Shown here: in pieces, positions 1 through 39,207 of the stretch
Layout of the letters: each line of letters begins with the position of its first letter
Position numbering within the stretch: the stretch's first letter is position 1
Source of the DNA: Ignavibacteriota bacterium
GTDB taxonomy: Bacteria > Bacteroidota > Ignavibacteria > UBA10030 > UBA6906
Length of the DNA: 39,207 bases
NCBI GenBank assembly: GCA_003154425.1
Contig: PMDK01000296.1
Span: forward strand, 1-39,207
Reading direction: 5' to 3'
Position numbers and translations under genes: made by a program
The notes under the pieces: model-generated
Databases searched by the model: none
What the model saw: the letters and a program-made list of their open reading frames with translations, nothing else
What the model was told of the DNA's origin: nothing

Positions 1-165
1 AATGTCACGAACTTTGCCGTAAGCGACCCGAATCCCTTCAATCCCTCCGCGACAATCCGTTACACTCAAATTCCCGGAGATGTGGGAGAAAACGCTGCAG
101 CGGATGGACCGGCAGCTGAAATGACCCGGACGAGGCCGGGGAGAGATGGCATTGCGGGAAAATGA
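1..165 (+). CDS. 3' end of a possibly type IX-sorted protein (partial)
   Basis: Reading from base 1, the frame is open for 54 codons and stops at TGA 163-165. It contains SDPNPFNPSATIRY, the opening motif of a Por/type IX secretion C-terminal sorting domain, which directs proteins across the outer membrane in FCB bacteria. A normal domain continues for about 65-80 more residues (a VYDxxGREV strand, then GxYFYRL, then a short basic end). Here the motif is followed by a Gly/Ala/Arg-rich tail with none of these strands, so the domain looks truncated or frameshifted. The N-terminal part lies outside the window, so the function is unknown. Confidence 0.6.
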   Translation, partial: NVTNFAVSDPNPFNPSATIRYTQIPGDVGENAAADGPAAEMTRTRPGRDGIAGK

Positions 166-218
166 AAGGAACGTACCGGGTAACTACGGCGGGATCAGAC
201 GCAACTTCCGGCTCTCTT

Positions 219-230
219 TATAGTATAATG
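219..230 (+). promoter_or_regulatory. possible -10 region upstream of the CBM9/DUF5916 gene
   Basis: The 166-276 gap holds an AT-rich patch reading TATAGTATAATG, with two overlapping -10-like hexamers (219-224 and 224-229). There is no TTG box 17 bp upstream, unlike the other promoters of this window, so the call is weak. Confidence 0.25.
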
Positions 231-276
231 AAGTGAATCATCCCGACCATGTCCTTCCCGAGCCAGAGAACCTCCC

Positions 277-2526
277 GTGCGCATTTCGCCGGCAAGCTGT
301 GTCACAAGTCTGATTCTCTGCTCCCTTATCCTCTGTGCACGGTCGTCTGCATTTGAAATGCCGGATTCCGCCAGGCCGGAGATCCGCGCCGCAAAGATCG
401 AGGGGAACATCAAACTGACAGGAGACCTTGACGACCCGCGCTGGATGAGCGCGCAGCCCGTCACGCTCGATTACGAGCTTCAACCGGGAGAGAACGTACC
501 GGCCCCCCAGAAGACGATTGCCAGGGTGTTGTACAACGCCGATTACGTCTATTTCGGATTTGACTGCAGGGACACGGACCCGGCAGCCATACGAGCTCAC
601 ATCAGCGACAGGGACAAGATATTCGACGACGACTTTATCGGCATACTTCTCGACACTTACGGGGACTACCAGCGCACGTACGAGTTCTTCGTGAACCCGT
701 TCGGGATTCAGGCAGACCTTCTCCGGACCGGAAACAACGAAGACGACAGTTTCGACACCGTGTGGGAGTCCGCCGCGGCAGAGAACAAGGGGGGATGGAC
801 GGCTGTTATGGCGATACCGTTCAAGAGCATCCGGTTCCCTGCCAGCCCGGAACAGACGTGGTCGCTGACACTCGGGAGAATATATCCGCGGGCCAGCCGC
901 GCGTTCTTCTCCTGGACTCCGCTTGACCGGAACAACCCCTGCCTGCAATGTCAGGGAGGATATCTGAAGGGAATCACGGGGGTGCAGTCGGTCTCTTCGG
1001 TCGAGCTCCTGCCGTACGTCGTCGGCCAGCAGAGCGGCCAGGTCGGCGACGACTCGGACCCCTCCTCGCCGTTCGAGAACGGGAAGCCCAAGGGGAGGAT
1101 CGGCGGCGGCATACGGTATTCCCCCTCACCCGATCTTGCAGTCGAAGCGGTCGTCAACCCGGATTTCAGCCAGGTCGAATCGGACGCGACACAGATCAGC
1201 GTCAACTCCACGTTTGCATTGTTTTACACAGAGAAGCGCCCCTTTTTCCTCACCGGCGCCGACATGTTCCAGAACCAGACCGGGACATTCTACTCCCGCA
1301 CGATAAACGATCCGATCGGCGGGGCGCGCGTGAACGGGAAATCAGGTTCGTTCTCGTTTTCGTACCTCACGGCGCTGGACCGGAACACCCCGTATATCGT
1401 CCCCGGAGAAGAGGGGAGCGACGTGGTCGAGAGCCAGGAGCAATCGCTGTCCAATATCGTGCGGGGGCGTTACGATTTCGGGAACGAGACGTATATCGGC
1501 GGCATGGTGACGACACGGAACTCGACAGGCGCGCACAACTATGTCGGCGGGATCGACTGGAACTACAAGTTCCTGGGGAACAACGCATTTCACGGCGAGG
1601 TGTTCCTCTCCGGCACGAAGGAACTGAACGATCTCAACCTCTTCTCCGGCACACGGCAATTCGGGTCGACCGGCCACGACGCCGCCTTCAACGGGGAACA
1701 GTACGGCGGATCCGGGACGTACCTTTCGCTCCGCCACGACGGGCGGGAGTATAGCGCAAACCTTCAGTACCAGGAGCGCAGCCCGACGTTCCAGGCGCAG
1801 GATGGATTCGTGCCGGGGAACAACACCCGCACGGCGATGTTCAACCAGTGGTATTCATTCTACCCCAATAGTGCGCTGGTCGACATGTGGGTGCCGGAAA
1901 TCGATGCCGGAATCCATTACAACTATGACGGCGTCAGGAAAGAACAATGGGTGGTGCCGAACGTCTATGCACAACTCAAAGGACAGGTCAATATCAACGC
2001 GGTGTACTTCCTTGTCAATGAAGAACTGTTCAAGGGGGTGCAGTTCCGGAACATCAACCGGGCGTCGTTCAACCTCAACTCCCGGCCGTTGAGCGTTCTC
2101 TCCCTTAACGGCAATTTCGCCATCGGCAGGTTCATCAACCGCTCCGATGCACCGGCTCTCGGCACCGGGCATACGTTCAACCTGACAGCCATGATCAAGC
2201 CGACATCGCAGCTTCAGATCGAACTCGATTACTCACGGGCCCGGCTGAAGGACATCGGGACAGGGGAACTCTTTTTCGACGGCTATATCGTCCGCACGGT
2301 GGGCATATACCAGTTCACGTCGGAATTCCTCCTGCGCCTGATCGGGCAGTATGACCAGTTCAACCGGAAGACCGACATCTATCCCCTTTTCAGCTACAAA
2401 CTGAACCCTTACACAATATTCTATGCGGGCTCGACGTACAGCCTGACCGATTACGGCTTCCCGTTCGGGACGAAGCAGACGGTGAGGCAGTATTTCCTGA
2501 AGCTGCAGTACCTGCTAAGGACATAG
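277..2526 (+). CDS. CBM9-like/DUF5916 outer-membrane protein
   Basis: The protein has 749 residues. Residues 1-25 form a signal peptide with a hydrophobic core (SLILCSLILCA). Residues ~35-215 resemble the carbohydrate-binding family 9-like beta-sandwich that opens DUF5916 proteins (IKLTGDLDDPRW near the start, then DYVYFGFDCRD). The rest, rich in alternating Tyr/Phe/Asn strands such as FNPDFSQVESD-type segments and ending in YFLKLQYLLRT, fits the DUF5916 transmembrane beta-barrel with a terminal aromatic strand. These proteins sit in the outer membrane; their substrate is unknown, with sugar or peptide binding assumed from the CBM9 fold. The start is a GTG at 277, the only start codon in frame after the upstream stop at 229. 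The gene converges with the cytochrome pair, leaving 8 bp between stops. Confidence 0.85.
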   Translation: MRISPASCVTSLILCSLILCARSSAFEMPDSARPEIRAAKIEGNIKLTGDLDDPRWMSAQPVTLDYELQPGENVPAPQKTIARVLYNADYVYFGFDCRDTDPAAIRAHISDRDKIFDDDFIGILLDTYGDYQRTYEFFVNPFGIQADLLRTGNNEDDSFDTVWESAAAENKGGWTAVMAIPFKSIRFPASPEQTWSLTLGRIYPRASRAFFSWTPLDRNNPCLQCQGGYLKGITGVQSVSSVELLPYVVGQQSGQVGDDSDPSSPFENGKPKGRIGGGIRYSPSPDLAVEAVVNPDFSQVESDATQISVNSTFALFYTEKRPFFLTGADMFQNQTGTFYSRTINDPIGGARVNGKSGSFSFSYLTALDRNTPYIVPGEEGSDVVESQEQSLSNIVRGRYDFGNETYIGGMVTTRNSTGAHNYVGGIDWNYKFLGNNAFHGEVFLSGTKELNDLNLFSGTRQFGSTGHDAAFNGEQYGGSGTYLSLRHDGREYSANLQYQERSPTFQAQDGFVPGNNTRTAMFNQWYSFYPNSALVDMWVPEIDAGIHYNYDGVRKEQWVVPNVYAQLKGQVNINAVYFLVNEELFKGVQFRNINRASFNLNSRPLSVLSLNGNFAIGRFINRSDAPALGTGHTFNLTAMIKPTSQLQIELDYSRARLKDIGTGELFFDGYIVRTVGIYQFTSEFLLRLIGQYDQFNRKTDIYPLFSYKLNPYTIFYAGSTYSLTDYGFPFGTKQTVRQYFLKLQYLLRT

Positions 2527-2534
2527 GGGGCCGG

Positions 2535-3167
2535 TTATTTTCTCGCGGCGCCACTGTCAGGCCAGACGCCGACGTCGAGACTGTATAAGGTCTCTATCGC
2601 CGTGGGGTCGTCTGTCGCCGTTTCGGCGTTGTCGTCGGGGATGCGGTGCGCGACCGGCTTCAGGTGCCGGAGATACACAAGCACAGCGTACCGGTCCTCC
2701 GGAGTCCAGTTCGAATATGCCGCCCAGGGCATATCCCGGTAATGTGCGACCCGCCCTTCCGGAAGGAGGCCGGACCGGAGCACACGCTGGACCTGTTCGT
2801 CGCTGCGGCGGGCAAGGCCGGTTCCCGGATCCGGCGTGAGATTCCTCGTGTTGAACGTCCCGTACCCTTTGAACGTCCCCCTGCCACCCCCCGAGAAATA
2901 CGCATCCCACTTCGGCCCCTGATCCCCGAGCGGCGTGTGGCAGCCGCTGCAGTCGTTCACCGTTGCGATGTACTTTCCCCGTTCCGCGACGGCGCGTAGC
3001 GCCGGATCGGTGATCCCGTCGAGCGATGGTGCGGCCTCGACGGTCTGCCTCGTGAATTCCTCAGGCGGGATGAGCGTGAACGGAGGTATGAAATAGAGGA
3101 ACGCGAAGAATGCCACGACGAGCAGGATCCCCACGATGATCGCGATCCACTTCAGTATCTTCTTCAT
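2535..3167 (-). CDS. membrane-anchored monoheme cytochrome c
   Basis: The protein has 210 residues. Residues 5-27 form one N-terminal membrane helix, so the heme domain is probably tethered on the periplasmic side. CSGCH (73-77) is the single covalent heme c site, and Met145 in RDMPWAAY is the likely sixth ligand. The order GKY, CxxCH, NLTPDPGTGL, SDEQ, MPW, VYLR matches the cytochrome subunits of membrane alcohol/aldehyde dehydrogenases (AdhB-like domains). It is also visibly homologous to the third domain of the upstream cytochrome. Its start overlaps the stop of that gene (ATGA), implying coupled translation. Role: electron transfer. No dehydrogenase or oxidase partner is visible here, so the donor and acceptor are unknown. 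Confidence 0.88.
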   Translation of the reverse strand: MKKILKWIAIIVGILLVVAFFAFLYFIPPFTLIPPEEFTRQTVEAAPSLDGITDPALRAVAERGKYIATVNDCSGCHTPLGDQGPKWDAYFSGGGRGTFKGYGTFNTRNLTPDPGTGLARRSDEQVQRVLRSGLLPEGRVAHYRDMPWAAYSNWTPEDRYAVLVYLRHLKPVAHRIPDDNAETATDDPTAIETLYSLDVGVWPDSGAARK

Positions 3168-4522
3168 TGCCGGCCCTCCCCAGCTGACTGTCTCATTCTG
3201 GCGTCAATCTCGGACATCGTCTTCTCTTTCGCGGTTCCGGCGTTCCCCGGGAAGACATGCAAGGGAATGTCCTTCTTGAGCACGAGGACCTTGAACTTCC
3301 CCCAGAAATAGGAGAATATGTTCGGCGACTGCGGGTCAGGAATCCTGTTGTACACCGGAGGGATTGTCCGCAGATATGCCACGATGGCGTTCAGATCGTC
3401 CGCTTTTAGCGATGCAAACGCCGGCCAGGGCATCGGATAGGGAATCATCCTGCTGCCGTTGCGGCGGATCCCCTTCGTCAACAACGTCTTTATCTGCTCG
3501 TCCGTCCAGTTGCCCAATCCCGTCTCCTTGTCCGAGGTCAGGTTGTAGGACACGACGTTGTCAAACGGGTACAGGTCCCATCGCTGCCCCCCCGCGAACC
3601 TCAATTCTTCGATCATGCCCCCATCCTCCTTCACCGGGGAATGGCAGAACTCACAGCCGACGGTCTTCACCAGGTATTTTCCTCTCGACACCGGATCCAG
3701 CTTCGCCCTGCTCTCCAGATGCGAATAGAACTCAATGACCTCCGTCTCGTTCATCGTCCAGACCGGCTTCCGCCCGATCGAAACGACATAGTTTGCCAGG
3801 TCCCACATCTCATGCGATGTCGCCGATCCGGCGAACGAGGGCATCGGACTGCCGTCGATCCCCGTCGTGAACCTGAGATAGATGTCGCGGGGAGCCGAGC
3901 CGCCCCGGAATGTCCAGGGCTCCGTGAGGTTCGTCGGTTTGAGATCATACCCCCAATCGTCCTGGAACTCCGTCGTCACGGCCCCCTTCCCCGCTCCGTC
4001 GACCCCGTGGCAGCCGCCGCACTGGAGTTTGTCATACGTGTTCTTGCCGGCCGCAATGCTCGCGGGGGAGGAAGGGACCGCACCGCCGACAGTAATCAGC
4101 TTCGGCGTCTCTCTCGTGAAACGGATCGAGAAAGACTTCACGTACGCAACGACGGCTTTCAATGAGTCATCGCCGATGAACGGTTTCCAATCGGGCATTG
4201 CCGTCGCGTGGAGGCCGACGCTGACGGTATTCAGGAGATCTTCGTCCGTGGGAATGCTCCCCGATTCCGTGGAGCGGAACTTGTATTTCCCTTCGGTGAA
4301 GTCGCGTGGGCGCGGACTGAGCACGGCGGCCGCAGGCCCGTTCCCCTTCCCCTCCTTGCCGTGGCACGCCACGCATTTGGATTCGTAGATGGACTTACCG
4401 AGCGACGCGACGGCAGCCGGATTTCCGGTCTGGCCGTCCGCCAGGTGCGGGGCAATCCCGTGACAGAGGAGGAACAACCCGCAGTAGAGCCCTGCACGTT
4501 CAGCCTTGTTCCAAATTGTCAT
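3164..4522 (-). CDS. triheme cytochrome c, exported
   Basis: The protein has 452 residues from the ATG at 4522, chosen because AAGGAG lies 7 nt upstream and a signal peptide (GLYCGLFLLCHGIAPHLADG) follows. An upstream extension would lack both. Three heme c sites are visible: CVACH (50-54), CGGCH (168-172) and CEFCH (290-294). Candidate axial methionines are Met109 (TAMPDW), Met227 (SPMPSF) and Met364 (PMPWPAF). Domains 1 and 2 are short class I cytochromes. Domain 3 (about 280-392) is AdhB-like and resembles the product of the next gene. A charged tail follows without a second membrane helix. It is probably a periplasmic electron wire working with the coupled monoheme protein. The upstream region has a good promoter (4699-4727) overlapped by an inverted repeat. 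Confidence 0.9.
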   Translation of the reverse strand: MTIWNKAERAGLYCGLFLLCHGIAPHLADGQTGNPAAVASLGKSIYESKCVACHGKEGKGNGPAAAVLSPRPRDFTEGKYKFRSTESGSIPTDEDLLNTVSVGLHATAMPDWKPFIGDDSLKAVVAYVKSFSIRFTRETPKLITVGGAVPSSPASIAAGKNTYDKLQCGGCHGVDGAGKGAVTTEFQDDWGYDLKPTNLTEPWTFRGGSAPRDIYLRFTTGIDGSPMPSFAGSATSHEMWDLANYVVSIGRKPVWTMNETEVIEFYSHLESRAKLDPVSRGKYLVKTVGCEFCHSPVKEDGGMIEELRFAGGQRWDLYPFDNVVSYNLTSDKETGLGNWTDEQIKTLLTKGIRRNGSRMIPYPMPWPAFASLKADDLNAIVAYLRTIPPVYNRIPDPQSPNIFSYFWGKFKVLVLKKDIPLHVFPGNAGTAKEKTMSEIDARMRQSAGEGRQ

Positions 4523-4698
4523 ACGCGCTCCTTGAGTGTGTGGTAGTGAGATCCTGGTTTGAGCGGGGGGCGGGGAAACAAAAAAACGGCATACGCGGTG
4601 ACACGCTTGCTGAGTCGCGTGGCTTCGGGGGACGGAGCAGGCCGCATTGCCGTTGCTGGGGGTGGTTAGTGTGAACCAAAGAACGGACAAAACGCTTG

Positions 4699-4727
4699 AA
4701 TGTATTTTGAAGCGACACAAAAGTCAA
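4699..4727 (-). promoter_or_regulatory. house-type promoter of the cytochrome operon
   Basis: On the minus strand, TTGACT (4727-4722), 17 bp, then TACATT (4704-4699). Predicted start of transcription is near 4692, giving a leader of about 170 nt before the ATG at 4522. The 280-bp gap 4523-4802 holds this promoter and the inverted repeat; the leader itself shows nothing else. Confidence 0.65.
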
Positions 4728-4748
4728 TATTCTCCTTTACTTTTGTGT
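4715..4748. promoter_or_regulatory. perfect 10-bp inverted repeat, candidate operator
   Basis: ACACAAAAGT (4715-4724) and ACTTTTGTGT (4739-4748) are exact reverse complements, 14 bp apart. The left arm overlaps the -35 box of the cytochrome promoter, and the centre is about 40 bp upstream of the predicted transcription start. A further GACACAA copy lies at 4757-4763 beside a TTGACA (4755-4760) on the plus strand. This layout fits a dimeric regulator acting on the cytochrome operon and perhaps on the divergent gene. The regulator is not identifiable here. Confidence 0.5.
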
Positions 4749-4802
4749 TCCTTTTTGACACAATTGGATGGTTTTTTGCGATTATCCATTGCCGAGGAAA
4801 TA

Positions 4803-6662
4803 TTGGAGAACTCTGTACTTATAGAAGCCGCGGCCTTTCTGGTTTTAACCGCAGCGTTCGTCTACGCTCTGGCGAGGGCGCTCAGAGTGCGACGGCTCGG
4901 GGCTCACTTCTATTATCGCCCGAGGAGGGACCCCGTTCCGCTGGCCTCCATAGTGAAGGACGTTTTTCCCGACGCTCAGCTCTCCGCAAGGGAAAGAGAA
5001 CAGCTCCACAGGTTCGGCATAGACGGAGGGGGACCCCCCTGGACCGAATGGATACAGCGGCAGAACCTGAGCAGGCTTTCAATCATCAGCACGTCGGGCG
5101 AGTCGGGCTGGTCGGGAGCCCTGACGCTTCACAAGCTCTGCGAGACGGACGGCCACATTGCAGAGTCGCTCTCGCACCTCGTCCACAGGCGGCTGGAGGC
5201 TTTTGCCGATCTCCGTAAACCCGCTCAATGGAGAACACATGCCGGCGATGAGGGGAGGAGTGCCGGCAGGTCTGACAGCCTGTTTGCCGAACATATCGTC
5301 GCTGACAGTCTGAGTGGGCGCGCTCACAGCGTGACATTTGAACAGAATCCTGACCGGGGGATCCATCAGATTGTCGTCGACGGGAGGACCTTTGATCTCG
5401 GGGAGCCGCTCCAATTCGATTTTCATAATCACCTCGAAGAATACCCCGGGACAAGCATTCTGACCCCCGAGGATTTCTTCCGCGCTGAGGAGGGGCTTTT
5501 CACGATCAATCACGCCCCGGGGTCATACCGGCTGAGCATACTGGGAGGGGGAGGACTGGACGCGGCCTTCGGAACAGACAAAGCGCACGCCGGAGAGGTC
5601 GCACTTGCTTCGCCTCATCTCCCGGTACTCGCGTCAGCCGGGGACGTCGATTTCCAGAACCCGCTCCTGACCCTCGGGCTCTCCACGCTGCGTGAACTAC
5701 GGCTCCTGAAAAGAAAGCACACCAACCTGCTGACGTCAGTGAAGAACATCGGACTGGATGCCGCCGGGACCGGGATCGGCAGCTTCGCGGGAGCAAAGGC
5801 GGGCGCAACTATCGGGACTGCGGTCGCGCCAGGGATGGGAAGCGTCGTCGGCGCGATCATCGGGGGGATCAGCGGCGCGTTCGCGGGACGAAAAATCAGC
5901 AACAAGATCAAGTTTTCGCAGGCAGAGACCGCCCGGAGCCACTACGAGAGGAAGATGCTGGAATTCCAGCAGAGGGTCCAGGATGTAACACGGAAGGCAA
6001 TGGACACCCTCGAATCCATACTGGAACGGGAACAGTCCGTTCTGGGCGCCATCGGGCTGAAGAGAATACGGGAACTTGAGGCCCTGACGAAACGCCTGGA
6101 ATCGAGGCGCCGGAGCGCCTACCTGATCCCGCCCGGATCGATGCGGGATTTCTTTTCCCGGTGCGAAGCCGACATCCGCGGGGAGGCGAAGGAGATCGAC
6201 GGGGCGATGCGGGGGATCCCCTTCCGTGAAAGCGTCCTCTGGCCCGGCGAAGCGGCAGTCCGCCTTGTCGCACAGAAGAAACACGTGATGGCACATCTGG
6301 CGGAACTCGTGACGGCCCGATCTGCTCTCCTCGACCCCGCCTGCCCTCTCGGCGACGCTGAGCGGACCGAGGTGTGCCTGGAGCTCATAGCGGCGTTCGG
6401 AGGCCACGACGACGAGATCCGGAAACATCTCACCGCATATAAAACGACTGCGCTGGAGAACCTGGAAACTCTGATCGCCTGGCCCCCGGTGCCGCTCCGC
6501 GAACTCGCCAGGACCCGCGCGGCGTCCCTCAGGCGGATCAGCGGGAAGGCCGGGATCCTCCGCCGGAAGACCGCGGAGGAGCTGAAACGGGACGTTTCGA
6601 AAGCTAAGAGAGCACAGACCAGGTTCGCGAAGGAACTGAGGAAGCTCGGACTTGTCACATAG
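4803..6662 (+). CDS. unknown membrane-anchored protein with glycine zipper and coiled coil
   Basis: I do not recognise a family. From the TTG at 4803 the protein has 619 residues; the frame is open further upstream, but that DNA is AT-rich and carries the regulatory region. GAGGAAA lies just before this TTG, and an N-terminal membrane helix (residues ~8-24) ending in RALRVRR follows at once. Residues ~318-364 form a glycine zipper (GTGIG, GAKAGATIG, GSVVGAIIGGISGAFAG), like membrane-inserting hairpins. Residues ~375-460 are long charged helices (QAETARSHYERKMLEFQQRVQ), probably coiled coil, and the C-terminus is strongly basic. Possible roles are a membrane scaffold or pore-like protein; both are guesses. 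The MFS gene begins 12 bp after the stop, so they may be cotranscribed. Confidence 0.7.
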   Translation: MENSVLIEAAAFLVLTAAFVYALARALRVRRLGAHFYYRPRRDPVPLASIVKDVFPDAQLSAREREQLHRFGIDGGGPPWTEWIQRQNLSRLSIISTSGESGWSGALTLHKLCETDGHIAESLSHLVHRRLEAFADLRKPAQWRTHAGDEGRSAGRSDSLFAEHIVADSLSGRAHSVTFEQNPDRGIHQIVVDGRTFDLGEPLQFDFHNHLEEYPGTSILTPEDFFRAEEGLFTINHAPGSYRLSILGGGGLDAAFGTDKAHAGEVALASPHLPVLASAGDVDFQNPLLTLGLSTLRELRLLKRKHTNLLTSVKNIGLDAAGTGIGSFAGAKAGATIGTAVAPGMGSVVGAIIGGISGAFAGRKISNKIKFSQAETARSHYERKMLEFQQRVQDVTRKAMDTLESILEREQSVLGAIGLKRIRELEALTKRLESRRRSAYLIPPGSMRDFFSRCEADIRGEAKEIDGAMRGIPFRESVLWPGEAAVRLVAQKKHVMAHLAELVTARSALLDPACPLGDAERTEVCLELIAAFGGHDDEIRKHLTAYKTTALENLETLIAWPPVPLRELARTRAASLRRISGKAGILRRKTAEELKRDVSKAKRAQTRFAKELRKLGLVT

Positions 6663-6674
6663 GGCCCCCACTCC

Positions 6675-7943
6675 ATGGACAAACCGCTGCTGAACGAGGC
6701 GAGGACACTGACACGCGAGCACCACCAGATCCTGTTCATGAGCTGGGCGGGATGGGTGTTCGATTTCTACGATCTCATACTCTACACGTTCCTGCTGATA
6801 CCGATCGGCCGGGAACTCGGACTTTCGAACGTCCAGCTCTCATTTGTCCTCGGGTCATCGCTCGCGGCGACGGCAGCCGGGGGAGCGATGTTCGGGCTTC
6901 TTTCCGACAGGTACGGGAGGAGGACCGTCCTGCAATGGACGATACTCTGCTACAGCATCGGGACGTTCCTGAGCGGGCTCTCGCCGAACCTCGCATGGCT
7001 CCTCGTGTTCCGGGTTATCACGGGACTGGGGGTCGGGGGAGAATGGGCGACCGGACAGACGTACGTGGGGGAGACGTTTCCCGCACACGTCCGCGGGAGG
7101 TACGGTGCGTTCATGCAGACGGGGGCACCGATCGGCGTTGCACTTGCATCGGTGATCGGGGGGATCGTCGCGCCGCTGATCGGCTGGCGAGCTGCTTTTT
7201 TCATTTCGTTCCTCCCGGCCGTGCTCGTGATATTCATACGGAAGAAGCTTCCCGAATCCGATGTCTGGCTGCTGAACAGAGAGCGGCGCGCCGCGGGGGA
7301 GGTTCGGCCAGGCTCCGGCGCGGAGGATTTTGCCAGAAAAATCCGGCTCCTCTTCTCGGTTTCCTACAGGCGCACGTTCATACTCGCTCTGGTCCTGGCC
7401 ATATTCGACATGTCCGCATACTGGTTCACCTACTCGTGGCTTCCGGGATACCTTCACGAGGAGCGGCATTTCTCCATGGTGAAGTCGGCCCTGTGGGTCC
7501 TCGTGACTCAGGCGGGTGGATTCCTCGGATACTTCACGTTCGGGTTCGCCGCAGACAGCCTCGGCAGGCGTCCCGCGTATTCGATCTATGCGGTCGTCAG
7601 GGCGCTCGGGCTTGCGATGGTGACACTTTTCTGGGGACCGATCGCCGCATACCCGGCGATAATACTCGTCTTCATGTTCCTCGTCGGGTTCGGGACCGGG
7701 ATGTTCGGCGGGTACGGTCCGCTGTTTTCGGAGTTGTTCCCGACGGATATCCGGAACACGGCCATGGGCTCGGCATTCAACCTCGCCCGCGGCGTGCAAT
7801 TCCTCACGCCCGTCATCATCGTCTGGATCGCGCGGTCCTACGGGATGGCGGGGGGCATATTCCTCGCCGCCCTTTTTGCGCTCCTGACCGGGTCATGGAT
7901 CTGGATGTTCCCCGAGACGAAGGGGAAGGAACTGGAAATCTGA
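6675..7943 (+). CDS. MFS transporter (metabolite:proton symporter type)
   Basis: The protein has 422 residues with about 12 hydrophobic helices. The conserved loop 2-3 motif of the major facilitator superfamily is present (GLLSDRYGRR, residues 74-83). Helix 1 carries FDFYDLILY, and helix 4 the GVGGEWATGQ segment, both typical of the sialate/aromatic-acid/metabolite:H+ symporter branches. A second DSLGRRP motif begins the C-terminal half. It moves a small organic solute across the inner membrane; the substrate cannot be told from sequence. The start is the ATG 12 bp after the preceding gene, with no clear Shine-Dalgarno, suggesting translation linked to that gene. Confidence 0.88.
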   Translation: MDKPLLNEARTLTREHHQILFMSWAGWVFDFYDLILYTFLLIPIGRELGLSNVQLSFVLGSSLAATAAGGAMFGLLSDRYGRRTVLQWTILCYSIGTFLSGLSPNLAWLLVFRVITGLGVGGEWATGQTYVGETFPAHVRGRYGAFMQTGAPIGVALASVIGGIVAPLIGWRAAFFISFLPAVLVIFIRKKLPESDVWLLNRERRAAGEVRPGSGAEDFARKIRLLFSVSYRRTFILALVLAIFDMSAYWFTYSWLPGYLHEERHFSMVKSALWVLVTQAGGFLGYFTFGFAADSLGRRPAYSIYAVVRALGLAMVTLFWGPIAAYPAIILVFMFLVGFGTGMFGGYGPLFSELFPTDIRNTAMGSAFNLARGVQFLTPVIIVWIARSYGMAGGIFLAALFALLTGSWIWMFPETKGKELEI

Positions 7944-8009
7944 ATCTCATGCATCATATGCTCGTTCACCGCAGTTCTTTGACACACTAACCACCGGGAG
8001 GAGAGGGGC

Positions 8010-9563
8010 ATGGCAAAAACCAGATCTGCCGGGTCCGGCTACATGAAACTCGCAGGAAGCGCCAAAGCAGCACCCGAGGGAACCATGACGGATACGCTCG
8101 GCGCCGACGAGGTCGCCGACGTCACGGTCCGTGTCCGCGGTGGAAAACCGCTGAACCCACGATCGAACCCGGGCAAACGCCTCTCGCGAGAAGAGTTCGC
8201 CAGGCAGTATGGCTCCTCGGACCGGGACCTCGCGGCAGTTGAACAGTTCGCCCACGAGCATCATCTCACGATCGTCGAATCGAGCAGTGCGCGCAAAAGC
8301 GTGATCCTCAGGGGGAAGGTGAAGGACTTCGAGGATGCGTTCATGGTCCACCTTTCCCACTACCGCGACGCGGGAGGGAATGTCTTCCGGTGCAGGACCG
8401 GCGAAATCTCGATACCAAAGTCGCTCGAGAAGATCATCGAGGGGGTCTTCGGACTCGACGACCGGCCTCTCACGCGGCCGATGTTCCAGGTGGAAACGCG
8501 CGACGGGAAGTTCATCAACCATGCGGCATCTCCCCAGAGCTTCTCCCCCAATGCGCTGGCAGGTATCTACGGCTTCCCGAAGAGCGTTACAGGCAAAGGA
8601 CAGTGCATCGGCATCATCGAACTCGGGGGAGGATACCGGACAAACGACCTCAAGGCGTATTTCAAGTCGCTGAATATTCCGCTCCCCTCCGTGAAGGCCG
8701 TCTCTGTGGACGGAGGGCTCAACAGTCCCTCAACCGCGGACAGCGCCGACGGCGAGGTGATGCTCGACATCGAAATCGCCGGCGCGATTTCCCCCGGAGC
8801 GGCGATCGTCGTCTACTTCGCGCCGAACTCGGACAAGGGGTTCCTGGATGCGATCACGACGGCCGTCCATGACGCAAAAAACAAGCCCAGTGTGATTTCC
8901 ATCAGCTGGGGCTCCGCGGAGAGCCGATGGACCGCCCAGTCACTGAAGAGCTTCAACGACGCCTTCAACGCGGCCGCGACGGTCGGCGTCACCGTCTGTG
9001 CCGCTGCAGGGGACCAGGGTTCCAGCGACAGCGAGACGGACGGGAAGGTCCATGCCGATTTTCCGTCTTCAAGTCCGTTCGTCCTGGCCTGCGGCGGAAC
9101 AAAGCTCACCGTGAACGGGACAACCATACAGTCGGAAGTCGTCTGGCATGAGTCCAGCGACTCCGCCACCGGGGGAGGCGTAAGCGACGTGTTCCCTCTC
9201 CCCGACTATCAGAAGAAAGCGGGGGTGCCTCCCTCTGCAAGCTCGGGGTTCAAGGGGAGAGGTGTGCCGGATATCGCGGCGGACGCAGACCCGGAGACAG
9301 GATATAATGTGCTCGTCGACGGACAACAGCTTGTGATCGGCGGAACGAGCGCCGTGGCTCCGCTTATGGCCGCGCTGATCGCGCGCGTGAACCAGGCAAA
9401 GGGGAAGCCGGTCGGTTTCATTCATCCCGCGCTGTACGCCAACCCGAAGCTGTGCCGCGACATCACGCAGGGGGACAATATCACCACCTCAACGCACAAG
9501 GGGTACAAAGCCGGCCCGGGATGGGATCCGTGCACAGGGTGGGGGGTCTTATCGGGGCTTTAG
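8010..9563 (+). CDS. sedolisin/kumamolisin-type serine-carboxyl peptidase (S53)
   Basis: The protein has 517 residues. Residues ~30-165 form the S53 pro-domain (activation region), followed by the catalytic domain. Glu249 and Asp253 (GEVMLDIEIAG), Asp335 (AAGDQGSSD) and Ser447 (GGTSAVAP) match the Glu-Asp-Asp-Ser set of kumamolisin. The spacings of 4, 82 and 112 residues are nearly those of kumamolisin. The C-terminal DITQGDN and GPGWDPCTGWG fit the calcium site. It is an acid endopeptidase made as a self-cleaving zymogen. There is no classical signal peptide, as in kumamolisin itself, so the export route is open. A strong Shine-Dalgarno (GGGAGGAG) precedes the ATG. No house-type promoter is seen in the 66-bp gap after the MFS gene, so cotranscription is likely. 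Confidence 0.93.
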   Translation: MAKTRSAGSGYMKLAGSAKAAPEGTMTDTLGADEVADVTVRVRGGKPLNPRSNPGKRLSREEFARQYGSSDRDLAAVEQFAHEHHLTIVESSSARKSVILRGKVKDFEDAFMVHLSHYRDAGGNVFRCRTGEISIPKSLEKIIEGVFGLDDRPLTRPMFQVETRDGKFINHAASPQSFSPNALAGIYGFPKSVTGKGQCIGIIELGGGYRTNDLKAYFKSLNIPLPSVKAVSVDGGLNSPSTADSADGEVMLDIEIAGAISPGAAIVVYFAPNSDKGFLDAITTAVHDAKNKPSVISISWGSAESRWTAQSLKSFNDAFNAAATVGVTVCAAAGDQGSSDSETDGKVHADFPSSSPFVLACGGTKLTVNGTTIQSEVVWHESSDSATGGGVSDVFPLPDYQKKAGVPPSASSGFKGRGVPDIAADADPETGYNVLVDGQQLVIGGTSAVAPLMAALIARVNQAKGKPVGFIHPALYANPKLCRDITQGDNITTSTHKGYKAGPGWDPCTGWGVLSGL

Positions 9564-9574
9564 AGGCGTAATTG

Positions 9575-10690
9575 CTAATATTCGCACTGCCTCGCTGCGT
9601 CCGCGAAGGCCTTCAGGTTTTCCACGGGAGTGTCGAAGAAATGATCTGACGCGGAGCAGATGTACGCACCATCCCGGCCGACCTTCTCGAAGAGCTCGAG
9701 CACATTCTTCCTGATCGCATCCTTCGAGCCCCGGGTGAGCGTATTGTACTGATCGATCCCGCCGATGAGCGCCAGACGATCGCCTACTTTCATTCTGAGA
9801 TCCCACGGCTCCTGGTTTCCCCCCACGCTGGGCGGGGCCAGCGTCTCAGATGCGTCAGTATGATTTGCGACAATATATTCTTCGATCCCCCGCGTGCCGC
9901 CGCACGTGTGGTAGGTGACGGTGAACCCGGCGTTGTGCAGGGCGTCGTGCATCCGCCGGTCATACGGGAGACAGAATTCCCTGTGGATGGCCGGGGAAAT
10001 CAGGGTCGAAGAAGCCGCTCCCCCGCCGGTCTCAATCAGATCGAACCTGGCACCCTTCATCGACTCGATGAATTGCAGCTTCTTTTCGAGGAGGATTCCG
10101 AGAAATTCGTGAACCCATCCGGGCTTGTCAAACGTGGCCTCGATCAGGCGGGTGACATCCATGAGACATGCGGCATGTTGCCAGCAACCGGCCTGATCCC
10201 CCCAGACGAATCCCCGGAGGATTCCCGCGTCCCCAACCTCATCGTATTTTTCCTGAACAGGCGCAAGGTTCAGGCGCGGAACCGGCATGTATTTCCTTAT
10301 GAGGTCAAGGTCATCCTCCTTCTTGACCAGGTACTCCGTAATCCATGTGGTCTTCCTGTCCCCGGCCGTCTTATAGCTGAGAGTCCCTTCCGGGGTGGAT
10401 ATCGTATGATGCACAACCCGGCGTTCCGGCTCATTGCTGACGATACGCGGTACATCCTTCCACGTCGAGGTATTGAGCTTCGTGAAATCGGCATCCACGA
10501 GCCAGAATTGCGCCATGTCCTCGAAATACTGGATCTGAGCGTCCAGGCCGACATATTTGCACGCTTCGAGGTCGCTCATGCCTCCCATGAATTCTTCCAG
10601 GTGAAAACCCTGCCATTGATGAACTGTCGCGGGGAGGCGGTCAGGCTTCCCCTTATGAAGCGCTGTCAGGAGACGGTCTTTGGGGGTCAT
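9575..10690 (-). CDS. UroD-family protein with methylcobamide methyltransferase-type zinc site
   Basis: The protein has 371 residues from the ATG at 10690. This start is preferred because the predicted transcription start (~10704) lies between it and the next upstream candidate. The fold is the uroporphyrinogen decarboxylase barrel (MTPKDRLLTALHKGKPDRLP at the N-terminus). His261-x-Cys263 (YHTCGG) plus Cys345 (YICSASDH) form the HxC...C zinc site of the MtaA/MtbA/CmuA methyltransferase branch, which is absent from true UroD. The likely role is moving a methyl group between a corrinoid protein and a thiol or other acceptor. No corrinoid protein or partner methyltransferase lies nearby, so the substrate is unknown. 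It converges with the S53 gene, 11 bp apart. Confidence 0.85.
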   Translation of the reverse strand: MTPKDRLLTALHKGKPDRLPATVHQWQGFHLEEFMGGMSDLEACKYVGLDAQIQYFEDMAQFWLVDADFTKLNTSTWKDVPRIVSNEPERRVVHHTISTPEGTLSYKTAGDRKTTWITEYLVKKEDDLDLIRKYMPVPRLNLAPVQEKYDEVGDAGILRGFVWGDQAGCWQHAACLMDVTRLIEATFDKPGWVHEFLGILLEKKLQFIESMKGARFDLIETGGGAASSTLISPAIHREFCLPYDRRMHDALHNAGFTVTYHTCGGTRGIEEYIVANHTDASETLAPPSVGGNQEPWDLRMKVGDRLALIGGIDQYNTLTRGSKDAIRKNVLELFEKVGRDGAYICSASDHFFDTPVENLKAFADAARQCEY

Positions 10691-10710
10691 CGGAGTATTC
10701 CGTTGAGTGG

Positions 10711-10739
10711 AAGATACTCCCAAGAGGGTGAATAAACAA
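10711..10739 (-). promoter_or_regulatory. house-type promoter of the UroD-family gene
   Basis: Minus strand TTGTTT (10739-10734), 17 bp, TATCTT (10716-10711); predicted start near 10704, a leader of only about 14 nt. GGAGTAT (10692-10698) and ATACTCC (10714-10720) form a 7-bp inverted repeat across the -10 box and start site, a possible operator. The -35 side overlaps the ribosome site of the divergent esterase remnant. Confidence 0.65.
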
Positions 10740-10746
10740 GGAGGAG

Positions 10747-10920
10747 ATGGTGGGAAGAACTATCTCTGCGTTGCTCACGATCCCCGGTTGTGCGGCATCC
10801 ACGCTCCTGTTCAGCCCGCCGGGAGCGTTTGCGGCGGACACGCTCCTGACGATCGACGCGGGGAAGATCCGGGGGGTGATGGAGACGGCTAGACGAGTGA
10901 GCGGTTCTCGAGTTCTATGA
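10747..10920 (+). pseudogene. 5' remnant of a secreted carboxylesterase
   Basis: An ideal translation start (AAGGAGGAG then ATG at 10747) opens a 57-codon frame. It encodes a signal peptide (about residues 1-29, ending PPGAFA before A) and then DTLLTIDAGKIRGV, which looks like the first strand of type B carboxylesterases (the GxIRG segment before the usual F-x-GIPYA motif). The similarity ends near base 10885, where the frame runs antisense into the 3' end of the metallophosphoesterase gene and stops at 10918-10920. The catalytic domain, normally about 500 residues, is missing. It is most simply a deletion remnant whose start signals survive. A real short secreted peptide is less likely. Confidence 0.5.
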
Positions 10921-11545
10921 TATCCTCGATCGTGACCACGGCATAATACCCTTTCCCGGCCGGACCGCAGTTGATGACCGGCAGCCCGGCGATCTTATCG
11001 ATCCCGCGGGCTTCATGTATGTGACCGCAGATTGTGGCATCGGGTTTCCTCAGCCTGATGAAGTCACGCACAGCGCTGCTCCCGACATGTTTCCCCGAAC
11101 GCGCGCGGTCGAGTGCAGTCCCTTTCGGGGCGGCATGGGGGACAAAGATCTTCCAGTGGGCCGCGGCGACACCCTTCCACCCCGCCTCCGCGCGGGCCAT
11201 GATTTCTCTCTCCGAGATTTCGTTCAGGGTGTGCAACGGCGAGGCCGGAGCCGCCGAGACGCCGAAAAATCCCGCCTCCCCGATCACCACGCCGCGGGAA
11301 TCAATGGAGACACCAAGCTGCACCAGCTTCCGCTCCAGAGAGAGCGGGTCCATGTTCCCGGCCACCGCGAGAACGGGCTTCTGAAAGGCCTCGATCCGCC
11401 GGATCGCTTTTTCGAGTTCAGAAGGTGTCCCGCCCGTCGTGATATCCCCCGCCAGGATCACCAGGTCGAACCTCTTCTCAAGAGTCAGGACACGCTCGAC
11501 CACCTCGATCGATCCGTGCAGATCACTGAATGCAAGAACGCGCAT
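10889..11545 (-). CDS. calcineurin-like metallophosphoesterase
   Basis: The protein has 218 residues. The full set of metal-binding motifs is present: Asp8-x-His10 (SDLHG), Asp34 (LAGDI), Asn64 (AGNMD), His137 (VPHAAP) and GHIH (174-177). It is cytosolic, with no signal peptide. Its compact size groups it with YfcE-like or archaeal-type phosphodiesterases that hydrolyse phosphodiester or phosphomonoester bonds with two metal ions; the natural substrate is unknown. GGAGAGAG lies 4 nt before the ATG. It follows the GH35 gene by 46 bp with no promoter in between, so it is probably the last gene of that operon. Confidence 0.9.
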   Translation of the reverse strand: MRVLAFSDLHGSIEVVERVLTLEKRFDLVILAGDITTGGTPSELEKAIRRIEAFQKPVLAVAGNMDPLSLERKLVQLGVSIDSRGVVIGEAGFFGVSAAPASPLHTLNEISEREIMARAEAGWKGVAAAHWKIFVPHAAPKGTALDRARSGKHVGSSAVRDFIRLRKPDATICGHIHEARGIDKIAGLPVINCGPAGKGYYAVVTIEDIIELENRSLV

Positions 11546-11591
11546 CTACTCTCTCCTTCGCTATGTATTCGACGCCGGCGGAATATCCGGA

Positions 11592-13397
11592 TTACTCTTC
11601 GAGCGTTTTCATCCCCCGGAGAGGCTTCGGCTCGTTACAGTGGAGGTCGAAAACAACGATCTCATTCCGCCCCCTGTTCAACCACGGAGCCGGGCAGTAC
11701 AGTCGCGTTTGAGGGCCGACATTCCAGTAGCGTCCCAGGTTGTGGCCGTTCACCCAGACGAAGCCCTTCACGTAGCCCGACATGTCGAAATACGTGTCGG
11801 CAGCGGCATTCAGGTCGAATGACCCTTTGAAGAACACCCCGCGCCGCGCAGTGTCAACGGGCGCGCTTCTGAGACCCGCAATGTACTTCTCATTCATCGG
11901 CAGGCCGATTACTTCCCAGTTCATCAGCGTCATTCCGTTCAGCGTCACCCGCTCCGTGATCCCCTTCCGGTCGATCAGGGAGGGACCGTAGTTTATCCGC
12001 CCCATCCCCTCGACGAGTATTTCCAGGACCGGCCGGCGGAGATCCGTCTCAGGCAGGTTTATCGTGTTCTCCCCCTCCCGCCGGTCCAGTTTCCCGACAT
12101 AGCGACCGTTCAAGAAAACCAGCGCATAATCGTGCAGATCTGTCACAGTGAGGCTGCCGCTCTTGCGGCCGATGAGCCTCGTCCGGTAGACCATGAAGCC
12201 GTAGTCCTGTCCATACGCCTCGAAGGGTTTCGGCTGGACCGAAAGAAGAGACGGAGGGAGACCGGTCCAGATTGTGGAATATGCCCTCATTGCGACCGGA
12301 GGGATATCCATCGCGGGGACGGGCTCAGGCACAGAAGGCGGCGTGCCGTCAAATCGTGCGATGAGGTTCCGGAGCGCGAAGAACTTCGCCGTCGGTCTCC
12401 CCTGCTCATTGACCGGCGCATCGTAGTCATAGCTCGTGACATGCGGTTCGTACCCTTTCCCGCCGGAGTTCGCCCCCGCGGTAAACCCGAAATTCGTCCC
12501 GCCGTGCACAACGTAGAGATTGAACGATTTCCTGTTCGACAGGAGATACCGCACCTCGGCCAACAGGGACGCCGTATCGGGCCGGGCCCATTTCTCCCCC
12601 CAGTGCGTCAACCAGCCGGGGTACGTCTCGCTGCTGAATGCCGGGACCCGCGGATTTCTCTTTCCTGCTTCCCTGAAGTCTCCATCGTTCGAACCCGAAT
12701 CGAGACCGATCGCTGCTCCGTCGATATTTCCAGCATCGAGCATATATGCCGTGGCGCCATCCGCGGTGTAGAACGGAACATCCACCCCGCCTTTCAGCCA
12801 CATGCCCCTGAGCGCTTCAAGATACGTCGTGTCGTTCCCGTAGCTCCCGTATTCATTTTCAATCTGCACCATGAGGACCGGACCGCCGTTGGTGACCAGG
12901 AGCGGTCTGAGGAGGGCTGCCAGGTGACCGATATATCTCCCGACCGCATCCATATAGCGCGTATCCATGCACCGGACCTTGATGTCGGGTACGCGGAGGA
13001 GGTACGGGGGGAGCCCGCCGAATTCCCATTCGGCGCAGACGTAGGGCCCGGGTCGAAGGAGGACGAACATACCTTCCTCCTGAACGATCCGGATGAACTG
13101 CGCGACATCCCTGTTCTCCGTGGTGAAGTCGAACTGGCCGGGCTCACTCTCGTGGTAATTCCAGAAAATGTAGGCCGCAACCGTGTTACATCCCATGGCC
13201 TTCGTCATCCGGATACGGTGGCGCCAGTATTCCCTGGGGATGCGGGCAGGATGCATCTCACCGCTGATGATCTGAAACGGCTTCCCGTCAAGAAGGAAGT
13301 CGTGTTCGCCCAGCACGAAGGTATGCAGCCCCGGGCGGGACAGGGCGGCGAGCGGCGCAACGATGAGTACGAGTGCGAGTAACGCGGATCTCTTCAT
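11592..13397 (-). CDS. secreted GH35 beta-galactosidase
   Basis: The protein has 601 residues. Residues 1-20 form a signal peptide (LLALVLIVAPLAAL). The TIM barrel opens with FLLDGKPFQIISGEMHPARIP, the standard GH35 start. GGPVLMVQIENEYGSYG contains the acid/base (Glu182), and SSETYPGW contains the nucleophile (Glu257). PGPYVCAEWEFGGLPPYL (~117-133) is also diagnostic. The C-terminal third carries the beta-sandwich domains of the family. It removes terminal beta-galactose from oligo- or polysaccharides in the periplasm or outside the cell; there is no type IX sorting domain. It lies in an operon behind a small unknown gene (33 bp gap). With the GH27 enzyme at 26346-27512 it suggests use of galactose-bearing plant or algal glycans. 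Confidence 0.95.
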   Translation of the reverse strand: MKRSALLALVLIVAPLAALSRPGLHTFVLGEHDFLLDGKPFQIISGEMHPARIPREYWRHRIRMTKAMGCNTVAAYIFWNYHESEPGQFDFTTENRDVAQFIRIVQEEGMFVLLRPGPYVCAEWEFGGLPPYLLRVPDIKVRCMDTRYMDAVGRYIGHLAALLRPLLVTNGGPVLMVQIENEYGSYGNDTTYLEALRGMWLKGGVDVPFYTADGATAYMLDAGNIDGAAIGLDSGSNDGDFREAGKRNPRVPAFSSETYPGWLTHWGEKWARPDTASLLAEVRYLLSNRKSFNLYVVHGGTNFGFTAGANSGGKGYEPHVTSYDYDAPVNEQGRPTAKFFALRNLIARFDGTPPSVPEPVPAMDIPPVAMRAYSTIWTGLPPSLLSVQPKPFEAYGQDYGFMVYRTRLIGRKSGSLTVTDLHDYALVFLNGRYVGKLDRREGENTINLPETDLRRPVLEILVEGMGRINYGPSLIDRKGITERVTLNGMTLMNWEVIGLPMNEKYIAGLRSAPVDTARRGVFFKGSFDLNAAADTYFDMSGYVKGFVWVNGHNLGRYWNVGPQTRLYCPAPWLNRGRNEIVVFDLHCNEPKPLRGMKTLEE

Positions 13398-13430
13398 GGG
13401 TGAAGGCGGAATTGGATCAGCAGGAGAGAT

Positions 13431-13727
13431 TCAGCGGAGTTTTTTTGCAAGCACTTTCGGGTATTCCACGGAGAGGGCGTACTTCTGGACCTCTTTCAGG
13501 CGCCGGGGAAAAAGATCCCGGAGGTTCATATTCGGCATGCCGTCGACATAGATTTCATCGGCGACGAATTCCGCCCTCCCACCTTTCGGGACAAAGTGTC
13601 CTTTCACGCGCGCGTCGAAATGCACCGGCATCTTGTTCACCATCCGTTCGATCTTGATACCGAACTCGCCCCGAATCTTCAGCAACGGCTCAGGAGTGTA
13701 ACCAAAAATCAGCCCCTTGAGATCCAT
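13431..13727 (-). CDS. small protein of unknown function, first gene of the GH35 operon
   Basis: The protein has 98 residues from the ATG at 13727; GGGGGA stands 6 nt upstream, whereas a TTG further upstream has no ribosome site. I recognise no family. It has no signal peptide or membrane helix. Beta-strand-like segments alternate (LKIRGEFGIKIE, VHFDARVKGHFVP, AEFVADEIYVDGMP), followed by a basic helix (RRLKEVQKYA) and the end VLAKKLR. The pattern loosely recalls half of a DUF2993-type lipid-binding fold, but this is weak. Position as promoter-proximal gene ahead of GH35 and the phosphoesterase suggests a shared regulatory unit, not a shared reaction. Confidence 0.65.
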   Translation of the reverse strand: MDLKGLIFGYTPEPLLKIRGEFGIKIERMVNKMPVHFDARVKGHFVPKGGRAEFVADEIYVDGMPNMNLRDLFPRRLKEVQKYALSVEYPKVLAKKLR

Positions 13728-13790
13728 GAGGGTCCCCCAATGCGGGATAGATATGGACAAGCAATGAATGGCAGAACAGAGTGGTGTGCA

Positions 13791-13819
13791 ATCATACGCA
13801 CGGGCGGGACGAATGTCAA
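13791..13819 (-). promoter_or_regulatory. near-consensus promoter of the GH35 operon
   Basis: Minus strand TTGACA (13819-13814), exactly 17 bp, TATGAT (13796-13791). This is the best sigma70-like match of the window. Predicted transcription start is about 13783-13784, leaving a leader of ~56 nt. Confidence 0.75.
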
Positions 13820-13845
13820 ATCCTGGAAGGCCTTTCTTCCGCTTC

Positions 13846-13861
13846 TGTGATCTGTGTCACC
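13846..13861. promoter_or_regulatory. CRP-like operator upstream of the GH35 operon
   Basis: TGTGA (13846-13850), six bases, TCAC plus C (13857-13861) matches the CRP/FNR-superfamily consensus TGTGA-N6-TCACA in 9 of 10 positions. Its centre is about 70 bp upstream of the predicted start of the GH35 operon, a standard class I activation position. I found no second such site in the intergenic regions. Catabolite-type control is inferred. Confidence 0.5.
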
Positions 13862-13887
13862 GAATTCCGGCACGCGGCCGCGGGATA

Positions 13888-13922
13888 CCGACTCAATGAC
13901 CCATGTGTGTGCGTTGAGTCGG
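13888..13922. repeat. 9-bp perfect inverted repeat (hairpin)
   Basis: CCGACTCAA (13888-13896) and TTGAGTCGG (13914-13922) pair perfectly around a 17-nt loop. It lies between the CRP-like site and the M28 stop codon and could be a transcript-end structure of the M28 mRNA or part of a plus-strand RNA ending at 14000. The rest of the 278-bp gap 13728-14005 shows nothing else. Confidence 0.45.
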
Positions 13923-13976
13923 GGCGGGGCCGACGTGAAGAAAGCCGACACGCCTCAGAGTGGCTCGATTGTTAGC

Positions 13977-14000
13977 CCCGCCAGAGAGCGGCGGGTTTTT
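13977..14000 (+). terminator. intrinsic terminator, oriented on the plus strand
   Basis: CCCGCC (13977-13982), a 7-nt loop, GGCGGG (13990-13995), then TTTTT (13996-14000). The T-tract follows the stem on the plus strand, although both neighbouring genes are on the minus strand. For M28 the same stem lies just past the stop codon but is not followed by U residues. No house-type plus-strand promoter is seen upstream. Confidence 0.6.
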
Positions 14001-14005
14001 CAAAA

Positions 14006-15721
14006 TTAAGGGGTGCGCTGGCCTCCCGACGGCATGGGCTTCCTTGGGAATTTCGCGTCCCTGTTGGCCGCCGTGTATGCAAAGACCGCAATGATCGTCG
14101 CAGCCTGCTTCATGTCGGGCTCCTGCGCCCTTTCGAACACGTCCATATTATAGTGGTGCGTCCGGCTGTCGTATTCCAGAGGATCCTGGATAAACTGGAA
14201 TCCGGGGAGCCCGATGCCGTCGAACGACTGGTGATCTGTCCCCCCCGTGTTCTGGATCGTGATCGTCTGCGCCGTCGGATCCCCGTAGGCGGTGAACCAG
14301 CTCCGGAATACCGGGCGCGCGGCCTCGTTCCCCTGGAGATAGATGCCCCGGATCCGTCCGCTTCCGTTGTCGTGGTTGAAGTAGACGGAGAGCTTGTCGT
14401 ATTCGGGAGTTGTCTTCAACTCTCCTCCCCCGCCCGGGAACCCTCCGCCGGCGTCCCCTTCGCGCCTGCCGAATACTGCGGAAACATATTCACGGGACCC
14501 GATAAGTCCCTCCTCCTCCGACCCCCACAGACCGATGCGGATCGTCCGCCGCGGCTTCAATCCGGCGCTCTTCATGACCGTCCCGAGTATGCGCATCGCC
14601 TCCATGCAGGCCGCGGTCCCTGTGCCGTTATCCGTCGCGCCGGTCCCGCTGTGCCAGCTGTCGAAGTGAGCTCCGATCATGACGACCTCATCCTTCAGAT
14701 CGGTGCCGGGAATCTCTCCGATGATGTCGAACCCCGAATCCGCCTTCGTCGTGGCGACTTCGAGGTTCATGTCGAGCCTCACCTTCTCCCCCATCCGGAG
14801 CATGCGCACGATCCGGTTATAGTGTTCCGACGCAAAAACAACCTGGGGAATGATTTCAGGCGCTTTCTGGTCGTAAGGCGCAATGCGCTGATTGAACGGG
14901 ATGTCGGCTGACTGGGGAACGGTCGCGGACTGGACCAGCAGCGTTCCTCCATCCCCTCGCCCCTCTGTGATAGCCGCAAGGGCCTTTTCGTTCTGCGCGA
15001 ATTCCAGCTTCCGCGGGTTCACCTGCATTTCCTGCCAGCGCATGATCACCGCGGGGCTATCGATATCGGGTGCGAACTGGCGCATGATCGTGAACATCGA
15101 ATCGAGCGTCGGAACCCGGCCAAAGAGTCCCCGGCGCCCACCCCTGCGTCCACCCTGCACGTCCGCGTTCGCCATCTTCAGGAGAACAGAGTCAGCGAGC
15201 CGGAGGGCGAGCGGCTCGAAATGGGGCTTCACCTCCGCGGGAGCGCTCAGGAGAACATACTTCCCTTTCAGCTTCCCTTTGTATGCATCAAAATCCTCGG
15301 GCTTCTTAACGTCCAGGTAAACGACGTCCGCTTCGGTCTCGTCCACACCCGGAGACCAAGCCGCGGGATAGGCGATGACCGGATAGGGGACCGGCGTCTT
15401 GACCATCGCGTAGAAATTCTTCAGCGACCAGCCCCTGCCGAGAGGCGCCCAGTGATGGTAGTGGACATTCTGGAGACCCCAGCCTTTCAATTCCTTCCCC
15501 GCCCAGTCCGCAGCCCTCTTGAACTCGGGGGACCATCCCAGCCGGGGACCGTACACATCCGAGAGAGTGCTGAGGATCTCCATTACGTGAGAGTTCTTCA
15601 GTCCCTCTTCCTTGATTTTCGCAACAGCCGCGGTATCGACCTTTTCGCGAGGTGTCTGGGCGAGAGCATAACCCGACACCAGCGAAAGAAGTACGATGAT
15701 CCTGGTCACCGTGTGAGTCAT
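14006..15721 (-). CDS. secreted M28-family zinc aminopeptidase
   Basis: The protein has 571 residues from the ATG at 15721 (AGGAGG upstream, signal peptide IIVLLSLVSGYALAQ right after). A longer reading frame upstream would start before the predicted transcription start. The zinc site of M28 peptidases is intact: His352 (GAHFDSW), Asp364 (GATDNGTG), the SEEEG glutamates (401-405), Asp451 (NHDNGSG) and His497 (GTDHQSF). A PA-type insert occupies about residues 100-260, as in glutamate carboxypeptidase-like members, including a Gly/Arg-rich linker near 190-201. It probably trims amino acids from peptides in the periplasm or outside. It has its own promoter at 15807-15835. Confidence 0.92.
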   Translation of the reverse strand: MTHTVTRIIVLLSLVSGYALAQTPREKVDTAAVAKIKEEGLKNSHVMEILSTLSDVYGPRLGWSPEFKRAADWAGKELKGWGLQNVHYHHWAPLGRGWSLKNFYAMVKTPVPYPVIAYPAAWSPGVDETEADVVYLDVKKPEDFDAYKGKLKGKYVLLSAPAEVKPHFEPLALRLADSVLLKMANADVQGGRRGGRRGLFGRVPTLDSMFTIMRQFAPDIDSPAVIMRWQEMQVNPRKLEFAQNEKALAAITEGRGDGGTLLVQSATVPQSADIPFNQRIAPYDQKAPEIIPQVVFASEHYNRIVRMLRMGEKVRLDMNLEVATTKADSGFDIIGEIPGTDLKDEVVMIGAHFDSWHSGTGATDNGTGTAACMEAMRILGTVMKSAGLKPRRTIRIGLWGSEEEGLIGSREYVSAVFGRREGDAGGGFPGGGGELKTTPEYDKLSVYFNHDNGSGRIRGIYLQGNEAARPVFRSWFTAYGDPTAQTITIQNTGGTDHQSFDGIGLPGFQFIQDPLEYDSRTHHYNMDVFERAQEPDMKQAATIIAVFAYTAANRDAKFPRKPMPSGGQRTP

Positions 15722-15806
15722 GTGTGAAGTGTCCTCCTGAGCTGAGTAATGAACCGGGGGTGGGAACGGAAGTGCGATGCACCCCGTTCGGCGTTGTTGT
15801 GGACGT

Positions 15807-15835
15807 AATATACAGAAATTAGACAGGCGGGCCAA
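15807..15835 (-). promoter_or_regulatory. house-type promoter of the M28 peptidase gene
   Basis: Minus strand TTGGCC (15835-15830), 17 bp, TATATT (15812-15807); start near 15800, leader of about 80 nt. It lies just past the stop codon of the upstream gene. Confidence 0.65.
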
Positions 15836-15855
15836 CGGGCGGTTTAAGAAGCCTC

Positions 15856-16350
15856 TCAGATTTTCTCGAACCGGACAGTTGTGGCCCCGTTTTTGCCCAA
15901 TCTGGCGTAATATAGCTCGATGTGCAATCCGGGAGCCCCCAGCCCGAGCAACGTCTTCGCCACGCTGGAGAGGTCCCTGATCTGCCTCTCCGTCATGTGC
16001 TTCACATGCTGAAGGAATATCGATCCCAGCGATGATTTCAGCGCCTCGTAGTGGCGGCAGTCTTCGTGGTTGATGAGTATGACCCGGTGAACCGAATCGA
16101 AGCGCTCGAGGAAGAACCGGATCCGGTCTTTGACGTATTTGAACTCCTCCGGAAGCCGACTCGGCTCCGAGAGCGATGCTACGCCCCCGGATAGCACCAT
16201 GGGGATATACTCCCCCTCCTTCAGATGCAGCTCGTTTCCCACGAATTCTCTGAACGCCCGCTGAAAACGCGAGTCACTGCAGTAGACGACGATGGCCAGC
16301 GGCTTCGACTCCGCAAGATGATAGATCTGCTCCTGAACGGGGGTGTCCAT
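15856..16350 (-). CDS. beta-carbonic anhydrase-like zinc protein, short form
   Basis: The protein has 164 residues and no signal peptide. CSDSR (24-28) is the Cys-x-Asp-x-Arg motif of beta-carbonic anhydrases (zinc ligand Cys24, catalytic dyad Asp26/Arg28). NHEDC (94-98) supplies His95-x-x-Cys98, the other two ligands. The usual GHTDCG is changed to NHEDCR. The chain is shorter than the usual ~200 residues and the segments between motifs look unlike common carbonic anhydrases, so hydration of CO2 is plausible but unproven. AAGG lies 6 nt before the ATG. It has its own promoter and is divergent from the TPR gene. Confidence 0.75.
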   Translation of the reverse strand: MDTPVQEQIYHLAESKPLAIVVYCSDSRFQRAFREFVGNELHLKEGEYIPMVLSGGVASLSEPSRLPEEFKYVKDRIRFFLERFDSVHRVILINHEDCRHYEALKSSLGSIFLQHVKHMTERQIRDLSSVAKTLLGLGAPGLHIELYYARLGKNGATTVRFEKI

Positions 16351-16381
16351 GCTTTACCTTTGTGGTTCAGATTTCTTCGTC

Positions 16382-16400
16382 GTGGCGCTTTCAGCGCCAC
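16382..16400 (-). other. hairpin in the 5' leader of the carbonic anhydrase-like gene
   Basis: GTGGCGC and GCGCCAC pair perfectly around a 5-nt loop, about 32 nt before the start codon and inside the predicted ~90-nt leader. No U-tract follows on either strand, so it is not an intrinsic terminator. Confidence 0.45.
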
Positions 16401-16446
16401 TCCTCGTGATGACAGGCCGGACAGGACAGGAATGAGACAGCGGGAA

Positions 16447-16475
16447 AATGTACTCCAAACGGTTGTCGATTGCAA
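16447..16475 (-). promoter_or_regulatory. house-type promoter of the carbonic anhydrase-like gene
   Basis: Minus strand TTGCAA (16475-16470), 17 bp, TACATT (16452-16447); start near 16440. The 288-bp gap 16351-16638 holds this, the divergent promoter at 16560 and three GACAGG copies near 16411-16430 of no clear meaning. Confidence 0.65.
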
Positions 16476-16559
16476 GGAATCCGGCGGGGGCTCACCATGC
16501 CCCTGGCGGGCGAAAAGAGGAGAAAAACCTGCACGACGCGCTCCCGGCGGCACAAATCC

Positions 16560-16588
16560 TTGCTGATACAGTCTGCGCTGTGTACATT
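16560..16588 (+). promoter_or_regulatory. house-type promoter of the TPR gene
   Basis: TTGCTG (16560-16565), 17 bp, TACATT (16583-16588); start near 16595. An ATG at 16600 would leave a leader of about 5 nt, so the ATG at 16639 is favoured for the TPR protein. Confidence 0.6.
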
Positions 16589-16638
16589 CCCCGGCGCGCA
16601 TGGATTCAGATGAGCTCTCCCCTACACCGGCCGGACAA

Positions 16639-18372
16639 ATGCACCTGAGACCCGAATCTTGCCTTCTCGCCGCTGCGTGCCTGGCGCTTCTGACGTGCGG
16701 TCGTGCCGGAGATGTCTCCCCGCACCTCCGGACGGCCTCGTCCAGGGAGCGCGAGCTCGATTCAGTGATCCTCCGGTGCAGGACGTCGCTCGCCGCCGCC
16801 CCCGATGACGCAAACCTCCATACCCGTCTCGGCCAGGCACTTCTTGAGAGATTTATGTTGCGCGAGGGGAGTTTCCAGAACATGGCCTGGTGGGTACCGC
16901 GCGCCGATCTCGCAACGGTCAAGAACGCCGGAGTCCGGATCGGCCCCGGATCGGCCAGGCGTCTCCCCGACACGCTCAGAGATGCGGCATCGCATATCGC
17001 GACAGCCCTCGCATTGAGGCCGGACTATGCCGCGGCACACAGAGTCATGGGGCGCCTGTACATCGCCCAGGGTTGGGGCCCGCCGGGAGATTCGATGTTT
17101 GAAAAAGCAACGGCACAGTTCGACACGTCGCTCGTGTATGAGCCGTCGTCTGCAGAGGGGTACTACGGCCTGGGGTGCTCTCTCCTACGACGGAACAGAT
17201 ATGCCGAAGCACTCACGGCGCTGAACAAATCCGTTTCGTTCGATTCATCGAACGGTTCGGCATACCTGACGCTCGGCGAGGTCTACATGGACACCGGCAA
17301 TGTCACCGTTGCATTCGCCTGTTATGAGAACGCCTCCCGGCTCGGGCTCAGCACTGCAGGAGAATACATCCAGCTTGCCGGGCACTACATTGATGAACAG
17401 GCCGAGCGGAGACTCCTCGGACGGCTCGCATCTCTCCGGATGCAGGCTCCCGGCTTTCTGAAACCCACCGTTCGGGCGGGACTGCAATTGATCTCCATGT
17501 ATCACCCGGGGATCGCCATGGACCTTTGTTCCAGGGCCCTGGCAATCGACTCATCCTGTGCGGAAGCGCATCTACTGAAAACCAGACTGTATCTGGAAGA
17601 GGGGGACAGTGCGAATGCGCTCGACGAGTACCTTGATGCATTCGAAATCGGGACCGCCCCCTACGCGTACTATGGGTGGTTTCCGCGGGAATTGCTCGAG
17701 CGTGCATACGACCGGATGCCGGAGAGCGATGTTCTTCTGTACCTTCTCGGCCAGCCAGGTGTGAACACCTCCGAGTCCGCTTCGTCCTCACAGGAGATTG
17801 CCATATTCCAGAATACGATCGAGCGAAGGCCGAAAAGCACCGTTGCGGCATTTCTTCTCGGCCAGGCATACGCAATCCGCAAAGACACCGCCAGGGCGGT
17901 AGAATGGCTTGACAGGGCAATGGAATTGCCGCCAGAGGTGCAACCGTCCATGTACTGGAGAATGCACGACGCATATCTGGAGATGGGCCAGATCCCGAGG
18001 GCAGTGCAGGTGTATCGGAAGCATCTCATCGAGGAGGAGGGGAACTGGATTCTGGAATTGCTCAGGAAAGAAGACAAGACGAGACGATATGCGCGGGAGA
18101 GGGTGCTCCTTGGTGCGACCTACTGTGCGGTCGGTTACGACTGTTCGTGGAGAATCCGCAGGGGGAAACCAGGGTACTGGAAAGACCGGGCGATCGAGCT
18201 GTTTAATCGGGCGACGCAGATCATCCCGGAATCCGCCGTCCCGTATAACGGTCTCGGGGATCTGAGCATTGACCTCGGAGACAATGAAGAGGGATGCAGG
18301 TATTACAGGAAAGCGGCCGCACTGGGAAGTCAGGATGCGGTTGAAACTCTCAGGCGGCTGGAGGGGAAGTGA
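16639..18372 (+). CDS. exported tetratricopeptide-repeat protein
   Basis: The protein has 577 residues from the ATG at 16639. Its first residues form a short basic n-region and a hydrophobic core (LLAAACLALLTC). The alternative start 39 bases earlier would place an acidic stretch ahead of the signal and nearly abut the predicted transcription start. LLTCG resembles a lipobox, but Thr at -1 is unusual, so lipoprotein anchoring is uncertain. Helical TPR pairs cover most of the chain, for example ~165-270 (AEGYYGLGCSLLRRNRYAEAL, NGSAYLTLGEVYMDTGN) and ~385-470. The end has a SEL1-like repeat (EEGCRYYRKAAALGSQDA). TPR arrays bind partner proteins; the partner here is unknown. It converges with the DUF4412 gene. 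Confidence 0.8.
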   Translation: MHLRPESCLLAAACLALLTCGRAGDVSPHLRTASSRERELDSVILRCRTSLAAAPDDANLHTRLGQALLERFMLREGSFQNMAWWVPRADLATVKNAGVRIGPGSARRLPDTLRDAASHIATALALRPDYAAAHRVMGRLYIAQGWGPPGDSMFEKATAQFDTSLVYEPSSAEGYYGLGCSLLRRNRYAEALTALNKSVSFDSSNGSAYLTLGEVYMDTGNVTVAFACYENASRLGLSTAGEYIQLAGHYIDEQAERRLLGRLASLRMQAPGFLKPTVRAGLQLISMYHPGIAMDLCSRALAIDSSCAEAHLLKTRLYLEEGDSANALDEYLDAFEIGTAPYAYYGWFPRELLERAYDRMPESDVLLYLLGQPGVNTSESASSSQEIAIFQNTIERRPKSTVAAFLLGQAYAIRKDTARAVEWLDRAMELPPEVQPSMYWRMHDAYLEMGQIPRAVQVYRKHLIEEEGNWILELLRKEDKTRRYARERVLLGATYCAVGYDCSWRIRRGKPGYWKDRAIELFNRATQIIPESAVPYNGLGDLSIDLGDNEEGCRYYRKAAALGSQDAVETLRRLEGK

Positions 18373-18424
18373 TCGGAAAGCCGCGGCGCAGCGGGTACCC
18401 CGGAGTCTCCTCTGGACGAAAGAT

Positions 18425-19201
18425 TCATTCCCCCCCGGACCCGGGATCACCCGGCATCCGGTTCTTCTCCTTTGTGTAGCCCGCTGGCACTTCGAATTCC
18501 GACGCGGGGATGGATCGGTGATCGATTTTCGCCACCGTCCTCACGCTCCCGTGTGAATCGGTCTCGATGGGAAAACCGTCGATCTGTTTGAACCATGCAC
18601 CCAGATCCCCTTTCCTCCCCACGATGCCGGACATGCGATCGAGGAACCCCTCCATGTCGCGCTTCATGGGCTCATATCCAGGGACCTGCTTCGATGCCCA
18701 GACGGTCTGGGACTCTTTCCCGTTTATCTTCACGATATATTTGTCGCAGGCATATCCGTTGATGGTCTTGTGTTCCCCGGTCGAAACGACCTCATGCGTG
18801 GCGCCGGAAGAAGACGGCCGGTTTTTCATCGCCGCCATCCTCTCCTGCATTTTCTCCCGCTGATCAGGAGGAAGCGACGCAAGGCGTTTGGCCATCATGT
18901 CGTCCGCTCTCGACCTTCCATTGTCCACCATGGCTTTCATCTCTGCAAACGTCATGGCGGCGTACGTTTTCTTCTCCGGATTGAGATGATAGATCGTCTC
19001 CCTGTCAAACCGGAGTATCGAGATCTCCTGGCGATCCCCGCTGACGGATTTGAACATCTTCGGCATGTAGTACATCTTTTCCTCAACGTCGGAACTGCCG
19101 GAACGGGTGCTCTCGATGTAGAACCCCTGCGCGCAGACGAGGGAGGCGAACAACAGAGATAGCAAAACGGGGGAACAACCAAGGACGATATGCCGCTTCA
19201 T
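18425..19201 (-). CDS. DUF4412-like exported protein
   Basis: The protein has 258 residues. A signal peptide (LLSLLFASLVCAQG) ends near residue 26. The layout fits DUF4412 proteins, which share a LolA/LppX-like half-barrel: YIESTRSG early, YYMPKMFKS, TIYHLNPEKKTYAAMTF and GYACDKYIV, then VWASKQVPGYEP. A Met/Arg-rich helical insert (DDMMAKRLASLPPDQREKMQ, ~100-125) interrupts the sheet. The function is unknown; a lipid-binding role is only suggested by the fold class. It follows the S37 gene by 92 bp with no house-type promoter in the gap, which contains runs of C and G. Confidence 0.75.
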   Translation of the reverse strand: MKRHIVLGCSPVLLSLLFASLVCAQGFYIESTRSGSSDVEEKMYYMPKMFKSVSGDRQEISILRFDRETIYHLNPEKKTYAAMTFAEMKAMVDNGRSRADDMMAKRLASLPPDQREKMQERMAAMKNRPSSSGATHEVVSTGEHKTINGYACDKYIVKINGKESQTVWASKQVPGYEPMKRDMEGFLDRMSGIVGRKGDLGAWFKQIDGFPIETDSHGSVRTVAKIDHRSIPASEFEVPAGYTKEKNRMPGDPGSGGE

Positions 19202-19293
19202 GGATACCTCAATTCTGTGAGCTGCACTACAGGGGGACTGAAAGAACCAACGCTATTCCACCCCCGCGGGTTCCACCGGGGGGGGGAAGACGT

Positions 19294-20577
19294 TCAGGGC
19301 CGGCCGACGTGTATCCCCAGCCACTCTTCCAGCGCTCCGTAGACCATCTTCTGTTGTTCCGGGGGGAGATTGCCTATTCTCGTCCGATGCGAGCCCCCGG
19401 GGTTCACGATCTTTATGGCATTGGTCTTGCCCGAGAGCTCCATCGCGGTCGCGCCCCAGAGGTCCTTCTCTCCGTAGATATAGATGATATTGTTCCCGTG
19501 GTCGCGCAACCAGGTGTAGATGTTGTACATCGTGGCCGGGTTGAACGTGAGATCCGTGTTCTTCGGCGCCAGGATGACGTTCGTGGGGTCCCTGACCGCG
19601 GTCAGCAGTCCCCTGAAGTCCGTGATATCGTAGCCGTAGTATCCTATTTCGGTATACGCCTGGTACTGGAACGGCTGGTACGCTTTGATCCCCTGGTCGG
19701 AATAAAAGAAGAGATTCGCGACCCTGTCCAGACAGCTCAGCATCGTATCGGGGGGGGCATCGGGAGGGGGTATTGATGCCGTGGAACTTCCGTACTGCCA
19801 GAACGCGCACGGATATTCCAGGACGCTGTATTCATACGCCATCGCCTTCCCGATCGAGAACGTCAGATTCCCCTTTTCTGCAATCCCGTCCATCAGGGGG
19901 AGAATTTCCTTCTCCCTCTTCAGCAACGCGATCTGAAACTCCCTGATCCTGTCCCTCTCTTCCGGCGTGCCGACCGTCCGCAGGAATTTGATGATGCGGG
20001 GGTCCTCCTGCGAGAGGTTGACCGGAGCGACATACGCGACACTGGCATCGACGTCGAGGGGGTAGTAGTACCTGTAGAAGAGCGCCGTCTGCCCTCCCTT
20101 GCTCGTTCCGCTGCTGATCCACTTCCCCTTATAGATCCTTTTGAGTAGCGTGGTGATATGGTGGTGATCATCCGCAGCCTGCTTCGTCGTCAGGTATTTC
20201 CAGACGAGTGAATCCGGCGCTGATGTACCGAAGAACCGGTGCTCCACGATGATCTGATTACACCGGAGGATCGTCGCCAGCTCCTTCGGCCTTCCTCCCC
20301 CGCGAACGGAGTATCCTTCCGTTTCAAAGAGGACGGGGCTGGCCTCGTCAATGTGGCCGACGTAGACGGACTGAAGGAATGTCCCTCCCCCCGGGTTCGC
20401 GTGATCGAGCGGCTGGCGCACGCGGAGCTCATATCCCGCCCTGAACATGGTGTCCGTCTTTATCGCGGCCACATCGACCACATCCGGAAGGGCCTGCAGC
20501 TTCTTGAAGAGCCCATCATCATTAGCTCGTGCCATGCCTGAGCACACAACGAGGAACAGGATCACCCGCTGGGTCAT
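19294..20577 (-). CDS. secreted S37-family peptidase (PS-10/tripeptidyl aminopeptidase type)
   Basis: The protein has 427 residues from the ATG at 20577 (GGAGG 8 nt upstream, signal peptide VILFLVVCSGMARA next). It has an alpha/beta-hydrolase fold with nucleophile Ser159 in SSGTSKGGQT, the motif of Streptomyces PS-10-type S37 peptidases. IYGEKDLWGA near residue 375 should supply the catalytic Asp, and GGSHRTR the His. QPLDHANPGGGTF (~55-67) is also typical of the family. It cleaves peptides, probably releasing di- or tripeptides from N-termini, in the periplasm or outside. It lies between a small membrane protein gene (47 bp) and DUF4412 on the same strand, likely one operon. Confidence 0.88.
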   Translation of the reverse strand: MTQRVILFLVVCSGMARANDDGLFKKLQALPDVVDVAAIKTDTMFRAGYELRVRQPLDHANPGGGTFLQSVYVGHIDEASPVLFETEGYSVRGGGRPKELATILRCNQIIVEHRFFGTSAPDSLVWKYLTTKQAADDHHHITTLLKRIYKGKWISSGTSKGGQTALFYRYYYPLDVDASVAYVAPVNLSQEDPRIIKFLRTVGTPEERDRIREFQIALLKREKEILPLMDGIAEKGNLTFSIGKAMAYEYSVLEYPCAFWQYGSSTASIPPPDAPPDTMLSCLDRVANLFFYSDQGIKAYQPFQYQAYTEIGYYGYDITDFRGLLTAVRDPTNVILAPKNTDLTFNPATMYNIYTWLRDHGNNIIYIYGEKDLWGATAMELSGKTNAIKIVNPGGSHRTRIGNLPPEQQKMVYGALEEWLGIHVGRP

Positions 20578-20624
20578 TGTGCCGCCTCCCGTGTGATGAT
20601 TGGTTCTCCGGCCGACTGACCCGG

Positions 20625-20978
20625 CTACGAAAGCAAATCCCGCGATTCGTCGTTCAGGAGCACCCACAGCGTATAGACGCCCAGTGCCGTTCCGAAAGGG
20701 ACATGGAGCAGGTTCAGGCATCCGACGATGATCGCGACAATCCGCGCCCAGGATTTCATCCTGAGAAGCCCGATCCCGGCAATGATGCCGGGGATGGCGA
20801 GCACGGTAATCAGGATACAGACAATCATGCCGATTGTCCCGAGTACGCTCATTGCCACGGCGTCATGTGTCAGGAACCCGATGCCTGACATCAGAACGAA
20901 GCAGAAGGCGCCAATGAACAACGCCAGGCCGCTGTACACGAGATGGAGGATTCCGAGCAGCTCGATATGTTTTTTCAT
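20625..20978 (-). CDS. small four-helix membrane protein
   Basis: The protein has 117 residues from the ATG at 20978, chosen for GGAG 6 nt upstream and the MKKHIELLG start; the frame is open far upstream but there resembles no protein. Four membrane helices are visible, at about residues 6-31, 38-60, 62-75 and 82-110, and the end is acidic (NDESRDLLS). Such short four-helix proteins are common in Bacteroidota and Acidobacteria and carry no assigned function. It is the first gene of a likely operon with the S37 peptidase and DUF4412 genes. Confidence 0.75.
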   Translation of the reverse strand: MKKHIELLGILHLVYSGLALFIGAFCFVLMSGIGFLTHDAVAMSVLGTIGMIVCILITVLAIPGIIAGIGLLRMKSWARIVAIIVGCLNLLHVPFGTALGVYTLWVLLNDESRDLLS

Positions 20979-21033
20979 GATGTACTCCAGCGGTTGTCCG
21001 GGGGGAAGAACGTGGGCCAGAGCAGCCCGGGCA

Positions 21034-21062
21034 AAGATAGCTCGCCGGAGGGCCAAATTCAA
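21034..21062 (-). promoter_or_regulatory. house-type promoter of the small membrane protein/S37 operon
   Basis: Minus strand TTGAAT (21062-21057), 17 bp, TATCTT (21039-21034); start near 21027, leader of about 49 nt. No comparable promoter was found for the divergent ABC gene in the 253-bp gap 20979-21231. Confidence 0.6.
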
Positions 21063-21104
21063 GGTTGCCCCGGGGGAAACGACGTCCACGGCGAAGCCCT
21101 CCGG
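21045..21104. repeat. 9-bp inverted repeat with one arm in the promoter spacer
   Basis: CCGGAGGGC (21045-21053) and GCCCTCCGG (21096-21104) are perfect reverse complements, 42 bp apart. One arm lies between the -35 and -10 boxes of the 21034-21062 promoter, which suggests a looping operator, though chance is possible in GC-rich DNA. Confidence 0.35.
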
Positions 21105-21231
21105 TATTTCACGAGGAAGAGTTTCGGATTTTCGTCTGTCACCAACGTGGTGAGTTTGGTCAAAACGCATTATCTTGTCGCTGCGTTCGCTCACACGCAC
21201 GCCGGTTCGACGGACACATCTATGGGAGACC

Positions 21232-22116
21232 ATGAACCTTCTTATCGAGCACGTAAGCAAGCGATACACCAAGGATGTCTGGGGGCTCAGGGATTTTTCC
21301 CTTTCGCTCGGCCCCGGGGTCCTCGGCCTGCTCGGACCGAACGGGGCGGGAAAGACCACGCTGATGCGCATACTGGCGACAATTTCGAAACCGACCGAGG
21401 GGAACGTCACCTGGGACGGCACCGACATCGTGCGTTCGCCGGACGGCCTTCGCGGGGTGCTCGGGTACCTGCCGCAGGATTTCGGGGTGTATCCCAACCT
21501 GACGCCGGTCGAGTTCCTCGACTACATCGCTGCAGCGAAGGGGCTTGACGCCCCGGCGGCACGCAGACGAATCGACGAACTGCTCCTTCTCGTCAATCTC
21601 GACGGGGAACGACGCCAGCGCCTGGGGGGATTTTCGGGCGGGATGCGCCAGCGGGTGGGGATCGCTCAGGCGCTCCTGAACGACCCGCGACTGCTGATCG
21701 TGGACGAGCCGACGGCCGGACTGGATCCCGAGGAGCGCGTCCGGTTCAGGAACCTTCTCTCGGATCTCTCGGGAGAAAGAGTCGTCATACTCTCCACGCA
21801 CATCGTCTCAGACGTCGAGGCCGTCGCCACGGACATCGCCATCATCGTCGGAGGTCGATCCGTGGCACATGAGCAGCCGGAAGCGCTCCTTGCCGGGGTG
21901 CAAGGCCGCGTATGGGAGTGGATCGTGCCGAGCAGCGATCTTGTTGCGGTCCGGTCGCGCTTCCTTGTGAGCGGGACACTGCGGAGGAGCGAGGGGGTCC
22001 TCTGCCGGGTGATCTCACCCGAATCTCCCGCCCCGGGGGCACGACCCGCGGATCCATCACTGGAAGACGCCTACCTCCAGATCGTCTCGGAAACGAGGAA
22101 GGCAGGTGCCACATGA
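21232..22116 (+). CDS. ABC transporter ATP-binding protein (ABC-2 type)
   Basis: The protein has 294 residues from the ATG at 21232, preceded by GGGAG at good spacing. Walker A is GPNGAGKTT (35-43), the signature FSGGMRQ (134-140), Walker B LLIVDEP (154-160) with TAGLD after it, and the switch His is in ILSTHIVSD. The C-terminal ~80 residues form the extra domain seen in CcmA/DrrA/NatA-type ATPases. It drives the large permease encoded by the next gene, with which it overlaps by 4 bp (ATGA). The exported compound is unknown. Confidence 0.93.
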   Translation: MNLLIEHVSKRYTKDVWGLRDFSLSLGPGVLGLLGPNGAGKTTLMRILATISKPTEGNVTWDGTDIVRSPDGLRGVLGYLPQDFGVYPNLTPVEFLDYIAAAKGLDAPAARRRIDELLLLVNLDGERRQRLGGFSGGMRQRVGIAQALLNDPRLLIVDEPTAGLDPEERVRFRNLLSDLSGERVVILSTHIVSDVEAVATDIAIIVGGRSVAHEQPEALLAGVQGRVWEWIVPSSDLVAVRSRFLVSGTLRRSEGVLCRVISPESPAPGARPADPSLEDAYLQIVSETRKAGAT

Positions 22117-23675
22117 GGACCCTGAGAACGCTTGCAGCTACCATGAAGGCCGACATTCTCGAGCGGACGCGCGCTTACAGCTTCCTGGTGACCATCGCCG
22201 CGACACTCTACCTGGGGTACCTCGTCAATGACGGCACGATCGGGGTGCACATGGGCAACTGCCAGCCCGTGCCGAACTCGGCCTGGACCGGGATGGTGAT
22301 GGCACTCTGCACAATCACATTCGTCGCCCTCGTCGGATTCTACGTCATAAAGAACGCCATCGAGCGGGACAGGGAGACGGGCGTGGGGCAGATACTGGCA
22401 GGGACTCCGCTGAGAACGATGCTCTACATGCTGGGGAAACTCCTGAGCAACTTCGCGGTCCTGGCGATCGTCACCGGAATCCTGGCTATTGCGGCCGTTC
22501 TCATGCAGCTGTTCAGCGGGCGGGGGCTCGACATTCCCGCCCTTGTGTCGCCGTTCCTGTTCCTTGCGTTGCCGGCGATGTTCTTCGTCGCCGGCACGGC
22601 CGTCTTTTTTGAGAGCGTGAAACTTCTGCGCGGAGGATTCGGGAACGTCCTGTTCTTTTTCGCCTATTCCGCGCTCATCGTGCTGCCGATGGAGACGGGT
22701 ATCAGGTCCGTGGACGTGTTCGGTCTGAAGCTCGCGATGGACAGGATCCAGGCCGACGTGCGCATCGTCCAGCCGGACTACGACGGGAATTTCTCGATCG
22801 GAGCGGGAGCAAAGGAATTCAAGGATTCAAAGCCCATGGTGTGGGGCGGATTGCCGTGGACGGCGGAAAGTCTCGGTTCACGGGCTTTCCCCGTTGTCTA
22901 CGGGTTCGCCCTTTCGCTCATCGGCGCGGCGCTCTTCGACCGTTTCGCGTCGAAGTCGGGCGGAAGCCGCGCCGGACGTCTCAGGAAATTCCTGGACAGG
23001 ATTGCCGGATCGCCGCTCCAGAGGATCCCGGGCTGGATCCTGCTGCCGTTCGAGGCGCTGTTTCACAGGTTTGCGTCCGGACGAATACTCGTTGCCGAGC
23101 TGCGCCTGATGCTTCAGGGGCTTTCCTGGTGGTGGTACGCCGTTGCCCTGGGTCTCTGGATCGCCTCGCTGACAGCGGACCTGACATCCGCCCGCCAAGA
23201 CCTCCTTCTATTCCTCTGGATCTGGCCCGTGCTCTTATGGTCGGGGATGGGGACCAGGGAGAAACGCTTCCGCACCGGGAGCATTCTCTTCTCCGCCCCC
23301 CGGCCCCTCGCCCGGCAGCTTCCGGCAACATGGGGGGCGGGATTCGTCGTCGCACTGATATTCGCTTCGGGAATACTCCTGAGGCTGGCAATGAGCGGAG
23401 AGACGGCGGGATTTCTGGCCGTCATCGCCGGAGCTGTCTTCATCCCCTCACTGGCGATCGCTCTCGGGGTCTGGAGCGGGACGAGCAAGACGTTCGAGGC
23501 GTTCTACGTGGCATTCTGGTACATCGGCCCTGCCCATCACACGCCATCGATCGACTTCCTGGCCACGACGGATCGGGCGGTTTCTGCGGGCACACCCGTC
23601 GTGTTCGCCGTCGCGGCGGCCGTGCTGTTCATGCTGGCACTTGGCGGGCGATGGCGACAGATCACGGCCGCCTGA
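22113..23675 (+). CDS. large ABC-2 type permease
   Basis: The protein has 520 residues from the ATG at 22113, which overlaps the ATPase stop. About twelve hydrophobic segments can be counted, in two sets of six: ~20-260 and ~325-515. The first set starts with AYSFLVTIAATLYLGYLV and includes the cytoplasmic loop AIERDRETGVGQILAGTPL, the typical coupling-helix region of ABC-2 permeases. Most ABC-2 permeases have six helices, so this is a double-length form that could act as a monomer with two ATPase copies. The substrate is unknown; membrane lipids, peptides or antibiotics are possible. Confidence 0.85.
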   Translation: MRTLRTLAATMKADILERTRAYSFLVTIAATLYLGYLVNDGTIGVHMGNCQPVPNSAWTGMVMALCTITFVALVGFYVIKNAIERDRETGVGQILAGTPLRTMLYMLGKLLSNFAVLAIVTGILAIAAVLMQLFSGRGLDIPALVSPFLFLALPAMFFVAGTAVFFESVKLLRGGFGNVLFFFAYSALIVLPMETGIRSVDVFGLKLAMDRIQADVRIVQPDYDGNFSIGAGAKEFKDSKPMVWGGLPWTAESLGSRAFPVVYGFALSLIGAALFDRFASKSGGSRAGRLRKFLDRIAGSPLQRIPGWILLPFEALFHRFASGRILVAELRLMLQGLSWWWYAVALGLWIASLTADLTSARQDLLLFLWIWPVLLWSGMGTREKRFRTGSILFSAPRPLARQLPATWGAGFVVALIFASGILLRLAMSGETAGFLAVIAGAVFIPSLAIALGVWSGTSKTFEAFYVAFWYIGPAHHTPSIDFLATTDRAVSAGTPVVFAVAAAVLFMLALGGRWRQITAA

Positions 23676-23831
23676 ATCACCCCTCCGCATCTATGCACCG
23701 GAGCGCCCCCCCCGCGTGACCGCCACGTCATCATTGATGTCCGCCGCTCTCTCTCATGGACGGATCCCGCTGCCTGCCGGGTTAGCACCGGCGGTTGCCG
23801 TCGCAACAAGCTCCTGGGAACGTGTTCCGGC

Positions 23832-23860
23832 TTGTTTTTCTGAGGCCCCGAACCTACATT
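23832..23860 (+). promoter_or_regulatory. house-type promoter of the amino-acid decarboxylase gene
   Basis: TTGTTT (23832-23837), 17 bp, TACATT (23855-23860); start near 23867, leader ~19 nt with AGGAGAGGAG before the ATG. The remainder of the 210-bp gap 23676-23885 shows nothing definite. Confidence 0.7.
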
Positions 23861-23885
23861 ATCCGACCCCAGGAGAGGAGACCCG

Positions 23886-25403
23886 ATGACCAATATTCCC
23901 CGCCGCCATGCGGCGCTTGACATGAGTCCCGATGAATTCCGGCGAATCGGACATTCGCTTGTCGATCGGATAGCGGAGTTTCTCACGTGGATACAGGACC
24001 GGTCGAACCCGGTTACACGCGCCGAACGACCCGGTCAGATCCGGTCGCTGCTGAAGAGCACTCCGCTCCCCGAAAAGGGGACGCCGGCCGAAGAGCTGCT
24101 CAGCCAGGCGTCGACGCTCCTGTTCGATCATTCCCTCTTCAACGGGCATCCCAGGTTCTGGGGGTACATCACGTCTTCCGCCGCACCCATCGGGGTCCTC
24201 GGCGACTTCCTTGCATCCGCAGTGAATCCCAACGTCGGGGCATTCGATCTGTCGCCTGTCGCGACGGAGATCGAGCGCCAGACCGTCCGGTGGATCGCGG
24301 AGATGATAGGGTACCCCGCCTCCTGCGGAGGGATACTCGTCAGCGGCGGGAACATGGCCAATTTCGTCTGCTTCCTGGCCGCGCGAAAAGCAAAAATCCC
24401 CTGGGATGTCCGCAAAGAAGGGATGGGAGAAGAGAGGCCGGGCCGGCTGAGGGTCTACTGCTCAAGCGAAACCCACACATGGATCCACAAGGCGGCGGAC
24501 CTTTTTGGTCTGGGACACGATGCGATAGTCTGGATCCCCGCCGATGAGAAGCAGCGGATGGGAGCGGAGGTGCTCCGCAAGCAGATCGGCGCGGACCTGC
24601 AAAGAGGAATGATACCGCTCATGGTTGTGGGAGCCGCCGGGACGGTGAGCACGGGCGCGACCGATCCTCTTCAGGAAATCGGAGCGATATGCCGGGAACA
24701 CAATCTCTGGTTTCATGTGGACGGCGCGTACGGCGGGTTTGCCGCGTCACTCCCCGAGGCGTCCGCCGACCTGAAGGGACTCAGGGATGCCGATTCTGTG
24801 GCCGTCGATCCGCACAAGTGGCTGTACGCCCCGCTCGAAGCAGGCTGCGCACTCGTCCGTGATCCGAAGGCACTTCCGGAAACTTTCAGCTACCACCCGG
24901 AATACTACCGCTTCGACGAGCATGCCGATGAGGGACTCACGAATTTTTATGAGCTCGGACTCCAAAACTCGCGCGGGTTCAGGGCGCTCAAAGTCTGGCT
25001 TGCACTCCGGCAGGCCGGGCGGGGAGAGTACGAACGGATGATCCGGGAAGACTGCGCCATCGCGGCGGAGCTCTACCGCTCGCTCGCGTCGCACCCGGAG
25101 ATCGAGCCGTTGACATGCAATCTGAGCATCGCCACGTTCAGGTACGTCCCCCCAGGCCTCCGTGGCGCGGAGGAGGACGGCGAGGAATACCTGAACAAGC
25201 TCAACACTGCGGTACTTGCGCGCCTCCAGGGGGGGGGGAAAATGTATCCCTCCAACGCCGTCGTACAGGGGAAATACGCGATACGGGCGTGTGTTGTGAA
25301 TTTCAGAACGACCCTGGAGGACATGCTGGGTCTTCCGGAGCTGGTCGTCGCCACGGGCAGAGAAGTCGACGCGGAGATGAAGCGGGTGAAGACTCCCGCG
25401 TAG
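23886..25403 (+). CDS. PLP-dependent group II amino-acid decarboxylase
   Basis: The protein has 505 residues and is cytosolic. Lys311 in VDPHKWLYAPLEAG forms the Schiff base with pyridoxal phosphate; His197 (SSETHTW) stacks on the ring; Asp279 (HVDGAYGG) binds its nitrogen. The N-terminus (MSPDEFRRIGHSLVDRIAEFL) and HPRFWGYITSS are typical of the aromatic-L-amino-acid/tyrosine decarboxylase branch. It probably turns an aromatic amino acid, or glutamate or aspartate as alternatives, into an amine and CO2. It stands alone with its own promoter and a strong ribosome site, and converges with the esterase gene 10 bp away. No amine transporter is adjacent. Confidence 0.92.
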   Translation: MTNIPRRHAALDMSPDEFRRIGHSLVDRIAEFLTWIQDRSNPVTRAERPGQIRSLLKSTPLPEKGTPAEELLSQASTLLFDHSLFNGHPRFWGYITSSAAPIGVLGDFLASAVNPNVGAFDLSPVATEIERQTVRWIAEMIGYPASCGGILVSGGNMANFVCFLAARKAKIPWDVRKEGMGEERPGRLRVYCSSETHTWIHKAADLFGLGHDAIVWIPADEKQRMGAEVLRKQIGADLQRGMIPLMVVGAAGTVSTGATDPLQEIGAICREHNLWFHVDGAYGGFAASLPEASADLKGLRDADSVAVDPHKWLYAPLEAGCALVRDPKALPETFSYHPEYYRFDEHADEGLTNFYELGLQNSRGFRALKVWLALRQAGRGEYERMIREDCAIAAELYRSLASHPEIEPLTCNLSIATFRYVPPGLRGAEEDGEEYLNKLNTAVLARLQGGGKMYPSNAVVQGKYAIRACVVNFRTTLEDMLGLPELVVATGREVDAEMKRVKTPA

Positions 25404-25413
25404 AACAGTTCAG

Positions 25414-26322
25414 TCAGTATTGGTGGAACGCATCGGAGACGAATTTGAGCACTTCAGGCAATGCAGACCGCCAGTATGTCCAGGTGTGACCGCCATCGCG
25501 AACGCGGAATTCATGGGGAATTCCATTCCTCTGCATGGCATTGTTCACAAGGCAGTTCCCTACAATCAGACCATCGTCATCGCCGCAGTCAATGTACCAC
25601 CGGACGGCCTTCTTCCGGTCCTCAGGCATGTTCTCGACGAGGAACAGTACACTGCGGCTTCTGTAATACGCTTCGATTGCGAGACTGTCCGGAGGATTCC
25701 CGCCGGCGGTCTGGCCGAACCGTGTCATGCTGTTCTTCGTATCGGCCGGCGTCAGGGGACCCGCCCCGGCGCTCAGGGGACAGGCCGATGAGAACAACTC
25801 GGGATGATGCAGCGCATAGAGATACGTCCCCTCACCTCCCATGGAGAGACCGGAAACGGCCCGGTAACGTTTTTCCCCTTTTATCCGATAGGTCTTCTCC
25901 ACGTAGGGAACAAACTCCTCGAAGAAGAAGTCCTCATACCGCCAATCTCCCCTGATGTCGTTCCAGTAGCCGCGGCGCCCTGTGTTGGCGTCGGGCATCA
26001 CAATGATCATCGGCGTCGCGTATCCTTCATTGATCGCCTTATCGGCGATATGCAGCACTTCTCCAAACTGCACCCATCCCGTCTGGTCGTCGCCGCTCCC
26101 GTGCAGAAGGTACAGGACAGGATAGCGGCGCTGCGAGGTCTCATAGTCCGGGGGGAGATACACCGCAAACTTCCGCTCACCCTTGAGAATCTTGCTGTCC
26201 AGGGAAAGATCGTCAAGCACTTTGCCTGTCTGGGCAGACAGCATTGCCGGCGGCAGCGCGAGCACAAAAACCATCAGGCAGTTGATTGCGTCGCGGGACC
26301 ACCGATGTTTGTTCGTTGGCAT
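25414..26322 (-). CDS. secreted esterase D/feruloyl esterase-like hydrolase
   Basis: The protein has 302 residues from the ATG at 26322 (AGGAGGAG 4 nt upstream, signal peptide CLMVFVLALPPAMLSAQ). It has the esterase family PF00756-type alpha/beta fold: YLLHGSGDDQTGW (oxyanion side), nucleophile Ser160 in GLSMGG, an Asp in CGDDDG (~247-251), and His279 in GGHTW. Relatives are feruloyl/acetylxylan esterases, S-formylglutathione hydrolases and mycolyltransferases; the signal peptide favours polysaccharide ester removal. It follows the GH27 gene by 23 bp and is probably cotranscribed, so both may act on decorated galactoglycans. Confidence 0.9.
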   Translation of the reverse strand: MPTNKHRWSRDAINCLMVFVLALPPAMLSAQTGKVLDDLSLDSKILKGERKFAVYLPPDYETSQRRYPVLYLLHGSGDDQTGWVQFGEVLHIADKAINEGYATPMIIVMPDANTGRRGYWNDIRGDWRYEDFFFEEFVPYVEKTYRIKGEKRYRAVSGLSMGGEGTYLYALHHPELFSSACPLSAGAGPLTPADTKNSMTRFGQTAGGNPPDSLAIEAYYRSRSVLFLVENMPEDRKKAVRWYIDCGDDDGLIVGNCLVNNAMQRNGIPHEFRVRDGGHTWTYWRSALPEVLKFVSDAFHQY

Positions 26323-26345
26323 GTCTCCTCCTGATCGCTGAGCGG

Positions 26346-27512
26346 CTAATGTACCGGCGCAAGTCTCATCAAGACCACGTTGTGTGACGGAATCTGACCG
26401 ACGAATTCCTCCTTCGTCGTTCCGATGTCTTTCCTGGTCCAGATGTCCCGCACGCGAAACGTCCCCTTCAGAAACGGGAGATTGTTCCAGTTCACGTGTA
26501 TCTCCATTTCGTTGTCGCCGCCGTTGAGCACACAGACGGCCCATTCGCCGTTCGAGAGCTCCTTCACCCAGATCTCCTTTCCCGGGTTCTCGATGAACCT
26601 GTAGCCCTGCTTCCCGAGGGGATCCTGATCGATGGCGATGACATCGGGGTCGGTCAGGATGTCGCGGATTTCCTTCGACATATTCCTCACGTCGTTCCCC
26701 GCCATGAGCGGCGCTGCGAGGATGCACCAGAGACTGAAATGCGCCCTGGATTCGCCAAGTGACAGTCCCTTGTTGCCGACCTCCAGCATGTCCGGATCAT
26801 TCCAATGATCCGGCCCCGCGTATTTTTCCAGACCCACCTGCTTATCCAGAATGACCTTCCATCCCATGTCATACACACCCTGACAATCGAAGCAATCGCG
26901 TATGTCCCCCGTCGTCCGCCAGAGATGGCCGACTTTCTCCGCCCACAGCCATGGCTGGTTGTTTCCCCATTCACAAAGGCTGAAGACGACCGGCCGGCCT
27001 GCAGCGTGCAACGCGTCCCGCATGGTTTTGTACGTTTCCTCTGCATTGGCGGTCCCGTGGTTGCACCAATCGTATTTCAGGTAGTCCACGCCCCAGGAGG
27101 CGTACGTCCGCGCATCCTGGAATTCATGTCCGCGTCCCCCTGGAAATCCGGCACATGTCTGCGTCCCCGCGCAATTGTGGATGCCAAACTTGAATCCCTT
27201 CGCATGGAGATAGTCACCCAGCGCTTTCATACCGCCCGGAAACTTCGCGGGATCGGCAATCAAGTTCCCCGCGGTGTCTCTGGCCATGGATTCCCAGCAA
27301 TCGTCGATCACGACATAGGTATATCCAGCCTTCTGCATTCCGTTTGAAAGAAGGGTTTCTGCCACCCCCTTAATCAACTGTTCGTTGATATTCCCGGCAA
27401 ACATATTCCAGCTATTCCATCCCATCGGAGGAGTGGGGGCGAGCCCCTCGAATTTCTGACCGAATGCGGTCATGGAGGAAACCAGGAGAAGGAAACAAGC
27501 GAATTGTCTCAT
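26346..27512 (-). CDS. secreted GH27 alpha-galactosidase
   Basis: The protein has 388 residues from the ATG at 27512 (AGGGA 7 nt upstream), with a signal peptide (FLLLVSSMTAFG). LAPTPPMGWNSWN opens the GH27 barrel. YLKYDWC contains the nucleophile Asp148. TTGDIRDCF aligns with the acid/base loop of human alpha-galactosidase A, giving Asp203. WNDPDMLEVGN and AIDQDPLGKQGYR are further family marks. The C-terminal ~90 residues form the usual beta-sandwich. It releases terminal alpha-galactose (or alpha-N-acetylgalactosamine) from oligosaccharides or galactomannan. First gene of a two-gene unit with the esterase. Confidence 0.94.
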   Translation of the reverse strand: MRQFACFLLLVSSMTAFGQKFEGLAPTPPMGWNSWNMFAGNINEQLIKGVAETLLSNGMQKAGYTYVVIDDCWESMARDTAGNLIADPAKFPGGMKALGDYLHAKGFKFGIHNCAGTQTCAGFPGGRGHEFQDARTYASWGVDYLKYDWCNHGTANAEETYKTMRDALHAAGRPVVFSLCEWGNNQPWLWAEKVGHLWRTTGDIRDCFDCQGVYDMGWKVILDKQVGLEKYAGPDHWNDPDMLEVGNKGLSLGESRAHFSLWCILAAPLMAGNDVRNMSKEIRDILTDPDVIAIDQDPLGKQGYRFIENPGKEIWVKELSNGEWAVCVLNGGDNEMEIHVNWNNLPFLKGTFRVRDIWTRKDIGTTKEEFVGQIPSHNVVLMRLAPVH

Positions 27513-27592
27513 CGGAGAATCCCTGTGTGGTATGGTGGAGGAACGGGGCCTGCGGGACACAACGGCGGAGTATCTGCTGAACGTGCCACCTC

Positions 27593-27621
27593 AACGTACC
27601 CATTGACGCCCAAAAACGCAA
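27593..27621 (-). promoter_or_regulatory. house-type promoter of the GH27-esterase operon
   Basis: Minus strand TTGCGT (27621-27616), 17 bp, TACGTT (27598-27593); start near 27586, leader ~75 nt. It is divergent from the promoter at 27658, with 36 bp between the -35 boxes. The 285-bp gap 27513-27797 is accounted for by these two promoters and the terminator. Confidence 0.5.
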
Positions 27622-27657
27622 TGCCCGCCGTGTGAAGAATTTGCGCATTCCCGCCTG

Positions 27658-27686
27658 TTGTTATTGCACGCCACGGGAGTTACATT
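27658..27686 (+). promoter_or_regulatory. house-type promoter upstream of the DUF362 gene
   Basis: TTGTTA (27658-27663), 17 bp, TACATT (27681-27686); start near 27693. A shifted alternative is TTGCAC (27664) with GATAAT (27687), also 17 bp apart. Transcription would meet the terminator at 27712 after about 20 nt. Confidence 0.65.
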
Positions 27687-27711
27687 GATAATGAGAGAAG
27701 TTCTTTGAGAA

Positions 27712-27758
27712 GGCATCCCGGTTTCCCCGAATGGAAACAGGGGACGCCTTTTTTGTTT
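27712..27758 (+). terminator. strong intrinsic terminator in the DUF362 leader
   Basis: Outer stem GGCATCCC (27712-27719) with GGGACGCC (27741-27748), one mismatch; inner stem GTTTCC (27721-27726) with GGAAAC (27733-27738) around a 6-nt loop; then TTTTTTG (27749-27755). It lies between the promoter at 27658 and the start codon at 27798, so it either attenuates the gene or ends a ~60-nt RNA. Confidence 0.75.
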
Positions 27759-27797
27759 GCCATCGTCCAACAATCATACGGCGGGAAAAGAAGAGAA

Positions 27798-29747
27798 ATG
27801 AAGACCCATCAGAACCATCCCCACGGGGATCGAGCCGGCCACATGTTTCGCAATGGAGCAAACCCGTATTTCCTCGTGGTCGGCCTCGCTGCATTGATCT
27901 GGGTGATTGTTCGCGTCCTCCCGAAGCCTTCAAGGGCGGCGTATCCCTGCATGCGCGTCGCAATGTCGCTGGCGTCCGGCGTGCTCCTCCAGTTAGGGGG
28001 AGTGGCGATTTCTCTCCTGTCCCTGAGGAAGGCAAAGGAATCATTGAAGATCTCGAACTACCGGCTGGCGGCAGTGATGGTTATTGCGGCCGTGGCCGTC
28101 CCGTTGATTTTCACGGGAGACGTTCAGAGGGCGGACGCGACGTTCGCATCGTCACTGCACATTGCCGATCAGCCGATCGGCGTCGCCAAAGGGATCTTCC
28201 CCGGGCGGGTCGTCTGGGTGCATGACTCCTCGGCGACAAACATCAACTGCGTGCCCGACAGATACGGTCACGGCTGGTTTTTGAGCGAGAACAGCAATCA
28301 GACCTCAATTGACAGGATGGTCTCCGCCGGCCTTCAGACCGTTACAGGCCGGACCAGCGACAGCGCCGCATGGGACGGTTTGTTCCACTTCCACAACAAG
28401 AACGCGGGGAAGGGTGATATCGGGTATCAGGCAGGCGAAAAGATATTCATCAAGATCAATGCCACGAGCAGCTGGTCCGGGAATTTCAACGCGACCGATC
28501 TCTCCAAAGTGCAGAATTCTTATTATGGCATTTCCGAAACTTCACCACAGGTGGTGCTTTCGGTCCTGCGACAACTCGTCAACGTGGCAAAGGTCTCCCA
28601 GGCGAACATACTGGTGGGCGATCCCCTGAGACACATCTACAAGCACTGTTATGACCTCTGGCACCCGGAATTCCCGAATGTCCACTACCTGGATCATGAC
28701 GGGCTGGCCGGACGGGAAAAGGTGATTGCGAGCCAGACGGCCGTCATTCACTACTCCGACCGGGGAAAAGTGCTGCACACATCCACAGGTGCACCGACGG
28801 TTTCGGACCATCTGTATACCGTCTTCGATGACGCAGCGTATCTGATCGACATCCCGATGCTCAAAGGCCACACATATGCCGGGATGACCGCATTCGCCAA
28901 GAACCATTTCGGATCCCAGACGCGCGCCGACGCTTCACACCTCCACAACGGGCTCGTGTCTCCTCCGTCACCCGATTCGCTGAGGTACGGGTACGGTCTT
29001 TACCGGGTGCAGGTGGACCTGATGAGCCACCACCTCCTGGGAGGGAAGAACCTTGTCTTCATTCTGGACGCGCTCTGGGCAACGGATGCCGAGCTCGACA
29101 TGCCCGTGAAATGGGCGATGCCGCCGTTCAACAATGACTGGATGTCGTCGATATTTTGCTCTCTCGATGAGGTGGCAATCGAATCCGTAGGATATGACTT
29201 CCTCCGCTCGGAGTTCACGTCCGCACGCGGCCTCGCGACATACGTGCAGCAGGTCGGTGTTGACGATTACCTCCACCAGGCGGCCGACTCGACAACCTGG
29301 CCCAGGGGGATCATGTATGATCCTGACAGCACGGGGTCGCCGATCCCGAGCATCGGCGTCCATGAGCACTGGAACAACATGACGGAAATGCAGTATTCTC
29401 GGAATCTGGGGACCGGAAACGGAATCGAGCTCGTCAGGATGCCTCAGATTGTCAACGGAATTGCGGAACCGGTTGCAGCAGCAACGGCATACGAGCTTCA
29501 CCCCAATTATCCGAATCCGTTCAATCCCTCAACGACGATCAGCTTTGAAATCCGGCAGGCGGGCCGGGTGACGCTCAAGGTCTATGACGTGCAGGGGCGC
29601 GAAGTGGCGGCCATCGTCAACGGGACATTGCCGGCGGGATTCCACTCGCTGGCGTTTGACGGTTCCGGTCTTGCCAGCGGCATGTACTTCTACAGACTCG
29701 TCGCGGGGAGCTTCATCCAGACACGCAAGATGCTGCTCGTGAGATGA
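27798..29747 (+). CDS. DUF362 protein with N-terminal helices and type IX sorting domain
   Basis: The protein has 649 residues from the ATG at 27798 (GAAGAG upstream; an earlier in-frame start would cover the terminator). Three membrane helices lie at about 23-41, 57-75 and 91-107, with the YPCMRVAMSLASG loop seen in other DUF362 proteins of the FCB group. Residues ~125-540 are the DUF362-like domain, with IKINATSSW, ILVGDPLRHIY, DIPMLKGHTYAGMTAFAKNHFG and similar segments. Residues 565-649 are a complete type IX sorting domain (NYPNPFNPSTTI, VYDVQGREV, GMYFYRL, basic end). DUF362 has no proven activity; iron-sulfur or redox roles have been proposed for relatives. A cleaved sorting domain on a multi-helix membrane protein is unusual. 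Confidence 0.85.
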   Translation: MKTHQNHPHGDRAGHMFRNGANPYFLVVGLAALIWVIVRVLPKPSRAAYPCMRVAMSLASGVLLQLGGVAISLLSLRKAKESLKISNYRLAAVMVIAAVAVPLIFTGDVQRADATFASSLHIADQPIGVAKGIFPGRVVWVHDSSATNINCVPDRYGHGWFLSENSNQTSIDRMVSAGLQTVTGRTSDSAAWDGLFHFHNKNAGKGDIGYQAGEKIFIKINATSSWSGNFNATDLSKVQNSYYGISETSPQVVLSVLRQLVNVAKVSQANILVGDPLRHIYKHCYDLWHPEFPNVHYLDHDGLAGREKVIASQTAVIHYSDRGKVLHTSTGAPTVSDHLYTVFDDAAYLIDIPMLKGHTYAGMTAFAKNHFGSQTRADASHLHNGLVSPPSPDSLRYGYGLYRVQVDLMSHHLLGGKNLVFILDALWATDAELDMPVKWAMPPFNNDWMSSIFCSLDEVAIESVGYDFLRSEFTSARGLATYVQQVGVDDYLHQAADSTTWPRGIMYDPDSTGSPIPSIGVHEHWNNMTEMQYSRNLGTGNGIELVRMPQIVNGIAEPVAAATAYELHPNYPNPFNPSTTISFEIRQAGRVTLKVYDVQGREVAAIVNGTLPAGFHSLAFDGSGLASGMYFYRLVAGSFIQTRKMLLVR

Positions 29748-29768
29748 GTGTCCGGCGAAGCTGCAGGC

Positions 29769-29850
29769 GACAGCTCACGACGAGCGCGTGCTGTCGTTGA
29801 TGTCAGGACGACGAGGGAGGGGGTCTCTGCCCCTCCCTCCTCCCGTCGTC
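29769..29850. other. two tandem hairpins between convergent genes
   Basis: GACAG (29769-29773) pairs with CTGTC (29791-29795), with CACG/CGTG inside. Then GACGACG (29807-29813) and AGGGAGGGG (29814-29822) pair with CCCCTCCCT (29830-29838) and CGTCGTC (29844-29850), with a 5-nt bulge. No U-tract follows either strand. They probably end or protect both convergent transcripts. The rest of the 29748-29936 gap shows nothing. Confidence 0.45.
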
Positions 29851-29936
29851 AGTCCGGAAAAAGAATTCGAAACGGAGGCCTGCGATCATCTGAGGCCGGC
29901 ATGCGAGAGTCCGGCTCCCCGGGATTCCGGGTCACC

Positions 29937-30302
29937 TCACCGCATCTGCATCACCTGACCCACGGTGTCCGACGCAGTTCTCACGAATTTCACGGGGCCG
30001 AATTTCAACAGCGCGGTCCACATCTGCTTGATTCCCGGCGTATCCGGACGTGATACGTAGACAACCGACGCGGTGGTGGTGCACGCCGTACCCTTGGCCC
30101 ACGTCGCCGTTGCCACCACCTGATGTGCAACAGCCTGGACCGTGAGCGTATCCGGGATGCATGTGATCACTGTTGCCGGCCCCCCCTGTGCCTGCTGCGG
30201 CGGATTCGCGGCAGGAGGCGTCTTCCCCCCCCCGCACCCAACGACAAAGATCGCCGCCCCGAAGGCAAGGAGAAGGAGAACGAAGAATCTGGTGGGTGTC
30301 AT
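29937..30302 (-). CDS. small lipoprotein of unknown function
   Basis: The protein has 121 residues from the ATG at 30302 (AGGG about 9 nt upstream). The signal FFVLLLLAFGAAIFVVGC ends in a good lipobox (VVGC, Cys23), followed by GGG, so lipid attachment is expected. Next come a Pro/Gln-rich linker and a small domain of ~85 residues with two Cys (VITCIPDT, KGTACTTT) that may form a disulfide. The strand pattern VQAVAHQVVATATW resembles a bacterial Ig-like fold, but no family is recognised. It starts 41 bp after the kinase stop, so it is probably the second gene of that operon and may work with the kinase's periplasmic part. Confidence 0.75.
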   Translation of the reverse strand: MTPTRFFVLLLLAFGAAIFVVGCGGGKTPPAANPPQQAQGGPATVITCIPDTLTVQAVAHQVVATATWAKGTACTTTASVVYVSRPDTPGIKQMWTALLKFGPVKFVRTASDTVGQVMQMR

Positions 30303-30343
30303 CGTCTTGGCCCTTTCGTGATGTTGTGTGAGTTGATGCTGAG

Positions 30344-33232
30344 TTATCCCCCGTGTGTCAGCTGCAGAAGGAGCGCTCGTGCCCGGGCCGCCCTGCGGTC
30401 GGACGCTTCCGCGCTTCTCCAGTACCGCAGCGCGGCATTCATGTGCGCGATTGCCTGTGGAGTCTGGCGGCGCGAAGCGAAGACCCTCCCGATGTCGACT
30501 TCGGTGTCGGGCCAGAGCCAGCGTGTCCAGGGACCCGTGCGGCGCACCGAGGAGAGGTACGCCAACATGATCTCTCCCCTGCTGGATAGAATGGACTCCA
30601 GAAGAGCCGCCGCGGCGGTGTCGGAGGTCTTTGCAGCGCAATTCGCAATCCCGAGCTGTGCCATATGGTAAAAGGGGTCTCCGGCCTGCACTTTCACCAC
30701 CGCCTCAAAATGCCGCCGTGCCTTTCCATAGTGTCCTTCCGACGCCATGATCGTTCCCCGGATCAGATCGAGAAATGCAGGGCGATACCTGAGAAACCAG
30801 GGATCAAGACTTTTCGCGCTCTCGAGCCGCGCGAGAATTCGTTCCGCATCCCGACGCATCCCCTCCCGTCCATAGCTCATGCCGACCAGGGCGAGATCAT
30901 AGAAGGGTGAAATGCTCAGTGCAGAGGCTTTCTCCATCTGCGCACGGAACTCTCCCGCTTTTCCCTCCGCGGCGGCGATCTCGCCGAGGAGGAAGTGAAA
31001 ATACGCCTCATCACCCGGTCTTCCCAGAGTGCGACAATCTCTGACGCCGTCGAGGCATATATTCCGGGCGGAAGTGAGAGACCCCCTGAAATACTCAAGC
31101 GAGCTCAGCACAACACGGATCTGGTTCCTCTGGTGCGCTTCCGCCGTTGCCAATGAACGCCCGAGGAGGGCCGCCGAGGAATCCAGGTCACCCTGCATCC
31201 ACAGAGTCAACGCAACGCTTATGTCAACGCCGACGTACCCGGGGCGAAGGCTCTGTGCCTTTCGCAGGAAGACCATCGCCTCTGCAGGCTTCCCGATCAG
31301 TGCAAGGGCATACCCTGAATTGTGACTGCAATTCTCTTCGCTTTCCGGGTACAATGAGACAGCCCTGGCATTCGCTTCCAGGGCAGCCCTCGTCTCCCCC
31401 GCAAACATGGACAGGTGCCCGAGCAGGACGAAGGGATATGCGTCGTAGGGATATCGCGCCGTGAGTTGCTGGATCTGCTCGCTCGCCTTCTGAAAATCCA
31501 ACTCGAACGACGGGCCGTAGTAGGTCGCAAGGATCTCCAAACGCTCCCTTTCCGTCACCCTGTGAATCAGGGGGAGGATGCGGCTGTGATACACGACGGC
31601 GAGGCTGTCGCTGCCGCTCTTCCGGTAGTCGTATGAGAGCTCGCTTATCGCCATCACGAATTCCGAATCGATCGTGACCGCTTTCTGATTGAGGAGCGCG
31701 GCTTCCCTGTACATGCCGTCGTTCGCAAGCTGATCTGCCCTGGAATAGAGCTCGAGCGCCTCGAGCGAGGACGTTGTCGCCTCCGGAAGCGGGGAGTTCG
31801 CCTTCGAGATCTGCGCGACGGTCTCCCCAAGGCCTTTCCTCACACGCCCGCTCAGCCTGTCCATTGCGGAGAGGACATCTTCGATCCTCGGGACTTCCTC
31901 ATGAGGAAGGTCAACGGTGGTTCCTGTCGAGGCATCAATTATCGCGGCGGTGAGGACGTACGTCGAGCCCAGCCTCGTGACATTCCCCGCCACAACGGCG
32001 CGGGCCCCTTCGCGCCGCGCAACGGCGATCGCCGTCCGGTCATCCAGGGGGCTTGATTGGAGCACCCGCAGCAGCTCCCGCGCCGTCGAGACCCGATCGG
32101 CGGAAAGAACGTTGAACTGTGTAGATTCGCGAAGCTTGACTCTGAGGGCCTCCGTCAGCGAGTGGTTAAAGACAGAATCACCAGTCCGATTGTCGAAGTC
32201 GGCCACGACGAGAAAGTCAGATTGTTTAAGGAGGACGGAGCGCGCCGGGGCCAGAACCCACACGAGCGCGGCGGCAACCGCCACCGCGGCGACGAGGATC
32301 GCCTTATGGAGAGCGGTGGTGGGCCGGACAATGGATCGAAACAGACCCGCGAATTGATGAACGCTCGACGAGGACGGCCGTGGAGATTCCGCAGAGGAGG
32401 ATGCCCGGGACGCCGGCACTGAAGTCTTTGCAATCCTCCGCAATTCGACGAGCATTTCGGCCGCGGATTGATAGCGTTCGACCGGATCCTTCTTTAATGC
32501 GCGAAGTACCAGAGCTACAAGGTCCGGAGGGAGTCCAGGGCGGACATCCCCGATCGGCTGAGGTTCTCCGCTGAGCACCAGGTATATGAGGGCCGCGTCA
32601 TGGTCCCCCATGAACGGAAGCCTCCCTGTGAGCATCTCATAAAGGACGACCCCGAATGAAAAGATATCCGCGCGCGCGTCAATCGTTCCGCCCAGGATTT
32701 GCTCCGGGGCCATGTACCCGAGCGTCCCGATCATCCGGGAACCCCTGGTGAGCCGCAAAGACCCTTTCAGCTTTGCCAGTCCGAAATCCATCACCTTGAC
32801 CTGATTCCGGACATTGATCATGATGTTCTCGGATTTGACGTCCCGGTGGACGATCCCCAGCCGATGCGCTTCCTGGAGCGCCTCGGCGGTCTGAATCGCG
32901 TAGCTCAGGCACTCCCCCACCGGGAGACCCGTGCCACCGGCATGGCGGGCGATCCTCTCCCGCAAATTCACCCCATCCACATACTCCATCACAATGAACT
33001 GCTGATCCCCCTCCCGTTCGATCCCATGGACAATGCAGACATTGGGATGGTTAAGCGTTGCGGCAGCACGAGCCTCCTGAAGGAACCGGGAACGGTCCGC
33101 CTCGGTGGCGGCAAGATGCGCGGGGAGGAATTTCAACGCGACGGTTCGATTGAGCATGGTGTCTTCAGCCTTGAAGACAACGCCCATACCGCCTTCGCCG
33201 ACTTTATTGAGGATTTTGTAGTGAGAAACCAT
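30344..33232 (-). CDS. transmembrane Ser/Thr kinase with TolB-like and TPR domains
   Basis: The protein has 962 residues from the ATG at 33232; a GTG four codons earlier is possible. Kinase domain ~6-270: VGEGGMGVVF (glycine loop), Lys34 (VALKFL), HRDVKSEN (129-136), DFG (149-151), APE (175-177); all catalytic residues are present. A Ser/Pro linker leads to one membrane helix (~311-329). Residues ~337-450 (FLVVADFDNRTGDSVF, ARAVVAGNVTRLGSTYVLTAAI) resemble the TolB-N/FlgO-like domain, followed by TPR helices to the end. Kinase inside, sensor or scaffold outside. It probably phosphorylates regulators in response to envelope signals; targets are unknown. The lipoprotein gene follows. Confidence 0.93.
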   Translation of the reverse strand: MVSHYKILNKVGEGGMGVVFKAEDTMLNRTVALKFLPAHLAATEADRSRFLQEARAAATLNHPNVCIVHGIEREGDQQFIVMEYVDGVNLRERIARHAGGTGLPVGECLSYAIQTAEALQEAHRLGIVHRDVKSENIMINVRNQVKVMDFGLAKLKGSLRLTRGSRMIGTLGYMAPEQILGGTIDARADIFSFGVVLYEMLTGRLPFMGDHDAALIYLVLSGEPQPIGDVRPGLPPDLVALVLRALKKDPVERYQSAAEMLVELRRIAKTSVPASRASSSAESPRPSSSSVHQFAGLFRSIVRPTTALHKAILVAAVAVAAALVWVLAPARSVLLKQSDFLVVADFDNRTGDSVFNHSLTEALRVKLRESTQFNVLSADRVSTARELLRVLQSSPLDDRTAIAVARREGARAVVAGNVTRLGSTYVLTAAIIDASTGTTVDLPHEEVPRIEDVLSAMDRLSGRVRKGLGETVAQISKANSPLPEATTSSLEALELYSRADQLANDGMYREAALLNQKAVTIDSEFVMAISELSYDYRKSGSDSLAVVYHSRILPLIHRVTERERLEILATYYGPSFELDFQKASEQIQQLTARYPYDAYPFVLLGHLSMFAGETRAALEANARAVSLYPESEENCSHNSGYALALIGKPAEAMVFLRKAQSLRPGYVGVDISVALTLWMQGDLDSSAALLGRSLATAEAHQRNQIRVVLSSLEYFRGSLTSARNICLDGVRDCRTLGRPGDEAYFHFLLGEIAAAEGKAGEFRAQMEKASALSISPFYDLALVGMSYGREGMRRDAERILARLESAKSLDPWFLRYRPAFLDLIRGTIMASEGHYGKARRHFEAVVKVQAGDPFYHMAQLGIANCAAKTSDTAAAALLESILSSRGEIMLAYLSSVRRTGPWTRWLWPDTEVDIGRVFASRRQTPQAIAHMNAALRYWRSAEASDRRAARARALLLQLTHGG

Positions 33233-33292
33233 CGATGGGGCCACGGGAGACCTTTGCCGGGAGAGGTCGCATACGTTCTGCCATGTGGCAAA

Positions 33293-33338
33293 GCACCTCC
33301 CCTACGGCTCCGGCAGAGAGACCGGAGAAGGGAGATGC
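33293..33338 (-). other. two-tier stem-loop in the kinase mRNA leader
   Basis: On the mRNA strand, GCATCTCCC (33338-33330) pairs with GGGAGGTGC (33301-33293) with one U-G pair, and CTCCGG (33327-33322) pairs with CCGGAG (33313-33308) around an 8-nt loop. It lies ~60 nt before the start codon. No U-tract follows. The gap 33233-33496 holds this, two promoters and an inverted repeat. Confidence 0.5.
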
Positions 33339-33361
33339 CGTCCAGGGAACGTGGCTGCCGG

Positions 33362-33390
33362 AAGATATCGGGATGAACGGGAAATTGCAA
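33362..33390 (-). promoter_or_regulatory. house-type promoter of the kinase operon
   Basis: Minus strand TTGCAA (33390-33385), 17 bp, TATCTT (33367-33362); start near 33355, leader of about 123 nt containing the stem-loop at 33293-33338. Confidence 0.6.
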
Positions 33391-33417
33391 CCTCTTCTTG
33401 AAGAATCCGGATTGCAG

Positions 33418-33469
33418 CGGGAGCATTGCCTTTTCAGCGGGATCGTCGCACATTGTACCGATGCTCCCG
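33418..33469. repeat. 9-bp perfect inverted repeat flanking the barrel promoter
   Basis: CGGGAGCAT (33418-33426) and ATGCTCCCG (33461-33469) are exact reverse complements, 34 bp apart, bracketing the weak promoter at 33426-33454. This could be a pair of operator half-sites. Confidence 0.4.
33426..33454 (+). promoter_or_regulatory. weak house-type promoter of the barrel/ABC/LolA-like operon
   Basis: TTGCCT (33426-33431), 17 bp, CACATT (33449-33454), one base off the TACATT form seen elsewhere; start near 33461, leader ~36 nt. Confidence 0.4.
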
Positions 33470-33496
33470 GGATATTTTCACAGGGATGAATACCCG

Positions 33497-34645
33497 ATGT
33501 CAGCTTCGATTGGACGGGCCGTTTGCTGCACTCTGCTGCTGCACCTCGCGCAAACGGCCCCGTCACAAACGGGAGAGTTGCACGGCCAGGCCTCCGGATG
33601 GCTTACGGCGAATCCCGACGCCTCCCCCCTTTTTCAGACAGGATTGCGCTACATTCCGGACATCCTGATCAAGAAAGAGGTGAGCGACGGGTTCAATGCC
33701 GATATGGAGCTGTCGCTCAACTCATACGCGGCAGCCCGCGCTGCAGCAAATGACCATCCCCGGTATGAATGGAACGCCAGGCTGTACCGCGCGTGGCTCC
33801 GCCTCTCGACGGACAGGTTTGAGGCTCGGGTCGGTCTGCAGAAAATCAACTTTGGCTCGGCCCTGCTGCTGCGGCCTCTGATGTGGTTCGACAGGCTTGA
33901 CCCTCGCGATCCGCTCCAGCTCACCGACGGAGTCTATGGACTGCTGGCACGATATTACTTTCCCGATAACGCGAACGTCTGGCTATGGGGACTCTACGGC
34001 AACAACGAAACAAAAGGATGGGAGCTGGCGCCGACGGAGAACAAGACTCTCGAATACGGGGGAAGGGCCCAATCGCCTTTGTGGACCGGCGAAGTCGGTG
34101 TCACGTTTCACCACCGGCGGGCGGATCTGAGTCCCCTGATATCGATTCCGAATGGCACGGGGGGCACCGTCGTTCCGGAAGACCGGCTGGGAATCGACGG
34201 GAAGTGGGATATCGGCATCGGCGTCTGGCTGGAAGCGGTACTGATTCGCCAGGAGAGTGACATTCCCGGGGAGAGATACCAGCGGCAGGGGACTGCGGGA
34301 GCAGATTATACATTCCCCGTCGGGAACGGTCTGTACGCCGCAACGGAGTATTTCCGGTCTGACAACCCGAGCGGACCTTTTGCCGCTGCCGCGGGGGCCG
34401 GGTTCTCTGCACTGTCACTGAACTACCCGGTTGACCTGCTCGATCAGGTATCGGTCATCGTCTACCGCGACTGGAGGAATCACGAATGGTATCGCCTGAT
34501 TACCTGGCAGCGGACGTACGACAACTGGAGCTTCTATCTCCTCGGGTTCTGGAATCCCGAGAATATCCAGATCTTTCGCAGTCAGGCCGGCGCGAATCCC
34601 CTTGCAGGGACCGGATTTCAATTCATGCTCATATTCAATCACTGA
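33497..34645 (+). CDS. outer-membrane beta-barrel protein, first gene of the transport operon
   Basis: The protein has 382 residues from the ATG at 33497; this start puts a signal peptide (AVCCTLLLHLAQTAPS) at the N-terminus, which upstream in-frame starts would not. The mature part is a run of amphipathic strands with aromatic ends and short polar turns (ANVWLWGLYGNNETKGWEL, WTGEVGVTFHHRRADL, WSFYLLGFWNPENI), ending in FQFMLIFNH with an aromatic near the C-terminus, as the BAM machine requires. No family is named with confidence; the layout recalls DUF1302-like or alginate-porin-like barrels. It lies 63 bp before the ABC ATPase gene on the same strand, so it is likely the outer-membrane part of that system. 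Confidence 0.8.
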   Translation: MSASIGRAVCCTLLLHLAQTAPSQTGELHGQASGWLTANPDASPLFQTGLRYIPDILIKKEVSDGFNADMELSLNSYAAARAAANDHPRYEWNARLYRAWLRLSTDRFEARVGLQKINFGSALLLRPLMWFDRLDPRDPLQLTDGVYGLLARYYFPDNANVWLWGLYGNNETKGWELAPTENKTLEYGGRAQSPLWTGEVGVTFHHRRADLSPLISIPNGTGGTVVPEDRLGIDGKWDIGIGVWLEAVLIRQESDIPGERYQRQGTAGADYTFPVGNGLYAATEYFRSDNPSGPFAAAAGAGFSALSLNYPVDLLDQVSVIVYRDWRNHEWYRLITWQRTYDNWSFYLLGFWNPENIQIFRSQAGANPLAGTGFQFMLIFNH

Positions 34646-34708
34646 GCGGAGAGAGGGGTTCCTCCGGGAGCCTTTTCTGATCACTGTGAACTAACAGCGG
34701 AACCGTAC

Positions 34709-35419
34709 ATGGAAAATTCGGTCCTGATAAGGACACACGACCTCGACAAAATCTACTCTCTTGGTCTCACGGACCTGAAGGCGCTGGACCGGATCACTCT
34801 GTCCGTGGCACGAGGCGAATTCGTCGGTTTCGTCGGCCCGAGCGGTTCAGGCAAGACGACCCTCCTCAACATCATCGGGTCCCTCGATGTGCCGACCAGC
34901 GGGAGCGCCGAGGTGCTGGGTCGAAGAATCGAGTCTCTTTCACACAAAGAGTCCGCGGGTCTGCGCAATCGTCACATCGGCTTCATCTTTCAGACATTCA
35001 ATCTGCTCCCGGTGTACACGGTGTACGAGAACGTCGAGTTTCCCCTGCTCCTGCAGGGAATGGAGTCCTCCCGGCGCAAGCAGCTTGTCGGGGACGCGCT
35101 CGAATGGGTCGGCCTCGCCGATCGCGCCGATTCCAGGCCGGCCCAGCTCTCGGGCGGGCAAAGCCAGCGTGTCGCGATCGCACGGGCGATCGTCAAGCAG
35201 CCGGAAATCGTACTGGCCGATGAGCCGACCGCGAATCTCGATGCGGCGAATTCCCACCATATCATGAAAACGATGGCGCAGTTGAACGAAGACCTCAAGA
35301 CGACGTTTATTTTTGCCACCCACGACGAAAAGGTGATCGGCTATCTGAAGCGTAAAATCACGCTCGTCGACGGGAAAATCGCCAAAGACGAAACCGTTGA
35401 AAAAACCACTGCCGGGTGA
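34709..35419 (+). CDS. LolD/MacB-type ABC ATPase
   Basis: The protein has 236 residues. Walker A is GPSGSGKT (43-50), signature LSGGQ (147-151), Walker B ends in DEPTANLD (171-178), and the switch His is 205 (ATHDEKV). [20 protein letters not shown] after the Q-loop is characteristic of the LolD/MacB/FtsE class, which drives mechanical transmission by FtsX-type permeases instead of moving a solute through a pore. It powers the two permeases that follow; its stop overlaps the first one (GTGA). Confidence 0.93.
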
Positions 35420-36600
35420 GGCACACCGTGCTTATACCTAAACTCGCCCTTAGAAACATCCTGAGCGCAGGCCTCAGGACCTGGCTCAGCGTCCTGGCGC
35501 TCTCCTTCTCGTTCGTGGCAATCATTTTCCTGCAAGGCGTGTATGACGGATTGAACGATCAGGTGGAGCGCGCGACCGTGGAAGCCCAGTACGGGGGCGG
35601 ACAATACTGGCAAAAGGCCTACGATCCTTACGATCCGCTGTCGCTGGAGGACGCTCACGCACCCATTCCGCCGCAGCTGCAGGAGCTGACGGCCGGGGGA
35701 GGAGCGGCCCCCATCCTCATCCGGACGGCGACGATCTATCCTCAGGGACGGTTCCGGTCGATACTCCTCAAAGGGATCGATCCCGATCAGAAGGTGCTCT
35801 CAGTCCCTTCCACCGCACTCCGCTCCCTCGAAAACGTGATTCCGGGTCTGATCGGGAGCAGAATGGCAAAGAGTGCAGGCCTGAAGAAGGGTGACGTGGT
35901 GACAGTCCAGTGGCGGGACGTTCATGGGACGTTCGACGCACGGGACGTGACAATCGCGGAAGTATTCAGAACCAACGTGCAGGACGTCGACAACGACCAG
36001 ATCTGGATTCCGCTGGAACGGCTGCAGGCATTCACCCGAATGGAGAACCAGGCGACGATCGTGGTACTGAAGAAGGACGTCCTCCCGGTCACCGATCCAC
36101 CCGGATGGGAGTTCAAGGATTCCGGATTCCTTCTCCGTGACCTCCGCTCGCTCGTGAAGATGAAAAGCGTTCAGGGGAGCGTAATGTACCTCCTCCTTCT
36201 TTTCCTCGCGATGCTGGCGATCTTCGACACGCAGGTCCTCTCCATCTGGCGCCGGAGGAAGGAGATGGGAACACTCATGGCCCTCGGGATGACACGGACC
36301 CAGGTGATTGAGTTGTTTACGATGGAGGGGGCCCTCCACGGAGTCCTTGCTGCGCTGGTCGCAGCGATCTACGGGATCCCCCTGCTCGCGTACGCCGCCG
36401 GCAGGGGCTTCGATCTGCCAATCGCGACCGACAACTTCGGGTTCGCCATCGGCGAGAAGCTCTTCCCGGCATACTCCCCCGCGCTCGTCGCGGGCACGAC
36501 GCTCCTGGTCTGTATCGTGACGACGATCGTCAGCTATCTGCCGACGAGGAAGATCGCCGATCTCAAGCCCGCGGATGCGCTCCGGGGGAGGCTCTCATGA
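35416..36600 (+). CDS. FtsX/MacB-type ABC permease 1 (LolC/E-like)
   Basis: The protein has 394 residues from the GTG at 35416, which overlaps the ATPase stop. Topology is that of type VII ABC proteins: one helix near residues 18-38 (WLSVLALSFSFVAIIFLQ), a large periplasmic domain (~40-250), then three helices at about 255-275, 305-325 and 350-375. The cytoplasmic segment IWRRRKEMGTLMALGMTRTQVIELF is the FtsX-domain coupling region. Together with the second permease it probably forms a heterodimer like LolC/LolE. Confidence 0.9.
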   Translation: MRHTVLIPKLALRNILSAGLRTWLSVLALSFSFVAIIFLQGVYDGLNDQVERATVEAQYGGGQYWQKAYDPYDPLSLEDAHAPIPPQLQELTAGGGAAPILIRTATIYPQGRFRSILLKGIDPDQKVLSVPSTALRSLENVIPGLIGSRMAKSAGLKKGDVVTVQWRDVHGTFDARDVTIAEVFRTNVQDVDNDQIWIPLERLQAFTRMENQATIVVLKKDVLPVTDPPGWEFKDSGFLLRDLRSLVKMKSVQGSVMYLLLLFLAMLAIFDTQVLSIWRRRKEMGTLMALGMTRTQVIELFTMEGALHGVLAALVAAIYGIPLLAYAAGRGFDLPIATDNFGFAIGEKLFPAYSPALVAGTTLLVCIVTTIVSYLPTRKIADLKPADALRGRLS

Positions 36601-37892
36601 TATCTTTCCTGTTCAAGGGTCTCCTGCGCGATCGTACCCGGTCCCTCTTTCCTCTCCTCACTGTGCTGTCAGGCGTGGTCCTGACCGTCTTCCTCCACGC
36701 CTGGCTGAACGGCTCGATCTCGTCCTTGATCCAATCGACAGCGCACTTCAGCACCGGACACGTGCGGGTGATGACACGGGCGTACGCAAAGGAGAGCGGT
36801 CAAATCCCCAACGATCTGGCGCTGCTGGGAATCGATACTCTCATGGCGGAACTGAAGGCTGAGTATCCGGACCTCCTCTGGACTCCGCGAATCAAATTCG
36901 GCGGGCTCCTGGATATTCCGGACGCGAAGGGGGAAACAAGGGCGCAGACCCCCGTGAGCGGATTGGGGGTTGATCTTCTCGCTCCTGAGAGTCCTGAATG
37001 GAGAGTTCTCAACATCCGGCAGGCCATCGTGAAGGGGCGCGTTCCCTCACATCACGCGGAGGTGCTGATCGGCGAGGATCTGGCGGAGAAGCTCCGGGTC
37101 CAGCCGGGCGATACCGCGACATTGATCAGCTCGACGATGTACGGCAGCATGAGCGTCGCCAACTTCGTCATTGCCGGGACGGTCCGGTTCGGCATTGTCG
37201 CCATGGACAAGAGCACGGTGATCGCCGACCTGTCGGATGTTCAACAGGCTCTGGATATGCAGCGCGGGGCCGGGGAGATTTTCGGCTTCTTTGCAGACGA
37301 TCTGTATCACGAAGAGCGGGGCGACGCCGTGACTCTGGATTTCAACCGGCGCCATGCGTTTTCACCGAAAGACACGCTCGCAGGAGATGCGTCGTTTTCC
37401 CCCGTCATGGGGACACTTCGCACGGAAAGCGGGCTGGCCGATTATCTCGATTACGTCGGAGTGTTCTCCGGGGTTATCATCGGAGTTTTTGTGGCCGCCA
37501 TGTCTATCGTCCTCTGGAACGCCGGTTTGACGGGGAGTCTCCGGCGATACGGAGAAATCGGCATCCGGCTGGCGGTCGGAGAGGACAAGACGCATATCTA
37601 CGTCTCCTTGCTTGCCGAGTCGCTTATGATCGGTTTCATCGGCTCCGTCCTCGGCACGCTCGTCGGTCTGGCGGTCGCCTATTACGGCCAGGTGAAGGGA
37701 TTCGACATCGGGTCGGTGTTGAAGGAAAGCACGATGATGATCCCCAGTCTCATACGTGCCCGCATCACGCCGACCACCTTCGTGATAGGGTTCCTGCCGG
37801 GCCTGCTTGCCACGTTTCTGGGAACGGCAATTTCCGGTATCGGCATATACAGGCGGCAGACATCGCAATTATTCAAGGAGCTCGAATCATGA
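36597..37892 (+). CDS. FtsX/MacB-type ABC permease 2 (LolC/E-like)
   Basis: The protein has 431 residues; the ATG overlaps the stop of permease 1 by 4 bp. It has the same four-helix type VII plan: a first helix (~11-38), a periplasmic domain (~40-275), then helices at about 280-300, 330-355 and 390-420, with the FtsX-domain segment SLRRYGEIGIRLAVGEDKTHIYVSL in between. The two permeases differ in their periplasmic domains, fitting a heterodimer with separate contact surfaces for cargo and carrier. The next gene overlaps its stop. Confidence 0.9.
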   Translation: MISFLFKGLLRDRTRSLFPLLTVLSGVVLTVFLHAWLNGSISSLIQSTAHFSTGHVRVMTRAYAKESGQIPNDLALLGIDTLMAELKAEYPDLLWTPRIKFGGLLDIPDAKGETRAQTPVSGLGVDLLAPESPEWRVLNIRQAIVKGRVPSHHAEVLIGEDLAEKLRVQPGDTATLISSTMYGSMSVANFVIAGTVRFGIVAMDKSTVIADLSDVQQALDMQRGAGEIFGFFADDLYHEERGDAVTLDFNRRHAFSPKDTLAGDASFSPVMGTLRTESGLADYLDYVGVFSGVIIGVFVAAMSIVLWNAGLTGSLRRYGEIGIRLAVGEDKTHIYVSLLAESLMIGFIGSVLGTLVGLAVAYYGQVKGFDIGSVLKESTMMIPSLIRARITPTTFVIGFLPGLLATFLGTAISGIGIYRRQTSQLFKELES

Positions 37893-38626
37893 TCCGTTCA
37901 CTCCCGCTGCTTCTCGCCCTGTCCGCGCTCCCATTCAGGCTGCAGGGGCCATCAGGGGACGAACTCCTTCGAAAAGTCGATCAGAACATGTTCTCGGAGA
38001 AGAAGATCGTCCTCTCGCGCATGGTGATACACGGGCGGCGTGAAACCAGGACGGTGGAATCGAAGTCCTGGCAGCGGGGCACGAGTGAATCGTACACGGA
38101 GTTTCTCGCCCCGGCCCGTGAAAAGGGAACGAAGATGCTGAAACTCACCGATATGCTCTGGGAGTTTTCTCCCTCCACCGACCGGACGATCATGATTTCC
38201 GGCCACATGCTCCGACAGTCGCTCATGGGCTCGGACCTTTCCTACGAGGACATGATGGAGGACCCGCACCTGCCCAACCTCTATTCGGCGACGGTCGCAT
38301 CGCAGGAATTGCTCAGAGGCAGGGACTGCTGGGTCCTCGATCTGAAATCGAAGAAAGAGGATATCGCGTACGACCACCGCCAGATATGGGTGGACAAGGA
38401 GCGGTATCTGGCTCTCAGGGAGAACCTCTATGCGAAAAGCGGCAGGCTTTTGAAGACCGCGGACGTGCGTGAGGTCATGCGCGTCCAGAACCACTGGCTC
38501 GCAAAATCACTTCTTTACAAGGATGTGCTCAAAGAGGGGGAGGGGACGGAATTTTACGTCGATTCTCTGAAACTTGATGCGCAGATCCCAGACTATCTCT
38601 TTTCGAAAGCGGCACTGCGGCGATAA
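37889..38626 (+). CDS. LolA-like outer-membrane lipoprotein-sorting protein
   Basis: The protein has 245 residues from the ATG at 37889 (AAGGAG 8 nt upstream, ATGA overlap with permease 2). The signal peptide (LPLLLALSALPFRLQG) is cleaved near residue 20. GDELLRKVDQNMFSEKK and the following strands (RTVESKSWQRG, YTEFLAPAREKGTKMLKL, MLWEFSPSTDRTIMIS, QELLRGRDCWVLDLKSK, WVDKERYLALRENLYAKSG) follow the LolA-like half-barrel fold of PF17131-type proteins, periplasmic carriers of acylated cargo. Within this operon it probably carries lipid or lipoprotein from the permeases to the barrel. Its last 34 bases overlap the 3' end of the convergent MmcQ gene. Confidence 0.88.
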   Translation: MIRSLPLLLALSALPFRLQGPSGDELLRKVDQNMFSEKKIVLSRMVIHGRRETRTVESKSWQRGTSESYTEFLAPAREKGTKMLKLTDMLWEFSPSTDRTIMISGHMLRQSLMGSDLSYEDMMEDPHLPNLYSATVASQELLRGRDCWVLDLKSKKEDIAYDHRQIWVDKERYLALRENLYAKSGRLLKTADVREVMRVQNHWLAKSLLYKDVLKEGEGTEFYVDSLKLDAQIPDYLFSKAALRR

Positions 38627-38952
38627 AGAGAAGGATTCACGCGCCGCGCAGCGTCGGCCCACGCCGCTTCGAGCGCCGCGCGAAGCGATTCGCTCCTTAC
38701 GGCGCGAAGATTGACATTTGTGGCACCCCGACGGCCCCAGGCACCCTTGAGAGGCGCGAAGACTTCAGGTTCAGCAGCCACAAATACCGCCTGTCGCCCC
38801 GGCGCAAGCCTGACCATTCCCCAGGATTTATCCGGGTACCCGAGTGTGGCGAAGATCTTTCCGGACACCCTAAAATCCGGGTGATGCATATGAGAAGCCT
38901 CCGTCACCCCAGGGAGACTCAGCGCTATTTTGCGAAATCCTTTTGCAGTCAT
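38593..38952 (-). CDS. MmcQ/YjbR-family (DUF419) protein
   Basis: The protein has 119 residues and is cytosolic. The family marks are in order: an N-terminal helix (FRKIALSLPGVTEASHMHHPDFRVSGKIFATLG), the WGMVRLAP strand, then LKGAWGRRGATNVNL and the helix ESLRAALEAAWADAAR. Members have a CyaY-like or double-wing fold and are often called DNA-binding, but no activity is established. GGGA lies upstream of the ATG. It has its own promoter and overlaps the LolA-like gene by 34 bases, tail to tail. Confidence 0.87.
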   Translation of the reverse strand: MTAKGFRKIALSLPGVTEASHMHHPDFRVSGKIFATLGYPDKSWGMVRLAPGRQAVFVAAEPEVFAPLKGAWGRRGATNVNLRAVRSESLRAALEAAWADAARRVNPSLYRRSAAFEKR

Positions 38953-39006
38953 AATGTCCCGTTGAGTTGCGCAATTCGAGATTAAAGAGTCCGGTGCGCC
39001 AGGCGA

Positions 39007-39035
39007 AAGTTAACGTACGATATTCAAACCATCAA
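39007..39035 (-). promoter_or_regulatory. house-type promoter of the MmcQ/YjbR gene
   Basis: Minus strand TTGATG (39035-39030), 17 bp, TAACTT (39012-39007); start near 39000, leader ~48 nt. Confidence 0.55.
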
Positions 39036-39052
39036 ACAACTCTCCTTCCGGC

Positions 39053-39106
39053 CTATCCCTTAAAGAAAGAGGAAATCCCCCGACAGTAGTACTCCATCTC
39101 CTTCAT
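39053..39106 (-). CDS. possible 17-residue ORF coupled to the upstream membrane protein
   Basis: The ATG at 39106 shares its A with the TGA of the upstream gene (TGATG) and the frame encodes 17 residues (MKEMEYYCRGISSFFKG). The stop-start overlap is the same kind used by real gene pairs here, but the peptide is tiny, has no recognised family and could be chance. Confidence 0.25.
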   Translation of the reverse strand: MKEMEYYCRGISSFFKG

Positions 39107-39207
39107 CACCCTTTACCGTGTCCGTGGCGGGAGAAGGTACCGAGCCGCTTCGAGAAGAGGAGCAGGAGGATCGCCGCCAGGGCGGCCATGGCGGCACCGA
39201 AAAAGAA
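39106..39207 (-). CDS. C-terminal end of a membrane protein (partial)
   Basis: On the minus strand the frame is open from the window edge for 33 codons to the TGA at 39108-39106. It encodes one hydrophobic helix (FFFGAAMAALAAILLLLF) and a short basic tail (SKRLG, then RHGHGKG). A last helix followed by a short charged tail is usual for MFS and other multi-helix transporters, but the family cannot be named from this piece. Confidence 0.55.
   Translation of the reverse strand, partial: FFFGAAMAALAAILLLLFSKRLGTFSRHGHGKG

Follow-up and report, generated by a model that had tools for sequence, protein, structure and literature searches.

GlxR of Corynebacterium and the CRP of Mycobacterium tuberculosis (Rv3676) have sites of the TGTGA-N6-TCACA type, and both, GlxR as chain 4byy, belong to the group of solved structures that are most closely related to the candidate regulator considered in this work. 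According to PMC10882989, class I CRP sites are centred at -61.5, -71.5, -81.5 or -91.5 and class II sites at -41.5, and the malT promoter of Escherichia coli is a class I promoter with its site at -70.5. The locus described here is like malT (same source) in that a single CRP-type site precedes a sigma-70-type promoter, some 70 bp ahead of the start, and differs from it in that the start is predicted, the half-sites are unequal, the promoter is near consensus, and both binder and signal are putative. In Bacteroides, BT4338 acts as a global regulator of how carbohydrates are used (PMC6989115), and for Ignavibacteria MAGs there are predictions of CRP/FNR regulons with roles in carbon sensing, their regulators being placed near MalR and Flp (PMC8510549). 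The sequence-only reading of this DNA had presented such control of glycosidases as little described in the group, a novelty that these predictions make smaller. Our locus would share with the MalR/BT4338-type and the predicted Ignavibacteria regulators a CRP-family control that in the wider group is tied to carbon use (PMC8510549 and PMC6989115), but, unlike those predictions, which used other matrices and genomes, the constant targets found here are orphan genes. The view that the operator is ordinary in kind and a new member of its class is well supported; among the matches listed by a literature search in which subscription journals are thinly covered, there was no publication on this operator or on the 98-aa ORF behind it.

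The window, the whole stretch of 39,207 nucleotides that was analysed (contig PMDK01000296.1 of an Ignavibacteriota bacterium), carries on the minus strand a CRP-type operator at 13846-13861, which reads GGTGACACAGATCACA in gene direction (TGTGATCTGTGTCACC in plus-strand letters) and has 9 of the 10 consensus bases of TGTGA-N6-TCACA, with one mismatch. It is located 26 bp upstream of a TTGACA -35 hexamer (13819-13814, minus strand), which is followed after 17 bp by the -10 hexamer TATGAT (13796-13791, minus strand). This combination has 11 of the 12 promoter consensus bases and was the sole promoter-like site found in a scan of positions 12500-15500, where shuffled sequences give 0.7. Transcription is predicted to start at 13784 on the minus strand, a position that assumes a -10 hexamer ending at -7 and is uncertain by 1-2 bp, and the operator centre lies at -69.5 from it. 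The match, the centre "about -70" and the promoter were thus as the sequence-only reading had given them. Its appeal to the classical class I helical phase can be granted only within the error of the predicted start, as -69.5 has to be set against -70.5 in malT and -71.5 for the canonical position. Taken alone, the 9/10 match is at chance level: at equal base frequencies the 39-kb window should contain 1.16 matches with no more than one mismatch and one is present, and sites with at most two mismatches number nine compared with 11.5 in shuffles.

When 41 genomes were searched, with the upstream region as query, there were matches in the window's genome (G000) and in the genus members G001, G002 and G003, and none in the remaining 37. 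In all four genomes the operator, the 26-bp gap and the promoter are kept, the operator being GGTGACACAGATCACA in the window, GATGACGCACATCACA in G001, GATGATGCACATCACA in G002 and AGTGATGCAGATCACA in G003, each 26 bp before TTGACA and each with 8 or 9 of the 10 bases of the TGTGA-N6-TCACA dyad. In the ungapped four-genome alignment, anchored on the promoter and including the upstream part, 11 of 16 site columns are invariant, compared with 3/26 in the gap to the -35 and 7/100 further upstream; both hexamers are invariant in 6/6 columns and the 17-bp spacer in 9/17. Treating columns as independent, a Fisher test of the site against the gap gives p 2.3e-4, and against gap plus upstream (10/126) p 1.3e-7. 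The TGA of the distal half and the ATCACA of the proximal half are present in every genome, the distal half being weak throughout (GGTGA, GATGA, GATGA and AGTGA). Because site, gap and promoter are kept in four of four genomes while the flanks diverge, conservation lifts the match beyond chance, and on this comparative evidence we regard the CRP-type operator as confirmed; a lack of conservation in relatives had been named in the sequence-only reading as one way to refute it, and the site survived this test. In G002 there is, 64 bp upstream of this operator, another CRP-like site (L021:1437-1450; G002:C104:28456-28469), which was not among the three best matches at the same place in the other genomes.

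The candidate binder was looked for among the six cNMP-binding matches of the window's genome. One protein only scored over the HTH_Crp_2 cut-off, and it also has the cNMP-binding domain, so that the domain pair of the CRP main cluster is present (PF00027, E 4.7e-25; PF13545, E 3.9e-11); two other HTH_Crp_2 matches remained below the cut-off. A CRP-family regulator, for which the sequence-only reading had suggested looking, was in this way found. Its gene runs into a contig end in this genome, which is 85.5% complete, and the shortened query reached 96.4 bits with the cAMP-activated CRP equivalog NF008732, below the 266-bit cut-off. If the weak matches in G013 and G018 are not counted, 39 of the 41 genomes have an ortholog, with an identity of 90 to 100% within the family, of 59 to 80% for most members of the wider order, and of 39% in G033; the reading frame of the G003 ortholog is complete.

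A search of solved chains gave CRP-family regulators as its best relatives. The best match was PDB 4ev0 (E 8.4e-33), a CRP-family regulator from Thermus and thus, unlike our candidate, from another phylum, with RLREAD in the C-helix where the candidate has RLRKAD and SRETVSR in the recognition helix in place of SRETISR. This SRETISR helix was present in all 24 orthologs read. E. coli CAP reads its site with R180, E181 and R185, and the recognition helix of the Crp main cluster is RE(T/M)VGR (PMC10127613). The R, E and R of SRETISR occupy the places of those three residues, so that compared with RE(T/M)VGR the base-reading residues are the same and V-G is replaced by I-S, in 24/24 orthologs. 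It is therefore likely, judging from these residues, that the SRETISR protein binds the operator. Regarding the signal, a cyclic nucleotide is possible, as two class III cyclase-domain matches were obtained in the genome. However, unlike the GlxR chain 4byy, which has T-N in the C-helix, the candidate has A-D at this pair, and a response to cAMP cannot for this reason be assumed.

The gene of the regulator could itself be a target. A TTGA(C/T)T-17-TATATT promoter precedes it in 35 of the 39 ortholog loci (L089-L112 and L146-L160); it was not seen in G001, G030, G033 and G035, the G001 sequence extending only 25 bp upstream. In 8 of these 35 promoters, from 6 of 26 genera (g1, g5, g13, g17, g21 and g25), the promoter holds TGA-N6-TCACA, the TGA being that of the -35 and TCACA following after exactly six bases, a pattern that shuffled spacers produced with a mean of 0.04 and a maximum of 3 in 20,000 runs. 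The pattern was noticed in 6 of the first 24 loci and tested afterwards; 15 newly fetched loci had it in 2 of their 12 promoters, and the six genera share ancestry, so they are not six independent events. Near misses were found in G005 (TCACG), G038 (TTACA) and G037 (one base off). Because the site overlaps the -35, this arrangement suggests repression at the regulator's own promoter.

With these elements, we consider it probable that the conserved CRP-like regulator with the SRETISR helix binds the operator about one class I distance upstream of the sigma-70-type promoter and activates the 98-aa gene. The regulator, the most likely binder, would occupy the site as a dimer, for which the promoter-proximal ATCACA would be the strong half, and would then contact RNA polymerase and raise transcription of this orphan gene and perhaps of the genes behind it, GH35 only where it is present. 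Class I activation would fit the geometry, with the centre at -69.5 from a predicted start. Counting against this reading are the 1-2 bp by which the centre departs from -70.5/-71.5, the weak distal half and the lack of any sign of a large regulon. The promoter may also need little activation, as it already has 11 of 12 consensus bases, and its closeness to consensus speaks for an alternative in which the regulator binds but represses the promoter or only fine-tunes it, as does the suggested repression at the regulator's own -35. We judge this alternative unlikely, given that the focal operator is clear of the -35, which it precedes by 26 bp in every one of the four genomes, and is near a class I position.

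It is also rather unlikely that the conserved dyad is bound by a regulator other than the SRETISR protein. The binding of the latter is a prediction and the genome is incomplete; moreover, a further cNMP-binding ORF (L006) runs off a contig end, beyond which its DNA-binding part could lie, and the two HTH_Crp_2 matches below the cut-off offer other candidates. Against this, the residues of the SRETISR recognition helix suit a TGTGA half-site, and a site of this kind is also present at the promoter of the regulator itself.

The first gene behind the promoter, in four of four genomes, is a 98-aa orphan ORF (13431-13727, minus strand) whose ATG at 13727 is aligned in all of them; its three orthologs are 74, 81 and 85% identical. 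Profile searches gave no NCBIfam or Pfam match, and AlphaFold modelled it with moderate confidence (mean pLDDT 71.1, pTM 0.53), the model having no match in the PDB at E 0.001 or better. Paralogs included, 5 of 98 genomes from the order carry a member of the family. The paralogs (L142-L145, also L076-L079) are 32 to 37% identical, and the best CRP matches upstream of them have 6 to 8 of 10 bases (8 in G000, L078); at the G000 paralog locus, an ORF with a sub-cut-off HTH_Crp_2 match lies some 465 bp upstream. Upstream of the focal operator there is an M28 peptidase (14006-15835, minus strand) and downstream a calcineurin-like phosphoesterase (10889-11545, minus strand), both in four of four genomes, with 1.8 kb of other DNA between the 98-aa ORF and the phosphoesterase in G001. 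Elsewhere in the window, a 680-aa protein (27705-29747) carries a Por_Secre_tail sorting domain, which makes type IX secretion likely in this organism.

The sequence-only reading had linked the operator to the expression of a beta-galactosidase, and the alternative that it serves control of this GH35 gene, with the 98-aa ORF as a passenger, deserves consideration. A beta-galactosidase-type gene (11592-13397, minus strand; PF01301, E 6.5e-104), with an N-terminus that by eye is signal-peptide-like, begins 33 bp behind the 98-aa ORF, and a scan found no minus-strand terminator between the two; given this spacing and the absence of a terminator in the scan, the two may be co-transcribed in the window. 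However, operator and promoter are intact in all four genomes whereas GH35 is intact behind the 98-aa ORF in the window's genome only. In G003 there is a remnant between the 98-aa ORF and the phosphoesterase (L048:5233-5498, G003:C56), in which the signal-peptide start is fused to the C-terminal end, with a frameshift, and in the corresponding gaps of G001 and G002 GH35 was undetected, the best tblastn E-values being 1.7 and 0.079. The operator is thus not kept together with GH35, which leaves GH35 control quite improbable, and of the earlier interpretation the CRP-type operator stands but the beta-galactosidase switch does not. As for a chance match in a stretch conserved for other reasons, which the expectation of about one such match per window would allow, it is scarcely credible and largely refuted by the comparison, since the flanks diverge and another promoter has a similar site nearby that is not conserved.

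This last promoter is a control found in G002 (L070), again TTGACA-17-TATGAT, with a CRP-like site 12 bp further out; in the other three genus genomes the promoter is similar and the site is absent, so L070 was rejected as a conserved operator and promoter proximity by itself does not explain the conservation of the focal one. A promoter that is similar in four of four genomes, of the form TTGACATT ... TATGATTATCAG and then ACTGTTCTT, was observed at L138-L141; in G002 it precedes a leader of about 280 bp with inverted repeats before the next long ORF, which could be a leader RNA or a small RNA.

A second operator stands at class II distance. Among 49 non-focal sites, a -10 hexamer (5/6 bases) lies 21 bp behind ATCACA four times, compared with 4 hits for 54 other gaps together in this ATCACA-proximal orientation, focal loci left out, and 6 hits over 5 gaps in the other orientation. 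A 21-bp gap corresponds to the class II distance, with the operator centre at -41.5, and at the focal operators the -10 stands 49 bp behind ATCACA in 4/4. The four hits are L026, L061 and the orthologs L038 and L041. The Poisson probability of the excess is 6.4e-5 for three promoters and 2.6e-3 for two, the safer count since L026 and L061 are possibly copies, and the pattern was noticed first and tested afterwards. Around their CRP-like sites, L026:1501-1560 and L061:746-800, from two G001 contigs, are alike over some 55 bp, and it is possible that they are copies of one promoter or of a mobile element. L038 (1499-1541) and L041 (reverse strand), from G001 and G002, are orthologous operators before a 97-aa orphan gene whose protein has no Pfam match over the cut-off. 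At the same place in the window's genome (L161, reverse strand) we found CATGCCTCACGTCACA, then 21 bp, then TATGCT, so that site and distance are kept in the three genomes examined (G000, G001 and G002). Here 11 of 16 site columns are invariant against 9/81 in the flanks (p 4.4e-6), as well as 5/6 of the -10. The distal half of this operator is TGC, and the sites have 7 of 10 consensus bases. Having its half-site in common with the focal operator, this second one speaks for the reading that we consider probable.

Regarding the same site before other sugar genes, for which the sequence-only reading had suggested looking, the search yielded one candidate: at L016:1501-1541 (G000:C188), TGATTCAAATCACA is followed after about 190 bp by a gene whose product has a 3-keto-disaccharide hydrolase domain (PF06439, E 1.5e-33), and after 21 bp by a weak TAGAAA, which makes L016 a possible sugar-related target. 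In the between-genome pair L016/L026 the neighbouring gene is common to both and the downstream part is different.

The regulon looks small from these searches. The word TGTGATNTGNRTCA with one mismatch gave 55 hits in the four genomes and 12 when reversed; we read 53 loci, covering 54 of the hits, and the 55th (window 8891-8904) falls within a peptidase ORF (8010-9563). Promoters with 9-11 of 12 bases were found within 160 bp at the four focal loci and at seven others (L017, L026, L029, L041, L054, L068 and L070), of which L070 was the one covered by the conservation search in all genus genomes. The between-genome pairs L045/L053 and L049/L057 were set aside, as they lie within long open frames, and L051, paired with L038 and L041, has no alignment at its site. 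In 21 family genomes the perfect palindrome was counted 18 times, compared with 7 reversed and 10.5 to 18.5 expected, and it is absent from the window's genome; TGAYNNANATCACA occurs 13 times in the four genomes, 5 of them at the focal locus, compared with 0 reversed and 5.6 to 14.4 expected (in both ranges the lower value derives from the window's G+C and the higher from equal base frequencies). Sampled sequence from G001 (372 kb) and G002 (384 kb), taken together with the window, contains 19 TGA-N6-TCACA sites, compared with 5 to 11 when the word is reordered and 4 when it is reversed, and the 756 kb from G001 and G002 held no class II case with 5/6 -10 bases and one with 4/6. A wide regulon was rejected, as the palindrome and TGAYNNANATCACA counts are within expectation and this sample added no further good class II case. 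Searching the 21 family genomes for the site plus -35 gave hits outside the genus in G017, G012, G016, G015 and G007, none of which has a match to the 98-aa ORF; the sequences of G017 and G012 are near-identical there and so uninformative as a footprint.

All these data could be brought together in a broader picture, as a whole tentative and rather doubtful, in which a deeply conserved CRP-like regulator of the Ignavibacteriae would be autoregulated through an operator sharing its -35, would respond to a signal other than cAMP, and would act from class I and class II positions on the orphan genes that make up a small regulon, GH35 having come and gone behind one promoter. What the analysis provides is two footprinted operators, at class I and class II distance, for a CRP-like protein conserved through an uncultured order, with a third candidate operator at the regulator's own gene, and it allows the half-site to be defined as TCACA paired with TG or TGA. 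The arrangement can do without GH35, and the small 98-aa protein is constant, a caution that an operator should not be named after the nearest enzyme.
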